Source of the DNA: Hymenobacter edaphi
Lineage (GTDB): Bacteria > Bacteroidota > Bacteroidia > Cytophagales > Hymenobacteraceae
Length of the DNA: 64,000 nt
Direction of reading: 5' to 3'
NCBI RefSeq assembly: GCF_003258365.1
Contig: NZ_QHKM01000001.1
Span: 744,001-808,000 of the forward strand
A model generated the notes under the pieces. It saw only the letters and a program-made list of their open reading frames with translations. It did not search any database and had not been told where the DNA came from. Positions within the stretch are counted from its first letter, which is position 1; each line of letters begins with the position of its first letter. Made by a program: the position numbers and the translations under genes. Below, piece by piece: positions 1 through 64,000 of the stretch.

Positions 1-721
1 GCTGGGCAATCATCTTGCGCATGCGGTCCATTTCAATCAGCTCCTGCCCGCCCGAAACCGAGGGCGCGGGCTTGCTGGCCGGAGCCGCGGCAGGCTTGCT
101 GGCGGGAGCGGCCGGAGCGGCTGCCGGAGCCGCTTGCTGGGGCGCGGGGGCGGCCTGCGGAGCCGGAGCAGCCGCGGCCGGAGCCGGCTGCTGGCCGCGG
201 CCCGCTACGAAGTCGAGAATATCCTTCTTGGTGACGCGGCCGCCCTGGCCGGTGCCGGGCAGGCGCTCCAGGTCGCTCATCGAAATGCCTTCCTCGCGGG
301 CAATGTTGAGCACCAGCGGGGAGTAGAAGCGGCCGGGCTGGGCCTCGCCGAGCTGCGCGCCGCCGGCATTGGCCGCGGCAGCCGCGGCGTTGGGCACGAA
401 GGGCACGGCCTCGGCGGCCTGGGCTTCTTCGGCAGCGGCCGGAGCGGCAGCGGGCGTCTGGCCGTTGGAGGCCGCGGCAGCATCGGTTTCGACGATGGCA
501 ATGGGGGCGCCCACGGCTACTACCTGACCTTCCTCCACCAGAATCTGCTGCAGCACGCCGGCGTGAATGGCGGGTACCTCGGTGTCCACTTTGTCGGTGG
601 CCACTTCCAGCACCGATTCATCCTGCTCAATGGTGTCGCCCACCTGTTTGAGCCATTTCAGGACGGTGCCTTCCATGATACTTTCGCCCATTTTGGGCAT
701 CACCATTTCCACTCGTGCCAT
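1..721 (-). CDS. 2-oxoacid dehydrogenase complex E2 (dihydrolipoamide acyltransferase), N-terminal part
   Basis: Partial gene: the first 240 codons are present and the reading frame runs off the left edge. The N-terminus (MARVEMVMPKMGESI) is a lipoyl domain with the lipoylated lysine in the DKVDTEVPA motif at about residues 43-51. An Ala/Pro-rich hinge follows, then a peripheral-subunit-binding domain at about residues 130-172 (SPLVLNIAREEGIS ... GGRVTKKDIL), then a second Ala/Pro-rich linker that leads to the missing catalytic domain. E2 proteins of this family pass acyl groups from a thiamine-dependent E1 to CoA. The sequence present cannot separate the pyruvate, 2-oxoglutarate and branched-chain versions. 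The start is the ATG at 719-721, directly ahead of the lipoyl domain. Confidence 0.9.
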   Translation of the reverse strand, partial: MARVEMVMPKMGESIMEGTVLKWLKQVGDTIEQDESVLEVATDKVDTEVPAIHAGVLQQILVEEGQVVAVGAPIAIVETDAAAASNGQTPAAAPAAAEEAQAAEAVPFVPNAAAAAANAGGAQLGEAQPGRFYSPLVLNIAREEGISMSDLERLPGTGQGGRVTKKDILDFVAGRGQQPAPAAAAPAPQAAPAPQQAAPAAAPAAPASKPAAAPASKPAPSVSGGQELIEMDRMRKMIAQ

Positions 722-809
722 GCGGAGGTTGCTTTGAAGAATTCGGGGGTGGGAAAGGAAGCTTGGTCTGTTCGGGGTGAATATCGGCTGGGGAGGCCGA
801 AATCGGGGC

Positions 810-817
810 CAAAGGTA
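810..817 (-). promoter_or_regulatory. Bacteroidota -7 element (TACCTTTG) for the E2 gene
   Basis: The minus strand reads TACCTTTG, matching TAnnTTTG, about 90 bp upstream of the E2 start. No clear -33 TTTG is found at the expected spacing, so the call rests on the -7 motif and its position. Confidence 0.45.
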
Positions 818-881
818 GCGGATTTGCCAATTGCGGCGTAATCGGACCCGAACACTTGTTAGGCAAAGGCAAAAAAAACCG

Positions 882-982
882 GTAGCGCGGGCTTGGCTAC
901 GCCTTCCTGCGGTTCAGCCCGCGGCCGTCAGGAGCCAACCGACGATTTCATTCACGCGGACGCGAACCAAAGCCCGCGCTAC
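882..982. repeat. REP-like inverted repeat with GTAGCGCGGGCTT ends
   Basis: A perfect 13-bp inverted repeat (GTAGCGCGGGCTT at 882-894, its complement at 970-982) encloses a GC-rich spacer. The right end contains the TAG stop codon of cinA (979-981). Related GTAGCGCGGGC ends occur at 17268-17340 and 50847-50871. The element fills the gap between the E2 promoter and cinA. Confidence 0.6.
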
Positions 983-2238
983 TTTTGCTCCGGCAGATGG
1001 CGCCGCACCATATCCAGCGCCACGGTGCTGATGTAGCTGATATTCAGCTCCCGGCCGCGGTTGATGCTCACTTTGCGGGCCACCGTCCGGTGCTCATCGG
1101 CGTAGGCCAGCCAGAACGTGCCCACGGGCTTTTCGTCGGTGCCGCCGCCGGGCCCGGCAATGCCGCTGGTGGCCACCGCCACGTCGACGCCCAAGCTGCG
1201 GCGCAGGCCCTCGGCCATTTCGCGCACCGTCTGTTCGCTCACCGCCCCGAACTGCTCCAGCGTATCGGGGCTGACACCGAGCTGGTTGATTTTGACCTGA
1301 TTGGAATAGGCCACTACCGAGCCCAGGAAATAGGCCGAGGAGCCCGGCACGCTGGTCAGCCGCTGGGCCAGGGTGCCGCCGGTGCAGCTTTCGGCCGTGC
1401 CGATGGTCAGGCCGCGCTCCTGCAGCAGCCGGCCCAGGGCCGCTTCCAGCGGGACTTCACCCTCGGCGTAGAGGTAGGGGCCGAGGAGGGCGCGCACGGC
1501 CGGCAATTGGGCTTCCAGGCGGCCGCGCAGGTCGGGTTGGCCGTCGTCGGTGGCGGTCAGGCGCAGGCGCACGGCCCCGAACGACGGGAGGTAAGCCAGC
1601 TTCATGTTCGGGGGCAGCTGGTTTTCCCAGGCGGCAATCTGCTCGGCCAGAAACGACTCGCCCTGGCCCACCGTCTGCAGCACCGCGTGCTCAATGGGCG
1701 GTACCTGGAACTGCTCTTTTAGCTTGGGCAGCACGTGGGTGCTCATCAGGTGCTTCATCTCGAAGGGCACACCGGGCATCGAGACGAACACCACGCCATC
1801 CTGGCCGTCGAACCACATGCCGGGGGCAGTGCCCACGGTGTTGCGCAGCGGGGTGCAGGCCGTGGGCAGGTAGGCCTGCTGGCGGTTTACTTCCAGCATG
1901 GGCCGGTTGAAGCGGGCAAAAATGGCCTCCACGTCGCGCAGGCTGGGTTCGTAGAGGGCCAGCTCGGAGTTGAAGTACCGGGCCAGCACGTGCTTGGTCA
2001 AATCGTCCTTGGTCGGGCCGAGGCCGCCGGTCAGCAGCACCACCTGGGCGCGCCCGCGGGCCTCGTCGAGGGCACGCACGATTTCCGCGGCCTGGTCCGA
2101 CACGGAGCTGATCTGGCGGATGCGCAGGCCGATCTTGCCCAGCTCCTGGCCCATCCAGGCCGAATTGGTGTCGACGACCTGCCCGTAGAGCAGTTCGTCG
2201 CCGATGGTGATGATTTCGACGGCTGGGGTGTGGGGCAT
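979..2238 (-). CDS. cinA: CinA family protein (nicotinamide-nucleotide amidase / competence-damage protein)
   Basis: A 419-residue, full-length two-domain CinA. The N-terminal MoCF/COG1058 domain begins EIITIGDELLYGQVVDTNSA and contains LLTGGLGPTKDD. The C-terminal amidohydrolase domain contains TIGTAESCTGGTLAQRLT and ATSGIAGPGGGTDEKPVGT. Family members deamidate nicotinamide mononucleotide to the nicotinic acid form and hydrolyse ADP-ribose, recycling pyridine nucleotides in the cytoplasm. The open frame extends 47 codons further upstream, but the ATG at 2236-2238 (MPHTPAVEI) matches the usual family start. The TAG stop lies inside the end of a GTAGCGCGGGC repeat. The gene is divergent from the DUF4197 genes. 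Confidence 0.93.
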   Translation of the reverse strand: MPHTPAVEIITIGDELLYGQVVDTNSAWMGQELGKIGLRIRQISSVSDQAAEIVRALDEARGRAQVVLLTGGLGPTKDDLTKHVLARYFNSELALYEPSLRDVEAIFARFNRPMLEVNRQQAYLPTACTPLRNTVGTAPGMWFDGQDGVVFVSMPGVPFEMKHLMSTHVLPKLKEQFQVPPIEHAVLQTVGQGESFLAEQIAAWENQLPPNMKLAYLPSFGAVRLRLTATDDGQPDLRGRLEAQLPAVRALLGPYLYAEGEVPLEAALGRLLQERGLTIGTAESCTGGTLAQRLTSVPGSSAYFLGSVVAYSNQVKINQLGVSPDTLEQFGAVSEQTVREMAEGLRRSLGVDVAVATSGIAGPGGGTDEKPVGTFWLAYADEHRTVARKVSINRGRELNISYISTVALDMVRRHLPEQK

Positions 2239-2369
2239 AAAGAAAGTGGGAGGGAAGCAAATTCGGCGCAATTTGCGCACGGCGTTTGTAAGACCGCGCC
2301 GCGCGGCTTTGGTTTGCCGATTCCCAGCCTTTCCCGCCGCATTCACCCGCCTTTTCTCCACTTTTCCGC

Positions 2370-3239
2370 ATGAACGCACCCCGTCTTTCCACCTTCCTGC
2401 TGGCCCTGGGCCTGCTGACCGCCGCTTCGACTGCCGCCGAGGCCCAGACCACCAAGAATACCACGACCACCACGGCCAAGAAGACCACGACGACGGCCAA
2501 GAAAACCACGCCCGCCAAAAAGACCACGACCACCAAGCCGGCCACCAAAACCACCACGACCAAGGCCGCCACCACGACCACCAAAACCACCCCGGCCGCG
2601 CCGGCAGTGGCCACGCCGCCCCCGCTGACGGCCGACGAAGCCACCGCCGCCGTGAAGGAGGCGTTGAACCTGAGCATCACCCGCGCCCTGGAAGCCGGGG
2701 CCGCGGCCGACGGTTTCAACGCCAACTCCGACATCCGCATTCCGTTTCCGCCCGAGGCCGAGCTGGTCAACACCACCCTGCGCAGCCTGCGCATGGGCAC
2801 GGTTATCGACAAGTTCGAGGTGCAGATGAACCGCGCGGCCGAAGCCGTAGCCGCCAATCCGCAGGCCCAGACCATCCTGGCCGGCGCCGCCCAGCGCTAC
2901 TCCGTGGCCGACGGGCTGGGCCTGGTCAATACCCGCGAGAGCCGCCAGATTGCCACGCAGTTCAAGACCCAGCAGCTGGCCCAGGTGCAGCAGGAGCTGC
3001 GCCCCCTGGTGGACGCCGCCCTGGAGCAGACCGGCGCCAAGCAGGCCTACGGCGAGCTGATGCTGCGCTACAAGAAAGTGCCGCTGATGACGCCCATCAC
3101 CACCAACCTCACCGACTACACCACCGGCAAGGTAGCCGAAGGCCTGTTCACGCTCGTGGCCGATGAGGAAAGCCGCATCCGCCTGAGCTCCTCGGCCCGC
3201 AGCACCGACACGCTCAAGCGGGCTTTCGGCCAGCAGTAG
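2370..3239 (+). CDS. DUF4197 secreted protein with Lys/Thr-rich linker
   Basis: A 289-residue protein with a signal peptide (cleavage expected near AEAQ, residue 26). A low-complexity stretch at about residues 27-80 is built almost only of Thr, Lys and Ala (repeats of TTTTAKK type). A DUF4197 domain follows from about residue 85, with IRIPFPPEAELVNTTLR, then the family C-terminal region (LTDYTTGKVAEGLFTLVADEE). DUF4197 proteins are periplasmic or envelope proteins of unknown function. The cationic linker is absent from the paralogue that follows and may bind nucleic acid, LPS or peptidoglycan, which is inference. It heads a two-gene tandem with an 87-bp spacer. Confidence 0.85.
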   Translation: MNAPRLSTFLLALGLLTAASTAAEAQTTKNTTTTTAKKTTTTAKKTTPAKKTTTTKPATKTTTTKAATTTTKTTPAAPAVATPPPLTADEATAAVKEALNLSITRALEAGAAADGFNANSDIRIPFPPEAELVNTTLRSLRMGTVIDKFEVQMNRAAEAVAANPQAQTILAGAAQRYSVADGLGLVNTRESRQIATQFKTQQLAQVQQELRPLVDAALEQTGAKQAYGELMLRYKKVPLMTPITTNLTDYTTGKVAEGLFTLVADEESRIRLSSSARSTDTLKRAFGQQ

Positions 3240-3326
3240 GCGAGAGAACCGCGCCGTTGGTCGATTTTTTGGTCCGGTTTCTGCCTTCGGCCGAACCGAA
3301 ACCGTGTTTTGGGTTTTACTACTGCT

Positions 3327-4076
3327 ATGAAGAACTTTCGCTCCGTTGCCCTGCTCACCGCCGCCCTGGCCCTGGCCGCCGTTTCGGCCCAGGCCCAGAT
3401 CAAGCTGCCCGGCCTGGGCACCATCAAGCTGCCCTCGACCACCAAAACCACCACCGGCGGCTCGGTGACGCAGCAGGAAGCCGCCATGGGCCTGAAAGAA
3501 GCCCTGACCCAGGGCATCAGCAAGGGCGCCGACCAGGCCTCCAAGCAGGACGGCTTCTACCTCAACAGCCTGATCCGCATTCCCTTCCCGCCCGATGCGC
3601 AGCGCGTGGCCACCACCCTGCGCACCATCGGCCTGGGCTCGGAGGTCGACAAGTTTGAGCTGGCGTTGAACCGCGGTGCCGAGCAGGCCGCCATCAAGGC
3701 CAAGCCCATCTTCATTTCGGCCATCAAGAGTCTGAGCTTCTCCGACGTGTGGAACATCCTCACCGGGCAGAAGGACGCGGCCACGCAGTACCTGAAGCGC
3801 ACCACCACCACGCAGCTGGTGTCGGCGTTTTCGCCCATCATGCAGCAGGCCCTCGATCAGACCAGCGCCACCAAGTACTACACCGGCCTGGTGACGCGCT
3901 ACAACCAGATTCCGCTGGTGAAAAAGGCCAACCCCAACCTGAACGAGTACGCCACCGGCAAGGCCGTCGACGGCTTGTTCACGCTCATTGCGCAGGAGGA
4001 AGCCAACATCCGCGAAAATCCGGTGGCCCGCACAACGGAGCTGCTCAAGAAGGTATTCGGCAGCAAGAAAAGCTGA
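3327..4076 (+). CDS. DUF4197 secreted protein
   Basis: A 249-residue paralogue of the preceding gene with the same layout but no Lys/Thr-rich linker. It has a signal peptide (cleavage near AQAQ, residue 23), then the DUF4197 domain with IRIPFPPDAQRVATTLRTIG and NEYATGKAVDGLFTLIAQEE. The ATG at 3327 was chosen because MKNFRSVALL starts a normal signal peptide; the frame is open slightly further upstream, but only with a TTG. It is likely co-transcribed with the upstream copy and ends at a strong hairpin (4115-4150). Function unknown. Confidence 0.87.
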   Translation: MKNFRSVALLTAALALAAVSAQAQIKLPGLGTIKLPSTTKTTTGGSVTQQEAAMGLKEALTQGISKGADQASKQDGFYLNSLIRIPFPPDAQRVATTLRTIGLGSEVDKFELALNRGAEQAAIKAKPIFISAIKSLSFSDVWNILTGQKDAATQYLKRTTTTQLVSAFSPIMQQALDQTSATKYYTGLVTRYNQIPLVKKANPNLNEYATGKAVDGLFTLIAQEEANIRENPVARTTELLKKVFGSKKS

Positions 4077-4078
4077 AT

Positions 4079-4205
4079 GTAGTGCCTATTGCCTGGTGCT
4101 TGGATCTGGCAACGAAAAAGGCCCGCTGGAATAGTCCAGCGGGCCTTTTTGCTTTCAGAAGCTGCCTGGGGGCTAGGCGCTATGCACTCAGCACCGAGCA
4201 CTAAA
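4079..4205. repeat. Inverted arms of degenerate 7-bp units flanking a terminator
   Basis: The left arm (4079-4110) reads as heptads of the type TAGTGCC-TATTGCC-TGGTGCT. The right arm (4172-4205), on the opposite strand, reads TAGTGCT-CGGTGCT-GAGTGCA-TAGCGCC. The terminator hairpin sits between them. The architecture is shared with 6221-6348, 7752-7853, 61021-61117 and 62473-62538, with different unit sequences. Confidence 0.55.
4115..4150. terminator. Bidirectional intrinsic terminator
   Basis: Perfect 16-bp stem (4115-4130 with 4135-4150), 4-nt loop ATAG, with A-run and T-run at the two ends. It separates the convergent second DUF4197 gene and the acidic-protein gene. Confidence 0.9.
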
Positions 4206-4207
4206 TC

Positions 4208-4585
4208 CTAGAAGTCGTCATCGTCGTCGCGGCCACCGCGGCGGCTGCGGCGCTGGGCTTCGTAGCTGTCCTCGTCGTCGAGGCCCAGGTCGTCGTCATC
4301 GTCGTCCAGGGTGCCGTAGCGGTTGGAGCCTTCCGGGTCTTCCTGGGCTTCGGCGGCCGAGAATTCGTCTTCGGTCAGGTTGGCCAAATCCAGCGCCTCG
4401 TCGTGCGAGGAGCCGGTGTCGCGCCACATCAGGTAATCGGCGTACTTGGCGCCCAGGGAGTCTTCCGCGGAAGCACCCTTGCGGCCGCCGCTGCGAGCCG
4501 ACTTGGCGCCGGCCGGGGGAGTATCCAGCTCGTCATCGTCACCGAGCAGGTCGTCGTCGTCGTCGAAGTCGTCGTAGCTTCTCAT
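4208..4585 (-). CDS. Small highly acidic protein of unknown function
   Basis: A 125-residue protein bounded by two aspartate-rich ends (DDFDDDDDLLGDDDE near the start, GGRDDDDDF at the C-terminus). The middle (KYADYLMWRDTGSSHDEALDLANLTEDEFSAAEAQ, about residues 47-80, read as two adjoining segments) looks helical. There is no signal peptide or membrane segment, so a cytoplasmic location is likely. It has its own promoter motif and a terminator beyond its stop. I do not recognise a named family. Possible roles include a nucleic-acid mimic or an assembly factor, but nothing in the sequence decides this. Confidence 0.7.
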   Translation of the reverse strand: MRSYDDFDDDDDLLGDDDELDTPPAGAKSARSGGRKGASAEDSLGAKYADYLMWRDTGSSHDEALDLANLTEDEFSAAEAQEDPEGSNRYGTLDDDDDDLGLDDEDSYEAQRRSRRGGRDDDDDF

Positions 4586-4618
4586 GTGAGGGGGTAAGGT
4601 AAGAAGTTAAAGCAGTGG

Positions 4619-4645
4619 CAAAAGTAGGCGCTGGAACCGAATCAA
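4619..4645 (-). promoter_or_regulatory. Promoter of the acidic-protein gene
   Basis: The minus strand shows a -7 element TACTTTTG (4619-4626) and a TTG at 4643-4645, 16 bp upstream, slightly short of the usual 18-20 bp. The start codon is 33 bp downstream of the -7 element. Confidence 0.5.
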
Positions 4646-4802
4646 GGCCGAATTAAGCCCGCAAACGCAGGCAGTAGGAACGGGGTTACAAGGATTTTTA
4701 AGCCAAAATCATGGAATGATTTTTGGGCCGCGGCCGTGCTCAATTGCCCAGATTGAGCAGTCGAATCTTCTCGAATTTAAGCAGAAACCGGCCATGCTCC
4801 GC

Positions 4803-5429
4803 CTAGCGGCGCGGGGCAAAATCCGTCACCGTCAGGCGCTCCTGGCAGAAGGCGTATTCCTCCTCCACGTTGCTCGACACCAGCACCAGCCGGCCCGCCA
4901 CGGTGGCCGCCACGTGCTCGTGGTACCAGGCCACGCCGGCGCGGTCGAGGTTGGTGGTGGGCTCGTCGAGCAGCAGCAGCGGCGCCTCGGCGTACAGGGC
5001 CAGCCCAAGCTTGACGCGCTGCTTCATGCCCGAGGAAAAGTCGCGCAGCAGCTTGTGGCGCGCGTGCGGTAGCTGCAGCCGCTCGATGAACTGCGCCGCC
5101 GACAGCCCGGCCCGCAGCGGGCGGAAACGCGCGTGGAACTGCACCAGCTCGGCCAGGCTCAGCTCCTCAATCAGCTCCAGCGCGGGCGCGCACAGGGCCA
5201 GGTGCCGGGCCACGTCGTCGGGCCGCACGGCCTGGCCCCCAAGGGCGTAGTGCAGCTCCCCGGCCGAAGGCAGGGTGTAGGCCGCCAGCGTCTGCAGCAG
5301 GGTGCTTTTGCCCGAGCCGTTCGGGCCCAGCAGGGCCACGGCCGTGCCGGGACGGAACGTGCGGGTCAGGTCCCGGAAAATCCAGTCGCGGCCGAAGCGT
5401 TTGCCCAGCCCCCGGGCCTCAATCTGCAC
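4803..5429 (-). CDS. ABC transporter ATP-binding protein
   Basis: A 208-residue stand-alone nucleotide-binding domain with Walker A LLGPNGSGKST (residues 33-43), signature FSSGMKQR (about 130), Walker B LLLLDEPTTNLD (about 150-161), and a switch region in which VSSNVEEE replaces the usual His-containing motif. No permease gene is adjacent, so the partner is encoded elsewhere. The start codon overlaps the lpxA 3' end by 11 bp (5419-5429), indicating translational coupling as the last gene of the lpx cluster. That position suggests, but does not prove, a role in envelope lipid handling. Confidence 0.88.
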   Translation of the reverse strand: MQIEARGLGKRFGRDWIFRDLTRTFRPGTAVALLGPNGSGKSTLLQTLAAYTLPSAGELHYALGGQAVRPDDVARHLALCAPALELIEELSLAELVQFHARFRPLRAGLSAAQFIERLQLPHARHKLLRDFSSGMKQRVKLGLALYAEAPLLLLDEPTTNLDRAGVAWYHEHVAATVAGRLVLVSSNVEEEYAFCQERLTVTDFAPRR

Positions 5430-6216
5430 CGTTGCCGTTGCGCGAATAGCCCTTCACGATGCCGCGCGAGGAGTTGCGCACGAAGTTGACCACCTCGTCG
5501 CGCTCGGGGGAGGGCGGCAGTTCCAGCTCGATCTTGTCGAGGGCGTCGCTGGTGTTCAGCCCGCTCATGAACAGCAGGCGGAAGCACTGCTGAATCTGCA
5601 GGATGGCCGACTCGGAGAAGCCGCGGCGGCGCAGGCCCACCGAGTTGACGCCGGCGTAGGTCAGCGGCTCGCGGCCCACTTTGATGAAGGGCGGCACGTC
5701 CTTGCGCACCAGCGAGCCGCCGCCCACGAAGGCGTGCTGCCCGATGTTGACGAACTGGTGCACGGCCGAGGTGCCCCCCAGAATGGCCCAGTCGCCGATG
5801 ACCACGTGGCCGGCCAGCTGGGTGGTGTTCGACAGGATGCAGTTGTCGCCCACCACGCAGTCGTGGGCAATGTGCACGTAGGCCTGCAGCAGGCAGTTGG
5901 CGCCCACCACGGTCTTCATGCGGTCCACGGTGCCGCGGTTAATCGTCACGCACTCCCGAATGACGGTGTTGTCGCCGATGTGGGCGGTGGTTTTTTCCCC
6001 CGCGAACTTGAGGTCCTGCGGAATGGCGCTGATAACGGCGCCGGGGAAAATCTTGACGTTTTTGCCGATTCGGGCCCCCGCCATGATGGTGACGTTGGGT
6101 CCAATCCAGGTGCCTTCCCCGATTTCGACATCGTGCGCAATGGTGCTGAAGGGCTCCACCACCACGTTCTGGGCAATGCGGGCTTCGGGGTGAATGTAGG
6201 CGAGGGGCTGGGTCAT
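5419..6216 (-). CDS. lpxA: UDP-N-acetylglucosamine O-acyltransferase LpxA
   Basis: A 265-residue cytoplasmic acyltransferase carrying out the first step of lipid A synthesis, transfer of a 3-hydroxyacyl chain from ACP to UDP-GlcNAc. The N-terminal two thirds are hexapeptide repeats of a left-handed beta helix. The catalytic histidine is H118 in HIAHDCVVGDNC, the family position. The helical C-terminal region includes AGVNSVGLRRRGFS. Length is normal. It lies downstream of lpxD and lpxC-fabZ, with a 137-bp AT-rich repeat spacer between lpxC-fabZ and its start, and overlaps the following ABC ATPase gene. Confidence 0.97.
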   Translation of the reverse strand: MTQPLAYIHPEARIAQNVVVEPFSTIAHDVEIGEGTWIGPNVTIMAGARIGKNVKIFPGAVISAIPQDLKFAGEKTTAHIGDNTVIRECVTINRGTVDRMKTVVGANCLLQAYVHIAHDCVVGDNCILSNTTQLAGHVVIGDWAILGGTSAVHQFVNIGQHAFVGGGSLVRKDVPPFIKVGREPLTYAGVNSVGLRRRGFSESAILQIQQCFRLLFMSGLNTSDALDKIELELPPSPERDEVVNFVRNSSRGIVKGYSRNGNGAD

Positions 6217-6220
6217 TGGG

Positions 6221-6348
6221 TTGAATTAATAATTAAGAATTAATAATTAAGAATTGCGGCAAACGGCGCCAGCTGGCATATTTGCAGCTAATTGACAGTC
6301 AGGGAGAAACCGCCAATTATTCATTCTTGATTATTAATTATTAATTCA
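6221..6348. repeat. AT-rich inverted arms of short tandem units between lpxC-fabZ and lpxA
   Basis: The left arm (6221-6256) is built of AATTAAT / AATTAAG-type units. The right arm (6313-6348) is its approximate reverse complement; the outer 16 bp match exactly. The AT-rich arms contrast sharply with the GC-rich coding flanks. They could form a long hairpin within the lpx transcript or hold a promoter. Same architecture as 7752-7853. Confidence 0.65.
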
Positions 6349-6353
6349 AAAAC

Positions 6354-7748
6354 TTAGGCGTCTTTCCGGACGATGCTGGCCGACATTTCGGCCTCCATCA
6401 CCACTTTACCGTTCACGAAGGCCTGCCCGCGCATCTTGGCTATGCCGCGCTTGATGGGCGACACCAGCTGGCACTTGAAGATGATGGTGTCGCCGGGCTT
6501 CACCATGCGGCGGAAGCGGCAGTTCTCGATGCCGAGGAAGTAGGTCCAGTAGTTTTCCGGGTCGGGCACGGTGTGCAGCACCAGGATGCCGCCGGTCTGG
6601 GCCATGGCCTCGATCTGCAGCACGCCGGGCATCACCGGGTTGCCGGGAAAGTGGCCGGGGAAGAACGGCTCGTTCATCGTCACGTTCTTCACGCCCGTCA
6701 CCGTGGTGGCGTCGAGGTGAATGATCTTGTCGATGAGCAGGAAGGGGTAGCGGTGGGGCAGCGTCGCGGCTATCTGGTTGATGTCCAGCACCGGCGGCCG
6801 CGAAGGGTCGTAGTGCGGCACCGGGGAGGAGTCCACCTCCAGCATCTTCTTCTTGATCTTCTTGGCGAAGGCCACGTTGGCCGCGTGGCCGGGGCGGGCC
6901 GCCAGGATCTGGCCTTTCAGCGGGCGGCCCACCAGGGCCAGGTCGCCCACCACGTCGAGCAGCTTGTGGCGGGCCGGCTCGTTTTTGTGGCGCAAATCCA
7001 CGTTGTTGAGGATGCCTTCCTTCTTGACGGCCACCTTGGGCTTGCCCAGCATGGTGGCCAGCTCGCCCAGCTCCTCCTCGCTCACCACGCGGTCGACCAC
7101 CACAATGGCGTTCGACAGGTCGCCGCCCTTGATCAGGTTCGACTTGTAGAGCGCCTCCAGCTCGTGCAGAAAGCAGAAGGTGCGCGAGGCGGCAATATCG
7201 TCGGCAAACTGCGTGATGTTCGTGAGCGAGGCGTGCTGCGAGCCGAGCACCGGGGAGTTGTAGTCCACCATCACCGTCACGCGGTAGTCGTTGAGCGGCA
7301 GGGCGGCCAGCTCCACGCCGCGCGAGTGGTCGACGAAGCGGATTTCGTTCGGGATTTCGAAGTAGTTGCGCAGCGCGTTCTGCTCCTCCAGGCCCACCGT
7401 CTGCAGCGCCTCGATGAAGGGCAGCGACGAGCCGTCCATGATGGGCGGCTCGGGGCCGTCGAGCTGGATCAGCACGTTGTCGATCTGCAGGCCCACCAGG
7501 GCGGCCAGCGTGTGCTCCACGGTGTTGACGCGGGCGCCGTTCTGCTCAATCGTAGTGCCCCGCGAGAGGTCCACCACGTTGTCCACGTCGGCGTCGACGG
7601 TGGGCTGACCGTCCAGGTCGATGCGCTGGAACTTGAAGCCGTGGCCCACCGGAGCCGGGCAGAAGGTCATGGTGGCCTGAACGCCCGTGTGCAAGCCCAC
7701 GCCGCTCACGGTGACCGGGGCCTTAATCGTATGCTGTTTGTCGAACAT
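6354..7748 (-). CDS. lpxC-fabZ: Bifunctional UDP-3-O-acyl-N-acetylglucosamine deacetylase / 3-hydroxyacyl-ACP dehydratase
   Basis: A 464-residue natural fusion typical of Bacteroidota. Residues 1 to about 310 are LpxC, the zinc deacetylase of the committed lipid A step, with zinc-ligand motif EHTLAAL (H79) and [13 protein letters not shown] carrying the second histidine/aspartate motif. Residues about 318-464 are FabZ, with [12 protein letters not shown] and the active-site region [19 protein letters not shown]. FabZ dehydrates 3-hydroxyacyl-ACP, so the fusion places competing users of the 3-hydroxyacyl-ACP pool in one chain. The start is the ATG at 7746-7748 (MFDKQHTIK); the 30 codons open upstream lie in repeat sequence. 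Middle gene of the lpx cluster. Confidence 0.97.
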
Positions 7749-7751
7749 GAT

Positions 7752-7853
7752 GTCAGTAGGGAGTTGCCAGTTGTTAGTTGCCAGTTGCCAGTTCGTGACA
7801 TCAAGGGCCGCTAAGCCCCGACAACTGACAACCCCCAACTGATAACTGCCAAC
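7752..7853. repeat. Inverted arms of 7-bp tandem units between lpxD and lpxC-fabZ
   Basis: The left arm holds heptads GTTGCCA-GTTGTTA-GTTGCCA-GTTGCCA (about 7763-7793). The right arm (7819-7853), read on the other strand, holds GTTGGCA-GTTATCA-GTTGGGG-GTTGTCA. The arms are separated by about 25 bp and fill almost the whole 120-bp gap. Confidence 0.65.
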
Positions 7854-7868
7854 AATCGGCCCGCAAAG

Positions 7869-8918
7869 CTATGACTTTTCCGCCGCGTCTGGCTTCTCCT
7901 GGGCGCGTTCCAGCTTCAGCAGGCGGCGCTCCAGGTCCGGCAAATGCCGAAATACGGCGTTGGCCCGCAGCGAGTCGCGCAGGTTGAAGGCCGGGGCCCC
8001 CTGCAGGAAAGTGCCTTCCTCCTTCACCGATTTGCCCACGCCCGACTGCGCCGTGACGGTGGTGCGGTCGGCCAGGGTGAGGTGCCCGGCCAGGCCCACC
8101 TGGCCCGCCAGCACGCAGTAGTTGCCCACTTTGGTGGAGCCCGAAATACCCGACTGCGAGGCCACGACGGTGTGCCGACCGATTTCCACGTTGTGGGCAA
8201 TCTGCACCAGGTTGTCGATTTTGGAGCCTTCCCGGATGATGGTCGAGCCCATCGTGGCGCAGTCGATGGTGGCGTTGGCGCCGATGCTCACGTTGTCTTC
8301 CAGCACCACGTTGCCGATCTGCGGAATGGGCCGGTAGGAGCCATCCGGCTGCGGGGCGAAGCCGAACCCGTCGGAGCCGATGACCGCGCCGGCGTGAATG
8401 ACGCACCGGGCGCCGATGACGGTGTCGGCGTAGATTTTGGCCCCGGCGTAGATAATGGTGCCCTCGCCGATGCGGCACCGGTCGCCGATGGTGGCGTGGG
8501 GGAAGATGAGCACCCCGCGGCCGATCTGGCAGTTGTCGCCCACGTAGCTGAAGGCGCCGCGGTAGCCCTCGTCGCCGATGGCGGAGCCCGGGCCCACGAA
8601 GCTGGGCTGCTCCACGCCGCGCTTGCCAGCGCGGGTGAATTGCTGGTAGAACTCCAGCAGGGCGGTGAAGCCCAGGTAGGGGTCGTCGACGCGGATGAGC
8701 GCGGCCGTCACTGGCTGCTTCAGCTCCAGCGTGCGGCTCACGATGACGGCCGAGGCGCCCGTGGAGTAGAGGTGGGGCTCGTACTTGGGGTTCGACAAAA
8801 ACGCAACGGCGCCCGCGCGGGCTTCTTCGATTTTGGCGAGCCGGTCGACGCGCAGGGTGGCGTCGCCCTCCACCGTGCCGTTCAAAACGCCCGCAATCTG
8901 GCCTACCGTGAATTCCAT
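7869..8918 (-). CDS. lpxD: UDP-3-O-acylglucosamine N-acyltransferase LpxD
   Basis: A 349-residue enzyme of the third lipid A step, N-acylation of UDP-3-O-acylglucosamine. It has the N-terminal uridine-binding domain (residues 1 to about 100, LxpD-like), a hexapeptide-repeat left-handed beta helix (about 105-320) with catalytic H242 in IAHNVEIG, and a C-terminal helix (FRHLPDLERRLLKLERA). The ATG at 8916-8918 (MEFTVGQIAG) is preferred over an open upstream extension. A TACTTTTG -7 element lies 6 bp upstream, so this is probably the first gene of the lpx transcript. Confidence 0.97.
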   Translation of the reverse strand: MEFTVGQIAGVLNGTVEGDATLRVDRLAKIEEARAGAVAFLSNPKYEPHLYSTGASAVIVSRTLELKQPVTAALIRVDDPYLGFTALLEFYQQFTRAGKRGVEQPSFVGPGSAIGDEGYRGAFSYVGDNCQIGRGVLIFPHATIGDRCRIGEGTIIYAGAKIYADTVIGARCVIHAGAVIGSDGFGFAPQPDGSYRPIPQIGNVVLEDNVSIGANATIDCATMGSTIIREGSKIDNLVQIAHNVEIGRHTVVASQSGISGSTKVGNYCVLAGQVGLAGHLTLADRTTVTAQSGVGKSVKEEGTFLQGAPAFNLRDSLRANAVFRHLPDLERRLLKLERAQEKPDAAEKS

Positions 8919-9240
8919 AGGCGGCAAAAGTATCTGGTTTTTGGTTGTGGGAGGCTTGGTTTGCGGTTTCACATGGTAAACCGAGCAGGGTGGGCGGCGC
9001 GGGTGGCAGTCATTGCGAGGCGCAGCCGAAGCAAGCCGTCCTCCAGTAGCACCGCCAAAAAATACCGGCTAACCAAGAAGCCGCAGAACGCAAACAGTAA
9101 CTGCAGTTTCGGGCGGTGCTGGTTTCGGGGGCCGCGGGGAAAGATTGACTACGTCTTCCTGCGGTTGCTTCGCTTTGCTCGCCAGGAGCGGCCGGTGCCA
9201 CCGTCGTTCTTCCGCGCAAGGCCGGCGGAGCAGGCTGCCG
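8919..9240. repeat. Intergenic region between the HD hydrolase gene and lpxD, with degraded CATTGCGAGG-type repeat
   Basis: No gene is supported in these 322 bp. Apart from the lpxD promoter it carries GTCATTGCGAGGCGCAGCCG near 9009 and a roughly inverted partner with GGTTGCTTCGCTTTGCTCG near 9162. This resembles a decayed copy of the dyad at 55400-55606. The HD gene ends here without an obvious terminator. Confidence 0.4.
8925..8932 (-). promoter_or_regulatory. Bacteroidota -7 element for lpxD (lpx cluster)
   Basis: The minus strand reads TACTTTTG immediately upstream of the lpxD ATG (6 bp gap). This implies a very short or absent 5' leader, common for this phylum. Confidence 0.55.
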
Positions 9241-10479
9241 CTACGTCCCGGTAATTTCCTTGGGGTAGCAGACGTAGTATTTCTCCACCCGCGTGCTCAG
9301 GGAGCTGATATTCGGCAAATCAGATGCCTGGGCCACGTCGATGACGTGGCCGCGCTTGGTGAGCACGTTGATGGCGTCGTCGCCGGAAGTGTCGTAGGCG
9401 TGGTTGCTGATGCGGCCGGCAATCATGAGCAGGGCCGCTTCCTCCATCGGCAGACGGAAATGCTCGGCAATCAGCTCGGTGATGCCCAGCTTGAAATCCG
9501 CGTCGAGCGGCTGGTTGTCGAGCGTGATTTTGAAGAGGCGGCGCTCCAGCAGGCTGTGGGCCAGAAACGACAGCACGAAATCCGGGTGCGCCGCCCAGCT
9601 TTTCACCGCCGACCAGATATCCGTGTCGTCGAGCCGCACGAAGCGCTGGATGATGGCCGGGTCGTCCTCGAAGTCGAGCATGCGCACCGGGTTCAGCAGG
9701 AAGTAGCTCAGCTCGGGCGAGGCCGGCACCAGCACGCCCGCGCGGGCCAGGTCGCGGGCCCGCTCCATCAGGCGGATGACCATCTGCTCGGCCGACGTGA
9801 CGGCCTTGTGCATGTACACCTGCCAGTACATCACGCGGCGGCTCACCAGGAAGTTTTCGATGCTGTACACCGCCTTTTCCTCCAGCACCAGCCGCTCGTC
9901 GGGGCTGATGGTGAGCATCTTGATGAGGCGGTCGGCGCCGGGCTGGCCCTCCTTCACGCCCGAGTAGAACGAGTCGCGGTTGAGGTAGTCGAGCCGGTCC
10001 ATGTCCAGCTGGCTGCTGACCAGCTGGTGGAAGAACGGCCGCGGGTAGGAGCCCTGGAAGATGTCGATGGCCAGCTGCAAACGCCCGCCGAACTCCTGGT
10101 TGAGCAGCTCCATCAGGTGCAGCGAAATCCGCTCGTGGGGCACGTCCTCGAACAGGGCGTGCTCCAGGGCGTGGGAAAGGGGGCCGTGGCCGATGTCGTG
10201 GAGCAGGATGGCAATCTGGGCCGCCTCGCCTTCCTGGGCGGTGATGCGCACGCCCTTGTCCTTGAGGGTGCGCAGCGCCAAGGACATCAGGTGCATGGCG
10301 CCCAGGGCGTGGTGAAAGCGCGTGTGCAGGGCGCCGGGGTACACAAAATCCGTCAGGCCGAGCTGCTTGATGCGCCGCAGCCGCTGAAAGTAGCGGTGCT
10401 CGATGAGGTCGAAGATCAGCTCGGTCGGGACGCTGACGAACCCGTAAACCGGGTCGTTCAGGATTTTTCGCTTGTTCAA
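9241..10479 (-). CDS. HD-superfamily phosphohydrolase
   Basis: A 412-residue cytoplasmic hydrolase of the SAMHD1/dGTPase-like HD group. Metal ligands are visible as H56 in RFHHALGAMH and H94-D95 in ILLHDIGHGPLSHALE, with a later aspartate in SQLDMDRLDYLNRDS. Such proteins cleave phosphate from nucleotides; the exact substrate is unknown. Translation starts at a TTG (10477-10479): NKRKILNDPVYGF is the usual family N-terminus and no in-frame ATG or GTG lies nearby. Synteny with lpxD downstream is common in the phylum. It is divergent from porX. Confidence 0.9.
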   Translation of the reverse strand: MNKRKILNDPVYGFVSVPTELIFDLIEHRYFQRLRRIKQLGLTDFVYPGALHTRFHHALGAMHLMSLALRTLKDKGVRITAQEGEAAQIAILLHDIGHGPLSHALEHALFEDVPHERISLHLMELLNQEFGGRLQLAIDIFQGSYPRPFFHQLVSSQLDMDRLDYLNRDSFYSGVKEGQPGADRLIKMLTISPDERLVLEEKAVYSIENFLVSRRVMYWQVYMHKAVTSAEQMVIRLMERARDLARAGVLVPASPELSYFLLNPVRMLDFEDDPAIIQRFVRLDDTDIWSAVKSWAAHPDFVLSFLAHSLLERRLFKITLDNQPLDADFKLGITELIAEHFRLPMEEAALLMIAGRISNHAYDTSGDDAINVLTKRGHVIDVAQASDLPNISSLSTRVEKYYVCYPKEITGT

Positions 10480-10830
10480 GGGCGCGGAAAGGAGTTTGGG
10501 GGCCGAAAAGTAGTCGGATTCAGTGGTACGGAAAGCACGGGCGCCGGGTGGGGGCGAAAAAAGCCGCGCGGCGCCGTAGCAGCCGGTGTGGGCGAGAAAA
10601 GCCCGGCGTTGGTCGATGGATCAGCTACATAGCGCGGGCTCTATGCAACCCTAACCCCCGGTTTGGGGTTAGCTTCTGGCGAAGCCTGACGGCCTTTCGT
10701 GCCGGCGCCGCATCATAAATCGGCCCTGATACGTTAGGTTGCGCACCGCTAAACCGGCGGCGCGTGGGGGCTTCGCCTGCCGCAAGTGGCCTTCGCACGC
10801 CACACTTCCTCTCAACCCGAACTACACTGC
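10480..10830. other. Intergenic control region between the HD hydrolase gene and porX
   Basis: No gene is supported in these 351 bp, which must hold the promoters of the two divergent genes. A small inverted repeat, CTAACCCC (10651-10658) with GGGGTTAG (10665-10672), and a fragment of the GCGCGGGCT repeat near 10631 are the only structures seen. No good TAnnTTTG element was found for porX. Confidence 0.4.
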
Positions 10831-12402
10831 ATGCAACGTTACAGCATCCTCTGGGCCGACGACGAAATTGACCTGCTCAAGCCGCACATCCTGTTTCTGA
10901 AGGAGCGGGGCTACGACGTGACGGGCGTCAACTCCGGCGCCGACGCCATCGACGAGGTCCAGGAGAAAAACTACGACCTCGTGTTCCTCGACGAGAACAT
11001 GCCCGGCATCACCGGCCTCGAAGCCCTGGCCGAAATCAAGGCCGCCAAGCCCACGCTGCCGGTGATTATGATTACCAAGAGCGAGGAGGAGCACATCATG
11101 GAGGAAGCCATCGGCTCCAAGATTGCCGACTACCTCATCAAGCCCGTCAACCCGAACCAGATTCTGCTGTCGGTGAAGAAGGTGCTCGACAACAAGCGCC
11201 TCGTCTCCGAGAAAACCAACAGCTCCTACCAGCGCGACTTTCGGCAGCTGGGCATGCAGCTCTCCGACCGGCTGAGCCCCGCCGAGTGGGCCGACGTGTA
11301 CAAGAAGCTGACCTACTGGGAGCTGGAAATCAACGAGACGGAGGGCAAGAGCATGGCCGACGTCTTCAACATGCAGAAGGACGAGGCCAACACCTACTTC
11401 GGCCGCTTTATCACCGAGAACTACGAGGACTGGGTGAACGGCGACGACAAGGACGCCCCGCTGATGTCGCACCAGCTGTTCAAGGAGCGCGTGTTTCCCT
11501 TGATGAAGCAGACCGGCGACACCCCGGTGTACTTCGTGCTCATCGACAACCTGCGCTACGACCAGTGGAAGGTGCTGGAGCCCATCATTGCCGAAATGTT
11601 CACGGTGGACACGGAGGAAATGTACTACTCGATCCTGCCCACCACCACGGCCTACGCCCGCAACGCCATCTTCTCGGGCATGATGCCCGGCGAGATTCAG
11701 AAGAAGTACCCGAACCTGTGGGTGTGGGACGACGACGACGAAGGCAAGAACCTGCACGAGGCGGAGTTCATGGAAATCAACTTCCAGAAAAACAACCAGA
11801 AGCAGAAGTTCAGCTACAACAAGGTCACCAACCTGCAGGCGGGCAAGGACCTGCTGGGCAAAATGCCCAACCTGCACAACAACTACAAGCTGAACGTCAT
11901 CGTCTACAACTTCGTGGACATGCTCAGCCACGCCCGCACCGACATGGCCATGATCCGGGAGCTGGCCGCCGACGAATCGGCCTATCGCAGCATCACCCGC
12001 TCGTGGTTTCTGCACTCCCCGCTCTACGAGATGCTGCAGGTCATTGCCGACAAGAAGGGCAAGCTCATCATCACCACCGACCACGGCACCATCCGCTGCA
12101 AGCGGCCCTACAAAATCGTGGGCGACCGGAACACCAACACCAACCTGCGCTACAAGCACGGCAAAAACCTGGGCTTCGACGAGTCGCGCGACGTGTACGT
12201 GGTGCGCAAGCCGGAGCGGGTGTTTCTGCCCCGCGAAAACGTGTCGACGGCTTACGTCTTCACCGTGGGCGACTATTTCTTCGCCTACCCCAACAACTAC
12301 AACTACTACGTGAACTTCTACAAGGACACCTTCCAGCACGGCGGGATTTCCCTGGAGGAGTGCATCATCCCCTACATCACGCTGAGCCCGAAAGGGGCGT
12401 AA
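10831..12402 (+). CDS. porX: PorX-type response regulator with PglZ domain (T9SS regulation)
   Basis: A 523-residue two-domain regulator. The N-terminal receiver (residues 1 to about 125) has the acidic pair D10-D11, phosphoacceptor D54 in LVFLDENMPG, and the conserved K in YLIKPVNP. The C-terminal PglZ domain of the alkaline phosphatase superfamily (about 200-523) has YFVLIDNLRYDQWK, the nucleophile threonine in LPTTTAYAR (T271/T272) and IITTDHGTIRCKRP. PorX works with the PorY sensor in controlling type IX secretion, and the PglZ domain has phosphodiesterase activity on oligonucleotides in studied members. The start is the ATG at 10831, directly before MQRYSILWADDE. No porY is adjacent, as is usual. 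Transcription ends at 12420-12449. Confidence 0.95.
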   Translation: MQRYSILWADDEIDLLKPHILFLKERGYDVTGVNSGADAIDEVQEKNYDLVFLDENMPGITGLEALAEIKAAKPTLPVIMITKSEEEHIMEEAIGSKIADYLIKPVNPNQILLSVKKVLDNKRLVSEKTNSSYQRDFRQLGMQLSDRLSPAEWADVYKKLTYWELEINETEGKSMADVFNMQKDEANTYFGRFITENYEDWVNGDDKDAPLMSHQLFKERVFPLMKQTGDTPVYFVLIDNLRYDQWKVLEPIIAEMFTVDTEEMYYSILPTTTAYARNAIFSGMMPGEIQKKYPNLWVWDDDDEGKNLHEAEFMEINFQKNNQKQKFSYNKVTNLQAGKDLLGKMPNLHNNYKLNVIVYNFVDMLSHARTDMAMIRELAADESAYRSITRSWFLHSPLYEMLQVIADKKGKLIITTDHGTIRCKRPYKIVGDRNTNTNLRYKHGKNLGFDESRDVYVVRKPERVFLPRENVSTAYVFTVGDYFFAYPNNYNYYVNFYKDTFQHGGISLEECIIPYITLSPKGA

Positions 12403-12419
12403 GCGGAAGTGCAGAAGCG

Positions 12420-12449
12420 AAAAAGCCGGTCGAAAGACCGGTTTTTTTT
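12420..12449 (+). terminator. Intrinsic terminator after porX
   Basis: Stem AAAAGCCGGTC / GACCGGTTTTT around a GAAA tetraloop (12432-12435), followed by a T-run. The A-run on the left also makes it usable in the other direction. Confidence 0.9.
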
Positions 12450-12525
12450 GTGCCCGGCGCTGGAGCCTGGAACAGCCAAAGGCCGCCGACGAGGCATGCA
12501 GCGCCCCCGATGTGGCCGGCGCCGC

Positions 12526-12924
12526 TTATGGCATCTGCTTCATGGGCAGCTGCTGCTGCCGCTTGAACAGCTCGGCCTGCTGCTTGCGCGCGGGCTTGGT
12601 CGTGATGATGATGGCGCCGTTCAGGGCCTGGCTGCCGTAGAGCGCCGCGGCCTGCGCCGCCGACACGACGTTCACCTTCTCGATGGCGTGCGGGCTCAGG
12701 CGGCGCATCTGCTCCGGGGTGGCCGGCGTGCCGTCGATGATGTAAAGCGGCTCCTGCCCCGGCACAACGCTCATGTGGCAGCGCACAACGACCGGCCGGG
12801 GAGCCGGCGGCTCCTGGGCCAGGGTAGCCTGTTGCGTGGCCTGGGCGGGCTCCTGGGCCCGGGCGGTGGCAGCCGTCAGGCCGAAAAGCACGGCGGCGAG
12901 TAGGGGGTGGCGGAAACGGGGCAT
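12526..12924 (-). CDS. Small secreted protein resembling an isolated TonB-receptor plug domain
   Basis: A 132-residue protein with a signal peptide (cleavage near ARAQ, residue 24). The core matches the end of a SusC/RagA-type plug: PLYIIDGTPAT (59-69), IEKVNVVSAAQAAALYG (81-97) and NGAIIITTK (102-110). There is no beta barrel or TonB box, and the length excludes a full receptor. Similar small proteins often follow the pattern 'VDG ... I..VNVL....A..YG..A.NGVIIITTK'. It may act as a periplasmic or outer-membrane accessory, or may mimic a receptor plug; this is inference. A related gene lies directly upstream. Confidence 0.75.
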   Translation of the reverse strand: MPRFRHPLLAAVLFGLTAATARAQEPAQATQQATLAQEPPAPRPVVVRCHMSVVPGQEPLYIIDGTPATPEQMRRLSPHAIEKVNVVSAAQAAALYGSQALNGAIIITTKPARKQQAELFKRQQQLPMKQMP

Positions 12925-13088
12925 AGCGAAGCAGTTGGCGGTGAATAGATCTACGGGCTGGATGCGAACAGGATGCTGATTCCATACGGCTGCCCCCGTG
13001 GCGGGCTGTTCGACCTGCCGCGGGGAGCATAGCCGCGGTTCGGCCCGCGCCGCGCCGCGGCCAAGCGGGGACGCTGCGGCCGTCGGGT

Positions 13089-13445
13089 TTATCGGGGGCG
13101 CCGGGGGGCGCGCGGCTGCTTTTGCGTTTCGATCAGCAGGGCCCCGCGGGAGGCCCGGGAGCCAAACCGCGCCACCGCCTCGGCGGGCTCCAGCTCCCGC
13201 AGCCCGATGATGTCTTCGGCCGGCGGCAGGTTGGCCGAATCAGGCAGCACGCGGCCGTCGACGACGAGCAGCGGCCCGCGGCGGGGGCGGTGCAGCGAGG
13301 TTTCAAGGCCCCATACCACATCGGCCGGAACGCGCCGCACGTCGATGGGCAGGGCTTCGTCGGTGGCCGGGGCGGGCAGCCGGGTCAGCTGGGCGAAGCC
13401 CGGGCCCGCCGCCAGCAGCAGCCCGAGCAGCAACAGTCGTTTCAT
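13089..13445 (-). CDS. Small secreted plug-like protein, paralogue of the neighbour
   Basis: A 118-residue protein with a signal peptide (cleavage near GFAQ, residue 19). It contains the same plug-like core as the next gene, more divergent: PLLVVDGRVL (58-67), GLRELEPAEAVARFG (81-95) and RGALLIETQ (100-108). It has a basic, proline-rich C-terminal tail (RAPRRPR). The 164-bp gap to the following paralogue and common strand suggest a two-gene unit. Function unknown. Confidence 0.65.
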   Translation of the reverse strand: MKRLLLLGLLLAAGPGFAQLTRLPAPATDEALPIDVRRVPADVVWGLETSLHRPRRGPLLVVDGRVLPDSANLPPAEDIIGLRELEPAEAVARFGSRASRGALLIETQKQPRAPRRPR

Positions 13446-13564
13446 AGCCTGAAGCGCGACGCCGGGAGTCGGAGCGGCCGTCGGTAAATAATAGACACTT
13501 CAGATATAGCGCAGGGTTGCAGGCCGAGGCTTGCCGCTGACAGAGAAAATCTTAGGGGGTAAAT

Positions 13565-13602
13565 GTCACGCGGCCCCGGAGTGCGAGGGGCCGCGTGACG
13601 TT
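13565..13602. terminator. Intrinsic terminator beyond the glycosyltransferase gene
   Basis: Perfect 13-bp stem GTCACGCGGCCCC (13565-13577) with its complement (13587-13599), 9-nt loop, AAA on the left and TTT on the right. It lies just past the stop of the minus-strand glycosyltransferase gene. Confidence 0.75.
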
Positions 13603-13620
13603 TGCCGTAGAGAAGTCAGT

Positions 13621-15384
13621 TTAGCGTGCCACAGCCGGCTTCGCGGCGGCTTTTTTCGGGCGCAGGGCCGGCCGGGGCGTCGTGCGGGAGGCGGGCTGGG
13701 GCCGCAGCTCGTACAGCACCACCGTGTTGCGGTTGTACTGGACCTGCTCCACCTTCTGGCCCAGCGTGCCGAAGTGCCCTTGCAGCAGGCCCGGCGGGCT
13801 GAAATCTTCCTGGTGGTACCAGGCGGGCAGGGTCACGTAGTCGCCGATGGCGTTGCGGTTCTGGTTGTCGTAGAGCAGCCAGACGCGGCGGGCGCCCCGC
13901 AGCTGGTCGAAATCGGGCTGCAGGCGGCGCAGGTAGTCGGCCGGGCCGCTGGCCTCGTTTTTCACGAAGCTGCCCGTCGCGGCCCGGAACTTCAGCGGGT
14001 AGGCCAGCTGGTAGTACTCGTAGCTCTGGTTCATGTTCCAGAACACGTACACCGCGTCGCCGGGGCGGTAGTGCTCATTCACGTACATGATGGCCTCGCG
14101 GCTGTACTCGGTGTGCATGGCCAGGCGCGGGTCGGCGGCTTCGCGGGCGGCGGTGATGACCGTGGGCGCGAAGAACAGCGCCAGCAGCAGCCCGAACCAG
14201 GCCGGGCGGCCGCTCAGGCGCCGCTGCAGGTACTCCACGCCCAGGCTGATGACAATGAGTAGCGCCGGCAGCAGAAACAGCGTGAACCGCTCGTGGAAGG
14301 GGTAGACTTTCACGGCGGAAGCCGCTACGGCCAGCAGCATCGGCAGCAGCAGTACGGCAAAGTTCAGCCGGTCTTTGCGAGCAAAGTACACTGCGCCCAC
14401 GGCCAGGCAGATCAGGTGCAGCCAGCCCATCTTGAAGACGTAGCGCAGCGGATGGCGGTTGAGCGCGTCGAGGTTGCCGTCGAGGTCCAGCATCAGGCTC
14501 AGCGGGTGCAGCAGCGTCAGGTACAGTTTGTGCGCCAGCCACTTCGCGCTGGCCACAGAGGGCGGCATCGGCATAAAGGCCTGGTCCATGCGGTCGAAGT
14601 AGTCAATCAGCCAGCCCGACTCGTGGTACTTGCTGGTAATGAGCAGGTACTGCGCGCCGAAGCTAACGACCCACAGCCCGAACGGAATAGCGTACAAGAA
14701 CAACGTGCGCCACTGCCGCCGGGCCACGGCGTGCAGGCTCAGCCCCAGCCCGATGCCGGCCAGCACGAAAATCAGCGAAAACGAAAACCACAGCAGCGCG
14801 CTGCCCAGCAGCCCCCAGGCCAGCAGGGAAGCCACGTCGGTGCGGGCCCGGTAGCGGGTGTAGAGCCACACGGCCACCACGGCCGTGAATAGCTCGGTGG
14901 CGTATTGCTTGGCCTCGATGGAGTGAAATACGCAGGCCGAGGAAAACGCCATAATGGCCACGGCCACTACCACCGTCCAGGGCTTCAGGAAGTAGCGCGC
15001 CACGGGCACCAGCACCAGCAAGGAGCCGATGCCGGCCAGCAGCGACACCAGCCGCAGGGACTTTTCGCCGTAGCCGAACACCAGCGCCACCGTCTTCACC
15101 GCCCATAGGTAGCCGATGGGGGCCTTTTGCTGGTAGGCAAACGGCTCGGTCACCAGCGCCCAGTAACCCTTGCGGATCAGGTTGACGCCGAGGTACAGCT
15201 CATCGGTGACGAAGGAGCGGCTGTAGAAGAAATGCACCAGCCGCAGCGCAATGCCCACGGCCAGCACCAGGTACAGCAAGCGGTGCCAGGACACACGGCG
15301 GGTCCGCGCCGGCCCGGAGTCCGCCACCGGGGTGGTGGGCCGGGGCCGGGCCGGGGCGCTGACCGCGAAGGACAGAACAGACAT
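13621..15384 (-). CDS. GT-C family membrane glycosyltransferase (GT39/PMT-like)
   Basis: A 587-residue integral membrane protein with about ten hydrophobic segments between residues 35 and 420, then a soluble C-terminal domain (about 425-560) and a basic Ala/Pro/Lys tail. An acidic DE pair (D61-E62 in FVTDELYLG) in the first periplasmic loop is the typical GT-C catalytic motif. GT-C enzymes use polyprenyl-phosphate-linked sugars to glycosylate acceptors on the periplasmic face. The paralogue at 17374-19077 shares the loop (SFxxDExYL), the motif EAKQYA and the C-terminal VYxFWNM and GDY..PAWYH segments. It lies 42 bp downstream of the UbiA gene. Acceptor unknown. Confidence 0.85.
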   Translation of the reverse strand: MSVLSFAVSAPARPRPTTPVADSGPARTRRVSWHRLLYLVLAVGIALRLVHFFYSRSFVTDELYLGVNLIRKGYWALVTEPFAYQQKAPIGYLWAVKTVALVFGYGEKSLRLVSLLAGIGSLLVLVPVARYFLKPWTVVVAVAIMAFSSACVFHSIEAKQYATELFTAVVAVWLYTRYRARTDVASLLAWGLLGSALLWFSFSLIFVLAGIGLGLSLHAVARRQWRTLFLYAIPFGLWVVSFGAQYLLITSKYHESGWLIDYFDRMDQAFMPMPPSVASAKWLAHKLYLTLLHPLSLMLDLDGNLDALNRHPLRYVFKMGWLHLICLAVGAVYFARKDRLNFAVLLLPMLLAVAASAVKVYPFHERFTLFLLPALLIVISLGVEYLQRRLSGRPAWFGLLLALFFAPTVITAAREAADPRLAMHTEYSREAIMYVNEHYRPGDAVYVFWNMNQSYEYYQLAYPLKFRAATGSFVKNEASGPADYLRRLQPDFDQLRGARRVWLLYDNQNRNAIGDYVTLPAWYHQEDFSPPGLLQGHFGTLGQKVEQVQYNRNTVVLYELRPQPASRTTPRPALRPKKAAAKPAVAR

Positions 15385-15426
15385 AGCAGGAAGGGCAGGA
15401 GGTGGAGGAAGCGGCGGCCCCGCGGG

Positions 15427-16458
15427 CTAGCGGCCCAGGTTGTAGTGGTCCTGCAGCAGGTTGTGCAGCGGCGGAATGTTGATGAACATCAGGCCCGTCA
15501 GCAGCAGGCAGAAGAGCACCACGTAGGTCATAAACCAGTAGCGGGTGTACAGCTTCTCGGAGCCCTGCACCGGCGAATCCTTGAGCAGGCCGATGCGCAG
15601 GTACCACGAAAACAGCAGCGCGAAGAAGGGGAAGCTCACCAGCAGCTCCACGCGGTTCTTGATCAGGAAGATGCCCAGGAAAAACGCGCAGGTGAGGGCG
15701 TAGAAGAACATCGAGATGAGCAGGCTGTGCTCGGTGTAGAACTTAAACGAGCGGCGGTACAGCCCGGCGCGCTCCGGGTCGCCGATGAGGCGGTACTCGG
15801 CGAAGCGCTTGGTGGCCATCAGGAAGGCCCCGCCCATCCAGTAGGCCACGATGATGCTGCTCGGCGGAAAGCTGTTCAGCAGCTGAAACGAATCCAGATC
15901 GGCCAGGGCCACCACCGGCGCCACCGTAAACCAGCCCAGCGCGAAGCGAATCGGGTTGTTCACCGACTCCGACAGCACGTCGATGTAGGCCCGCTCCTTG
16001 GTGCGGAAGGGGCGCACGTTGTACATCACGCCCATGAACAGCAAAAACATCGACACCAGCAGAAACTGCATGCTGATCTGGTAGGCAATGGCGAAGCCCA
16101 GCAGCGCGAGGCCCAGCCATTCGGCGTATACCAGGGCCGGCCTGACCACCCGCACCACCGAGGTGCGTTTCTTCTTGAGCGGGTGAAACTTGTCGAATTC
16201 CGCGTCGAGGTACTCGTTGATGACGTAGTTGGCCGAAGCTACCAGACAGGTGCTGACGATGCCCAGCACCACCTTCACCAGCAGCGCCGCGTCGATGGCG
16301 GGGTTGAACACGATGAGGGCGAAGAGCACCCCGGGCATCATAAACACGTTTTTCACCCAGTTGTCGGGGCGGGCAATGGCCACGTAGTCCTTGAGGCCGG
16401 CCGGGATAATGGCCTGTGGCGTCTCTTCAGCGTTGGAGAGTACAGGGGTCTGGTTCAT
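15427..16458 (-). CDS. UbiA-family prenyltransferase, decaprenyl-phosphate phosphoribosyltransferase-like
   Basis: A 343-residue protein with about nine membrane helices. The first aspartate-rich motif is N81-x3-D85-x3-D89 (NEYLDAEFDKFHP), followed by LKKKRTS, the pattern of the subgroup that transfers phosphoribose to polyprenyl phosphate. The second motif lies near YIDVLSESVNNPIRF. I infer production of a polyprenyl-phospho-ribose type donor. The start is the ATG at 16456-16458 (MNQTPVLSNAEE); it lies inside the 3' end of the HAD gene (32-bp overlap), so translation is probably coupled. The genomic setting between two GT-C transferases supports a lipid-linked sugar pathway. Confidence 0.85.
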   Translation of the reverse strand: MNQTPVLSNAEETPQAIIPAGLKDYVAIARPDNWVKNVFMMPGVLFALIVFNPAIDAALLVKVVLGIVSTCLVASANYVINEYLDAEFDKFHPLKKKRTSVVRVVRPALVYAEWLGLALLGFAIAYQISMQFLLVSMFLLFMGVMYNVRPFRTKERAYIDVLSESVNNPIRFALGWFTVAPVVALADLDSFQLLNSFPPSSIIVAYWMGGAFLMATKRFAEYRLIGDPERAGLYRRSFKFYTEHSLLISMFFYALTCAFFLGIFLIKNRVELLVSFPFFALLFSWYLRIGLLKDSPVQGSEKLYTRYWFMTYVVLFCLLLTGLMFINIPPLHNLLQDHYNLGR

Positions 16459-17140
16459 GAGAAGTGGTGGTTTTGGTGGCCCGGAGCTGGCGCGTGAGGC
16501 CGTGGTAGAAGTCGAATTCCGGCAGGGGTTTCTGCTCGACCAGCAGGAAGGGCATGTGCGCGCGGCGGGCGCACTCGCCATCCAGTTCGGGCCGGTCGCC
16601 AATGAACAGGCATTCTTCGGGTGCCAGGCCCAACTCCTCGGCCATGAGCAGCAGGCCCCGTGGGTTGGGCTTCAGGCGGTTGACGGCCGCGTCGGTGGAG
16701 CTGATGACAACATCGGCCTTCAGCCCCATGGCCGCCAGCTTGGCGTGGGCGGGGTAGTCGGAGTAGATGCCGATGGGGATGCGGCGGGCCCGCAGCACGG
16801 CGAAAAACTCGCCAATGCCGGGATACATGCAGCCGCGCAGGTAGCGGTTAGGGTGCTCAAACATCCAGCGCCCCACTACTTCGCGGATGGCCGGAATGGC
16901 CGCCGGGCGGTTGTCGGCGCACCAGGCGTACTGGTCTGCCTCCAGGTCGGGGCCGGCGTAGGCCAGGTTTTTCTCCCGCTCGTGCCGGAAGCGGCGCAGA
17001 ATCAGCATGTCGCGCAGGCGCCAGGGTCGCAGCGCGTAGTGGCTCAGCAGCGCCACGAGCATCTTCCGGCGGAGTTTGCCCTGCGTGTACAGCGTTCCGT
17101 CAACATCGAAGATAACGGCCTTGATATGTTGCCATTCCAT
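16427..17140 (-). CDS. HAD-superfamily hydrolase
   Basis: A 237-residue phosphatase-type HAD protein with motif I VIFDVDGTLY (D12, D14), motif II region IGIYSDYPAHAK, motif III lysine in LKPNPRGLL, and motif IV FIGDRPELDGE. The cap is inserted after motif I. It overlaps the UbiA gene by 32 bp. Because the known polyprenyl-phosphoribose pathway needs removal of the 5-phosphate, this enzyme is a good candidate for that step, as an inference from the overlap. An alternative is general phosphoglycolate-type housekeeping. The AT-rich sequence upstream (17141-17225) probably holds the promoter. Confidence 0.9.
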   Translation of the reverse strand: MEWQHIKAVIFDVDGTLYTQGKLRRKMLVALLSHYALRPWRLRDMLILRRFRHEREKNLAYAGPDLEADQYAWCADNRPAAIPAIREVVGRWMFEHPNRYLRGCMYPGIGEFFAVLRARRIPIGIYSDYPAHAKLAAMGLKADVVISSTDAAVNRLKPNPRGLLLMAEELGLAPEECLFIGDRPELDGECARRAHMPFLLVEQKPLPEFDFYHGLTRQLRATKTTTSHEPDPCTLQR

Positions 17141-17267
17141 GCTGATGTATTAATTGTCCGTCGTAATGTTATAGATTTTATTTGAATTGTTAAATAAAAA
17201 ACTGGGAAAAATATATTCGGGGTTTTGACCGGTCTCATTTCCTCCAGATGCCCGTGTCATCGTCGGT

Positions 17268-17340
17268 GTAGCGCGGGCGGAAGCCCGCGTCCGTTAGGTC
17301 GAATTCGTTCAACGGGGACGCGGGCGGAAGCCCGTGCTAC
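17268..17340. repeat. REP-like double hairpin with GTAGCGCGGGC ends
   Basis: Two short hairpins (GCGGGCGGAAGCCCGC cores) in inverted orientation: 17268-17295 and 17311-17340. The outer ends form GTAGCGCGGGC / GCCCGTGCTAC with one difference. It lies between the HAD gene and the second GT-C gene. Confidence 0.65.
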
Positions 17341-17373
17341 ACCATCCGCCCGGCGCGGTCTGCCAGGTCCCGA

Positions 17374-19077
17374 TCAGGGCTTGGAGCCGGCTGACGGGCC
17401 GCTCCGGCGCATTTCGTAGAGGCTGGCGGTGTGCGGCCCCAATTGGAAGAAATCGGTGCGGCGGCCGTGCTGCGCGAAATAGGCCTCCAGCGGCTGGGTG
17501 GGTTTGAAGGCGTCCTCGTGGTACCAGGCCGGCTGGTTGGCGTAGTCGCCGATGGGGTCCCGGTTCACGAAGTCGTACACGAACCAGACGCGGCGGGCAC
17601 CCTGCAGCCGGGTCAGGTCCGGCTGCAGCTTCTGCATGAACTCCGCCGCGTTGCGCGACTCGTTTTTCACGTTGCTGCCCTTTACCGGTGTGAAGCGCAG
17701 GCCGTAAGCACCCTGGTAGTATTCGTACACGTGGCGCATGTTCCAGAACAGGTACACCACGTCGCCCGGCTGGTAGTGGGCGTTGGCGTACATGATGACC
17801 TCGCGGTTGTATTCGCGGTTTTTGAACCGGGCGGGGTTCAGGGCCTGGGCCGCGGTGTTGTAAAACGGCGGGGCGAAGAAGACGAGCAGCACCAGCGGCG
17901 CGGCCCGGAAGCGGGGCGTAAAGGCGTAGAGAAACCGGTCGAGCCCGTAAGCGGCCATCAGCATCAGGGCCGGGGCCAGAAACTGCGTAAACCGCTCGAA
18001 AACCGGGTACACGCCCAGGCCCGAGGCCACCAGCATCAGGGCTATGGGCAGGGTGAGCACGAAGAACTTCAGCCGGTTGGCGCGCAGCAGCAGGGCGGCG
18101 CCGGCCAGCAGAAAGCCCAGGTGCAGCCAGCCCAGCTTCACCACGTAGCGCCAGGGCGAAAACAGCAGAAACTCGGAGTCTTCCTTGTGCGGCATCAGCC
18201 CCAACGGGTGCTGGGTGAGCATGTAGGTTTTGTGCGCCAGCCAGGGCAGCAGCGCCGTCGGCGACCAGGGCATGAAGGCGTCGTACTGCTGGTCGAAGAA
18301 GTCCATCAGCCAGGCCGACTGCGGAAACTTGCTGATGTAGAGCGCGTACTGCAGCCCGAAGCTCAGCAGCCAGCAGCTGAAGGGCAGCACGTAGGCCCGC
18401 ACCTGTGGCCAGTCGCGGCGCAGCAGGGCCGCGCAGCCCAGGGCTACGGCCATGCCGGCCAGCACGAATATCACCGGGAAGGAAAACCACACCAGCAGGG
18501 CGCCGAACAAACCCCACTGCAGTTGCCCGCGCCGGCTGGGCACCGGCTGGTAGCGGATGTAGAGCCACAGGGCCAGCAGCGTGGCCAGCAATTCCACGGC
18601 GTACTGCTTGGCTTCGAGGGCGTGGTAGATGCAGGAATCGGAGGCGGCCAGCAGGGCCACGGCGGCCACCACGCCCCAGGGCCGCAGAAAATGCCGGGCC
18701 ACCGGCACCAGCACCAGCAAGGCGGCCAGGCTGCTGAGCAGCGAAAACAGCCGCAGCGCCTGCTGCCCCGGCCCAAACAGCACCGCGAATAATTTCACCG
18801 TCCAGAGGTAGCCCAGGGGCGCTTTCTGTTCGTAGAGCAGGGGCTCGGTGGCTAGCTGCCAAAAGCTGCGCCCGACGAAGTTGACGTTCAGGTAAATTTC
18901 GTCGATGAAGAAGGACCGGTCGTAGGCAAAGTGAAACACCCTGACCAACATGCCCAGACTCAGCACCGCTATCAGGGCCGGGCCGGAGTAGGGGAGCAGC
19001 GCCGCCGCCGACCGTGGCCGGGACGCGCGTGTGGGAGCCACCTGCGTCGGAGCAGTGGAATTGAACAGCAACGGCAT
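17374..19077 (-). CDS. GT-C family membrane glycosyltransferase (GT39/PMT-like), paralogue
   Basis: A 567-residue polytopic membrane protein, close in length and motif order to the product of 13621-15384. The first-loop acidic pair is D59-E60 in FFIDEIYLNVNF. The soluble C-terminal region carries VVYLFWNMRHVYEYY and GDYANQPAWYHED, matching the paralogue. The donor is presumed to be a polyprenyl-phosphate sugar. It is the first gene of the minus-strand group; a REP-like element separates it from HAD-UbiA, so it may have its own transcript. Acceptor unknown. Confidence 0.85.
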   Translation of the reverse strand: MPLLFNSTAPTQVAPTRASRPRSAAALLPYSGPALIAVLSLGMLVRVFHFAYDRSFFIDEIYLNVNFVGRSFWQLATEPLLYEQKAPLGYLWTVKLFAVLFGPGQQALRLFSLLSSLAALLVLVPVARHFLRPWGVVAAVALLAASDSCIYHALEAKQYAVELLATLLALWLYIRYQPVPSRRGQLQWGLFGALLVWFSFPVIFVLAGMAVALGCAALLRRDWPQVRAYVLPFSCWLLSFGLQYALYISKFPQSAWLMDFFDQQYDAFMPWSPTALLPWLAHKTYMLTQHPLGLMPHKEDSEFLLFSPWRYVVKLGWLHLGFLLAGAALLLRANRLKFFVLTLPIALMLVASGLGVYPVFERFTQFLAPALMLMAAYGLDRFLYAFTPRFRAAPLVLLVFFAPPFYNTAAQALNPARFKNREYNREVIMYANAHYQPGDVVYLFWNMRHVYEYYQGAYGLRFTPVKGSNVKNESRNAAEFMQKLQPDLTRLQGARRVWFVYDFVNRDPIGDYANQPAWYHEDAFKPTQPLEAYFAQHGRRTDFFQLGPHTASLYEMRRSGPSAGSKP

Positions 19078-19228
19078 GGCAGAGAGGATTATCGGCGGCC
19101 GAAGAGCCGCACAAATGGTGGACGAACGGCTGGTAAAACTGAATCCGCACGCACCTCAAAGACTGGCGACCTGTCGTGCGTAGCAACTATTTTAACCAAA
19201 TAAAACAAATAATTCTTGAATAAGGTAA

Positions 19229-19236
19229 TAATTTTG
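19229..19236 (+). promoter_or_regulatory. Possible -7 element for the ModE-like regulator
   Basis: TAATTTTG in an AT-rich stretch (about 19185-19250) between the divergent glycosyltransferase and regulator genes. It fits TAnnTTTG but lies 130 bp before the ATG and lacks a clear -33 partner. Confidence 0.3.
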
Positions 19237-19365
19237 AGTTATGATAGGATGATCTACGGATACCTGCAGTCGGGGAAGCAATAGGCATGGGGCTGCTTTT
19301 GGCACCGGTAAGAGCCGGGGCGCGTATTTTGCCAAAAAGCGGAACCCTGCCGCCCTGCTATTTCC

Positions 19366-19725
19366 ATGAAAGACGTCTTACCCGACCCCGTCACTTTCCG
19401 CGTCAACGGCCGCCTCTGGATTGAAGGCCCCGCGGACCGTTTCCTCGGCATCGGGCGGCTGGAGCTGCTGCAGCGTATTCAGCAGCTGGGCTCCATTTCC
19501 AAGGCCGCGAAGGCCATGAACATGTCCTACAAGCGGGCCTGGGAGCTGGTCAGCTCGATGAACACCCAGGCGCGGGTGCCGCTGGTGAGCACCCAAACCG
19601 GCGGGCAGCGCGGCGGCGGGGCTCACCTAACGGCCGCCGGCGCGCAGGCCGTGGCCGATTTTGAGGCGCTGCAGCTTCGCTTTCAAGCGTTTGTAGAAGC
19701 CGAAACGGCCCGCCTGCACGGCTGA
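19366..19725 (+). CDS. ModE-like winged-helix transcriptional regulator
   Basis: A 119-residue protein matching the N-terminal DNA-binding domain of ModE/LysR-type winged-helix proteins: LGIGRLELLQRIQQLGSISK, then AAKAMNMSYKRAWELVSSMN as the helix-turn-helix, and a wing with GGQRGGGAHLTAAG. The C-terminal molybdate-binding (TOBE) domains of full ModE are absent, so any metal sensing must occur differently. It lies 134 bp upstream of, and codirectional with, a TonB-dependent receptor gene, its likely target. Stand-alone ModE-like DNA-binding domains are common in Bacteroidota. Confidence 0.85.
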   Translation: MKDVLPDPVTFRVNGRLWIEGPADRFLGIGRLELLQRIQQLGSISKAAKAMNMSYKRAWELVSSMNTQARVPLVSTQTGGQRGGGAHLTAAGAQAVADFEALQLRFQAFVEAETARLHG

Positions 19726-19859
19726 CGTAACCCCGGGGGCGCAGTGTCGTTATGTTTGGCCGGGAATAGCGCCTCATTGCGGATGCGAACGAAGTGCCCT
19801 TTCCCGTCATAGCGGGCGGCTGTAGGCTGCGCCGCCGACTACTTCACCCGGGTTACTAC

Positions 19860-22523
19860 ATGAGCGAATTGCTACGCTGGTTGCGGCCCGCCGCCGCGCT
19901 TTCCTGCCTGACGGCCTGGCCACTTGGCGCGGCTACGGCCCAAACCGCGCCGACGGCCAGTGCCGCCGCTACGGCCGATACGACCCGCCACCTGCCTATA
20001 GCCTTGAGCGAAGTGGTGGTAACGGCCTCGCGGGTGGAGGAAAGCATCCTTCAGTCGCCGGTGACGGTGGAGAAGCTGGGCGCGCGGGCCCTGCGCCTGA
20101 CGCCGGCGCCCTCGTTTTTCGAGGCCATCGAAGGGGTGAAGGGCGTGCAGGTGCTCACGCCCAGCCTGGGCTTCAAGGTCATCAACGCCCGCGGCTTCGC
20201 CAATACCACCAACGTGCGCTTCGCCCAGCTGGTCGACGGCGTCGACAACCAGGCGCCGCATATCGGCGGGCCGATTGGCAACGCTTTGGGCCCGAGCGAC
20301 CTGGATGTTGCGGCGGTGGAAATCGTGCCGGGCACGGCGGCGGCGCTCTACGGGCTGAACGCCATCAACGGGCTGGCCAACTTCACGACCCGCAGCCCGT
20401 TCAGCTCCGAAGGCCTGAGCGCGCAGCAAAAAACCGGCGTCAACCACCTGAATGACCCCAGCAGCGCGGCCCGGCTGTTCAGCGAAACCAGCTTGCGCTA
20501 CGCCCGGGTGCTGAGTTCGAAATGGGCGTTTAAAGTCAACGGCACCTACACCCGCGGCTACGACTGGGTGGCAGGCGACCCGACGGACCTGTACCCGCAG
20601 GGCAATGCCTCGGCCGGGCTGCCCGGCGGGCCCTCGAACCCGGCCTACGACCCGGTGAGCGGCTACGGCAACGAGTCGTCGAACCGCTCCACGTTCACCC
20701 TGGGCGGCAAGGACTACACCGTGGCCCGCACCGGCTACCGCGAGCTGGACGTGGTGGACTACCGCCTGCGCAACCTCAAGGCCGACGCCGCCCTGCACTT
20801 CCGCCCCGCGGCCCGCACCGAGCTGGCCTACACCTACCGCGTGGCCGGCCTCGACAACGTGTACCAACGCTCCAACCGCTTCCGGCTGGCGGGCTACACC
20901 CTGCAGCAGCACGCCCTGGCGCTGACCACCCCGCTGGTGCAGGCCCGGGCCTACTTCACCCACGAAAACACCGGCCGCAGCTACAACCTGCGCTCCGCCG
21001 CCGAAAACCTGGACCGCAGCTTCAAGTCGGACGCGCAGTGGAAAACCGACTATACCGCCGCCTGGAACGCCGCCGTGCAGGCCGGGCAGTCGGTCGGGCA
21101 GGCCCACGCCGCGGCCCGCCTGGCCGCCGATGCCGGCCGCCTGCCGCCCGGCACGTCGCAGTTTGAGGCCAAGCTGCGGGAGCTGGCCGACATCAACAAC
21201 TGGGACCAGGGCGCCGCGCTGCGGGTAAAGGCCGACCTGATCCACGCCGAAACTCAGGTAGATGTGGCCCAGGCCCTGCGCGGCGGCCCCTGGGCCGCCC
21301 TGCCCGCCCGCTACGACCTGCGCGCCGGCCTCGACCACCGCACCTACGTCATCGTGCCCGACGGCAACTACTTCATCAACCCCCGGCCGGGCCGCGACCA
21401 GTTCAGCCCGCTCACCTACGGCAAGACCGGCGGCTTCGTGCAGGCCGGCGCCCGGCTCTGGCGCGAGCGGCTGCGCCTCACCGCCACCCTGCGCGCCGAC
21501 AAAAACGACTACTTCGCGGTGCGGCTGAACCCGCGGCTGACGGCGGTCCTGTCGCCCACCACGCGGCACCACTTCCGGCTGAGCTACCAGAGCGGCTACC
21601 GGTTTCCGAGTTTGTTCGAGGGCTTCTCGAACGTGAACAGCGGGCAGGTCAAGCGCATTGGCGGGCTGCGGGTGATGTCCGACGGCGTGTTCGAGCGCAG
21701 CTACCTGCGCAGCAGCATCGACCAGTTCAACGCCGCCGTGACGGCCGAAGTCAACGCCAACACCAGCGGCGCGCCGGCGGCGGACAAGCGCCGCCTCGCC
21801 ATCGAGCACAACCAGGGCCTGCTGCGCAAGAATCCCTACACCTACCTGCGGCCCGAGCACATCCGCTCCCTGGAGCTGGGCTACAAGGCGGCCCTGCTGC
21901 CCGGCGGCCGCCTGCTGCTCGACGTGGATTTCTACTACAACCGCTACCAGGACTTTATTGCCCAGGTGGAAGCCTACGTGCCGCTCGATGCCGCCGGCCA
22001 GCCACTCAGCCCCAGCGCCGACCCCAATACCGTGGCCACCGCCCTGAATGCCCGCGCCACCCAGGCCCGCTACCGCCTCTGGACCAACTCCCAGAGCCGC
22101 GTGAGCAACTACGGCGGCTCCCTGGGCCTGCGCTACGAGCTGCCCGGCGGCCTGCTGGCCGGGGCCAACGCCACCTACGCCCGCCTGCGCCGCACCGAGT
22201 CGGGCGACGGGCTGGAAGACGGCTTCAACACCCCGCGCTGGATCTACAACCTTAGCCTGGGCCACGAGCACGCCTTCCGCGGCCTGGGCTTCGGGCTGAA
22301 CTACCGCTGGCAGCAGCGCTACTATTCGCAGACCTTCCTGGTCACCGGCTACGTGCCGGCCTACGGCACCCTCGATGCGCAGCTAAGCTACACCGTGCCC
22401 AAGCCCGACCTGCGCTTCAAGCTCGGCGCCACCAACGTGCTGAACGATTACTACGTGTCCTTTCTCGGCGGCCCGAGCGTGGGCGGGCTGTACTACCTTA
22501 CGGTGACGTACGGGCTGAACTGA
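19860..22523 (+). CDS. TonB-dependent outer-membrane receptor
   Basis: An 887-residue receptor. A signal peptide ends near ATAQ (about residue 30); LSEVVVTASRVEESI (about 47-61) resembles the TonB box / plug start; the plug ends with VEIVPGTAAALYGLNAINGLANF (about 155-178, as two adjoining segments); and a 22-strand type barrel ends in the aromatic-rich YYLTVTYGLN. It lacks the carboxypeptidase-like domain found in the two receptors further on. The start is the ATG at 19860 (MSELLRWLRP); an open frame upstream has no suitable ATG. The ModE-like regulator before it hints at an oxyanion or metal substrate such as molybdate, which is inference. A lipoprotein gene overlaps its stop codon. Confidence 0.9.
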   Translation: MSELLRWLRPAAALSCLTAWPLGAATAQTAPTASAAATADTTRHLPIALSEVVVTASRVEESILQSPVTVEKLGARALRLTPAPSFFEAIEGVKGVQVLTPSLGFKVINARGFANTTNVRFAQLVDGVDNQAPHIGGPIGNALGPSDLDVAAVEIVPGTAAALYGLNAINGLANFTTRSPFSSEGLSAQQKTGVNHLNDPSSAARLFSETSLRYARVLSSKWAFKVNGTYTRGYDWVAGDPTDLYPQGNASAGLPGGPSNPAYDPVSGYGNESSNRSTFTLGGKDYTVARTGYRELDVVDYRLRNLKADAALHFRPAARTELAYTYRVAGLDNVYQRSNRFRLAGYTLQQHALALTTPLVQARAYFTHENTGRSYNLRSAAENLDRSFKSDAQWKTDYTAAWNAAVQAGQSVGQAHAAARLAADAGRLPPGTSQFEAKLRELADINNWDQGAALRVKADLIHAETQVDVAQALRGGPWAALPARYDLRAGLDHRTYVIVPDGNYFINPRPGRDQFSPLTYGKTGGFVQAGARLWRERLRLTATLRADKNDYFAVRLNPRLTAVLSPTTRHHFRLSYQSGYRFPSLFEGFSNVNSGQVKRIGGLRVMSDGVFERSYLRSSIDQFNAAVTAEVNANTSGAPAADKRRLAIEHNQGLLRKNPYTYLRPEHIRSLELGYKAALLPGGRLLLDVDFYYNRYQDFIAQVEAYVPLDAAGQPLSPSADPNTVATALNARATQARYRLWTNSQSRVSNYGGSLGLRYELPGGLLAGANATYARLRRTESGDGLEDGFNTPRWIYNLSLGHEHAFRGLGFGLNYRWQQRYYSQTFLVTGYVPAYGTLDAQLSYTVPKPDLRFKLGATNVLNDYYVSFLGGPSVGGLYYLTVTYGLN

Positions 22524-23062
22524 TGCTTATGCTGCGGAGAGTAACGATGGGTACCGGGCTGCTGGTGCTGGCTGCTGCCTGCCAACCAGAGGAAACTACC
22601 ACGGTAACGAAGAACACGCCGCTCAAAGCGCCTCTACCCTGGGAGAACGTTACGGCATCGGCTACGGCCGTGCTTTCCTACGATTCGATAGGGTATAAGG
22701 TGTTTCCTGATGCAAGAGCTGCCCCGCTGAATGCGCAGGAGTTAGGGCAGGTGGAGCGGCTGTTGGCGGCTTGCATCAACACGGACAATCAGCAGCGCAG
22801 ACGCTTATCCCAAAGCAGATTTGCTCGGGAATCGATTGATCAAGGCTTGCTGATTGATCTGAGAAACTACAACCGCCAGTTGATTCCGGTGCTGAATAAA
22901 CAAGGCGAGAAGGAAGTGTGGGTGCGATGCTTCTGCAAGGTGCCTCCCTACTGGCGCACTCGATTTGTGATAGTAATGGACGGTGGCAATTGCTATTTCA
23001 GCGTCAAACTCAACTTGACCAGAAACAGGTGGTATGAATTAATGATAAATGGGGAAGCGTGA
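22523..23062 (+). CDS. Small lipoprotein of unknown function, coupled to the receptor gene
   Basis: A 179-residue protein with a lipoprotein signal (LVLAAACQ, lipid Cys20 counted from the first ATG). The remainder has no recognised domain but contains a conserved-looking segment VRCFCKVPPYWRTRFVIVMD and a C-terminal NRWYELMING. The ATG at 22523 overlaps the receptor TGA (TGATG); a second in-frame ATG at 22529 is also possible. The overlap implies translational coupling and a shared role at the outer membrane. GC content and codon choice are visibly lower than in the neighbours, suggesting fast evolution or recent gain. Confidence 0.7.
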   Translation: MLMLRRVTMGTGLLVLAAACQPEETTTVTKNTPLKAPLPWENVTASATAVLSYDSIGYKVFPDARAAPLNAQELGQVERLLAACINTDNQQRRRLSQSRFARESIDQGLLIDLRNYNRQLIPVLNKQGEKEVWVRCFCKVPPYWRTRFVIVMDGGNCYFSVKLNLTRNRWYELMINGEA

Positions 23063-23193
23063 TAAATACTTAGGCACTCGTCGGGTCGAGCCCCCCAAAA
23101 ACATTGCCACCGCGAGGTGCGGGCTTCTCAATTCACTCACCCACGCACTGGCGGCGCTGCGGTGACAATGCTTCTGGTCGGGCGCGGGGAGGC

Positions 23194-25764
23194 TTAGCCG
23201 TTGCTGCCGCCGCCCTGCTTCTGGTCGTCGTTCTGAATGCTCTTCTTCGGGCGGCTCTGGTTGTCCATCTTGCCGAAGCGGTAGAAGAAGCTCACCCGGA
23301 TCTGCCGGTTGTAGAAGTAGGAGTTGTTTTCGTAGTCGAAGCTGGGCGTGGCCAGGTCGTTGCGAAAGGCCAGGCGGGCGTTGAAGGGGTTGATAACGGC
23401 CACCACCACGTTGGCTTTCTTGTCCCAGAACTCCTTTTTGGCCCCCAGGCTGTAGATGCGGTAGCCCGAGTTGCGGCCCTGCAGCGTCACCTGCCGCGAG
23501 TTGGCGAAGGCGAAGAACTGCGCGCTCCAGCCCTTCTCGAACTGCCACGACGAGTTCAGGTTCAGGTTGAACATGCCCCCGCTGTTCGACAGCCCCAGCG
23601 CCGGGCTGCTCACCTGCCGCCAGTAGAAGTTGGCGTTGCCGCTCAGGCTCCACTTTTCCGTCAGCTTGGTCGAGCCGAAGGCCGAGAGGCCGTAGTTGGC
23701 GTTGCGGGCCAGGTTGCGGAAGGTCGTGTAGAGGATGCGGGTCGTGTCGGTGGTGGCCAGCAGCTCGGTGCCGGGCACCAGCCGCGCCACGCTCTCGATG
23801 GCGTTGTTGGTCTGCCGCCAGTAGCCCGAAAACGTCACCGAGCTTTTCTTGATAAAGGTGGTGTAGGTCAGCTCGTAGGCGTCGGTCAGCTCCGCGTTCA
23901 GGTTGGGGTTGCCCGACGACACGTTGCGCCGGTCGGCGGTGTTGATGTAGGGGTTCAGGTACCAGATGCCCGGCCGCTGAATGCGCCGCGAGTAGCTCAG
24001 CTTCAGGGTGTGGTCGGGCGTCAGGGCCCAGGCGGCCATCAGGTTGGGCGCCAGGTTGGTGTAGTTGGTGCGCAGCACCGTGCCGCTGCTGCGAAACTCC
24101 CCGCTGATGCGCGTGTGCTCCAGCCGGGCGCCGCCCTTGAAGGTCCACTTCTTGCCCACGCCGAAGCCGTAGGAGGCGTAGCCCGCGTACACGTTCTGGT
24201 CGTAGCCGAACTCGTTGGAGCGGGCCGGCACCGGGCGGTAGCTGCGCCCGTCCAGGCTGTCGGCGTCGATGCGGTAGTCGCTGTCGACGTGGCGCAGGAT
24301 GGTTTTGGCGCCCGTTTCCAGGGTCTGGGTGCTGTCGAGCGGCTGCACGTAGTCGGCCTGCAGGGTGATTTCGCGGTTGCGCGAGTCGTTGCGGCTCTGC
24401 TCGCGGTAGTCGGTCAGCTCCCCGCGCTGCTGGTCCAGCTGGTAGCGCTGCCGGCCCAGGTTCAGGCTGTAGAGGCCGAGCACGCTCAGCTCCTGCTTGG
24501 GCCGGGCCAGCTGCTTGGTGTAGCCCAGGTTCACGTCCACGTTGCCGTTGGCCTCGCGCGTGTCGATGTCGCGGTTGTAGGCGTCCAGAAACAGCGGCCG
24601 CAGCGCTCCGGCCTCGGTGCGAAACAGCCGGTAGTCGGTGTACTGCTGCCGGTCGTTGAGGTAGCCGCGGTAGTTGCCCTGCACGCCCAGACTCAGCACG
24701 TCCTTCGGGCTCAGGTCGTAGTCCAGGCCCAGGTTGCCCCACAGGCCCCAGCCCGAGTTGCGGAAGCGCCCGGTTTGCAGCAGCTGGCTCTGGGTGGTGT
24801 CGGTGAGGTAGTCGGTGCGGCGGGCTGCGCTGCGGGCGATGTTGAAGAACGGGTTGGTGCCCATTCCCGAGTTCAGCCCCAGCTTGCCGCGGCGCTGGTT
24901 GAAGTTGCCACCTACGTAGGCGTTGCGGTTGCTCACGCCGGCCCCGATGTTGCCGCTCTTGCCCTCCAGGTTGTTCTTTTTCAGAATGATGTTGACCACC
25001 CCGGCCGTACCCTCCGCGTCGTACTTGGCCGAGGGCGCGGTAATGACCTCCACCGACTTGATCTGGTCGGCCGGAATCTGCTTGAGCGCCTCGGCCAGGT
25101 TGGTGGCCAGCAGGGTGGAGGGCTTGCCGTTCACCAGCACCCGAATGTTCGAGGAGCCGCGCAGCTGCAGGTTGCCGTCGAGGTCCACGGTGAGCAGCGG
25201 GGCCTTCTGCAGCACGTCGGCGGCGGTGCCGCCGCTGTTGGTCAGGTCCTTGTCGGCGTTGTACACGAGGCGGTCCACCTTGCTTTCCACCAGGGCCCGC
25301 TCGCCCGTCACCTGCACCTCGCCCAGCTGGGTGGCGGTGGCCGCCAGCAGCACCGCGGGCAGCTCCAGCACCGCCCGTGCGGCCGTCACCGACACCGGCA
25401 CCCGCTGCGGCTGGTAGCCCACGAAGCTCACCACCAGCGTGTAATCGCCCACCGGCACGTTGCCGAGCACGAAGGCGCCTTTCTCGTCGCAGGCGCCGGC
25501 CAGCACCGCCTTGTCGCTGCCTGCCGCCAGCAGGGCCACCGTGGCAAACTCCACCGGCTGCTTGCTGGCCGCGTTCTGCACCACCCCGCTGATGCGGCCC
25601 GCGACGTTGGCCGCCGGGTTGCTGCCGGCAGCGGGGGCGGTTTGGGCCGGCGCCGGCGCCGCGGCCGCCAGCAGCAGGCCCAGGGCCACGGCGCCGGCCG
25701 TGCCGGTACCGGCAAGGGCCGGCCGGAGCGTCGCGGCCGGGGAAAGGGAAGTAGCTTTTTTCAT
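23194..25764 (-). CDS. Outer-membrane beta-barrel receptor with carboxypeptidase-regulatory-like domain
   Basis: An 856-residue protein of the TonB-receptor-related OMP family. In order: signal peptide (cleavage near PAPAQ, about residue 41), carboxypeptidase-D-regulatory-like domain (about 55-135, ISGVVQNAASKQPVEFATV), plug (about 145-255, with VLVNGKPSTLLATNLAEALK and AEGTAGVVNIILKKN), then a long barrel ending in QIRVSFFYRFGK. The C-terminal tail is hydrophilic. The start ATG is 25762-25764 (MKKATSLSP). A perfect palindrome TACGAAAATTTTCGTA lies 22 bp upstream of the ATG. Substrate unknown. It is a distant relative of the gene upstream and shares its putative operator. Confidence 0.9.
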   Translation of the reverse strand: MKKATSLSPAATLRPALAGTGTAGAVALGLLLAAAAPAPAQTAPAAGSNPAANVAGRISGVVQNAASKQPVEFATVALLAAGSDKAVLAGACDEKGAFVLGNVPVGDYTLVVSFVGYQPQRVPVSVTAARAVLELPAVLLAATATQLGEVQVTGERALVESKVDRLVYNADKDLTNSGGTAADVLQKAPLLTVDLDGNLQLRGSSNIRVLVNGKPSTLLATNLAEALKQIPADQIKSVEVITAPSAKYDAEGTAGVVNIILKKNNLEGKSGNIGAGVSNRNAYVGGNFNQRRGKLGLNSGMGTNPFFNIARSAARRTDYLTDTTQSQLLQTGRFRNSGWGLWGNLGLDYDLSPKDVLSLGVQGNYRGYLNDRQQYTDYRLFRTEAGALRPLFLDAYNRDIDTREANGNVDVNLGYTKQLARPKQELSVLGLYSLNLGRQRYQLDQQRGELTDYREQSRNDSRNREITLQADYVQPLDSTQTLETGAKTILRHVDSDYRIDADSLDGRSYRPVPARSNEFGYDQNVYAGYASYGFGVGKKWTFKGGARLEHTRISGEFRSSGTVLRTNYTNLAPNLMAAWALTPDHTLKLSYSRRIQRPGIWYLNPYINTADRRNVSSGNPNLNAELTDAYELTYTTFIKKSSVTFSGYWRQTNNAIESVARLVPGTELLATTDTTRILYTTFRNLARNANYGLSAFGSTKLTEKWSLSGNANFYWRQVSSPALGLSNSGGMFNLNLNSSWQFEKGWSAQFFAFANSRQVTLQGRNSGYRIYSLGAKKEFWDKKANVVVAVINPFNARLAFRNDLATPSFDYENNSYFYNRQIRVSFFYRFGKMDNQSRPKKSIQNDDQKQGGGSNG

Positions 25765-25786
25765 AGGAGGTAAGGCAGGAAAGCAG

Positions 25787-25802
25787 TACGAAAATTTTCG
25801 TA
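25787..25802. promoter_or_regulatory. Palindromic operator candidate, TACGAA-N4-TTCGTA type
   Basis: TACGAAAATTTTCGTA, a perfect 16-bp palindrome 22 bp upstream of the receptor ATG at 25764. It shares both half sites with the palindromes at 28671 and 28694. Confidence 0.65.
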
Positions 25803-25958
25803 TAACCTGGTCGACGGGTCGCCCGTGGACACTGACCACCAGCGAAAAGGTTACAAGACGGGGAGGGGGAAATCAGCGGAGCCTGCCAGTGGTGGGCAAG
25901 GGCTCAACGCGCATTCCGGGGCAAAGACCACGCAGCATTACCGCCGTTGCATATTGCC

Positions 25959-25974
25959 AACGAAAAATTTCGTA
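25959..25974. promoter_or_regulatory. Second operator candidate between the two receptor genes
   Basis: AACGAAAAATTTCGTA differs from the TACGAA-N4-TTCGTA consensus only in the first base. It lies in the 352-bp AT-rich spacer 25765-26116, which otherwise contains no gene. Confidence 0.55.
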
Positions 25975-26116
25975 TTGGATTTAAGATATTGATTTTCAGT
26001 TAAAAATATCGTGAATGGGCGGAGGGTTAAACATGACGCGGCAGCCAGCGGCGCAGCCGAGCCGCAGGCCAGCATCGACCTGCGGCTCGGCTGCGCCTTG
26101 CCGGAGCCGACGCCCG

Positions 26117-28588
26117 CTAGTTGCCGCCGGCGCGCCGCTTTTCGTCCTCGGCCCCGCCGCCCCGGCGCTTGCTCGGCGCCACCTTGTCGTTGCCAAAGCG
26201 GTAGTTCAACGACAGCGTGACCACCCGCGACTCGAAGCGCTGGAAAAACCGCTCCCCGTAGTTGTCAAAGGCCACCGTCGAGCGGGTTTTGTTGGTGAAG
26301 AAGATGTCCGTTGCGTTCAGCTTCACCGTGGCCCGGTTGTGCCACAGCCCCTTCTGCACCCCAAACGACACCTGGCCCTGCCCGCGGCCCACGAAGTAGG
26401 CGTAGCGGTTGGGCGAGTCGTAGTTGGCGTTCAGGTCGGCCTTCCAGTCGTGGCCCAGCACGAAGGTGCTGTTGCTGCTCAGGTTGTAGGCCGGGCGGCC
26501 GGCGTTGAGGGTGGTGCCGGCCAGCTTGCCCTGAAAGCGGCTGTAGTAGAGCACCGCGTTGTTGTACACGCTCCACCACTTGGTAATTTCCACCGGCGCG
26601 GTCAGCGTCAGGGCGTAGTTGAACTGCCGGTCCAGGTTTTCGGTGGTCGAAACCACGGTGCGGCCGCCTTCCGGGGCGGGCTGCACCGTGCCCACGATGG
26701 GGTTGTTGGTCACGGCGTAGCTCAGCCCCACGCTGTACTTCTGCCGGAAGGTGTGGGTCAGCTCCAGGTTGTAGCTGGTTTGCGGGCGCAGGTCCTGGTT
26801 GCCGGCGCCGTAAGTCGTGGGGTTGATGTAGCTGCGGAAGGGGTTCAGCTGCCCGTAGGAAGGCCGGTCGATGCGGCGGCTTAGCGAGAGGCTGGTCTCG
26901 TTCTTGTCGGAGAAGGTGTGCTTCACGGCCGCCGAAGGAAACAGCTGGAAGTAGTGCCGGTCGAAGCGGCCCGAGTCGGCTTCCGGCCGGCCGATGGCGT
27001 TGGTTTGCTCGCCGCGCAGGCCGGCCTGCAGCGTCCACTGGGGCAGGGTCTGGCTCACGCTCACGTAGCCGGCCAGGATGTTTTCGTCGTAGCGGAAGCG
27101 GTTGGAGCGGCTCGGGTCGCGCACCAGTTCGTCGACGGCGCCGGGCCGGACGGGTACTTTGAACAGCAAGTCGTTGTCCGACAGCACCCAGCTGACTTTG
27201 CTGCCCGCCTCCAACCGGCTGGTCTTGCTCAGCGGCCGGGTGTAATCGGCCTTCACCGACTGAATAGTCAGGTCGTTGCGCTGGTCGCTGGTCAGGCGGT
27301 CCAGGGTTTCCGCGGGCAGGGTGTAACGGGTATCGAGCTGCTGGCCGCGGCGCGAGTCGTAGCGGGCGTAGTCGGCATCGGCGCTCAACTCGTGCTGGCC
27401 CAGGGAGTCCTGGAAGGTGTGCCGGAAGTTGGCGTTCAGTGAGTAGTTGGGCAGGTCGCCGTCGCGCAGGTTCACCGACTGGTAACGCTCGGTCACGTTG
27501 CCGTTGGGCGCGTAGGAAACGACGTCGTTGCTGCCCCGGCTGTCGGTTTGCAGGGCCAGCCCGTTGGCCACCACGCCCAGCACGGTGCGCTCGGAGAGGT
27601 AGTAATCAAGGCCCGCTTTCCAGTTATGGGAGCGGCCGTGGCCCACGCCCTCGTTGTCCAGAAACGAGCGGCCCGTGAGCATCCGCACCCCGTCCTGATT
27701 TACAAAAAAGTCGCGGTTGATGGTCAGCGCGTTCCAGTTGCGGCGGTCGGCGAAGGTGTAGGTGCCGAACACGTTCAGGTTCTTGCGCCGGTGGTTCAGC
27801 GACAGGCCCGAGGTAAACTTGCCGTAGCGCCCGTAGCCGTAGCTGAGGTTGGCGGAGCCGTTGGTGCCCAGCTTCTGGTCCTTTTTCAGGTTGATGGCAA
27901 TGATGCCCGCGCCGCCCTGCGCGTCGTACTTGGCCGGCGGGTTGGTTATCAGCTCGATGTTCTTCACCTGGTCGGCCGGCAGGTTGCGCAGGTAGTCGGC
28001 CAGCTCGGTGCCCGTCATCGGCTGCCGCTTGCCGTCGATGAGCACCAGCAGCCCCTGCCGCCCGCGCAGCGCCAGGTTGTCGCTGCCGTCCACCGTCACG
28101 CCCGGCGAGCGGCGCAGCACGTCCAGCGAGGTATTGCCGGCCGACAGCGGCGAGTTTTCCACGTTGACCACCGTGCGGTCGGCCAGGCGCTCAAACTGCG
28201 GCCGCGTGCCCGTCACCTGCACTTCCTTGAGCTGGGTGGCCGCGCTGGCCGCCAGCAGCAGCGCCGGCACGCTCACTTTCTCGCCGCTCACACCAAACGG
28301 CCGCGACCATTGCCGCTCGAAGCCCACCTGCGAAGCCGACACGAGGTATTGCCCCGCCGGCGCCTGCTCGAAAGCAAACAGCCCCTTGTCGTCACTAAAC
28401 TCGGTTTTGACGACGGTCGAGTCCTGGGCCCGGTGCAGCGTCACGGTGGCGTAGTCGATGACGGCGCCGGCTGAGGAGCGCACGGCGCCGCTCACGGTGG
28501 CCGCGCTTTGGGCGTAGCTCACCTGCGCCAGCCCGAGGCCGGAGAGCAGCAGCAAGGTGGCGCGGGAGGAAGAGTAGGAGGTTTTCAT
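26117..28588 (-). CDS. Outer-membrane beta-barrel receptor with carboxypeptidase-regulatory-like domain
   Basis: An 823-residue protein of the same OMP family as the gene downstream. In order: signal peptide (cleavage near SYAQ, residue 27), regulatory-like Ig domain (about 30-110, VSGAVRSSAGAVIDYATVTL), plug (about 120-235, with VLIDGKRQPMTGTELADYLR and DAQGGAGIIAINLKKD), and a long barrel ending RVVTLSLNYRFGND with a basic tail. The start ATG is 28586-28588 (MKTSYSSSR). Upstream is a near-consensus promoter with two palindromes around its -7 element, and beyond that the MarR gene. Substrate unknown; the setting suggests an inducible uptake or efflux-linked function. Confidence 0.9.
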   Translation of the reverse strand: MKTSYSSSRATLLLLSGLGLAQVSYAQSAATVSGAVRSSAGAVIDYATVTLHRAQDSTVVKTEFSDDKGLFAFEQAPAGQYLVSASQVGFERQWSRPFGVSGEKVSVPALLLAASAATQLKEVQVTGTRPQFERLADRTVVNVENSPLSAGNTSLDVLRRSPGVTVDGSDNLALRGRQGLLVLIDGKRQPMTGTELADYLRNLPADQVKNIELITNPPAKYDAQGGAGIIAINLKKDQKLGTNGSANLSYGYGRYGKFTSGLSLNHRRKNLNVFGTYTFADRRNWNALTINRDFFVNQDGVRMLTGRSFLDNEGVGHGRSHNWKAGLDYYLSERTVLGVVANGLALQTDSRGSNDVVSYAPNGNVTERYQSVNLRDGDLPNYSLNANFRHTFQDSLGQHELSADADYARYDSRRGQQLDTRYTLPAETLDRLTSDQRNDLTIQSVKADYTRPLSKTSRLEAGSKVSWVLSDNDLLFKVPVRPGAVDELVRDPSRSNRFRYDENILAGYVSVSQTLPQWTLQAGLRGEQTNAIGRPEADSGRFDRHYFQLFPSAAVKHTFSDKNETSLSLSRRIDRPSYGQLNPFRSYINPTTYGAGNQDLRPQTSYNLELTHTFRQKYSVGLSYAVTNNPIVGTVQPAPEGGRTVVSTTENLDRQFNYALTLTAPVEITKWWSVYNNAVLYYSRFQGKLAGTTLNAGRPAYNLSSNSTFVLGHDWKADLNANYDSPNRYAYFVGRGQGQVSFGVQKGLWHNRATVKLNATDIFFTNKTRSTVAFDNYGERFFQRFESRVVTLSLNYRFGNDKVAPSKRRGGGAEDEKRRAGGN

Positions 28589-28670
28589 AGCAAAGAAAGG
28601 CTGGAACAGGAAAGGCAGGAAGGAGGGCAGCACCGGCCGCGCACGAGAGCCGGCCGGGAAGAAGTTGTTT

Positions 28671-28686
28671 TACGAATAGCTTCGTA
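28671..28686. promoter_or_regulatory. Operator candidate at the receptor transcription start
   Basis: TACGAATAGCTTCGTA, a palindrome with a 4-bp centre just downstream of the -7 element (28688-28695), so it should cover the transcription start of the minus-strand receptor gene. Confidence 0.7.
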
Positions 28687-28687
28687 G

Positions 28688-28717
28688 CAAACGTACGAAT
28701 GATTTCGTATTATCAAA
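28688..28717 (-). promoter_or_regulatory. Bacteroidota promoter of the receptor gene at 28588
   Basis: Minus strand: -33 TTTG (28717-28714), 18-bp spacer, -7 TACGTTTG (28695-28688). This is the best promoter in the window. The 5' leader would be about 90 nt. Confidence 0.75.
28694..28709. promoter_or_regulatory. Operator candidate inside the promoter spacer
   Basis: TACGAATGATTTCGTA, a palindrome placed between the -33 and -7 elements and overlapping the first two bases of the -7. Its centre is 23 bp from that of the 28671 site, about two helical turns. A weaker third copy with only the right half intact lies at 28711-28726. Confidence 0.7.
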
Positions 28718-28759
28718 ATTTTCGACGAAAGTCGGCGGCGGCAAGGGCGGGAGCGGGCC

Positions 28760-29191
28760 TTAAGCCGGGGGCGCGCAGTTCAGTGCAATGCGGTCGAGCA
28801 GGGGGCGCAGCACGGCCAGTTCTTCCTCGGAAATGCCCGCCAGGGCCTTGGTGCGGTTTTGCAGGACGATGGGCTGCACCGCCGCCAGGATGCGGTGGCC
28901 GGCCTCGGTCACGCGCAGCTGGGTGCGGCGGCCGTCGTGGGGCAGGGGGACGGCCGAGAGCAGGCCGCGCCGGGTGAGCAGGGCCAGCATGCGCGCCACC
29001 GAGGCCTGGTCCTTGAACACGCGCTCGGCAATGTCGTGCTGGGTCAGGTCGTCGTGCTCCAGCAGCACCCGCAGCACCAGCCACTGGTCGATGGTGATGT
29101 CGAGGCCGGCGCGGTCGATGGTGGCCTGGGCCATGCGCCGGTAGCTGCGGATGGCTTTGTCGAGGGCGTAAAAAACGATGGAAGAGAGCAT
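28760..29191 (-). CDS. MarR-family transcriptional regulator
   Basis: A 143-residue winged-helix regulator. Helices about 8-45 (DKAIRSYRRMAQATIDRAGL), recognition region LTQHDIAERVFKDQASVARM (about 49-68), wing LPHDGRRTQLRVTEAG (about 83-98) and C-terminal dimerisation helices. MarR proteins usually repress their own operon and neighbours until a small ligand binds. The gene lies upstream of the two receptor genes on the same strand, and its promoter has a palindrome in the spacer, consistent with autoregulation. The start is the ATG at 29189-29191. Confidence 0.92.
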   Translation of the reverse strand: MLSSIVFYALDKAIRSYRRMAQATIDRAGLDITIDQWLVLRVLLEHDDLTQHDIAERVFKDQASVARMLALLTRRGLLSAVPLPHDGRRTQLRVTEAGHRILAAVQPIVLQNRTKALAGISEEELAVLRPLLDRIALNCAPPA

Positions 29192-29209
29192 GCGGCGCGA
29201 GATTGGGGT

Positions 29210-29240
29210 AAAGACTATGATATATCATAAAGGTTGCAAA
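29210..29240 (-). promoter_or_regulatory. marR promoter with palindromic operator
   Basis: Minus strand: -33 TTTG (29240-29237), 19-bp spacer, -7-like TAGTCTTT (29217-29210). A perfect 14-bp palindrome TATGATATATCATA (29216-29229) fills the spacer. Its half site (TATGAT) resembles the TACGAA half site of the receptor operators but with a 2-bp rather than 4-bp centre. Confidence 0.6.
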
Positions 29241-29533
29241 TGCGGATTTCATTGGGGCGGGGGCGGAGAATGGTGCGCGGGGCTGGTGTCCGGTTTTAGA
29301 CCGGGATGCCGCTTCGGCCAGGGGATACAGCCAAGGACGATGCCAATTAAGTAATAGCCAATAAATCAGATGATTAATAAAATTAATCTGACAAGGGAGG
29401 CTAGAAAATCTGTCCGGAAGCGGACAACCTGTTCGGTAACGTGCCGAGCTGGCCGCCGCCCGCAAACAGCCGCGCCAGGACGGGCCCCGGCCGCCGCCGG
29501 GCGGGCGGCGTCAACGACCTGCGGGGCGCCGCG

Positions 29534-29541
29534 TACTTTTG
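29534..29541 (+). promoter_or_regulatory. -7 element (TACTTTTG) for the VF530 gene
   Basis: TACTTTTG, 22 bp before the ATG at 29564. No clear -33 TTTG is seen. Confidence 0.5.
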
Positions 29542-29563
29542 TCCCGGTCAATTATTTTCTGCC

Positions 29564-29890
29564 ATGCCCGCCCATCCCGACGAAGCCCGCGACGACAACG
29601 GTTACCTCATCCGCGAACTGCACGGCGTCAAGCTCGCCGAAATCCTGAACTACCTCGTGCAGCACTACGGCTGGCAGGAGCTGGACCGGCTGATCCGCAT
29701 CAACTGCTTTGCCAACAACCCCACCATCAAGAGCAGCCTGAACTTTCTGCGCCGCATGCCTTGGGCCCGCGAGAAGGTCGAGCAGCTCTACATCGACACC
29801 CGCACCGACGAAGTGCTGCGCCAGCAGCGGGAAGGCACCAAAAAAGCCGCCGGCCCCGAAGGAGCCGGCGGCCAGCAGCGCGTCGGATGA
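29564..29890 (+). CDS. VF530-family (DUF2132) small DNA-binding-like protein
   Basis: A 108-residue protein. The central part, residues about 17-78, matches the VF530 family: LHGVKLAEILNYLVQHYGW, LDRLIRINCFANNPTIKSSL and RRMPWAREKVEQLYID. The family has a four-helix fold related to SAP-like or DNA-binding folds, and its role is unclear. The ATG at 29564 was chosen over upstream frame extension because of the promoter position. The last roughly 18 residues (GTKKAAGPEGAGGQQRVG) lie beyond the family domain and are encoded by a hairpin that serves as terminator for the convergent aminotransferase gene. Confidence 0.87.
   Translation: MPAHPDEARDDNGYLIRELHGVKLAEILNYLVQHYGWQELDRLIRINCFANNPTIKSSLNFLRRMPWAREKVEQLYIDTRTDEVLRQQREGTKKAAGPEGAGGQQRVG
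29839..29872 (-). terminator. Intrinsic terminator of the aminotransferase gene, inside the VF530 coding tail
   Basis: Stem GCCGCCGGC (29846-29854) with GCCGGCGGC (29864-29872) and a T-run on the minus strand (A-run 29840-29845). It lies 30 bp past the aminotransferase stop and is fully within the convergent gene. Confidence 0.75.
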
Positions 29891-29901
29891 CGTGCTGAAG
29901 A

Positions 29902-31158
29902 CTACTGCAGCGCGTCCAGCGCGGCTTTCAGGCGGGGCAGCGCGGCCTGAATCGACTCCAGGGAAGCCCCGCCCACCGAGGCGCGGAACCACGGGGCGGT
30001 GGGCGCGGTGCCGAAGGCGCTGAAGGGCACCAACGCCAGGCGGGCGGCACCGATCAGGTAGGAGGTCAGCTCCTGCGTGGTGCTGAGCACCTGCCCGGCG
30101 GGCGTGGTTTTGCCCAGCACGTCGAGCTTGATGGTGAGGTAAATGGCGCCCATCGGCTCGACGGCCTGCACCGGGTAGCCCTGCTGCTGCAGTTCCTGCA
30201 GGCCGTGGTAGAGCGCGTCGAGGCTGGCCTGAATTTTAGCGCGGAAGCCGTCGACGAAGCCATCGACCTGCGCCTGCTGGGGCAGGTAGTGGGCGGTGGC
30301 CACCTGCTCGGCCTTGGGCGCCCAGGCGCCGATGTGGCCCAGAATGGCCTTCATCTTGTCGATGATCAGGCTGGGGCCGAAGGCGTAGCCCACGCGCACG
30401 CCGGTGGCGGCCAGGGCCTTCGAGATGCCGTCGATGTAGATAACGTACTCGCGCAGCTCGGGGCGCAGGTTGACCGGGTCGAAGTGCTCGGTGTCGCCGA
30501 AGGTCAGTAGCCAGTAAATCTGGTCGTACATGATGTAGAGCGGCTTTTCGTCGGGGCCGCGGCGCTGGTTTTCGGCAATGACCAGGTCGCAGATTTCCGC
30601 CAGGTCGGCCCGGGAGAAGACCGTGCCGGTGGGGTTCAGCGGCGAGCAGAGGGCCAGCAGGGTGGCGCCTTCGAGGTGCGGGGCTACCTCGGCGGCGGTG
30701 GGCATAAACTTGTTTTCGGGCCGGGTTTCCACCAGGCCCTGCCGGGCGCCGGAGAGGTGGCAGTAGTGGTTGTTGTTCCAGGAAGGCACCGGGAAAACCA
30801 CTTTGTCGCCGGGGTCAATCAGGGCCATGTAGGTGGCGTAGATGAGCGGGCGCGAGCCGCCGGCCACCAGAATGTCGTTGGGCGAGTACTGCAGGCCGAG
30901 GCGGGCGTCGAGGAACTGGCTCACCGACTGGCGCAGGTCGAGCACGCCGTTGGCGGGCGGGTAGTTGGTGTTGCCGGCCTGGTAGGCAGCGGTAATTCCG
31001 GCCTCCAACTCGCCGGGAATCGGGAAAATGCCGGAGTCGAAGTCGCCGATGGTGAGGTTGCAGATCTGCTCCCCCTTGCGGATCATGTCGTTGACCTCGT
31101 TGCCGATTTTGATGATTTCGGAGCCGATGAGGCTGCCGGCCATTTTGGAAACTTGCAT
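29902..31158 (-). CDS. PLP-dependent aminotransferase, class I/II
   Basis: A 418-residue fold-type I aminotransferase. Visible PLP-site residues are N175 in SPLNPTGTV, D212 in YIMYDQIY and the Schiff-base lysine K247 in YIDGISKALAATGVRVGY; the distal arginine is likely in APWFRASVG. The family converts an amino acid and a 2-oxoacid; the substrate cannot be read from sequence. The frame is open much further upstream, but the ATG at 31156-31158 (MQVSKMAGSL) or 31141-31143 (MAGSL) starts the conserved part. It is divergent from tsaE and may serve amino-acid metabolism with the nearby alanine dehydrogenase, which is inference. Confidence 0.9.
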   Translation of the reverse strand: MQVSKMAGSLIGSEIIKIGNEVNDMIRKGEQICNLTIGDFDSGIFPIPGELEAGITAAYQAGNTNYPPANGVLDLRQSVSQFLDARLGLQYSPNDILVAGGSRPLIYATYMALIDPGDKVVFPVPSWNNNHYCHLSGARQGLVETRPENKFMPTAAEVAPHLEGATLLALCSPLNPTGTVFSRADLAEICDLVIAENQRRGPDEKPLYIMYDQIYWLLTFGDTEHFDPVNLRPELREYVIYIDGISKALAATGVRVGYAFGPSLIIDKMKAILGHIGAWAPKAEQVATAHYLPQQAQVDGFVDGFRAKIQASLDALYHGLQELQQQGYPVQAVEPMGAIYLTIKLDVLGKTTPAGQVLSTTQELTSYLIGAARLALVPFSAFGTAPTAPWFRASVGGASLESIQAALPRLKAALDALQ

Positions 31159-31293
31159 GAAAATGGGTGCTGGTACGCGTTGCAAACGCGGCGGCCCCGG
31201 CCGGGCCACGGCGCCGCAAGTTAGACGCTCAAACGGTTTTTGGCCGGAAAAGTCGGGCCGGGGGTCGATTCGGCACCAGCGGCGTTTCCCTGA

Positions 31294-31301
31294 TACCTTT
31301 G
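31294..31301 (+). promoter_or_regulatory. -7 element (TACCTTTG) for tsaE, close to the ATG
   Basis: TACCTTTG ends 5 bp before the tsaE ATG at 31307, so transcription would start at or next to the start codon, implying a leaderless mRNA. Confidence 0.6.
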
Positions 31302-31306
31302 CGTCC

Positions 31307-31744
31307 ATGCTTGCCGATATCGACATTCCGACGCTGGCCGCCCTGCCCGCCGCCGCCCAAGAGCTGAAAGCCGCCCTCGACGCCGCCGGCTGCCCGGTGG
31401 TGCTGTTGGAAGGGGAGATGGGCGCGGGCAAAACCACCCTCATCAAGGCCCTGTGCGCTTCTTTAGGCGTGCAAGACGACGTGAGCAGCCCCACCTTCTC
31501 GCTGGTCAACGAGTACCGTGACGCCCGCCAGCGCCCCGTCTACCACTTTGACTTCTACCGCATCGACTCCGTCGACGAAGCCCTGCGCATGGGGGCGCAG
31601 GAGTACTTCGATTCCGGTTATCTTTGCCTGATCGAATGGCCCAGCCGCGTCGGGCCGCTGCTTCCGCCGGATCGGCTGCTCGTCACCGTGGACGTCACGG
31701 GGCCCGAGTCGCGCCGCGTCCGGGTGCAGCGCGAGGCGGACTGA
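31307..31744 (+). CDS. tsaE: tRNA threonylcarbamoyladenosine biosynthesis ATPase TsaE
   Basis: A 145-residue P-loop ATPase of normal length. Walker A is LLEGEMGAGKTTLIKALC (about 33-50); other family signatures are SSPTFSLVNEY, PVYHFDFYRI and CLIEWPSRVG. TsaE acts with TsaB and TsaD in making t6A37 on ANN-decoding tRNAs and is widely essential. The start is the ATG at 31307, just after the -7 element. The alanine dehydrogenase gene follows after 47 bp on the same strand. Confidence 0.96.
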   Translation: MLADIDIPTLAALPAAAQELKAALDAAGCPVVLLEGEMGAGKTTLIKALCASLGVQDDVSSPTFSLVNEYRDARQRPVYHFDFYRIDSVDEALRMGAQEYFDSGYLCLIEWPSRVGPLLPPDRLLVTVDVTGPESRRVRVQREAD

Positions 31745-31791
31745 CCCCGACCGTTACGCCCGCCCATTTTCGCTTCGACCACCCCTCCACA

Positions 31792-33024
31792 ATGCCCGAC
31801 CAGCTACCCCCCGGCTTTTCTTCGCTAACCGCGCCCAGCCGGGCCTACGTGCCCCAGGAATCCATGCTGGCCGTCGAAACGCGCAAGCGCCGGCTGTTCA
31901 TCGGGCTGCCCCGCGAAACCTCGCTGCAGGAAAACCGCGTGGGCCTCACGCCCGAGGCGGTGAAGCACCTCGTCAACGAGGGCCACGAGGTGGTGCTGGA
32001 AAGCGGGGCCGGGGAGCCCAGCAAGTACTCCGACCACGACTACTCCGAGGCCGGGGCCAGCATCGTGTACACGCCCAAGGAAGTGTACGAAGCCGACCTC
32101 ATCCTGAAGATTGCCCCGCCCACGCTGGAGGAAATGGAGCACCTGCACGCGGGCCAGACCTTGATTTCGGCCCTGCAGCTCGGCTCCCTGTCGGTGGAGT
32201 ACCTGCTGGCCCTGCAGCGCAAAAAGGTCAACGCCATTGCTTTCGAGCTGATCAAGGACCCCTCGGGCGCCAAGCCGGTGGTGCGGGCCATGTCGGAAAT
32301 TGCCGGCTCCACCGTCATGCTGGTGGCGGCCGAGTACCTGGCCCTGGGCAACGAGGGCAAGGGCATCATTCTGGGCGGTATCACGGGGGTGCCGCCGTCG
32401 CAGGTGGTCATTCTGGGCGCCGGCACAGTGGCCGAGTACGCCGCCCGCGCCGCCATCGGGCTGGGGGCCGACGTGAAGGTGTTCGACAACCACCTCTACA
32501 AGCTGCGCCGCCTCAAGCAGAACCTGGGCGCCCCGCAGCTGTTCACCAGCACCTTCGACTCGTTTACGCTCAACCAGCAGGTGCGCCGCGCCGACGTGGT
32601 TATCGGCGCGCTGAACGCCGAAGAGGGCCGTATTCCGTTTATGGTGGCCGAGGATGTGGTCAGCACCATGTCGCCGGGCTCGGTGATTATCGACGTGAGC
32701 ATCGACCAGGGCGGCTGCTTTATGACCAGCGAAATGACCTCGCACGCCCGGCCGGTGTACCGCAAGTACGACGTGATTCACTACTGCGTGCCCAACATTG
32801 CCTCGCGGGTACCGCGCACCGCGTCCAACGCGCTCAGCAACATCTTCACGCCCATTCTGCAGGAAATCAGTCAGCAGGGCGGCATCAACGAGGCCCTGTT
32901 TGCCGACGAGCATTTCCGCTCGGGCGTGTACCTCTACAAAGGCTCGCTGACCAACGCCATGATTGCGCGCAAGTACAACCTGCGCTACAAGGAGCTGGGC
33001 CTGATGATTGCCGTGCGCAACTAG
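31792..33024 (+). CDS. ald: Alanine dehydrogenase
   Basis: A 410-residue NAD-dependent enzyme for reversible alanine-pyruvate-ammonia conversion. The N-terminal catalytic part has IGLPRETSLQENRVGLTPEA; the Rossmann domain has VVILGAGTVAEYAARAAIGL; further signatures are IDVSIDQGGCF and HYCVPNIASRVPRTAS. It is about 35-40 residues longer at the N-terminus than classical Ald (about 370), as in many Bacteroidota; an internal ATG at 31864 (MLAVETRKRR) would give the short form. It follows tsaE by 47 bp. No terminator is evident before the IS remnant. Confidence 0.92.
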   Translation: MPDQLPPGFSSLTAPSRAYVPQESMLAVETRKRRLFIGLPRETSLQENRVGLTPEAVKHLVNEGHEVVLESGAGEPSKYSDHDYSEAGASIVYTPKEVYEADLILKIAPPTLEEMEHLHAGQTLISALQLGSLSVEYLLALQRKKVNAIAFELIKDPSGAKPVVRAMSEIAGSTVMLVAAEYLALGNEGKGIILGGITGVPPSQVVILGAGTVAEYAARAAIGLGADVKVFDNHLYKLRRLKQNLGAPQLFTSTFDSFTLNQQVRRADVVIGALNAEEGRIPFMVAEDVVSTMSPGSVIIDVSIDQGGCFMTSEMTSHARPVYRKYDVIHYCVPNIASRVPRTASNALSNIFTPILQEISQQGGINEALFADEHFRSGVYLYKGSLTNAMIARKYNLRYKELGLMIAVRN

Positions 33025-33228
33025 CGCCAGGCGTTTGCAGCTAGAAGACGCGGATAAGTGCCACTCGCAGCCCTGAAGGACTGCTCGGGTGAACTAGCCG
33101 GCATCACGGGACACGCCGCTGTAGCGAAGATGCCCCTTCTTTGCGAAGTGGTTCATAACAAGCGCTTGAGGTATAGTTCCAGCGCGTGAAGGCGGGCCTT
33201 TTGATGCCATTTTTCGCACCGCTTTACC
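33025..33228. other. Region between ald and the IS481 remnant
   Basis: No gene is supported. The minus-strand translation (AVVKYLFGKAVRKMASK and following) looks like decayed coding sequence, but I cannot assign a family. It probably belongs to the rearranged IS region. Confidence 0.3.
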
Positions 33229-33727
33229 GAACAAGTACTTCACGACAGCGCCCGCGCAACGCAGGTAGTACGGCGCGCTATCCAGCGTAATCAGGAAAGC
33301 CTGGCTCAGCGCCGCGGCATCAATGCCAAGACCGTGGCCAAGTGGCGCAAGCGCCGCTCTGGGGGCTACACCAGCTTCTGCGGCGCTCAGCCCAGCGGAG
33401 GCGGCTTTCGGACAGCACACGCAACTGCCGCTGGACGACGGCCTCGACGCCCTGCAGGTCACGATTCCACGCCTGACGCGCTCGGCCCTGCTTCCCTTGT
33501 TCCAGCGGCACGGCATCAGCCGCTTGCCCCAACAGAGGAAGGCCAAAGCCCGGCCAAAAAGAAGTTTAAAACAGCTCCACGAGCCCCTGGAGGTCTTGCT
33601 GCTGGCCTAAAACCACGCCAGGCGCCGGAAGACCTTGCGTGGCCTTACTCCGCACGAGTTCGTCTGCGTGCAACACCAGAAAAACCCGGCTATTCTCACT
33701 CGGGACCCGACCCAGCTCCCCTGAGAC
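33229..33727 (+). pseudogene. Remnant of an IS481-family transposase
   Basis: Decayed and internally deleted. The N-terminal helix-turn-helix is readable as RAIQRNQESLAQRRGINAKT followed by VAKWRKRR; in another frame come LPLDDGLDALQVTIPRLTRS and QRHGISRLPQ; then, after a jump over the DDE catalytic core, the C-terminal end KTLRGLTPHEFVC...KNPAILTRDPTQLP. The catalytic region (about 150 residues) is missing and several frameshifts are needed, so it cannot make an active enzyme. Terminal repeats were not located. Confidence 0.7.
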
Positions 33728-33750
33728 TATGCACTACCTACGTGCCAACC

Positions 33751-33785
33751 AAAAGCCCCAATGGAGCAACTCCATTGGGGCTTTT
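33751..33785. terminator. Bidirectional intrinsic terminator
   Basis: Perfect 15-bp stem AAAAGCCCCAATGGA (33751-33765) with its complement (33771-33785), 5-nt loop, A-run and T-run. It lies beyond the stop of the T9SS cargo pseudogene. Confidence 0.88.
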
Positions 33786-33852
33786 GAGTGAGGTCCACGC
33801 AGTGCGGGTGGTGCTTGCTGACGCTGGTTATGGCATCGAAATGCCCCAGCCG

Positions 33853-35982
33853 TTACTCTACGATTACGCTACGGACGGCTGTTGCTTTTCCCGCTAGTAT
33901 GCGCAGTACGTATACCCCCGGCGCAAGCCCGCGGGTGGAAACCCGCAAGCTCGCTCCCGCCTGAGCCAACGGCTGAGCGGGCTCCTGCCTTAGCTGCTGA
34001 CCCAGGCTATTGTAGAGGATAGCGCTTACTTGGTGGGCACCCGCTACAGCCGGCACTAGTACCGTAAGGTCGGTGCCAGCCTTGGCCGGGGCAGGGTAGA
34101 TTTCCACGTTGAAAGCGCCAAGGGCCTTGGCAGTTTCCAACGGCGTGGCACTCGGCTCCCAGTTTAAGTAGAAGCGGTTGCGCCAGGTGCTGGCGCTGTT
34201 GGCGACGAGGGCAAGGGCCCCGCCGGTATTGGTTAGCAGCACCTGCTGGCCGGTTTGGCCATCCACCAGCGTCAGGCGCGTACCGGTTAGCACGTTCAGC
34301 GGCTCGGCTTGCAGCAGGTAAGTGCCGGCCGAGGGCACCCGGACAACCAGCGGGATGACCGTGGGCTGTGTAAACAAGGGCAGCCCATTGATGCTCAACT
34401 CCTCAGTAGCCGCCAGACTGCTTAGCTCAAGCCCGTTCGGGTTGTGCAGCTTGCGGGCGTCGTAGCGGGCATCAAGGCCTAAACCAGCTCCAGCTTCTTC
34501 GTACACGTAGGCGAAGTCACGCTCGGCAACCGGGCTTCCGGACTGGCCCAGGCTGAGCTGTAGCTGAGGCCGAGTATCGGAAGTACCCCGGGAAAATGGA
34601 TTTGACGATGTTACCGAAGGTAGAGCTGGCGGCAAAAGAGCCCGCTATGTACACGTTGCCGGCGGCATCGGTAGCCGTGGCCGAAACGTCACTGTCGAAG
34701 GGAACCAGCGTCTCCCAGCTGGGGGCCGCCGCCGCCGCATGCACCACAAAGCCGCTGGCCGAGGTGGTGCCACCGGTGGTCGTTACCGTCACGGGGAAGG
34801 TGCCGGCCGTGGCCACGGCCGAGGCGGGCACCGCGGCCGTCAGCTGCGAGTCCGAAAGGTAGGTCGTGGGCGGGCTGCTGCCATTGAAGCTGACGCTGGC
34901 TGAGCTGGTAAAATTGCTGCCCGTCAGCGTGAGGATAAAGGCCCCCGCGCCGGCCGTAGCGGAACCGGGGCTGAGGCTGCTCAGCGTGGGGGCCGGAGCC
35001 GTTACGTTGCCGCTGACTGCGGCCGAGCGGCTGGTAGCTCCCGGGCTGCTCGCCGTCACGTTGCCGGTGAAGGCGCCGGCCGTGGTGCCCAGCAGGCGCA
35101 CGTATACCGGCGTCGTATTGACCGTGCCGCCGCCGGGTGTCAGGTTCACGCTGCTGGCATAGCCGCTGCCGCTGCTCAGGCTCACCTCGTAGCCGGCGGG
35201 CGCCGCCACGCTAAGGGCTGCTGCAAGGTTGCTGCCACTCACGTTTAGCGTCTGGGGAACCGAGGGCGTGCCCGTAGTGGTGCTAAAGGTGGATAGCGCA
35301 GCGGGCGACAGGTTCAGCGCGGGCGTAGTAGAGGGGGCTGCATAGTCGCTGATGCTGATGTCGTCGATGTTGATGCGCTGACCCGCTACCTGGTTGATAT
35401 TGCTGATGCGCACCCGCACGTTGCCAGCCATGTTTGCGCTGAACGTGAACGTTTGCAGCGCCGACGTCAGGCCCACGGCCGGGCTGATGGTGCTGGTAAC
35501 GTTGGTGTAGCTGGCGCCCCCGTTGTCGGATACCTCCACCTTAAGCGCTCCGCCGGTATCAAGGTTGAACAATGCCGCTTTCAGGCTGATGGTGCCCGCG
35601 CCGTCCGGCTTATCGAAATTCATGGCAATGGAGCCGTCCCGGACCCGGGCCGCCCGGGTGCCGTTGAACTTGTCCTGCGCGGTGTTGGTACCGATCAGGG
35701 CATCGGTGAAAAGCCACGTGCCGTTGGTCAGCGTCACCAGGCCAGCGGGGGTGTAACCGGTCCGAACACCGGCTTCCATGTCTTCCACCACGCTCGTAGT
35801 CGAGGCCGCCGTGAAGGCCATGCCGCTGCCGGAGGCGCCTGGCGTGGCTGCCCTCCTCGCGGTGCCGACCGAAGCCCCGTGCGTGGCTTTGGTGACGGTG
35901 GCCGAAGCCGGCCGGGTTGGCGTTTGTGCGTGGGCCAGGGAGGCCCACAGCCAAACAGCAAAAAGCCAGGGTAGTTTTTCAT
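33853..35982 (-). pseudogene. Broken T9SS cargo protein (adhesin-like)
   Basis: Three frames are needed to read it. The ATG at 35980-35982 followed by an A5 run (T5 on plus, 35975-35979) gives a frame that does not continue; with one more A the start would read MKKLPWLFAVWLWASLAHAQ, a perfect signal peptide joined to the main frame. The main frame (35968 to about 34590) encodes a MAM/DUF-like N-terminal domain, a cadherin-like or Ig segment, an IPT/TIG domain (LSPGSATAGAGAFILTLTGS) and the start of an SBBP repeat (DAAGNVYIAGSF). Near 34590 the frame switches to LQLSLGQSG..., ending in a type A T9SS sorting domain (VEIYPAPAKAGTDL ... GVYVLRILAGKATAVRSVIVE, residues shown in part). Apparently an internal deletion removed most of the SBBP propeller. 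Confidence 0.75.
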
Positions 35983-36444
35983 GCAGTTAGGAAAGATGAT
36001 CGAAATGCGGGGCAATTCAGCACTGGTGCGCCGGGCGGTGATGCCACAGCCGCTACCGGCAGCAGGGAGGGGCGGCTGACTGCGGCCTCATGCGCCGGCG
36101 CCAGGTTTGCAGAAGGACAATCATTGCCTGGTCAGGCAATTAGCCGTGGCAATAACTGCCAAAGTTCGCCGCGTGGTGCGCAGCCAAGCAATACCTGGAT
36201 TCAGGTAATTTGTCAGTGCCCGATGGGTCAGAACAGCCAAAGGGGGTTGGTCGCTCAGGAACGGGCTGCCTTGCTGCCCCGGTCCGGTTTGCGCACCCTT
36301 GGCCCTTATTGCAGCCGTGGCAGAACATCAAGCCTGCCGCGCTGAATGGCACCGGCGAGGCAAGGTGTTTTCGGGCGAGGACATGGATGGGGTAGGCTAC
36401 CGTTGACCGAGCGCCGGTTGGCAGCCGGCGTCGGCAAGCGCAAC
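35983..36444. other. Gene-free spacer with two CCTG/CAGG palindromes
   Basis: No gene is supported. Two palindromes stand out: ATTGCCTG-GT-CAGGCAAT (36123-36140) and TACCTG-GATT-CAGGTA (36192-36207), 69 bp apart. They may be operators for the broken cargo gene reading leftward from 35982. The rest shows no structure. Confidence 0.4.
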
Positions 36445-36498
36445 GGGCGCCTGCGAAGAAGGAGCAGGCGCCCGGCGGCCCGGTAAGGGCCGCCGGGC
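36445..36498. terminator. Double hairpin downstream of the adhesin gene
   Basis: Two adjacent GC-rich stems: GGGCGCCTGC (36445-36454) with GCAGGCGCCC (36464-36473), and CCGGCGGCCC with GGGCCGCCGG around 36473-36497. No T-run follows on the minus strand, so termination efficiency is uncertain. Confidence 0.5.
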
Positions 36499-36506
36499 GA
36501 GGGTAA

Positions 36507-39500
36507 CTACTCGATGATCAGGCGTTTGGTGACCGGGCCCCGGGAAGAGGTAATGCATACCGTGTACACGCCCTTGGCTAAGCCGGACAGCGGCAGCGTC
36601 AGCGCGTTGGCCGGACGGGCAGTGGGCAGCACGCGCGTCAGCACCTGCTGACCCAGGGCGTTGAGCACCGCCACGGTTACTGGCTGCTGCTGCATAGCAT
36701 CGGGCAGCTGCAGCGTCACTTGGGTATGGGCCGGGTTCGGGTAAAGACCCACTTGCTGGCCATGGGCGTTCTGCGTGGTAGCCGTCACGCGGTTCTGCGT
36801 CAGCAGCAGGGCGAAACGATTAGTGGGCGCCAGCGGCGCCAGCGTAAACGCGTAACGGGGTTGGGCCTGCAGGTCGATGAGGGCGCCCGTTTCAGTATCT
36901 CGGAGGTAGGCGTACGTGCCCGTGGGAAGGCGCAGCAGTTCGGAAGCGCGCAGCGAGTAGCTACCGGCCGCTGCCCGCAGGTAAAGCGGAACGGTGACGT
37001 CAGCCAGACTCAACGTGGGTAGTGCATTGACCGAGAGCAGCAGGTGACTCCCGAATTCGCTGGCCAGAACCGGCCCGTTGCCGGCTTGCAGCTTGTACGC
37101 ATCCAGGCTCGCCTCGAAGCCGGAGGTGCCTCCGGACTCAAAGTATACGACGGCTTCGTCGGCCGCGCCACCGGAGCTGCTCACCTCCAACCGCACAAGC
37201 GGGGCGGTAGCGGCACCGCGCTGGAACACGGGACTCGTCGTGGTCAGCCGGGCCGCGTTGGTGAAACTAATGGCGCCGGAACCGGGGGTGCTCACCCGCA
37301 CGAAGAAGCCCTGACCCGAGCCGATGACGTTGGTGCCGCCGTTGGTGCCGGTGCCGTTGGCTACGTAGCTGGCGTAGGTACCGGCGTACTGGCCGGTGGA
37401 GCGGTACACGTACACGGCCGCGTCCACGTTGGTGCGGCCCACCGCGTCCCAGCTCAGGGGCGAGGGATAAGGGTTGCCCAGCAACTGCCAGCCCGATTCG
37501 GCCTGGGTGCCGCGCAGCAGGCCCGTGCGGCTGATCGGGCCATGGTTGAGTGTCCCTACGAAGTCCACCGTCTGCGGGGCAGCGATGTTAACGGTGTAGC
37601 CGCGGCCTACTTCCAGCGCGTCGCTCAGTGCGCTAGGCGAAAAGTACCCCCGGTCAAAGTCCTGAGGGGCGGGGTTGCCGCTGCTGGTCACGCGGGTTTG
37701 GTCGTAGCCAAACACCGTGGGGAAGGGCGTTGCACTGTTGCCCTGCGTGTTGTAGAGCGGGTTCACCACCGGGGTATACCCCGCGGTGCCCAGGTCGGCC
37801 ACGGTCGTGTTAGCAACGGGCGCCGAGAAGTGGCGGTAGCCCGGACCGGCGTTGCGCGAGGGGTCGATGTAGCGCTGCACCGTGGCGTTGCCGGTGACCA
37901 CCCCGCTGCCGCTGTTCACGACAAAGGCCGTGCCCGTAGCGGTGGAGAGCAGCGTGAGGTGACCGTCCGAGGCCAGGTCGCCGTTCTGCAACAGCAACGA
38001 AGTGCTAACCTCTACCGGGCTCGTCAGCGTCACGGCAGCGTTGCCCACGGCAAGCTGGCTGAGTTGCGCCGTGCCGCTGCCGCCCCAGCGCTGGGGAGTC
38101 CCGGTCGAGGCAAACCGCAGCAAGCTGCCGGCTGCTGCGCTCAGCGTGCCGTTGTTGACCACGTCGCCCTGTACTTCCAGCGGGCCGGTGCCCAAGCTGA
38201 ACGCGCCCGCGTTGGTGAGTACGCCCTGGACGTTGATCAGGCCGTTGATGTGGGTGATAGTTCCGGCGTTGGTCAACGGGCCTTGCACCAGCAGTTGCCC
38301 GCCGTTTTGCACCGTCAGGGTGGCGCCGTTGCTCAATTGCAGGCTACGCACCGGTTGCACCACCCCGTTCAGTACCGGATAGCGGGCTAGGCCGCTGCCG
38401 ATAACCACGTCGCTGTTGGCATTGGGTACCTGGGCCGGTGACCAGTTGCCGGCAATAGACCAAATTGACGACGTAGCCCCCGTCCACACGTGCGTAATGG
38501 TGGGCTGCGTTACCGCAAAACTCTGCGTCGTAGAGGTCGTGCCGCACGGCGTCGTGGCGGAAAGCGGGCCGCTGGCAGCGCCGGTAGGCACCACTACGGT
38601 CAGCTGGCTTCCATCCGCGGCCACCGAGGCCACGGCGGCCGTTACACCGCCGCCAAAACCCACTTGCGTCACCTCGGCCAAGTTGGTGCCGGTGAGCGTG
38701 AGCGTGGTGCCCACCGGGCCGCTGCCCGGGGAAATGCCGGTCAAGGTGGGGGCGGCCCCGGCCGGAGCCGTGTACAAAGCGGCCACGTCGCTGTCGCTAA
38801 GCGCGGCGCTGAACACGCGCACCTCGTCGAGGCTGCCGCGGAAGAACGTGTAAGGGTTGCCGCTGGAAAAGTTGTACGTGCCCAGCAGCAGGGGCTGCGA
38901 GCTGGCCGCGGAGTGGTAGGTAACGGTGCCGCTGGCCAGCAGCGTGCCGTTGCGGAAAATCTTGGTGTTGCCCGCGCCGGCCTTCATTACGAAGGTGAAT
39001 TGCTGCCACTGGCCGTCCACCGTGCCCGCCGGCAGGGTCACATCCAGGACGTCGGTGCCCTGGCCGGTGAGGCGCAGCTTGTACACGCCGTTCAGCTTAA
39101 ACAACGACGCGTAGTAGTTGGACTGGGCCGGCGTGTAGCCCAGGTACTTGGAGAACAGCAAGTTGGCGCTGTCCCGGGGGTTGAGCGTCTCCGGTACCCG
39201 CAGGGGTTTGGCCCACAGCGAAATGGTCAGCTCCCGACTCGAGGTCATGGCAAACTGGGCATTGGTTCCCAGGTTGATGAGGTCATTGACCCCGTCGAAG
39301 CGGTAGGCTTGCTGGGCCCCGCAGTTGCGGTCGGCGGCCAGCACGGCGCCGCTCACCGTGCCGTTATTGCCGTTGCCCGAGGCATCGGTGGCATTGCCGG
39401 TGAAGGGGTAGTAAGCAACCGGCGCCGGCGCCGTTACGGTGAACGGCGTGGGGCTGGGGCTGCTGGTGCCGTTAGCGGCCGAAATCAAGGTGATGGGCCC

Positions 39501-42500
39501 GGTAGTGGCGCCGGCCGGAACCGTGACGGCCAGGGCCTGCCCGGTGGGCGAGTTGTTGTTGAAGGTAAAGCTGGTCGTGGTGGTCGTGCCGTTGAAAATC
39601 ACCTGCGTCACCCCGGCCAGGTTAAAGCCTTCCAGGCTCAAAACGCTGCCCGCCGGGCCGCTGCTGGGCGTGATGCGGGTGATGGTGGGCGTGGTCACCT
39701 GAAAGCACTGCACCTCGGCGCCCGTGCCTGCGGGCGTGACTACCGAGATGCACAAGGCCGGTCCGCTCACCCGGCTGTCGATGGCTGGCACGATGGCCCG
39801 GATCTGCGTGTCGCTGAGTACCTGGTACGCCGCGTCGTAGATGCCAAACCGGACGGCGGTAGCTCCGGTGAAACCCGCACCGGACACAAATACGGTCTGG
39901 CCCATGGAGCCTTGGCGGGGGCTGGTGGTGCTGATGGTTGGGGCGGGCGCCGTGACCGTGACACTTACGGGCGTCGGCGCGCTGCTGCAGGGCCCGGGGC
40001 CACTGGCCACGACGCTGTACTGCGCCGTGCCTTGCGCGGTCGGTACGGCCGTGACGCTGCTGCCGGTGGTGCTCTGCAGGCCGGGGCCGCTCCAGGTGTA
40101 GGTGAGGCCGGCCAGCGGGCTGGTTACGCTGAGCGTGGTGCTCTGCCCGAGCGGAATGCTGCCCGGCGTGGCCGCGGCCGGGGGGGCGGCCGGCACGGCG
40201 TTAATCGTTGCGGTAACCGGCACGCGGGCGCTTTCGCAGCCGGTGTTGGCCCCGCCCGACAGCTCCTGGTAACTCACGTAGTAGGTGGTCGTGGCGTTCA
40301 GAGCGGGCGTGGTAAAGCTCGGGCCGCTGCCCAGGGCCTGCGCGGCAAAACCGCCCGTGCTTTGTGCATACCAGTAATACTGGGCCCCGAGCGGCGCGCC
40401 GCTGGCCATGAGCGTCACGCTGCCCGCTCCGCAGCGCCCGGCGCTGGTCACCGTCGGGCTGGGTGTCAGGAAGGTGGCGTGGTGCTGAATGGTTTGGGAA
40501 AGGCTGCACGTCCCGTTGCTGGCCGTAACGGTGTAGATGGTGGCCCCACCGTTGCCGCTGCTGGCCCCAACGCCCCAGTACCGGCTGTTGTTGCTCCCCG
40601 ACTGGCCGCCAACGCCCCCGAGGTACGTGCCGCTCCCGCTCCCGATGGCAATGGTGTAGGTGTAAGCCTCGCCGCCCACCGGAGTGGCCGTCAACTGGCT
40701 GCTCAAATTGGAGCAGGCCGACGGCGTGGATAAGCTCAGCGTGAAGGCCGGCGCTGCCAGCGCCGTCACGCGGGCGCTGCTGCTGGTCGCGCAAGCACCG
40801 TTGCTCACCGTCAGGGTAAAGGTGTACACCGTGGAGGCGCTGGTGGCGGGCAGCGTCACGGTGGGCTGGGCCTGGGAACTGGCAAAGCCCGCAATGGCCG
40901 GACTTACCGACCACGTATAAGTCAAGCCACTTTGCGCCGAAGCGCCGCCCACCGTCACCTGGCTGCCGCCGCAGGCCTGCTGATCCGCCCCGGCATTGGC
41001 CGTCGGCGGCGAATCAACCGTGATGGACAGGGTTCGTGTCTCCGTACACGGGCCGTTGTGGGCCGTGATGGTGTAGGTGGTCGATTGCGTCGGGCTGATG
41101 CGCCACTGGTACGAGCTGCCGCTTGCCGGCAACGCCGTCACGCCCGTGGTCGGGCTGATGTCGTAGGTATACGCCGCTCCGGTGTTGGGCGAGGCCGTGA
41201 CCGTGGTGCTTTGGCCCGGGCATACACTGGCGGCGGTGGCCGCTACCGAGAAGTTGGGGTAGGCCAGTACGCCCACGGTGACCTGGTCGGTAGCGGTGCA
41301 GGTGGCATTACCGGCCTCCGTGGCCGTGAGCGTGAAGACGTACTGGGTACTGGTAGTGCTGCTCGGCAGCGGCACCGTGGGCTGGGCCTGCGTGCTGCTG
41401 AACCCCGGAATGGCTGGGTTCACCGACCAACTGTAGTTGATACCCGGCTGGGCCGGCGCGCCACCCAGCGTAACGGTGGTGCCGGAACAGGCCTGCTGGT
41501 CGGCGCCCGCATTGGCCGTGGGCGGGGTGCAGAGGGTACTGAGCTTGGCCAGGAACAGGCCTTGCACGTTGGACAAGACCGTTGATCCAAAGGTTAACGT
41601 GACGCCGCTACCATCACCGCCGATGTAGGCGTTGCCCTGACCATCAAGGCCGACGGCGTTAGGCAGTACCTGATTGTTGCTCTGAGAAGTATCGAGAATG
41701 GGAAATACGTCGACAAGGCTGCCAAGAGCGTTGTACCTAGCTGCGTAGCCACTGCCGCGGAAGCTTCCCGTAATCGACTGTGTACCAATAGTGGTAGCGC
41801 TGTTGAAATAGCCAACGGCTACGGCCGTGCCGTCGCTGTGGCCGACTACCGCGGAGGCGTTATCGTAATTAGCCCCTCCCAACTGACGAACCCACTGGAC
41901 GTTTCCTCCAATGCCAAGACTGATTAAGTAACTGTCCTGGCCACCGGCGCTTGTCAGGGTAGTACTGCCGCAGATGCCGGTACCCGTAAAATTGTCGATG
42001 ATGCGCAAATTGCCTGCTCCATCCGTTGAGATGCCTTGGAAAGGACCGCTGACGCCTAATGGCCCGGTTTCGCGGGCCCACATAGCGGCACCGCCCAGCG
42101 TGAAGCCTACAACGAACTTACCGCCCCGAGCTGTCGAATTGGGCTGTGTATTGAGGGCGACCGGCAAAACGATATTGTCGAATCGTATTTGCGGCGTCGT
42201 TTCAAAGCCGCCGTAATACCCCGTTGCGTACACCCCGGCTGCATCCGCCACAATGTTGCTGCTTCCGCAACCGCCGCGGCCCGAGCCGGGCACTACGTCC
42301 TGAGCATAATTAAACCACACCTGGCTGCCATTGCCATCGTACTTCACTACGAACAAGCGGGGGTTGACCACCCCGTAGTTTGTTCCGGCGTATCTCCCGC
42401 CAAAATCCCCCACCGCGTAAACGCCCCCGTTGGGGTCGGTGGCAATGTCCGTAAAAGTGGTGGTTCCTAGTCCCGGGGTCGTGCCTCCCGGATTGATGGC

Positions 42501-42983
42501 CCATTGTACGTTGCCCGCAGCAGTGTACTTGGCCAAAAATGTATTCGGATAACCGGTAGCAGCAGAGGTGAGGGCTAGACTACCAAAAGAAATGCCCTCG
42601 TAGAACGTACCGCCCACGTAGGCGTTGCCGTTGGCATCAACAGCAAGGTGGATGCTTGAAGTGCTGTTGGTTGCAACGTCGATCAACTGCGCCCACAGGA
42701 CGGCTCCCGCCGGGTTGTACTTAGCAATGTAAAGATCAGTAGACGGCGAGGGACCCGTGCGGGTTAGCGTGATGCTACCGAAGGTGGCACTCCCTCCAAT
42801 TCCCCCCACAACATAGGAATTGCCGGCCGCGTCGGTTGCTATATCCACCACACCGGCGCCGGGTGCTTGGCTTGCCCACTCCCAACTCTGCGCAGTTGCC
42901 GCCGTGCTGCTGAGCAACAGCAAAAGCGCTACAATCCAGCGAGTAAGTCTCAAGTAAGACTTTTTTCTTGTAGAAATGTACAT
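36507..42983 (-). CDS. Giant T9SS-secreted multidomain surface protein (adhesin-like)
   Basis: 2158 residues. Signal peptide (cleavage near ATAQ, residue 32), an SBBP-repeat beta propeller (about 33-480; units such as DAAGNSYVVGGI and DANGNAYVGGTF), two PKD/Ig-like modules starting PPTANAGADQQAC, further Ig-like domains, IPT/TIG domains (ISTTSPRQGSMGQTVFVSG; ITPSSGPAGSVLSLEG; ISPGSGPVGTTLTLTG), a LamG-type lectin domain between the second and third TIG (VAYYPFTGNATDASGNGNNG), a beta-helix-like stretch, and a type A sorting domain at the C-terminus (LYPNPAHTQVTLQLP ... VTKRLIIE). The protein should pass the outer membrane by T9SS and be anchored or released. The start is the ATG at 42981-42983. 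The first ~1 kb is less GC-rich than the rest. Confidence 0.92.
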   Translation of the reverse strand: MYISTRKKSYLRLTRWIVALLLLLSSTAATAQSWEWASQAPGAGVVDIATDAAGNSYVVGGIGGSATFGSITLTRTGPSPSTDLYIAKYNPAGAVLWAQLIDVATNSTSSIHLAVDANGNAYVGGTFYEGISFGSLALTSAATGYPNTFLAKYTAAGNVQWAINPGGTTPGLGTTTFTDIATDPNGGVYAVGDFGGRYAGTNYGVVNPRLFVVKYDGNGSQVWFNYAQDVVPGSGRGGCGSSNIVADAAGVYATGYYGGFETTPQIRFDNIVLPVALNTQPNSTARGGKFVVGFTLGGAAMWARETGPLGVSGPFQGISTDGAGNLRIIDNFTGTGICGSTTLTSAGGQDSYLISLGIGGNVQWVRQLGGANYDNASAVVGHSDGTAVAVGYFNSATTIGTQSITGSFRGSGYAARYNALGSLVDVFPILDTSQSNNQVLPNAVGLDGQGNAYIGGDGSGVTLTFGSTVLSNVQGLFLAKLSTLCTPPTANAGADQQACSGTTVTLGGAPAQPGINYSWSVNPAIPGFSSTQAQPTVPLPSSTTSTQYVFTLTATEAGNATCTATDQVTVGVLAYPNFSVAATAASVCPGQSTTVTASPNTGAAYTYDISPTTGVTALPASGSSYQWRISPTQSTTYTITAHNGPCTETRTLSITVDSPPTANAGADQQACGGSQVTVGGASAQSGLTYTWSVSPAIAGFASSQAQPTVTLPATSASTVYTFTLTVSNGACATSSSARVTALAAPAFTLSLSTPSACSNLSSQLTATPVGGEAYTYTIAIGSGSGTYLGGVGGQSGSNNSRYWGVGASSGNGGATIYTVTASNGTCSLSQTIQHHATFLTPSPTVTSAGRCGAGSVTLMASGAPLGAQYYWYAQSTGGFAAQALGSGPSFTTPALNATTTYYVSYQELSGGANTGCESARVPVTATINAVPAAPPAAATPGSIPLGQSTTLSVTSPLAGLTYTWSGPGLQSTTGSSVTAVPTAQGTAQYSVVASGPGPCSSAPTPVSVTVTAPAPTISTTSPRQGSMGQTVFVSGAGFTGATAVRFGIYDAAYQVLSDTQIRAIVPAIDSRVSGPALCISVVTPAGTGAEVQCFQVTTPTITRITPSSGPAGSVLSLEGFNLAGVTQVIFNGTTTTTSFTFNNNSPTGQALAVTVPAGATTGPITLISAANGTSSPSPTPFTVTAPAPVAYYPFTGNATDASGNGNNGTVSGAVLAADRNCGAQQAYRFDGVNDLINLGTNAQFAMTSSRELTISLWAKPLRVPETLNPRDSANLLFSKYLGYTPAQSNYYASLFKLNGVYKLRLTGQGTDVLDVTLPAGTVDGQWQQFTFVMKAGAGNTKIFRNGTLLASGTVTYHSAASSQPLLLGTYNFSSGNPYTFFRGSLDEVRVFSAALSDSDVAALYTAPAGAAPTLTGISPGSGPVGTTLTLTGTNLAEVTQVGFGGGVTAAVASVAADGSQLTVVVPTGAASGPLSATTPCGTTSTTQSFAVTQPTITHVWTGATSSIWSIAGNWSPAQVPNANSDVVIGSGLARYPVLNGVVQPVRSLQLSNGATLTVQNGGQLLVQGPLTNAGTITHINGLINVQGVLTNAGAFSLGTGPLEVQGDVVNNGTLSAAAGSLLRFASTGTPQRWGGSGTAQLSQLAVGNAAVTLTSPVEVSTSLLLQNGDLASDGHLTLLSTATGTAFVVNSGSGVVTGNATVQRYIDPSRNAGPGYRHFSAPVANTTVADLGTAGYTPVVNPLYNTQGNSATPFPTVFGYDQTRVTSSGNPAPQDFDRGYFSPSALSDALEVGRGYTVNIAAPQTVDFVGTLNHGPISRTGLLRGTQAESGWQLLGNPYPSPLSWDAVGRTNVDAAVYVYRSTGQYAGTYASYVANGTGTNGGTNVIGSGQGFFVRVSTPGSGAISFTNAARLTTTSPVFQRGAATAPLVRLEVSSSGGAADEAVVYFESGGTSGFEASLDAYKLQAGNGPVLASEFGSHLLLSVNALPTLSLADVTVPLYLRAAAGSYSLRASELLRLPTGTYAYLRDTETGALIDLQAQPRYAFTLAPLAPTNRFALLLTQNRVTATTQNAHGQQVGLYPNPAHTQVTLQLPDAMQQQPVTVAVLNALGQQVLTRVLPTARPANALTLPLSGLAKGVYTVCITSSRGPVTKRLIIE

Positions 42984-43149
42984 AAGCAAGGGCGTGTGAC
43001 TTTGGAAAGAGTGCCTAAACTACACGCAGCTACTAATGCGCATAGCAAGAACCTGCAAATATATGGTATTTTATCAGGATTGCAAATAGTCATAAACTGG
43101 TATGTGGAGCCGCGTAAGTAGACATTGGGGCTATTAGTTATTGGTTTAA
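42984..43149. other. AT-rich upstream region of the adhesin gene
   Basis: Low-GC stretch (about 43040-43140) likely to hold the adhesin promoter; no consensus -7/-33 pair was found. The right end merges into the IS1182 remnant. Confidence 0.3.
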
Positions 43150-43734
43150 ACTTGTTGTATGCCTGGCGGCCCTGGGGTGCCAAGCTGCCGTGGGCGGTAG
43201 GTAACTGATGGTAACACCCCGATGCAGGGTTTGTGGCGGCCAAACACCCGAATCCTGCCGGTGAGGCCCCTTGTTCCAGCAACGCGTAGTTGGCCCCACT
43301 GGCATATGCGGCGTCGGCCAACACGCCGTGCAAATGCCGGCCCTGGCCGTCGAGCCGGTCGGCGCTGGCGCGGACAATACCGCGGCGGCTGCTACGGCAT
43401 CAGCGCGTGTATCCTGCAAGCTTTCCAGCGCGGCATTGGCTTTCACTGAGACTGAGCCGATGGGCTGCGTGTCGGCGGCTACCAACCCCGGCGCCAAGCC
43501 CAGGGCGAAGACGCGGCCAACCAGCTGCCCGAAGAGCTCTGCTGGGTACGGCTGCCAGGTGCTACGGTCGAGTGCCGGGGCAACTCCTCGTCCAGGCCAT
43601 AGTCCAGGAAGAGTAGAATTGCAGGCGCAGTACTTGAGCAGGCACTGGTCGCTGACCAAGGTCGCCAGCCGGCTGGCCTGAATCGGCGCCACGGCTGCGG
43701 CCGGCTGGGAGAATTGCGCCACCTTCGCGCTCAT
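43150..43734 (-). pseudogene. Remnant of an IS1182-family transposase
   Basis: Readable in two minus-strand frames. One gives LVSDQCLLKYCA, then YPAELFGQLVGRVFALGLAP and GLVAADTQPI..VSVKANAALESL, matching the N-terminal half and the catalytic-Asp region of IS1182-type transposases. The other gives HGVLADAAYASGANYALLEQ, matching the C-terminal half. An internal deletion and frameshift join them and the conserved central region is missing. The ATG complement (43732-43734) overlaps the ATG of the divergent GNAT gene. Confidence 0.65.
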
Positions 43735-44581
43735 GACTTTCTCCGCCGACCGCCTTACGTCCCGCACCCTGCTGGAGTGCTCCGCCGCCGAGCAGGCCGC
43801 GGCCATGAACCGCTCGTTCGAGCAGTATATCGTGCCCCTGCGCTTCGACGTGGCCAGCTTTCAGCGGCGCTTTCGCGGGGAGCACCTCGATGCCGAAGCC
43901 AGCCGCCTCTGGTACTGCGACGGGGAGCTGGTGGGCGTGGTCTACATAGCCCGGCGGGGCTGGACGAGCCGGGTAGCCGCCATGGGCCTGGTAGTGGAGG
44001 CCCGCGGGCAGGGCCTGGGCCGGCCCATGCTGCAGGCGGCCGTTGAGGAAGCCCGGCAGCGCGGCGACCGGCGCATCATGCTCGAAGTGTTTACGGCCAA
44101 CGAGCCGGCCATTCGGCTGTACCAGCGGCTGGGCTTCGGCATCACCCGCACCCTGAGCGGCTTCGGCGCTCCGGCCACCAGCGCCGCGGCCCCGACTGCG
44201 GTGCTGGCCGCCGCGGACCCGGCGGAAGTGGCGCGGCAAATCGGCCGGCACGGCGACGACGTGCTGCCCTGGATGCTGACCGCCGAAACGCTGGCGGCCA
44301 CCACCGCGCCCTACGTGCAGGCCTGGCGGCTGGGCGAGCAGGCCTACGCCCTGGTGCGCCCCGAGGCCGATAAAACCGTGCTGCTGAGCCTGGTGGTGCC
44401 GCCCGCGCACCGCCGGCAGGGCTGGGGCACGCGCCTGGTGCGCGCCCTCGAAGCGCGCTACGCCGGCAAGCCGCTGCTGATGCCCTGCCTGCTGCCGCCC
44501 GGTGCGGGGCAGGCGCTGCTGCAGCGCTGCGGCTGGGTGCCGACGGCCCTGGCGCTGTACGAGATGGAGCGGGCGCTGTAA
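43733..44581 (+). CDS. Tandem-GNAT acetyltransferase
   Basis: A 282-residue protein with two GNAT folds. The first (about 10-150) has the acetyl-CoA motif GLVVEARGQGLGRPMLQAAV and ANEPAIRLYQRLGFGITR. The second (about 165-282) has SLVVPPAHRRQGWGTRLVRA and ends with LQRCGWVPTALALYEMERAL. GNAT enzymes move an acetyl group from acetyl-CoA to amines; the acceptor is unknown. The ATG at 43733 lies at the edge of a transposase remnant, so the original promoter may have been replaced. It ends 22 bp before a strong terminator. Confidence 0.88.
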   Translation: MTFSADRLTSRTLLECSAAEQAAAMNRSFEQYIVPLRFDVASFQRRFRGEHLDAEASRLWYCDGELVGVVYIARRGWTSRVAAMGLVVEARGQGLGRPMLQAAVEEARQRGDRRIMLEVFTANEPAIRLYQRLGFGITRTLSGFGAPATSAAAPTAVLAAADPAEVARQIGRHGDDVLPWMLTAETLAATTAPYVQAWRLGEQAYALVRPEADKTVLLSLVVPPAHRRQGWGTRLVRALEARYAGKPLLMPCLLPPGAGQALLQRCGWVPTALALYEMERAL

Positions 44582-44602
44582 GTGACTATACTTGTAGCCG
44601 GT

Positions 44603-44645
44603 CCGCCCGGCGGCCTTGACAACACCGCCGGGCGGCTTCTTTTTC
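44603..44645 (+). terminator. Intrinsic terminator after the GNAT gene
   Basis: Stem CCGCCCGGCGG (44603-44613) with CCGCCGGGCGG (44625-44635), 11-nt loop, followed by TTCTTTTT. Confidence 0.85.
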
Positions 44646-44682
44646 GGCGGCCGCCTGCCCGGCGGCGGTGCGCGGGCGCCGG

Positions 44683-44690
44683 TAACTTTG
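44683..44690 (+). promoter_or_regulatory. -7 element (TAACTTTG) of the GldM-like gene pair
   Basis: TAACTTTG, 21 bp before the ATG at 44712 and downstream of the GNAT terminator, consistent with a separate two-gene transcript. Confidence 0.55.
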
Positions 44691-44711
44691 TGGCCCCGGT
44701 TATTTTTCGTT

Positions 44712-45653
44712 ATGGATTTCCTCCTTGATGCCCACCGGCGGGCTGTGTCGGTGCTGCTGCTCGGGCTGGCCGCCTGCCAGTCGGGGCCTACCGCGGCGGA
44801 GCTGGGGCGGCTGCAGCAGCTCGATGCGACCCTGCAGGAGCGCAATGGCCGCTCGGCGCGGTCGGCCCGTACAGTGGTGGCCGCGCTGCAGGAGCAGGTA
44901 GCGCGCAACCGCATGCAACGGCAGGACGTGGCCGTGCTCACCATGGCCAAAGAAGTGCGGGCCCAAACCGATTCGTTGACCCGCTACCTGCACGAGCTGC
45001 GCCGGCAGCTGCGGCCCGCCCCGGATAATGCCCGGCTGGCCGAGACCCGGCCCGTAGAAGCCGCGCTGCTGGGCCCCGCGGCCGATACGCTGCAGCAGCG
45101 CCTGAGCCGCTACGCCCGCTTTCTGCACCAGCTGGTGCCCGACGAGGGCGGCTTGCTGGCGGCCAGTCCCACAGAAGACCCGCGCATCCATGAAGCGGTG
45201 GGCAACGACCTCGACGGCCTGAGCTTTGGGGAGTTTTACTTTCGGGGCGCTTCCGTGGCATCGGCGCTGACGACGCTCGGCCAGAAAGAAGCCGAGGTGC
45301 GTCGACTGGAAGGCGAAGCGCTTAAGCGGCTCAGCATGAAGGTTGGCAGCCACCGGGGCTTTGAGCGAATCGGGGCGCAGGCCCTGCCCAAATTCGCCCA
45401 GGTGCCGGAAGGTGAAACCTACGAAGCGGCCCTGCTGCTGACCTCCTCGCACAGCGAGGCGTATGGCCTGACCATGCAGGCCAACGGCCGGGCCGTACCG
45501 CTGCGCCCCGGGGGAGTCGGCCGGGTGGAGCTGGCCGTGCCGGCCGATGCCCCCGCCGGGCCGGCCTCCTGGGCGGCTACCATCAAGGCAACCTACCGCG
45601 GGCAGGACACCACCTACCGCCTGCGCGTGCCCTACACCGTGCAGCGGCCTTAG
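44712..45653 (+). CDS. GldM-like periplasmic lipoprotein
   Basis: A 313-residue protein with a lipoprotein signal (LLLGLAACQS, Cys22). A helical region (about 30-130) is followed by FYFRGASVASALTTLGQKEA (about 177-196) and EVRRLEGEALKRLS, then a beta domain (about 220-313) with LTMQANGRAVPL and ending YRGQDTTYRLRVPYTVQRP. This order and these motifs resemble the periplasmic region of GldM, the T9SS/gliding motor subunit, which however starts with a single membrane helix and is longer (about 500 residues). Here a lipid anchor replaces the helix. The next gene is a paralogue. Function unknown; a link to T9SS is inference. Confidence 0.75.
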   Translation: MDFLLDAHRRAVSVLLLGLAACQSGPTAAELGRLQQLDATLQERNGRSARSARTVVAALQEQVARNRMQRQDVAVLTMAKEVRAQTDSLTRYLHELRRQLRPAPDNARLAETRPVEAALLGPAADTLQQRLSRYARFLHQLVPDEGGLLAASPTEDPRIHEAVGNDLDGLSFGEFYFRGASVASALTTLGQKEAEVRRLEGEALKRLSMKVGSHRGFERIGAQALPKFAQVPEGETYEAALLLTSSHSEAYGLTMQANGRAVPLRPGGVGRVELAVPADAPAGPASWAATIKATYRGQDTTYRLRVPYTVQRP

Positions 45654-45701
45654 AGCCGCGCCCGCTCTGTCTTACTCCTCGTTTCCAAGCTTCCTTTTCG
45701 C

Positions 45702-46628
45702 ATGCCGCATTTCTCGCCGCCGGTCCGCCGCTTCGCCCTGCTCGCTGCCCTGGCCGCCGCGGGGCTGAGCACGCCCGCCTGCCAGTCGGGGGCCGACTCC
45801 GACGTTGCCCTGCTGCGGCTGCGGTTGGTAGATGACGCGCTGCTGGCCGGCAACAACGAAGCGCTGCACGCCAACGAAGGCACCGTCAAGCTGCTCCACG
45901 CCCTCACCGAGCGCAACCGCAACGCGCCCGCCGATGTGGTCCTGCTGGGGCAGGCCGAAGCCGTGCACGACAGCACCCGGGCCTTGGTCGGCCACCTGCG
46001 CGACGTGCGGGAGCAGTTGCTGCGCCGCACCGACAACCACGTTCATTTCAAGCACCTGAATGAGCTCCGCGCCGTGGCCAGCCTGCTGCCGGGCGGGGAG
46101 CAGGGCGCGGCCGGCGGCCTGCAGCGGCGCCTGACGCGGCACGCCCGCTTGCTCGGGCAGGTGGTGCCAGACCGCCGGGCCGCCGCGAAGCCGCTGCACG
46201 CCGACTTCGCGGCGGCCTCCGTGGCCTCGGCCCTGGCGGCGCTGGCGCGGCTGGAAGCGGGCGTGCTGCTGCGGGAAACGGAGGCCCTGGCGTCGTTGCA
46301 GGCCCGGGTCGGCCCCACCGACCTGCCCGTGACGGCGCGGGCCTGGGCCACTGCCGAGGCCCGCACGGTGGCGCCCGGCAGCACCTACAAGGCCGAGCTG
46401 TACCTGGCGCAGGCCCTGTACCGCCCCGGCCACCTCACCATGACGGCCAACGGCCAGCCCGTCAGCATCGACGCCGGCGGGTTTGGCCGAGTGGCCTTTA
46501 CGGCGCCCGCGCTGGGCGGGGCGCTCCGGCGGCAGCTTGCGTGGGAGGGCACGGTGCGGGTGCGCCTCGCCGGCCACGACACCACGTTCCGCGTGCGGGT
46601 GCCCTATACCGTTGTGCGGCGCCGCTAG
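45702..46628 (+). CDS. GldM-like periplasmic lipoprotein, paralogue
   Basis: A 308-residue protein with lipobox STPACQS (Cys27) and the same architecture: helical part (about 32-120, with DVVLLGQAEAVHDSTRALVG), ADFAAASVASALAALARLEA (about 167-186), then the beta domain with LTMTANGQPVSI and a C-terminus AGHDTTFRVRVPYTVVRRR. The 48-bp spacing to the preceding paralogue indicates one operon. Its stop codon is one base from that of the convergent flavin reductase gene, leaving no room for a terminator. Function inferred only from GldM similarity. Confidence 0.75.
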   Translation: MPHFSPPVRRFALLAALAAAGLSTPACQSGADSDVALLRLRLVDDALLAGNNEALHANEGTVKLLHALTERNRNAPADVVLLGQAEAVHDSTRALVGHLRDVREQLLRRTDNHVHFKHLNELRAVASLLPGGEQGAAGGLQRRLTRHARLLGQVVPDRRAAAKPLHADFAAASVASALAALARLEAGVLLRETEALASLQARVGPTDLPVTARAWATAEARTVAPGSTYKAELYLAQALYRPGHLTMTANGQPVSIDAGGFGRVAFTAPALGGALRRQLAWEGTVRVRLAGHDTTFRVRVPYTVVRRR

Positions 46629-46629
46629 C

Positions 46630-47565
46630 TTACGCGGCCAGCAGCAGCACCTTCCAGGCGTCGAGCAGGCGGCCTTCCTCCAGCAGCTGCTGGCCCAGCC
46701 GGTGCAGCTGCCGGCGTAGCGCCGCTTCGTCGTGCTGGTACTTGTGCAGCGTGTAGGCCACCAGCGGCTCGTCGCGGTAGGCCTGCGCGTCGGCGGCCGT
46801 GGGCAGGGCTGCGCGCTCGATGTTGCCCAGGCGGCCCAGGTTGTTGCCCGTCAACACTTCGCTGTGGCGGATGTGAACGGGCAGCTCGTCGATGCCGATG
46901 CCCTGGTGGCGGTTGGGCTTGGGCACTTCGAAGAGGCTGTCGGGCGTGACGCGGCTGTACCAGTCGCCGCCGAGGCGGGCCACCGCGTCGAACTTGTGCG
47001 GGTCGATGCCGGGGCCGTTGGCGAGCAGGATGTCTTCCCGGAAATGGCTCTGCACCACCCGGCACACGACCAGGTTGCCGCCGCCGTTGGAGTCGCCGAT
47101 GGCAATGACCTGCTCCACCACGCACTCAAACGACACCGGGCACTCGGCCACGCGCGGCGGGCGCACCTTGTCGGCGGCCAGTTCGGTGAGGCCGGCCTTG
47201 CGAAATTCGTTGACCTCGCGGCCGTACTCGGTCGAGGCCAGCGACATCTGCTCCACCAGCGGGTAGTCGCAGATGTTGATGACGCACTCGGGCACCTCGT
47301 CGCGCACGTTGTAGAGGGTGTGCTTCTGGGTGTTGTCGCGCACGCGGTTGGCCGGCGAGAAGATGAGTGTGGCGGGGTTGGAGCTGAACACGTTGAAAAA
47401 CGAGAACGGGCTCAGGTTCACGTTGCCGGCGCGGTCGATGGTGCTGACGAAGGCAATGGGCCGCGGGGCCACGGCGCCGAGCATGAACTGGTGCCACTCG
47501 GGGCCGGGCAGGGTACCGGGCGTGATGGTGCGAAACGCGGAAGCGGTGGGAGCGGGCAGGGGCAT
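46630..47565 (-). CDS. Flavin reductase-like, FMN-binding protein
   Basis: A 311-residue protein with an FMN-binding split barrel of the flavin reductase-like family (about 10-200): WHQFMLGAVAPRPIAFVSTI, NLSPFSFFNVFSSNPATLIF and TLYNVRDEVPECVINICDYP. Members reduce flavins or bind FMN in oxidoreductions; the substrate is unknown. The C-terminal roughly 70 residues are helical (LRRQLHRLGQQLLEEGRLL). The start is the ATG at 47563-47565. It is codirectional with the small membrane protein upstream, 45 bp away. Confidence 0.9.
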   Translation of the reverse strand: MPLPAPTASAFRTITPGTLPGPEWHQFMLGAVAPRPIAFVSTIDRAGNVNLSPFSFFNVFSSNPATLIFSPANRVRDNTQKHTLYNVRDEVPECVINICDYPLVEQMSLASTEYGREVNEFRKAGLTELAADKVRPPRVAECPVSFECVVEQVIAIGDSNGGGNLVVCRVVQSHFREDILLANGPGIDPHKFDAVARLGGDWYSRVTPDSLFEVPKPNRHQGIGIDELPVHIRHSEVLTGNNLGRLGNIERAALPTAADAQAYRDEPLVAYTLHKYQHDEAALRRQLHRLGQQLLEEGRLLDAWKVLLLAA

Positions 47566-47610
47566 ACGGATGGGCTGATTCGGGACCGAAGTTCTGGGTT
47601 TTGGCCGGAA

Positions 47611-48201
47611 TCAGTCGTCGGAATGCCAGCTGCCGGCCGGGCCGTGGTAAAACGACTGCACCAGCAGCCCCTCGTCGTAGCCCAGCTGGTAGCCGTCGGC
47701 CCGCGCCGTATCGGCGGCATCGGGGCGGTAATAGAAGGTGTACTGTCCCAGAGCGTAGGCCGTGCGCGGCTCGGCTGGCAGGTACGCCGGGACCAGCTGC
47801 GCCAAGGAATCGGGGTAGTGGCCCTGCCGGGCGCGGTACTGCTCCAGCACCTGAATCAGCGCGGTGGCGCGGCGGCGGGAAACGTCGGCCTGCCAACCGG
47901 CCAGCACGAACGGCAGCACCACGGCCAGAGCCAGCACGGCCGTGGTGGTCAGCAGGTAGGCCCGCAGCGGCTGCCGGTTGTAAATGAACGTCAGCGGGGC
48001 CAGCAGCACGGCGCCGAGCAGCAGGACGACCGAGCTAATGACGAACTGGATGCCGGGAAACAGCTGCAATTGCAGCACCAGCAGGCCCAGCAGCAGCAAC
48101 AGGCCGGCCAGCAGCGGGAACAGGATGGATTGGCCAGGACGACGCACGAATGATAGCAGGCAGGGCGGACGAGAAGTGCTAAAGTACACTCCCGTCAACA
48201 C
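47611..48201 (-). CDS. Membrane protein with C-terminal periplasmic domain
   Basis: Up to 196 residues with three hydrophobic segments (about 27-50, 52-72 and 80-103), then a soluble domain with QADVSRRRATALIQVLEQYR and GHYPDSLAQLVPAYLPAEP, a pattern seen in pseudopilin-like or DUF proteins that sense or build periplasmic structures. No ATG is available: GTG at 48201 gives 196 residues and GTG at 48147 gives 178 residues starting RRPGQSILF; the second looks more natural. Function unknown. Confidence 0.7.
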   Translation of the reverse strand: MLTGVYFSTSRPPCLLSFVRRPGQSILFPLLAGLLLLLGLLVLQLQLFPGIQFVISSVVLLLGAVLLAPLTFIYNRQPLRAYLLTTTAVLALAVVLPFVLAGWQADVSRRRATALIQVLEQYRARQGHYPDSLAQLVPAYLPAEPRTAYALGQYTFYYRPDAADTARADGYQLGYDEGLLVQSFYHGPAGSWHSDD

Positions 48202-48223
48202 TCAGCCGGCCAAAGTAGCTGCC

Positions 48224-49558
48224 TTACCGCGCCAGACTCAGCGTGCTGGCCCCGGCGGCCACGCGCTTGCCGGCCTTGCGCGGGCCGTGCTGTTCCTTGA
48301 AGTACGCCTCGGCGTCGGAGGCCATTTCGGAGTAGGGCTCGGCCTGCGCCTTCACCAGCGCGAAGTAGCGCGTAGCGGCCGACCAATCCTGCTGCTGCTG
48401 GGCCAGCTTGGCCAGGTTCCAGTACGCGTTCAGGTAGTAGCCGCCGCGGGTGTCGCCGGTGGTTTCGGCGAAGACCAGGCAGCGCTGGTACAGCTCCCGG
48501 GCCTGGGCCGGGTTCTTGTAGCGGTACTGCTGCAGGTAGGCCAGAAAGTAGCTGGCGTAGCGCCCGCTCACGGCCTCGTAGCCCGCCTGCCCGCGGCCCA
48601 GCTTGTCGAGGATTTCCTGGCTGACCCGCTCACACTCGCGGATCTGGCCCTGGCTGAAGCACAGCTGGGCGTAAGTGCGCTGGAAGTAGGGGTTGTCGGG
48701 GTATTTGGCGGCCAGCGCGCGGGCCAGGGGCAGGGCCTCGTGGGGGCGGTGCTCCTCGTACTGCAGAATCTGCAGCAGGAAATATTGCGTTTCGGGCGCG
48801 GTGTAGAAGCCGTTGGCGGCCACGTGGCGCAGCTGCTGCAGGCCCAGCTGCCGGTTGCCCTTGGGGAAAAACAGCAGCACCGGCTTCAGCAGCGGGTAGT
48901 TGTCCGCAATCCAGGGCGCGTAGTAGTTCAGCAGGCCCTGGCCGAACAGAAACTCCGGGCTGAGGTGGTTGGCTTCCTGGCTTTTGGCGAGGTAGTCGAG
49001 GGCGTGCTTGCTGCTGACGGTGGCCCGGCGCCAGTTGCGGCGCAGCGCGTTCAGGCGGGCATCGAAGCCGTAGGCGGCCGAGAGGAAAAAGCAAGCCTCG
49101 TAGTTGTGCGCGTCCTGGGCGTACAGCGCCTCGGCCTTGGTAATGGCCGTGTCCATGTACGCCAGGAAGGGCCGGTCGTGGCTGGTGGTCTGCAGCTGCG
49201 AGGGCACCATCTGCCACCACTGCGCCAAGCCCATCAGAAAGTAGGGCATGGGGTGCTGGGGGTAGCGGCGGCGCAGCGAGCGAAACTGCCGCTGGGCCTT
49301 GTCGTGCTTGAAGTTGTAAAGGTTGTCGACGGCGCCCTCCAGCTCCAGCCGGATGTCGGGGTTGACGAGCAGCCAGCCCTGCACCGCTTCGGGGTTCACG
49401 TCCACGTTGGCCAGCTGCACCACGCGCAGCGTGTCGGCGGCCGATTGGGCCCGGGCCACCGGGGCGACCAGCAGCAGGCTCACGACGGCCAGCAGGCCCG
49501 CGGTGGAGCGGCGGAGCCGCAGAGTAAGCAGGAAGAAGCAGAAGTAGAGTTTACCCAT
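48224..49558 (-). CDS. TPR-repeat exported protein
   Basis: A 444-residue protein with a signal peptide (cleavage near ARAQ, about residue 38) followed by helical tetratricopeptide-type repeats through most of its length, e.g. YNFKHDKAQRQFRSLRRRYP (about 81-100) and NPAQARELYQRCLVFAETTG. Such TPR scaffolds mediate protein contacts; location should be the periplasm. The start is the ATG at 49556-49558 (MGKLYFCFF). It ends 22 bp before the next minus-strand frame, so it is probably co-transcribed with the membrane protein and flavin reductase genes. Specific role unknown. Confidence 0.85.
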   Translation of the reverse strand: MGKLYFCFFLLTLRLRRSTAGLLAVVSLLLVAPVARAQSAADTLRVVQLANVDVNPEAVQGWLLVNPDIRLELEGAVDNLYNFKHDKAQRQFRSLRRRYPQHPMPYFLMGLAQWWQMVPSQLQTTSHDRPFLAYMDTAITKAEALYAQDAHNYEACFFLSAAYGFDARLNALRRNWRRATVSSKHALDYLAKSQEANHLSPEFLFGQGLLNYYAPWIADNYPLLKPVLLFFPKGNRQLGLQQLRHVAANGFYTAPETQYFLLQILQYEEHRPHEALPLARALAAKYPDNPYFQRTYAQLCFSQGQIRECERVSQEILDKLGRGQAGYEAVSGRYASYFLAYLQQYRYKNPAQARELYQRCLVFAETTGDTRGGYYLNAYWNLAKLAQQQQDWSAATRYFALVKAQAEPYSEMASDAEAYFKEQHGPRKAGKRVAAGASTLSLAR

Positions 49559-49926
49559 GCAACGGCGGCTGGCAGGCTGAAGGCAATCCGTAACGCGGCT
49601 GCCGGCTAATAGTACTTATTCGATGTCGATTCGGTCGGGCGACAAGCAAAGCTGGCAAAAAAGTCTAATTGCCACGCCGGATTTGCCTGGGCCCGTCGAA
49701 CCCCGTGCAAATCTAAGAAGCTTGCTGCCTTGTTGATACGGGGTGCTTTTACTTTGTGCGTCGAAAATTCAAAATAGGAGAAGCTTGTTTAAGTGTATAT
49801 TGTGATTGTGCAAAATATCAGTTAAGGTGCCGCGCCGGGAGCTGATTTGTAAAATTCACATAGCCTAATATTGATCCGGATAAAATGTACTGGTGCCTTC
49901 CCCGGGGTCGTTGTCTGCTCTTCTCT
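49559..49926. promoter_or_regulatory. AT-rich divergent promoter region of the TPR and M28 peptidase genes
   Basis: No gene is supported in these 368 bp. GC content drops strongly between 49735 and 49890. A TAATATTG (49864 onward) near-match to TAnnTTTG precedes the peptidase ATG by about 55 bp. No palindromic operator is obvious. Confidence 0.4.
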
Positions 49927-50850
49927 ATGCGTCTGCCCCTCATCATAGCCCTCCTCAGCCTGCTGATTGCCGGCCGCCACCCGGCCGCAGCCGCCGCCGC
50001 CGATTCCGCCCGCCTGCGCCGGCACCTGCAGTACCTCGTCGCGACTCCGCAGCCGCGCAACCACCAGCACGTCGCCGTGCTCGACTCGGTGGCCCGCTAC
50101 CTCGGTCGGCAGCTGGGCCGCAGCGGCGGCCGCGTTTCGGAGCAGCCCTACCAGGCCGGCGGCCAGACTTACCGCAACGTCATTGCCAGCTTCGGGCCCA
50201 AAACCGGCCCGCGCCTCATTGTGGGGGCGCACTACGACGTGTGCGGCGAGCAGCCCGGCGCCGACGACAACGGCTCGGGCGTGGCCGCGCTGCTGGAGCT
50301 GGCCCGCCTGCTCGGCCAGCAACCCGCGCTCCGGCAGCGCATCGACCTGGTGGCCTACACCCTGGAAGAGCCACCCTACTTCCGCACCCGGCAGATGGGT
50401 AGCTACGTGCACGCCAAGAGCCTGCACGACGAAAAGGCGGCCGTGACGGGTATGGTGGCCCTGGAAATGCTCGGCTACTACGACGACCGGCCCGGCTCCC
50501 AGCACTATCCTTTCGGCCCGCTGAAGCTGCTCTACGGCGGGCGCGGCAACTACGTCACGGCCGTGCGCAAGCTGGGTGGCGGCCGCTTCGCCCGGCACTT
50601 CAGCCGCCACTACGACCGCGGCGCCCAACTGCCCGTCAAGCGCTTCATCGGGCCCGCCTGGCTGCCCGGCGTCGACTTCTCCGACCACCTCAACTACTGG
50701 CAGTTCGGCTACTCGGCCCTGCTGCTCACCGACACCGCGTTTTACCGCAACCGCAACTACCACCACGCCACCGACTCGCTGGAAAAGCTGGACCTCCGCC
50801 GCCTGGCCCTGGCCACCGATGCCGTGCTGGCCGCCCTGCTGCGGCTGTAG
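49927..50850 (+). CDS. M28-family zinc aminopeptidase, secreted
   Basis: A 307-residue protein with a signal peptide (cleavage near AAAA, about residue 25). Zinc-site motifs of M28 are clear: VGAHYDVCGEQPGADDNGSG (H102, D113/D114 region), TLEEPPYF with the catalytic Glu pair E147-E148, a later aspartate in VDFSDHLNYW and the histidine in NYHHATDSLEKLD. The enzyme should remove N-terminal residues from peptides outside the cytoplasm. The start is the ATG at 49927; codons before it run into the promoter region. The TAG stop codon lies inside the end of a GTAGCGCGGGC repeat. Confidence 0.92.
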   Translation: MRLPLIIALLSLLIAGRHPAAAAAADSARLRRHLQYLVATPQPRNHQHVAVLDSVARYLGRQLGRSGGRVSEQPYQAGGQTYRNVIASFGPKTGPRLIVGAHYDVCGEQPGADDNGSGVAALLELARLLGQQPALRQRIDLVAYTLEEPPYFRTRQMGSYVHAKSLHDEKAAVTGMVALEMLGYYDDRPGSQHYPFGPLKLLYGGRGNYVTAVRKLGGGRFARHFSRHYDRGAQLPVKRFIGPAWLPGVDFSDHLNYWQFGYSALLLTDTAFYRNRNYHHATDSLEKLDLRRLALATDAVLAALLRL

Positions 50851-51053
50851 CGCGGGCTTCAGCCCGCGTCCGGCCGCGCCGTATGCGGGTTTCGCGCTGG
50901 AGATGCCGCCGGCTCAGCCTTGTCACCCTGCAGTTCTGCCCGTGGCCGTCTGGTTCCGGCCCCCGAACGGCGTACGGCAACCCGAAATCGGTAACGCAAA
51001 ACCGGCGGGCAAGCGCGGACGGACGCGGGCTTCAGCCCGCGCTTGCCCGCCGG
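50847..51053. repeat. REP-like repeats after the M28 peptidase gene
   Basis: The left unit (50847-50871) is GTAGCGCGGGCTTCAGCCCG... and contains the peptidase stop. The right unit (51021-51043) is an inverted copy with a changed end. A perfect 17-bp inverted repeat (51002-51018 with 51037-51053) surrounds the right unit and could act as a terminator-like hairpin, but there is no T-run. Confidence 0.6.
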
Positions 51054-51165
51054 GCGAAACCGTTTCTGATAGGTTTTGGCGGCCGGAATAGGAGGGTACA
51101 GGCAGGTTTGGGCCCGGGGGCGTGTACATTGGCAGCCGCGTCCTTTCCACCACCAGCCGATTCCC

Positions 51166-52662
51166 ATGCCTTCCCAGCTCCCGCACCGCGCCCCGGCCAC
51201 CGAAACCCGGGCCGCGGGTGCCGCCTCCGCCCCGGCGGCCCACGACAACAACGACGTGCCCGTCGGCAAGATCTGGCAGGTTATTTCGGCCTCCTCGGTG
51301 GGCACCGTCATCGAGTGGTACGACTTCTACATCTTCGGCTCGCTGGCCGCCATCATCGGACCGGTGTTGTTCGGTTCCGAAGGCAAGCCCGAGGATACCC
51401 TGCTCGGGGCGCTGGCCGTGTTCGGGGCGGGCTTCGTGGTGCGGCCCTTCGGGGCGGTGTTCTTTGGCCGCATCGGCGACATGATCGGGCGCAAGTACAC
51501 CTTCCTGCTCACCCTGCTCATCATGGGTGGCGCTACCGTCGTCACGGGCCTGATTCCGAGCTACGACAGCATCGGCGTGGCGGCCCCGCTTATCGTGCTG
51601 GTGCTGCGGCTGCTGCAGGGGCTGGCCCTGGGCGGGGAGTACGGCGGCGCGGCCACCTACGTGGCCGAGTATTCGCCCGACAAAAAGCGCGGCTACTTCA
51701 CCAGCTACATCCAGATTACGGCCACCGCCGGCCTGATCCTGAGCATCCTGGTGATTGTGCTGACCAAGAAGTCCATGTCCGACGCGGCGTTTAAAGACTG
51801 GGGCTGGCGAGTGCCCTTCCTGCTCTCCTCGGCCCTGATTGTGGCCTCGTACTACATCCGCCGCCGCCTGCACGAGTCGCCGCTCTTCGCCAAGGCCAAG
51901 GCCGAGGGGCGCACCAGCCAGCACCCGCTGCGCGAGTCGTTTCTGAACCCGGTGAACCGCCGCCTGGTGCTCATTGCCCTGTTCGGCGCCACCATGGGGC
52001 AGGGCGTGGTGTTCTACACCTCGCAGTTCTACGCCTACTCCTTCATGCAGAACACGCTGAAGCTCGACCTCATCGACGCCAGCATCGTGCTGGTGGTGGC
52101 CATGGTGCTGGCCACCCCGCTGTTCGTGTACTTCGGCGCCCTTTCGGACCGCATCGGCCGCAAGCGCATCATCATGACCGGCATGCTCTGCGCGGCCCTG
52201 TTCACCGTGCCCTTGTTCTACGGCCTGCAGGCCTACGCCGGCCCGCTGACGGAAGTCACGCCCGCCACCGTGGATGCGGCCGGCAACACGGTGGCGGGCG
52301 TGCAGAAGGCCCTCACGCCCAACCTGCCGATGATGACCGCGCTGACCTTCTGCCTGGTGCTGTTCGTCACGATGGTCTACGGCCCCATTGCCGCCTACCT
52401 GGTGGAGCTGTTCCCGACGAAAGTGCGCTACACCTCCCTCTCCGTGCCCTACCACATCGGCAACGGCGTGTTCGGCGGCTTCGTGCCGCTGGTCGCCACC
52501 TGGATTGCGGTGTGGGCCAAGGCCCAGCCCGAAGGCTCGTTTTTTCAGCAGCACGCCGCCTTGTCGGGCTTGCTCTACCCGGTCATCATCGCGCTGGCCT
52601 GCTGGATTATCGGCACGGCGCTGATGAAGGACGTGCGGGGCGTGAAGCTGATCCAGGAATAA
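51166..52662 (+). CDS. MFS transporter, metabolite:H+ symporter (MHS) type
   Basis: A 498-residue protein with about 12 membrane helices. MHS-family signatures: SSVGTVIEWYDFYIFGSLAA in helix 1, FFGRIGDMIGRKYTFLLTL in loop 2-3, LRLLQGLALGGEYGGAATYV in helix 4, and GALSDRIGRKRIIM in loop 8-9. Characterised relatives import organic acids, shikimate, proline or betaine with protons. A roughly 40-residue periplasmic loop before helix 9-10 (LTEVTPATVDAAGNTVAGVQ) is longer than usual. It lies upstream of acetyl-CoA synthetase on the same strand but 800 bp away, so acetate or propionate uptake is only a guess. The start is the ATG at 51166. Confidence 0.9.
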   Translation: MPSQLPHRAPATETRAAGAASAPAAHDNNDVPVGKIWQVISASSVGTVIEWYDFYIFGSLAAIIGPVLFGSEGKPEDTLLGALAVFGAGFVVRPFGAVFFGRIGDMIGRKYTFLLTLLIMGGATVVTGLIPSYDSIGVAAPLIVLVLRLLQGLALGGEYGGAATYVAEYSPDKKRGYFTSYIQITATAGLILSILVIVLTKKSMSDAAFKDWGWRVPFLLSSALIVASYYIRRRLHESPLFAKAKAEGRTSQHPLRESFLNPVNRRLVLIALFGATMGQGVVFYTSQFYAYSFMQNTLKLDLIDASIVLVVAMVLATPLFVYFGALSDRIGRKRIIMTGMLCAALFTVPLFYGLQAYAGPLTEVTPATVDAAGNTVAGVQKALTPNLPMMTALTFCLVLFVTMVYGPIAAYLVELFPTKVRYTSLSVPYHIGNGVFGGFVPLVATWIAVWAKAQPEGSFFQQHAALSGLLYPVIIALACWIIGTALMKDVRGVKLIQE

Positions 52663-52673
52663 ACATCGGCCTG

Positions 52674-52863
52674 CTAGGGTCTGTGGACAGTAACCAAAAA
52701 GGAGGTTCTGTGCTCCCCAGGCCGTCATGCTCATCTGGCGTCCGCCTGTCGAAGCATCTCTACCGCTTCGTCTGGGCTCGTTCAACGAAGCGGTAGAGAT
52801 GCTTCGACAGGCGGACGCCAGATGAGCATGACGTTCTTTTGGCTTACTGTCCACAGACCCTAG
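52674..52863. mobile_element. IS5-type miniature inverted-repeat transposable element (190 bp with CTAG flanks)
   Basis: Perfect 20-bp terminal arms including CTAG: CTAGGGTCTGTGGACAGTAA at 52674-52693 and its complement at 52844-52863. CTAG at both ends fits the target duplication of IS5-group elements, so the terminal repeat itself begins GGTCTGTGGACAGTAA. There is no coding capacity. Inserted 11 bp after the MFS stop codon. Confidence 0.8.
52724..52832. repeat. Long perfect palindrome inside the MITE
   Basis: Two 48-bp arms (52724-52771 and 52785-52832) match without mismatch around a 13-nt loop. Arm sequence includes GTCATGCTCATCTGGCGTCC. The hairpin may terminate transcription of the MFS gene. 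Confidence 0.9.
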
Positions 52864-52917
52864 CTCTCTAACGTCTGTGAGTAGCTTCTACGTCGGTTCA
52901 AACCGTGTAAATCCGTT

Positions 52918-53229
52918 TAGAAGCGACGGAAACGGACGTAGAAGCAGCGGAAACCTTCTTAGAAGAGCCGCAACGAACGTAGAAGCACCGGAAACGGACG
53001 TAGAAGCGCCCGCAACGGATAAAGAAGCACCCGCAACGGATAAAGAAGCACCCGCAACGGATAAAGAAGCACCCGCAACGGATAAAGAGGCGCCCGCAAC
53101 CAACAAAGAAGCCGTTTAACGGACGTAGAAGCGGCCGAAACCAACGCAAAGGCTGTTCGACGCACAAAGAAGCACGCGCACCGGACGTAGTGGCGCGCAG
53201 TACCGACGCAGAAGCTGTTGTACAAATAA
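52918..53229. repeat. 21-bp minisatellite (about 15 degenerate units)
   Basis: Tandem units of 21 bp (a few of 20) with consensus close to AAGAAGCACCCGCAACGGATA. The centre (about 53002-53085) has nearly identical copies; the edges are degenerate (TAGAAGCGACGGAAACGGACG type). A plus-strand frame of 80 codons covers the first part and reads as ATDKEAP repeats, but the repeats continue past its stop codon, so the array is probably not coding. Confidence 0.8.
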
Positions 53230-53290
53230 CGGAGCGCCCCGAACCACCTGAGCAGCAAGCTGGCAGCGAAGGGGGTAGGGGATATGGCGC

Positions 53291-53361
53291 GGACGTTCCG
53301 GGCGCGTCGCGCAGCACGACTTCCGTCCAGGCGTCAGCAGCGCGACGCGCACGGAACGTTC
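53291..53361. repeat. Hairpin upstream of acs
   Basis: A 22-bp inverted repeat with two mismatches: GGACGTTCCGGGCGCGTCGC... (53291-53312) and its partner (53340-53361), loop 27 nt. It lies 110 bp before the acs ATG and could be a control or terminator structure. Apart from it and the minisatellite, 52864-53470 contains no gene. Confidence 0.5.
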
Positions 53362-53470
53362 AGGCTACGTCTTGTTCTGCGACTCCTGCGCCACATTCTG
53401 CGACAATCCGACAACGCGGGCGCAGCCGCTTTTTCGTAAACTGCCGCTCCTACCTACCAGTCACCTCCTC

Positions 53471-55387
<1,917 letters not shown>

Positions 55388-55399
55388 GCCGCAAGCGAC

Positions 55400-55606
55400 G
55401 GTTCACCCCGCCGTCATTGCGAGCGAAGCGCGGCAATCGTTCCTCTCGCGGCACAAACGGCCCAGTTGGCAGAAGCCAAAACAGCACCGCCCGAAACCTC
55501 GCATCTGCAGGTTTGGACGGTGCTGTTTTTGGTTGACGCGTAGTGTCCCGTCTCTGCTACTAGCGGAAAGATTGCGTCGCTTCGCTCGCAATGACGGCGG
55601 GTGAGC
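55400..55606. repeat. Dyad element with CGCTTCGCTCGCAATGACGG ends enclosing a terminator
   Basis: The outer arms (55400-55430 and 55579-55606) are near-perfect inverted repeats, about 28-30 bp. The right arm reads CGCTTCGCTCGCAATGACGG. Inside lies the terminator 55476-55533. The element sits between two convergent genes and resembles a decayed copy near 9009-9190. Confidence 0.65.
55476..55533. terminator. Bidirectional terminator between acs and the T9SS cargo gene
   Basis: A 22-24 bp stem with two mismatches (left 55476-55499, right 55509-55533), core AAAACAGCACCG / CGGTGCTGTTTT, 9-nt loop, T-run on the plus strand and A-run on the left. Confidence 0.85.
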
Positions 55607-55646
55607 CGGCGCTACCGCAACAGTGCGCTCAATACGGTCAGGGCGC

Positions 55647-58229
55647 TTAGTGCGTCACCACCACGCGCTGCTGGTATAGGCCCGCGCTGCCCACGACCTG
55701 CACCAGGTACAGCCCGGTGGGTACCGCCGTCAGATGCAGCGCGGCCGCCGTCTGGCGGGCGGGCACCCGATGTAGCTGCACCAGGCGACCCTGCAAATCG
55801 AGCAGGCGCAGCTGCTCCGCGCCGGCGGGCAGCTGCACCGTTACCTGCTGCCGGGCCGGGTTGGGGTAGAGCGTGAGCGGCTGGGGCCGCTTGCCGGCCG
55901 GCTGGGTAGCTAAGGGGGCGTTGGTGAGGCGGGCCAGGCCGATGCGCGGCTGCCCGGCCACGTAGCGGAACGAGCCGGAGAGCAACAGTTTGCCGTCGGC
56001 GGGCTGCGGCGTGACCTGGGCGAGGTGGTCGTCGCCACCGAAGATGCTGGCGGGAATGGGCACGGGCGCGAAGCTGGCGTCGGGGCTGCCATCCGGGTGC
56101 AGGCGCACCAGGGTACTGGCCGGGCCGGCCCCCAGCGTATTGCCGGTGATGTTGCCCGTGGTGGCCAGAATGCTTCCGTCGGCCTGCACGTAGCGCGGAA
56201 AATAGTAGTCGGAGAGGCCGGTAAACGTCGGGTCGACGGCGCCGGTGGTGGTCAGGCGCGTCATCCCGTAGGGCGTGGGCTGACCGTTGAAGCTGGTGAA
56301 GCGCCCGCCCCAGACGAGGAGGCGGCCGTCGGGCTGGGGCAGCACGCCCAGGGTCCAGCCGGCGCCGGTGGCCGGGTTCGGGCCGGTACCGGTGCTGAAC
56401 GTGTTGTCGACGGTGCCGTCGGCGTTGAGCTGGGTCAGGATTTCCTGGTTACTACCCAAGTAGCCGGCCCATTTGTAGAGGATCTTGCCGCTGTTGAGCA
56501 CGAAGACGGCCCGCACGGTGCGGATGCCCTGTGTATTACTGGGCAGGCTGGCGCTGGCCGGCGGGGTAAACGAAGCGTCCAGCGTGCCATCGGGCAGCAG
56601 GCGGGCCAGCCCGTTGCGGGGCACCCCGTTGTACGACGTGAACACGCCGTACACCAGCACCTTGCCATCGGGCTGCACCACCGCCCCGTTCAGCCCCCCG
56701 CCGATGTCGGTGCCGTTGCCGGTGCGGCCGGCCGTTGGCAGGAGCGTAAAGCCGTTGTCGAGGGCGCCGCCGGGCAGCAGGCGCCGCAGCGGGTTGGGCG
56801 CGTAATCGAGCACGTAGAGGCTGCCGTTGGGCAGCACCGCCTGCACGCTGCCGCCCGCGCCGGCCGCGTAGCTCGGGTCCAGGCTGCCGTCGGCGTTGAG
56901 GCGGCGCGGCAGGCCGGCCGACCCCGGCAGCGCGGTGCCGTTGAACGTGCTGAAGTAGCCGGTCACCAGCAGCTGCCCGTTGCTCAGCGGAAAGGCCTGG
57001 TAAATCGTGCCGCGGGATTCGAGCACGGGCGCAAACGCCGCGTCGAGGGTGCCGCCGGTGCTCAGGCGGGCCAGGGCCGGCTGGCTGCTGCCGCCGTACT
57101 GCGTGAAGTTGCCGCCGATGAGTAGCTGCCCGCCGCTGGTTTCCGCCAGGGCCTGCACCATCCCGTTGGGCCCGGCCGCTGGGGCAAACCCCGCGTCGAG
57201 CACCCCGTCGGCGGATACGCGGGCCAGGCCGTTGCGGGGCACGCCGTTGTATTCGGTAAACGTGCCGCCCAGCAGCACCGCCCCGGAGCTTTGCTGCGTC
57301 AGGCACATGACTAAGCCGGGAGTGGTTCCGGCCCCGGCCGTAAACGTGTTGTCAACGGCGCCCGAGGACAGCAGGCGCACCAGGCTCTGCGCCAGGTTGT
57401 TGACGGTGAGCGTGCCCGCCACCAGCAGCTTGCCGCTGGCCTGGCGGGCGAGGCTGCGCACGAAACCAATGCTCATCCCGCCCGCGAAGCTGAAGCTGGT
57501 ATCCAGCGACCCATCGGCGTTCAGGCGCATCAGGCTGCCAGTGAACTGGCCGTTGAACGTGGAAAACGAACCGCCCACCAGGATTTTGCCGTCGGGCTGC
57601 ACCAGGAGGCTGTAGACGTAGCCGCTATCGGCCCCGGTGCTGGGCGTGAAGCCGGTGTCGCGGGTGCCGTTGGCGTTCAGGCGCACGAAGCTGCTCATGA
57701 ACTCGGAGCGGGCCAGGTTATAGTCGGCGCCGCCTACCAGGATTTTCCCGTCGGGCTGCACGGCCAGGCTTGCGGAATAGACCGGCGCGCCGCTGCCCTG
57801 GCTGGAGAAAGTGTTGTCGAGGCTGCCGTTGGCGTTGAGCCGCACCACGCCCGTCACGGCGGTACCGTTGAAGGTATTGAAGCCGCCCGCCGCCAGAATC
57901 TTGCCGTCGGGCTGCACGGCCACGGCTGTCACCGGGGCGTTGGCGCCGGTACCGGCGTTGAAGGTAGCGTCCACGGTGCCGTCCGGGTTGAAGCGCTGCA
58001 GCTTGCCCGTGAGCGTGCCGCCCACGAAATCAAAGGCGCCGCCCACCAGAATTTTGCCATCGGGCTGCACCGCCAGCGTCTTCACCCCCGAATTGGAGGA
58101 GGCAGTGAAGGGCGCTTTGAGGGTAGTCGGCAGAAACGTGGGGTCCAGGCTCTGCGCCCGCAGGGCCGCGCCGGGGTAGAGCAATAAACCACCGCACAGC
58201 GCCAGGGCGAGGGGAAAACGTTTTCGCAT
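55647..58229 (-). CDS. T9SS-secreted beta-propeller protein (delta-60 repeats)
   Basis: An 860-residue protein. A signal peptide (cleavage near LRAQ, about residue 26) is followed by about 12 copies of the delta-60 / DUF5122 beta-propeller repeat, each of the form LAVQPDGKILVGGAFDFVGG ... RFNPDGTVDATFN. After SFRYVAGQPRIGLARL comes a type A T9SS sorting domain (LTLYPNPARQQVTVQLPAGA ... LYQQRVVVTH). Export by T9SS and attachment to or release from the cell surface is expected; no enzymatic domain is seen. The start is the ATG at 58227-58229 (MRKRFPLAL). The upstream spacer holds the end of the next transcription unit. Confidence 0.93.
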   Translation of the reverse strand: MRKRFPLALALCGGLLLYPGAALRAQSLDPTFLPTTLKAPFTASSNSGVKTLAVQPDGKILVGGAFDFVGGTLTGKLQRFNPDGTVDATFNAGTGANAPVTAVAVQPDGKILAAGGFNTFNGTAVTGVVRLNANGSLDNTFSSQGSGAPVYSASLAVQPDGKILVGGADYNLARSEFMSSFVRLNANGTRDTGFTPSTGADSGYVYSLLVQPDGKILVGGSFSTFNGQFTGSLMRLNADGSLDTSFSFAGGMSIGFVRSLARQASGKLLVAGTLTVNNLAQSLVRLLSSGAVDNTFTAGAGTTPGLVMCLTQQSSGAVLLGGTFTEYNGVPRNGLARVSADGVLDAGFAPAAGPNGMVQALAETSGGQLLIGGNFTQYGGSSQPALARLSTGGTLDAAFAPVLESRGTIYQAFPLSNGQLLVTGYFSTFNGTALPGSAGLPRRLNADGSLDPSYAAGAGGSVQAVLPNGSLYVLDYAPNPLRRLLPGGALDNGFTLLPTAGRTGNGTDIGGGLNGAVVQPDGKVLVYGVFTSYNGVPRNGLARLLPDGTLDASFTPPASASLPSNTQGIRTVRAVFVLNSGKILYKWAGYLGSNQEILTQLNADGTVDNTFSTGTGPNPATGAGWTLGVLPQPDGRLLVWGGRFTSFNGQPTPYGMTRLTTTGAVDPTFTGLSDYYFPRYVQADGSILATTGNITGNTLGAGPASTLVRLHPDGSPDASFAPVPIPASIFGGDDHLAQVTPQPADGKLLLSGSFRYVAGQPRIGLARLTNAPLATQPAGKRPQPLTLYPNPARQQVTVQLPAGAEQLRLLDLQGRLVQLHRVPARQTAAALHLTAVPTGLYLVQVVGSAGLYQQRVVVTH

Positions 58230-58346
58230 AAAACAAGCAATGGAAGAATAACAACGGGCCCCGCAGAGCCGCCGCGCTACCGCACGAACGGGTAAAATTA
58301 TCACGCGGGGCCGCAATTTTCATGGCCGGCCGCCGGGGAAAAGCAC

Positions 58347-58380
58347 AAAAAAAGTCCGGCTGGCAAATGCCAACCGGACT
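58347..58380 (-). terminator. Intrinsic terminator after the 181-residue protein gene
   Basis: 13-bp stem AGTCCGGCTGGCA / TGCCAACCGGACT (58353-58365, 58368-58380; one G-U pair on the minus-strand RNA) followed on the minus strand by a T-run (58347-58353). Confidence 0.8.
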
Positions 58381-58405
58381 TCGCAAAAAAGGACGCTGGG
58401 GCGGC

Positions 58406-58951
58406 CTACTCCTCGTAGTACGCGCCGCGGTAGTGCTTGCGCTTGTCGGCCTTCTTGTCGCCGGAGCTGAGCAGCACGACGGCGCCCGCAGCCACGGCGG
58501 CCACGGCCGAAAGCTTCAGGATCAGGCTGGTGCGGTTGTGCTTCCACTCCACGTCGTAGCCTTTCTCGGCCCAGATGTTGGGCAGCTTGCCGTGGGCCAG
58601 GTCTTCGATGATGCCCTCCACCACGTTTACGCGGTCGGCCAGCACCAGCGGCAGCCAGTGGCGGTAGCGGTTTTCGCTGTAGTGGAAGGCCGCCCGCCGG
58701 ATCATGCCGCTCAGGCCGCTGGGCGGCTCGGGCGTGCCGAACACGGCCGACACGTTGGGCCGCTCGATGGAGCGCAGCACCTCGGTATCGACGGGCTGCA
58801 GCGACTGGGGGCGGTGCTTGCTGTCCGGGTCCTGGCCCACGTTCATGCGCTGGCGCATGGGGTAGGTCGGGTCGTTCTTAGGGTCGGCGTCGATGCCCCA
58901 GCCGGGAATCTGCTTGGGGTCGATGGGCGTGTTTATCACGTTCTGTTCCAT
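58406..58951 (-). CDS. Conserved protein of unknown function with C-terminal membrane segment
   Basis: A 181-residue protein. The N-terminus is polar (MEQNVINTPIDPKQIPGWGI), the middle contains IRRAAFHYSENRYRHWLPLV and LADRVNVVEGIIEDL (about 93-125), and one hydrophobic segment follows near 145-165 (LILKLSAVAAVAAGAVVLLS), then a basic tail. It looks like an inner-membrane tail-anchored protein. The gene starts 13 bp after the alcohol dehydrogenase stop, so the two are co-transcribed. I do not recognise the family. Confidence 0.75.
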   Translation of the reverse strand: MEQNVINTPIDPKQIPGWGIDADPKNDPTYPMRQRMNVGQDPDSKHRPQSLQPVDTEVLRSIERPNVSAVFGTPEPPSGLSGMIRRAAFHYSENRYRHWLPLVLADRVNVVEGIIEDLAHGKLPNIWAEKGYDVEWKHNRTSLILKLSAVAAVAAGAVVLLSSGDKKADKRKHYRGAYYEE

Positions 58952-58964
58952 GAGTCGGGCGGCG

Positions 58965-60119
58965 TTAGTGGCTGGCGGTAGGGGGCAGCAGCACGGTTTT
59001 GATGCAGTTGTCGAGCTTGGCGGAGAACATGCGGTAGCCATCGGCCACTTCCTCCAGCGGCAGGCGGTGCGTAATCAGCCCTTTGGGGTTGAGCACGCCG
59101 TTCTGCACGTGCTGAATCAGGCGGGGCAACAGGCGCTTCACCGAGGCCTGGTTGGCCCGGATGGTGAGGCCCTTGTTGAGCACGTTGCCGATGGGCACCA
59201 GGTTGTCGGTGGGCCCGTACACGCCCACGATGCTCACCACGCCGCCCTTCTTCACCGAGTTGATGGCCCAGTGCAGCGCCGTGGCCGAGCCGGCCTGCAG
59301 CAGCAGCTTGCGGCCGGTAATGGTCTGCATCGTGTTGCCAGCCGCCTCGGCACCCACCGCATCGATGACCACGTCGGCCCCGATCCAGTCGGTGATTTTC
59401 TTCACGAACACGACCGGGTCGTCCATTTCCTTGAAGTTGTAGGCTTCGCAGTAGGAGTAGTTGCGGGCAAAATCGAGGCGGTAGTCTTCCTGATCGATGA
59501 TGATGACGCGGCCGGCGCCGAACAGCCAGGCGCAGCGGGCGGCCATGATGCCGATGGGGCCGGCGCCGAAGACCACCACCGTGTCGCCGTTCTGAATACC
59601 GGCCATTTCGGCGGCCTGGTAGCCGGTGGGCACCACGTCGGTGAGCAGCACGGCGTCGTCCAGGTCCATGCCCTCGGGCACGATGACCGGGCCCACGTTG
59701 GCGTAGGGTACGCGGCAGTACTCGGCCTGCCCGCCGTTGAAGCCGCCGGCGGTGTGCGAGTAGCCGAAGATGGCGCCCACGGCCGTGGCCTCGGTGTTCG
59801 ACTCGTGGCAGTTGCCGAACATGCCCTGGCGGCAGAAGTGACACTCGCCGCAGGCGATGTTGAAGGGTACGATGACCCGGTCGCCGACTTTCACCTTGGT
59901 GACTTCCGCGCCGGTTTCCACCACTTCGCCCACGAACTCGTGGCCGAAGGTGCTGCCCACGCGGGTGTCGGGCACGTTACCGTTGTAGAGGTGCAGGTCG
60001 GAGCCGCAGATGCAGGTGCGCAGCACCTTCACGATGGCGTCCTGCGGGTGCTTGATTTCCGGCATCGGCTTCTGCACGGCGCGGACCCGTTTCGGGCCGC
60101 GGTAGTCCATTGCTAGCAT
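58965..60119 (-). CDS. Zinc-dependent alcohol dehydrogenase (MDR family)
   Basis: A 384-residue medium-chain dehydrogenase. Catalytic zinc motif CICGSDLHLYNG and GHEFVGEVVE; structural zinc with four cysteines in CGECHFCRQGMFGNC; NAD(P)-binding Rossmann motif VVVFGAGPIGIMAARCAWLF. It resembles glutathione-independent formaldehyde/threonine-type dehydrogenases. The substrate cannot be read from the sequence. Two ATGs are close, 60117-60119 (MLAMDYRGP) and 60108-60110 (MDYRGP); the first is used here. It leads a two-gene unit with the 181-residue protein. Confidence 0.92.
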   Translation of the reverse strand: MLAMDYRGPKRVRAVQKPMPEIKHPQDAIVKVLRTCICGSDLHLYNGNVPDTRVGSTFGHEFVGEVVETGAEVTKVKVGDRVIVPFNIACGECHFCRQGMFGNCHESNTEATAVGAIFGYSHTAGGFNGGQAEYCRVPYANVGPVIVPEGMDLDDAVLLTDVVPTGYQAAEMAGIQNGDTVVVFGAGPIGIMAARCAWLFGAGRVIIIDQEDYRLDFARNYSYCEAYNFKEMDDPVVFVKKITDWIGADVVIDAVGAEAAGNTMQTITGRKLLLQAGSATALHWAINSVKKGGVVSIVGVYGPTDNLVPIGNVLNKGLTIRANQASVKRLLPRLIQHVQNGVLNPKGLITHRLPLEEVADGYRMFSAKLDNCIKTVLLPPTASH

Positions 60120-60440
60120 ATACTTGGTGTTTTGGGTGAGGGTGAAGCGCGAGGGAAGGACGCCGGGCCGGGGCAGCGGCCGGGAATCGGGCCTGGCCGG
60201 CACCGGCAGCGCCGCCGATGGGGGTAGTACGCCGGGAAGGTGAGAACCGGCGTTTCGGCAAGCGGAAATACGTGTTTCGCGCAGGGTTTTCGCGCGAAAG
60301 TCGTAGGCCGCCGCCGGCCGGGGCGCCACCGCTCCCCAACCGGCTGAGGGCGCCCGGGTTAGGGGGCAAAACGGACCGCTGGCACCGTCGCCGGCTTTTG
60401 GCTACTATTGCGTTTCTCCGCCTCCTGCTCTCCCTCTCTC
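60120..60440. other. Divergent promoter region of the alcohol dehydrogenase and SET genes
   Basis: No gene is supported in these 321 bp. TACTATTG (60403-60410) is a 7/8 match to the -7 consensus, 30 bp before the SET ATG. No repeat or palindrome was found. Confidence 0.4.
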
Positions 60441-61043
60441 ATGATTCATCCCGACACCGAACTGCGCTTTATCTCCCCCGAAATCGGCTACGGCGTGGTA
60501 GCCACTCGCTTGATTCCGAAGGGCACCATCTGCTGGATTTTCGACGCCTTCGACCAGACCTTCAGCCCCGAGCGGGTGCGCGGGCTCGACCAGCTGCACA
60601 AGGACATCCTCAACAAGTACAGCTACCGCGACGCGCAGGGCGACTTCGTGCTCTGCTGGGACAACTCCCGCTTCGTCAACCACTCCTTCAACAGCTCCCT
60701 GGTGTCGACGGCCTACAACTTCGAGCTGGCCGTGCGCGACATTCACCCCGGCGAGGAGCTGACCGACGACTACGGCTACCTGAACGTGTGGGAGCCGTTC
60801 GACTGCCTGCCCGAGCCCGGCAGCGCCCGTACCCAGGTGCTGCCCGACGATTTGCTGAACTTCCACCCCGAGTGGGACGCCAAGCTCACGGACGCCTTCC
60901 GCCACTTCAACCAGGTGGCCCAGCCCCTGCGGCCCCTGCTCGAAGCCCGCTACCAGGCCAAAGTGGAAGCCGTAGCCGCCGGCCGCGCGCCCATGGACTC
61001 CATCCTGAACTGCTACTACCGCGGTGAGGTGGTGAAATTGTGA
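60441..61043 (+). CDS. SET-domain protein
   Basis: A 200-residue protein with a SET fold. The N-terminal start DTELRFISPEIGYGVVATRL and the C-terminal signature RFVNHSFNSSLVSTAYN / RDIHPGEELTDDYGYLNVWE are the SAM- and lysine-binding regions of SET proteins. The family includes lysine methyltransferases; the bacterial substrate is unknown. The start is the ATG at 60441. The last residues (GEVVKL) and stop codon are made by an 8-bp tandem repeat that continues into the spacer before the MATE gene, indicating that the repeat reshaped the C-terminus. Confidence 0.9.
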   Translation: MIHPDTELRFISPEIGYGVVATRLIPKGTICWIFDAFDQTFSPERVRGLDQLHKDILNKYSYRDAQGDFVLCWDNSRFVNHSFNSSLVSTAYNFELAVRDIHPGEELTDDYGYLNVWEPFDCLPEPGSARTQVLPDDLLNFHPEWDAKLTDAFRHFNQVAQPLRPLLEARYQAKVEAVAAGRAPMDSILNCYYRGEVVKL

Positions 61044-61117
61044 GGTGGTGAGTTGACGTTCAACGGGCCCATTTCAGAACATCAACTCACCATTTCACCA
61101 CCTCACCACCTCACCGC
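61021..61117. repeat. Inverted arms of 8-bp units overlapping the SET stop and reaching the MATE start
   Basis: The left arm (61021-61058) has units GGTGAGGT-GGTGAAAT-TGTGAGGT-GGTGAGTT. The right arm (61080-61117), read on the other strand, has GGTGAGGT-GGTGAGGT-GGTGAAAT-GGTGAGTT. The same units are present but in a different order. The loop is 21 nt. The right arm ends 2 bp before the MATE ATG. Confidence 0.75.
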
Positions 61118-61119
61118 CC

Positions 61120-62481
61120 ATGTCCCGTCGCCGGCGCCCGGCGTCTTACCGCGCCATTCTCGACATTGCGGCGCCCATCATGCTGGGCAGCCTGGCGCAG
61201 AGCGCCATTTACCTGACCGATTCGGTGTTTGTGGGGCGGCTGGGCCAGGTGCCGCTGGCGGCCGTGGGCCTCGGCGGACTGCTGTTCTACCTGCTCACCA
61301 CCGTGGGCGCGGGCCTGGCGGTGGCCCTGCAGATTCTCACCGCCCGCCGCATCGGGCAGGGGCGGCGCCGCGCCGTGGGCCGCCTGTTCGACAACACGCT
61401 GTACCTGAGCTTGGGGCTGGCCGTGGGGCTGGCCGGGCTGGGCTTCGTGTTGGCGCCGTGGCTGGCCGCCCGCCTCGTGGCCGATGCAGCGGTGAGTGGG
61501 CAGATGCAGCTGTACCTGCGCGCCGTGGTGTGGGCCCTGCCGGCCAGCTTTCTGTGGCACTGCCTGGCGGGCTTTTTCACCGGCATTGCCCGCACGCGCG
61601 TCATCAGCCTGAGTACCCTGCTGATGACCCTGGCCAACGTAGTGCTGAACTACGGCTGGGTGTTGGGCGGGCTGGGGCTGCCGCGTCTGGGCATTGCCGG
61701 CTCGGCCTGGGCCTCGGTAGTATCGGAGGCGGCGGGGGCGGCGGTGCTGCTGCTGGCGCTGCGGCGGCCCGGGCTGCGGCACCGCTACGCCCTGCTGCGC
61801 CACGCCCCCATGCGGCTGCCGCTGCGGCGCCTGCTGCTGATTGGGGCGCCCATTGTGGGCAAGCAGCTGGTGGAAACGGCCGGCTGGTTTGGCTTTTTCG
61901 TGCTGGTGGGTGAGCTGGGTAGTCAGGCGCTGGCCGTGTCCAACATCGTGCGCAGCGTGTACACCGTGGTCAGCCTGCCGTCGTTGGCCCTGGCCTCGGC
62001 CATCTACACGCTCACCAGCCGCTACCTGGGCCAGCGCCGCCCCGATTTGCTGGCCCCCGTCATTGCCCGCACCATCGTCCTGAGCCTGCTGGCGACCCTG
62101 CCGCTGGCCCTGCTCATCAGCCTGCTGCCGGTGCGCGTGGGCGGGCTGTTCACCTCCGAGCCGGCCCTGAACGCCGCCCTGGTGCCCCTGGCCCCGGTGC
62201 TGACGCTGATTCTGACCTTGTTTGCGGCCAGCAACATCCTTTACAACAGCATTATCGGCCTGGGCGGCGCGGGCCGGGCGTTCCAAATCGAGGTGGTGGC
62301 CATCGGGGCCTACCTGCTGGCGGCTTACGCGGCGGTGCACTGGCTGCGCCTGCCGCTGGCTGCGGTGTGGGCCACCGAGCTGGTGTACTGGCTGGTGCTG
62401 GGCGGGCTGGCCAGCAGCTTCCTGCTGCTGCGCCGCTGGCGCCGCCTGCGGGCGGAAAAGCGGCGCGAATCTGTGATTTAG
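61120..62481 (+). CDS. MATE-family efflux transporter
   Basis: A 453-residue protein with 12 predicted membrane helices in two homologous halves, typical of MATE (NorM/DinF-type) cation-coupled drug or metabolite exporters: IAAPIMLGSLAQSAIYLTDS (about 16-35) and IGAPIVGKQLVETAGWFGFF (about 242-261). The substrate is unknown. The start is the ATG at 61120, directly after a repeat arm that would hide the ribosome site in a hairpin. The TAG stop lies inside the left arm of the repeat 62473-62538. Co-transcription with the SET gene (76-bp gap) is likely. Confidence 0.93.
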   Translation: MSRRRRPASYRAILDIAAPIMLGSLAQSAIYLTDSVFVGRLGQVPLAAVGLGGLLFYLLTTVGAGLAVALQILTARRIGQGRRRAVGRLFDNTLYLSLGLAVGLAGLGFVLAPWLAARLVADAAVSGQMQLYLRAVVWALPASFLWHCLAGFFTGIARTRVISLSTLLMTLANVVLNYGWVLGGLGLPRLGIAGSAWASVVSEAAGAAVLLLALRRPGLRHRYALLRHAPMRLPLRRLLLIGAPIVGKQLVETAGWFGFFVLVGELGSQALAVSNIVRSVYTVVSLPSLALASAIYTLTSRYLGQRRPDLLAPVIARTIVLSLLATLPLALLISLLPVRVGGLFTSEPALNAALVPLAPVLTLILTLFAASNILYNSIIGLGGAGRAFQIEVVAIGAYLLAAYAAVHWLRLPLAAVWATELVYWLVLGGLASSFLLLRRWRRLRAEKRRESVI

Positions 62482-62538
62482 TGAGTGATGCTCTGTTCGC
62501 GCGGACGCCAACGCCATTTCACTAAGTCACTAAATCAC
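62473..62538. repeat. Inverted arms of short units between MATE and fahA
   Basis: GTGATTTAGTGA (62473-62484) pairs perfectly with its complement at 62527-62538; both arms continue as degenerate GTGA-type units. It contains the MATE stop codon (62479-62481) and ends 2 bp before the fahA stop. Confidence 0.6.
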
Positions 62539-62540
62539 GC

Positions 62541-63821
62541 CTACTCCGCCGCCGGCAGCACCGTGCCGCGTACTTCGCCAAAGCCGATGCGCAGTTCGCC
62601 CTGCTGGCAGAAGCCGCGCATCACCACCGTGTCGCCGTCCTGGATGAACTTGCGCTGCGCGCCGTCGGCCAGGGTCAGGGGCTTGGTGCCGCGCCAGGTC
62701 AGCTCCAGCATCGAGCCGTAGGAATCGGGCGTGGCGCCGCTGATGGTGCCCGAGGCGTATAGGTCGCCCACTTCCAGCGGGCAGCCGTTCGAGGCGTGGT
62801 GGGTGAGCTGCTGGGCCATGCTCCAGTACATGTCCCGGAAGTTGGTGCGGCTGATGACGGTTTCGGGGCCGCCCTGCGGGGCCAGGCTCACTTCCAGCTG
62901 AATGTCGAAGTTGTGGGCGCCGGTTTGCTGCAGGTAGGGCAGGGGCTCGGGCTCCTGCGCCGGGCCCGCCACCCGGAAGGGCTCCAGCGCGTCCAGCGTC
63001 ACCACCCAGGGCGAGACGCTGCTGCCGAAGTTTTTGCCCAGAAACGGCCCCAGCGGCACGTATTCCCAGCTCTGCAGGTCCCTGGCCGACCAGTCGTTGA
63101 ACAGGATCAGCCCAAAGATGTGGTCTTCGGCCTCGGCCAGCGGCACCGTCTGGCCCATGCCGGTGGCTTGGCCCACCACCAGCGACACTTCCAGCTCGAA
63201 GTCCAGCTGCTGCGAAGGCCCGAAGGTCGGGGCGGCGGCATCGGGGGCCTTGCGCTGCCCGTTGGGACGGCGGATATCGGTGCCGCTGACCACGATGCTG
63301 CTGGTGCGGCCGTGGTAGCCGATGGGAATCCAGCGCCAGTTGGGCAGCAGGGCGTTGCTGGGGTCGCGGAACATGGTGCCCACGTTGGTCGCGTGCTCGA
63401 TGCTGCTGTAGAAGTCGGTGTAGTTCTGGGGCTTCACCGGGCGCAGCATCTGCACGTCGCGCTGGCGCAGCAGGCACTCGCGCATGGCTTCTTCCTGGTC
63501 GCGCAGCTCGCCGTTGTCGTGGCGCAGAATCTCGCTCACGCGCTGGCGCACGGCCCGCCACGCCGGCCGCCCCAGCTTGATAAACGCGTTCAGGGACCGG
63601 CGCCGAAACACCTTGGGCTCGGTGGGCAAGTCCAGCCCGCGGAAGTAGCCGAACTGGCTTACCGCGTACAAATCCAGCACGTACTCGCCAATGGCCACGC
63701 CCACGCGGGTGCCGCGCTCCTCGGTGTAAAACACGCCGAACGGGAGGTTCTGGAGGGGAAAGTCGCTGTGGGGCGGAATGTCAATCCAGGAGTGCAGGGC
63801 GGGGTCGTTGGGGTTGGCCAT
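62541..63821 (-). CDS. fahA: Fumarylacetoacetase
   Basis: A 426-residue enzyme of the last tyrosine/phenylalanine degradation step, hydrolysis of fumarylacetoacetate to fumarate and acetoacetate. N-terminal SH3-like domain (about 1-120; FGVFYTEERGTRVGVAIGEY), then the FAH catalytic domain with YTDFYSSIEHATNVGTMFRD, IPIGYHGRTSSIVVSGTDIR, LDFELEVSLVVGQATGMGQT and LILFNDWSARDLQSWEYVPL, which contains the calcium and substrate ligands (Asp, Glu, His). Length is close to family normal. The start is the ATG at 63819-63821; a -7 element lies 28 bp upstream. Other tyrosine catabolic genes are not in the window. Confidence 0.96.
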   Translation of the reverse strand: MANPNDPALHSWIDIPPHSDFPLQNLPFGVFYTEERGTRVGVAIGEYVLDLYAVSQFGYFRGLDLPTEPKVFRRRSLNAFIKLGRPAWRAVRQRVSEILRHDNGELRDQEEAMRECLLRQRDVQMLRPVKPQNYTDFYSSIEHATNVGTMFRDPSNALLPNWRWIPIGYHGRTSSIVVSGTDIRRPNGQRKAPDAAAPTFGPSQQLDFELEVSLVVGQATGMGQTVPLAEAEDHIFGLILFNDWSARDLQSWEYVPLGPFLGKNFGSSVSPWVVTLDALEPFRVAGPAQEPEPLPYLQQTGAHNFDIQLEVSLAPQGGPETVISRTNFRDMYWSMAQQLTHHASNGCPLEVGDLYASGTISGATPDSYGSMLELTWRGTKPLTLADGAQRKFIQDGDTVVMRGFCQQGELRIGFGEVRGTVLPAAE

Positions 63822-63849
63822 GTGCGGAATCAGCAGGGTGGTGTGGGGG

Positions 63850-63857
63850 CAAAGGTA
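63850..63857 (-). promoter_or_regulatory. -7 element (TACCTTTG) for fahA
   Basis: Minus strand TACCTTTG, 28 bp upstream of the fahA ATG. No clear -33 partner. The remaining 143 bp to the right edge hold nothing else that I can support. Confidence 0.5.
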
Positions 63858-64000
63858 GAAGCGAGGCGGGAATTGGCAGAAACCGTGGCGCCGGAAGCTG
63901 AGGCTTGGTTCGAAAGCGGCTGGCTGGCTACCTTATGAGGCTGCCATTCGGGCGGATGGTAGGCTTTAGAGCCAGAAAATAAGTAGTCCCAACCCGGCTA

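What the first reader, a model, noticed from the sequence alone, without database searches (positions are those of the whole stretch)
25787..29240. Shared TACGAA-N4-TTCGTA palindromes around the promoters of two outer-membrane receptors beside marR
Two 16-bp palindromes (28671-28686 and 28694-28709) bracket the -7 element of a near-consensus promoter (TTTG, 18 bp, TACGTTTG), one in the spacer and one over the expected start point. A perfect copy sits 22 bp before the second receptor gene (25787-25802) and a near copy at 25959-25974. marR lies upstream on the same strand, and its promoter spacer holds a perfect palindrome TATGATATATCATA with a similar half site (TAYGAW). The layout implies a local repressor circuit controlling two receptors of unknown substrate.
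Basis: partly seen in the sequence, partly recalled or inferred. Interest (0 to 1): 0.72.

Follow-up and report, generated by a model that had tools for sequence, protein, structure and literature searches.

The report
BlaI-type switch controls outer-membrane receptors
The repeated palindrome in front of two outer-membrane receptor genes is real and conserved, but it most likely belongs to a distant BlaI/BlaR1-type repressor-protease switch, best known from penicillin resistance, rather than to the neighbouring marR gene, which appears to have a palindrome of its own.

Summary
TACGAA-N4-TTCGTA occurs five times in the 6.04-Mb genome (reversed-pattern control 0): three in these promoters, one before a third receptor operon, one before a BlaI/MecI-family repressor gene on another contig, where two near copies complete a triple array. 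A BlaR1-like M56 protease gene follows. In 120 genomes of the family, motif and BlaI co-occur (both 102, neither 12, discordant 3+3). 69 of 70 blaI upstream regions examined (of 114 hits) and 80 of 80 named-genome loci carry it within one mismatch (overlapping sets). MarR hits occur in 25 of 120 genomes; 80 motif genomes have none. MarR has its own palindrome, whose single copy here precedes marR. Of 23 receptor-A genes with marR upstream, 19 carry the TACGAA pair and no MarR site; four, one clade, carry the MarR site and no TACGAA: an operator swap. Inferred: BlaI dimers bracket the -7 element and repress; M56 cleaves BlaI on an unknown signal. No penicillin-binding domain was detected in M56. 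There are no binding or expression data.

The parts
28694..28709 (.). operator 1 of receptor A (TACGAATGATTTCGTA), in the -33/-7 spacer, overlapping the TA of the -7 element
   Evidence: arms invariant in the 5 genomes of its clade, this one included
28671..28686 (.). operator 2 of receptor A (TACGAATAGCTTCGTA), just downstream of the -7 element, over the expected start point; 23 bp from operator 1
28688..28717 (-). predicted promoter of receptor A: TTTG, 18 bp, TACGTTTG
   Evidence: read from sequence; TAnnTTTr at the same place in 18 of the 22 TACGAA-bearing receptor-A promoters printed; the Bacteroidota -33/-7 consensus itself is recalled
26117..28588 (-). receptor A: outer-membrane beta-barrel, TonB-dependent-receptor type, 823 aa
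   Evidence: PF14905 E 2e-108, Plug, CarboxypepD_reg
25787..25802 (.). operator of receptor B (TACGAAAATTTTCGTA), 22 bp before its ATG
   Evidence: exact in 5 of 5 genomes of the clade, this one included
25959..25974 (.). second, one-mismatch operator of receptor B, 172 bp further upstream
   Evidence: a one-mismatch copy is present in 5 of 5 genomes of the clade, this one included
23194..25764 (-). receptor B: outer-membrane beta-barrel, TonB-dependent-receptor type, 856 aa
   Evidence: PF14905 E 9e-100, Plug, CarboxypepD_reg
29216..29229 (.). MarR's own predicted operator TATGATATATCATA, only copy in the genome with up to 1 mismatch
28760..29191 (-). marR, winged-helix regulator, 143 aa; predicted autoregulator, not the TACGAA-binding protein
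   Evidence: PF12802/PF01047

Best explanation
The palindromes are operators of a BlaI/MecI-family repressor encoded far away in the same genome (G000:C28:619592-620011), in an operon with a BlaR1-like M56 metalloprotease gene. Shown by sequence: the same palindrome, in the same position around a -33/-7 promoter, precedes blaI-M56 and receptor A; it also precedes receptor B and a third receptor operon (C11:553074); and the motif-blaI association is conserved across the family. Inferred: BlaI dimers occupy two or three adjacent sites, one in the spacer and one over the start point, and block RNA polymerase; an envelope signal received by the C-terminal part of the M56 protein activates its protease, BlaI is cleaved, and the receptors and the blaI-M56 operon are derepressed together. 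MarR autoregulates through a different palindrome; in one sister clade it appears to have taken over the receptor-A promoter.
For: Five exact sites in 6.04 Mb, control 0. Triple array over the blaI promoter. Presence over 120 genomes: both 102, motif only 3, BlaI only 3, neither 12, Fisher p 1.8e-11 uncorrected for kinship. 69 of 70 blaI upstream regions examined (of 114 BlaI hits) within 1 mismatch, 61 exact; shuffles average 0.09 of 70, highest 1. 80 of 80 named-genome blaI loci within 1 mismatch, 76 exact; 79 of 80 with M56 directly downstream. 55 exact sites in the 8 genomes of the genus, this one included: 13 before blaI-M56, 16 receptor A, 7 receptor B, 7 third receptor operon, 5 PF00144 hydrolases, 3 a protein without Pfam match, 2 an S41 peptidase, 2 not assigned. 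Two extra operons in G005 run motif, blaI, M56, receptor-A-like gene. Palindrome arms are invariant in five clade genomes while N4 centres vary and flanks largely diverge. 14 of 14 receptor-A-like paralogue promoters that I chose lack the motif (one of them, G095, is also among the 30 loci).
Against: No binding, footprint or expression data. BlaI is encoded on another contig, so the link is by motif and co-occurrence only. Genomes are related, so counts are not independent. The 80 named loci were found with peptide patterns that include the GYTTTL segment, so they are pre-selected for a similar recognition segment. In G005 three BlaI copies share the motif, so there the responsible copy is unclear. 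18 of 30 receptor-B loci (all at 46-57% identity) and 8 of 30 receptor-A loci lack the motif. The M56 tail is modelled poorly (mean pLDDT 63.5), its signal is unknown, and cleavage of BlaI is assumed from the staphylococcal precedent.
Confidence: 0.88

Rival explanations
1. One reading: the adjacent MarR binds the TACGAA palindromes and represses both receptors as a local circuit.
For: marR lies upstream of receptor A on the same strand in 23 of 30 receptor-A loci; all 25 genomes with a MarR hit also have the motif.
Against: 80 motif genomes have no MarR hit; marR's own promoter carries a different palindrome; 4 MarR-adjacent receptor promoters have that palindrome and no TACGAA; 3 receptor promoters have the TACGAA pair without marR upstream; the motif sits before blaI in four genera where MarR was not found.
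Confidence: 0.04
2. Dual control: BlaI through TACGAA, and MarR also acts on the receptors in this genome through weaker sites, readthrough from marR, or an indirect route.
For: marR and receptor A are syntenic and co-oriented; in G079 the receptor-A promoter region holds the TACGAA pair and two MarR cores; four sister genomes have a MarR site at receptor A.
Against: In this genome the only ATGAYATRTCAT copy is before marR; no MarR palindrome within 1 mismatch in any of the 19 TACGAA-bearing receptor-A promoters that have marR upstream.
Confidence: 0.12
3. A different, unidentified regulator co-inherited with blaI binds TACGAA, and blaI-M56 is merely another target.
For: No binding data exclude it.
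Against: The motif is found before blaI in Hymenobacter, Pontibacter, Rufibacter and MAGs labelled as other Bacteroidota families, as expected for autoregulation; divergent BlaI paralogues (50-56% identity) have altered palindromes and an altered putative recognition-helix segment; the genome's second BlaI has a different palindrome in its promoter.
Confidence: 0.05

Closest known systems
BlaI-BlaR1 / MecI-MecR1 of Staphylococcus aureus and Bacillus licheniformis
   Same: Repressor of PF03965 encoded beside an M56 metalloprotease; dyad operators over its own promoter; predicted autoregulation with distal targets; the model's six best PDB matches are S. aureus BlaR1 chains (8exs, 8exq, 8exp, 8ext, 8exr; E 2e-6 to 8e-4, low TM-scores over the whole model). 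S. aureus BlaR1 cleaves BlaI directly (PMC9834060, passages read).
   Different: Operator is TACGAA-N4-TTCGTA, not the TACA/TGTA type (PMC7253601, passages read); no penicillin-binding domain detected in the M56 protein; targets in the window are outer-membrane receptors, not blaZ or mecA.
[quoted passage not shown]
   Same: BlaI with BlaR1, self-regulation, two inverted-repeat pairs per target arranged for four protomers, very small regulons (three and one operons).
   Different: Inverted GTCTAT repeats five nucleotides apart for BlaI_0696; the authors link the regulons to a beta-lactam response; no outer membrane in that organism (recalled).
CopY/CopR copper repressors (PMC7253601, passages read)
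   Same: Homologous repressor family; the refined operator is also 16 bases and E. hirae CopY binds two palindromic regions upstream of its operon.
   Different: Responds to metal through a C-terminal Cys-X-Cys motif instead of proteolysis; operator RNYKACANNYGTMRNY.
MarR-family autorepressors
   Same: The window's MarR has a palindrome in its own promoter that is unique in the genome, typical of the family (recalled).
   Different: It does not explain the TACGAA sites.

Membership tests
BlaI/MecI repressor family | PF03965 match above the curated cut-off | tested here: met
   85.1 bits against cut-off 22.6; PDB sequence matches include BlaI and MecI
BlaI/MecI repressor family | Encoded next to an M56 (BlaR1-type) protease | tested here: met
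   PF05569 101.5 bits against cut-off 31, gene directly downstream; 79 of 80 named loci
BlaI/MecI repressor family | Dyad operators at its own promoter | tested here: met
   three sites in G000; 69 of 70 loci examined within 1 mismatch
BlaI/MecI repressor family | TACA/TGTA-type operator | tested here: not met
   consensus from 176 sites (collected at up to 2 mismatches) is TACGAA-N4-TTCGTA; operators vary within the family
BlaR1 (M56) sensor-protease | HExxH zinc-protease motif | tested here: met
   HELAH at residues 221-225, HExxH in 13 of 13 aligned proteins; model matches BlaR1 structures
BlaR1 (M56) sensor-protease | C-terminal penicillin-binding sensor domain | tested here: not met
   Pfam found only M56 and M48 in 869 aa at E up to 0.001; the tail is a predicted long helix plus two small repeats
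BlaR1 (M56) sensor-protease | Cleaves BlaI upon signal | not testable with these tools
   needs biochemistry
TonB-dependent receptors (receptors A and B) | Plug and beta-barrel domains | tested here: met
   PF07715 and PF14905 above cut-off for both
MarR regulator acting on TACGAA | Cognate operator matches the receptor palindromes | tested here: not met
   the MarR-linked palindrome is ATGAYATRTCAT-like; by sequence only, no binding test

The most novel reading that the evidence does not exclude
A BlaI-M56 switch widespread in Bacteroidota, using TACGAA-N4-TTCGTA, senses a non-beta-lactam envelope cue through a new type of M56 tail and resets the set of outer-membrane receptors and periplasmic hydrolases. 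At one orthologous receptor promoter, control was handed from BlaI to MarR in a single clade, with a living intermediate (G079) that carries both operators.
Probability: 0.45. Interest if true: 0.75.

Novelty: new variant of a known kind. Interest (0 to 1): 0.6.

Why it matters
BlaI-BlaR1 is a textbook antibiotic-resistance switch of Gram-positive bacteria (recalled). Here the same architecture appears, on motif evidence, as an ordinary gene-control system of Hymenobacter and relatives whose targets in the genus examined are mostly outer-membrane receptors. The 16-bp operator makes the regulon readable in many genomes, and the motif-plus-M56 signature makes the question of what non-penicillin BlaR1-like proteins sense directly testable. 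The BlaI-to-MarR operator swap is a compact natural case of regulator replacement at one promoter.

Tried and rejected
MarR as the TACGAA-binding protein: rejected on co-occurrence, on MarR's own palindrome, and on the operator swap. Chance or coding-sequence scatter: rejected. 'All receptors of this type carry the motif': rejected; 14 of 14 paralogue promoters that I chose from the list have neither motif (one, G095, is also L323). The second BlaI of the genome (C40) as the regulator: disfavoured; its promoter has a different palindrome, TATAACTAA-N4-TTAGTTATA, and the fetched 8 kb has no TACGAA site within 1 mismatch. One-mismatch sites elsewhere in the genome (L014, L015, L016) left open, because the reversed control also gives 3. 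One search (NCBIfam) gave no name above cut-off for the receptors or MarR. In some searches one neighbour was translated in the wrong frame; one search repeated it against Pfam (VF530).

Literature: searches listed no paper that, by title and start of abstract, ties BlaI/M56 to outer-membrane receptors in Bacteroidota or gives this operator. Listings were partial where many papers matched (20 of 82, 15 of 63, 10 of 156, 10 of 1,521), and most were unrelated. I read passages of six papers only. PMC5294843 (passages) reports a BlaI-family gene up-regulated in a mutant, with no regulon in the passages seen. The library holds openly licensed papers only.

Results against: motif without a BlaI hit in 3 genomes (G090, G100, G118; counts 2, 1, 1 against reversed-control 2, 1, 0), not followed up. 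BlaI without an exact motif in 3 genomes (G048, G088, G115); all three have one-mismatch sites before blaI. L202, a 51%-identical paralogue, has only two-mismatch sites. In the MarR-core search the reversed control gave 7 hits against 16 real ones, so position, not number, is the evidence there. MarR and motif presence are weakly associated (Fisher p 0.04), as expected if both are concentrated in two genera. 18 of the 48 genomes with receptor-A hits and 5 of the 35 with receptor-B hits had no locus returned, so their promoters were not examined.
Full report
Check of the observation. The window holds 5 matches with up to 2 mismatches against 0.47 expected, and 0 of 100 shuffles reached 5. In the whole genome (6,041,327 bases, 43 contigs) there are 5 exact copies and none of the reversed control pattern.

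What the other two genomic sites are. One (C11:553074) lies 433 bp before a small carboxypeptidase-regulatory-like protein gene followed by a third receptor with PF14905 and Plug domains. The other (C28:619559) is the third of a triple array (619503, 619535, 619559; the first two with one mismatch) over the promoter of a 140-aa protein with PF03965, Penicillinase_R, 85 bits against a cut-off of 22.6. The next gene, overlapping its end, encodes an 869-aa M56 (BlaR1-type) peptidase. The architecture matches that of receptor A: TTG, a palindrome filling the spacer, the -7 element (TATGTTTG at blaI, TACGTTTG at receptor A), then a second palindrome. By exact sites this genome thus has four target units: blaI-M56 itself and three receptor loci.

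Conservation in the genus. All 8 held genomes of the genus, this one included, have 5 to 11 exact copies, control 0 in each. By exact contig length, G002, G001 and G005 correspond to Hymenobacter jeollabukensis, H. busanensis and Hymenobacter sp. CRA2, so the window is from a Hymenobacter relative; its own species was not identified. Of the 55 exact sites, 53 lie within 620 bp of the start of a reference gene (the blaI-M56 operons were scored by their M56 gene): 13 blaI-M56 operons, 16 receptor A (a pair in all 8 genomes), 7 receptor B, 7 third receptor operon, 5 serine hydrolases of PF00144, 3 a protein without a Pfam match, 2 an S41 peptidase. The other two are the rearranged third receptor locus in G001 and a site before malate:quinone oxidoreductase in G005. 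PF00144 includes many esterases and peptidases, so these need not be beta-lactamases (recalled). In G005 two further operons run motif array, blaI, M56, receptor-A-like gene, tying regulator, protease and receptor together physically.

Test of the regulator over the family. In 120 genomes of six genera, a BlaI relative (E up to 1e-20) is found in 105 and the exact motif in 105: both 102, motif only 3, BlaI only 3, neither 12 (cross-table). The BlaI-positive genomes hold 256 exact copies and the 15 negative ones 4; in total 260 exact copies against 52 of the reversed control. MarR relatives (E up to 1e-25) are in 25 of 120 genomes and 2 of 6 genera; 80 motif genomes have none, and 77 of the 80 BlaI-positive, MarR-negative genomes have the motif. 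These tests ignore kinship.

Operator before blaI. I examined 70 of the 114 BlaI hits: the 30 best, plus 40 that I chose to spread over the genera, including G048 and G088, which have no exact motif. 69 have a site with at most one mismatch within 160 bp, 61 an exact one; shuffled upstream regions averaged 0.09 of 70, highest 1. The consensus from 176 sites, collected at up to two mismatches, is T-A-C-G-A-A, four free positions, T-T-C-G-T-A, with positions 2 to 5 at 98-100%. That scan used peptide patterns including the GYTTTL segment, so it favours BlaIs with a similar recognition segment. Most of the 80 are Hymenobacter and Pontibacter; 13 loci, among them two Rufibacter and MAGs labelled Saprospiraceae, Cyclobacteriaceae, Microscillaceae, Cytophagales and (one) Candidatus Aminicenantes, were printed separately and all have sites within one mismatch. 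The two sets overlap. Paralogues with 50-56% identity carry altered palindromes (TACGAT-N4-ATCGTA; TACGAA-N4-TTCCTA) together with an altered segment in the putative recognition helix (RYTTTLK or NYTSTLK instead of GYTTTLK): suggestive co-variation only.

Receptor promoters. Of 30 receptor-A loci (one per genome, from 48 positive genomes), 22 have TACGAA sites within 400 bp, in pairs 23 or 24 bp apart; 18 of those 22 have TAnnTTTr starting at the end of the first palindrome. Of 30 receptor-B loci (from 35 positive genomes), 12 have the motif, including all 9 with at least 61% identity; the 18 without it are at 46-57%. 14 receptor-A-like paralogue promoters, chosen by me from the list, have neither motif; one of them (G095) is also among the 30. 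In five genomes of the clade, this one included, the palindrome arms are invariant while the N4 centres vary and the flanks largely diverge.

MarR. marR is indeed a conserved neighbour: it lies upstream of receptor A in 23 of 30 loci. In 21 of these 23 its own promoter carries a palindrome within two mismatches of TATGA-N4-TCATA, mostly 19 to 51 bp before the gene; two (L317, L318) have none there. In 16 chosen genomes the exact core ATGAYATRTCAT occurs 16 times, 15 of them at marR or receptor A, one elsewhere in G077 (reversed control 7). In the window's genome the single copy is before marR. Of the 23 MarR-adjacent receptor-A genes, 19 have the TACGAA pair and no MarR palindrome within one mismatch; 4 (G011, G069, G071, G073) have the MarR palindrome within one mismatch and no TACGAA site, although they have BlaI. 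In a maximum-likelihood tree of receptor A the four form one clade (97/96) beside G079 and G101 within a 100/100 group, nested among BlaI-operator receptors. G079 carries both: the TACGAA pair between two MarR cores, with its marR on another contig. Parsimony suggests a BlaI-to-MarR handover in one lineage; the tree is midpoint-rooted, so the direction is inferred.

Mechanism. Shown: operator arrays, their position on predicted promoters, co-occurrence and autoregulatory placement. Inferred: BlaI represses by occupying two or three neighbouring dyads, as proposed for C. thermocellum BlaI (PMC8457756, passages), and is removed by M56 cleavage, as shown for S. aureus BlaR1 (PMC9834060, passages). 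The M56 protein has the protease motif HELAH and BlaR1 structures as its best fold matches, but Pfam finds no penicillin-binding domain. Its tail is modelled as a low-confidence linker, a long helix (578-681) and two copies of a small repeat containing a VNGxKQ-like motif. The signal is therefore unknown and may not be a beta-lactam.

Verdict. A real, conserved regulatory system, with the regulator reassigned from the neighbour to a distant BlaI-M56 pair. It is a new variant of a known kind; the nine literature searches listed under Tried and rejected showed no earlier description among the papers they listed.

Noticed in passing
window 19366-19725 (+) and 19794-22523 (+): A short stand-alone regulator with a LysR-type HTH (PF00126), ModE-like by eye (recalled), sits directly before another TonB-dependent receptor with a heme-receptor-like NCBIfam resemblance far below cut-off: possibly a second, differently regulated receptor locus.
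   Followed up: partly
G000:C40:267998-268330 (L050): The genome's second BlaI-family gene has a different palindrome in its promoter, TATAACTAA-N4-TTAGTTATA, apparently a separate regulon.
   Followed up: partly
L012:5502-8111 and orthologues (alignment A2): The M56 tail carries two copies of an unannotated repeat (FxLxxxxLxVNGxKQ...KYRxLY-like) after a long predicted helix; a candidate new sensor module.
   Followed up: partly
L015 about 4055; also L160, L163, L175: A 278-aa protein in the window's genome (no Pfam match) has a one-mismatch site about 70 bp upstream, and similar-looking small proteins precede motif-bearing receptor-B-like genes in relatives; the resemblance was judged by eye.
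   Followed up: no
L063 7644-10136; also G087, G075, G119, G061, G046: A second receptor-A-like gene lies on the other side of marR in these six genomes; their promoters have neither motif.
   Followed up: partly
L013, L037, L041, L047, L052, L057, L061: At the third receptor operon the motif lies 429-520 bp before the first reference gene in all seven assigned loci, implying a long leader or an unannotated small gene.
   Followed up: no
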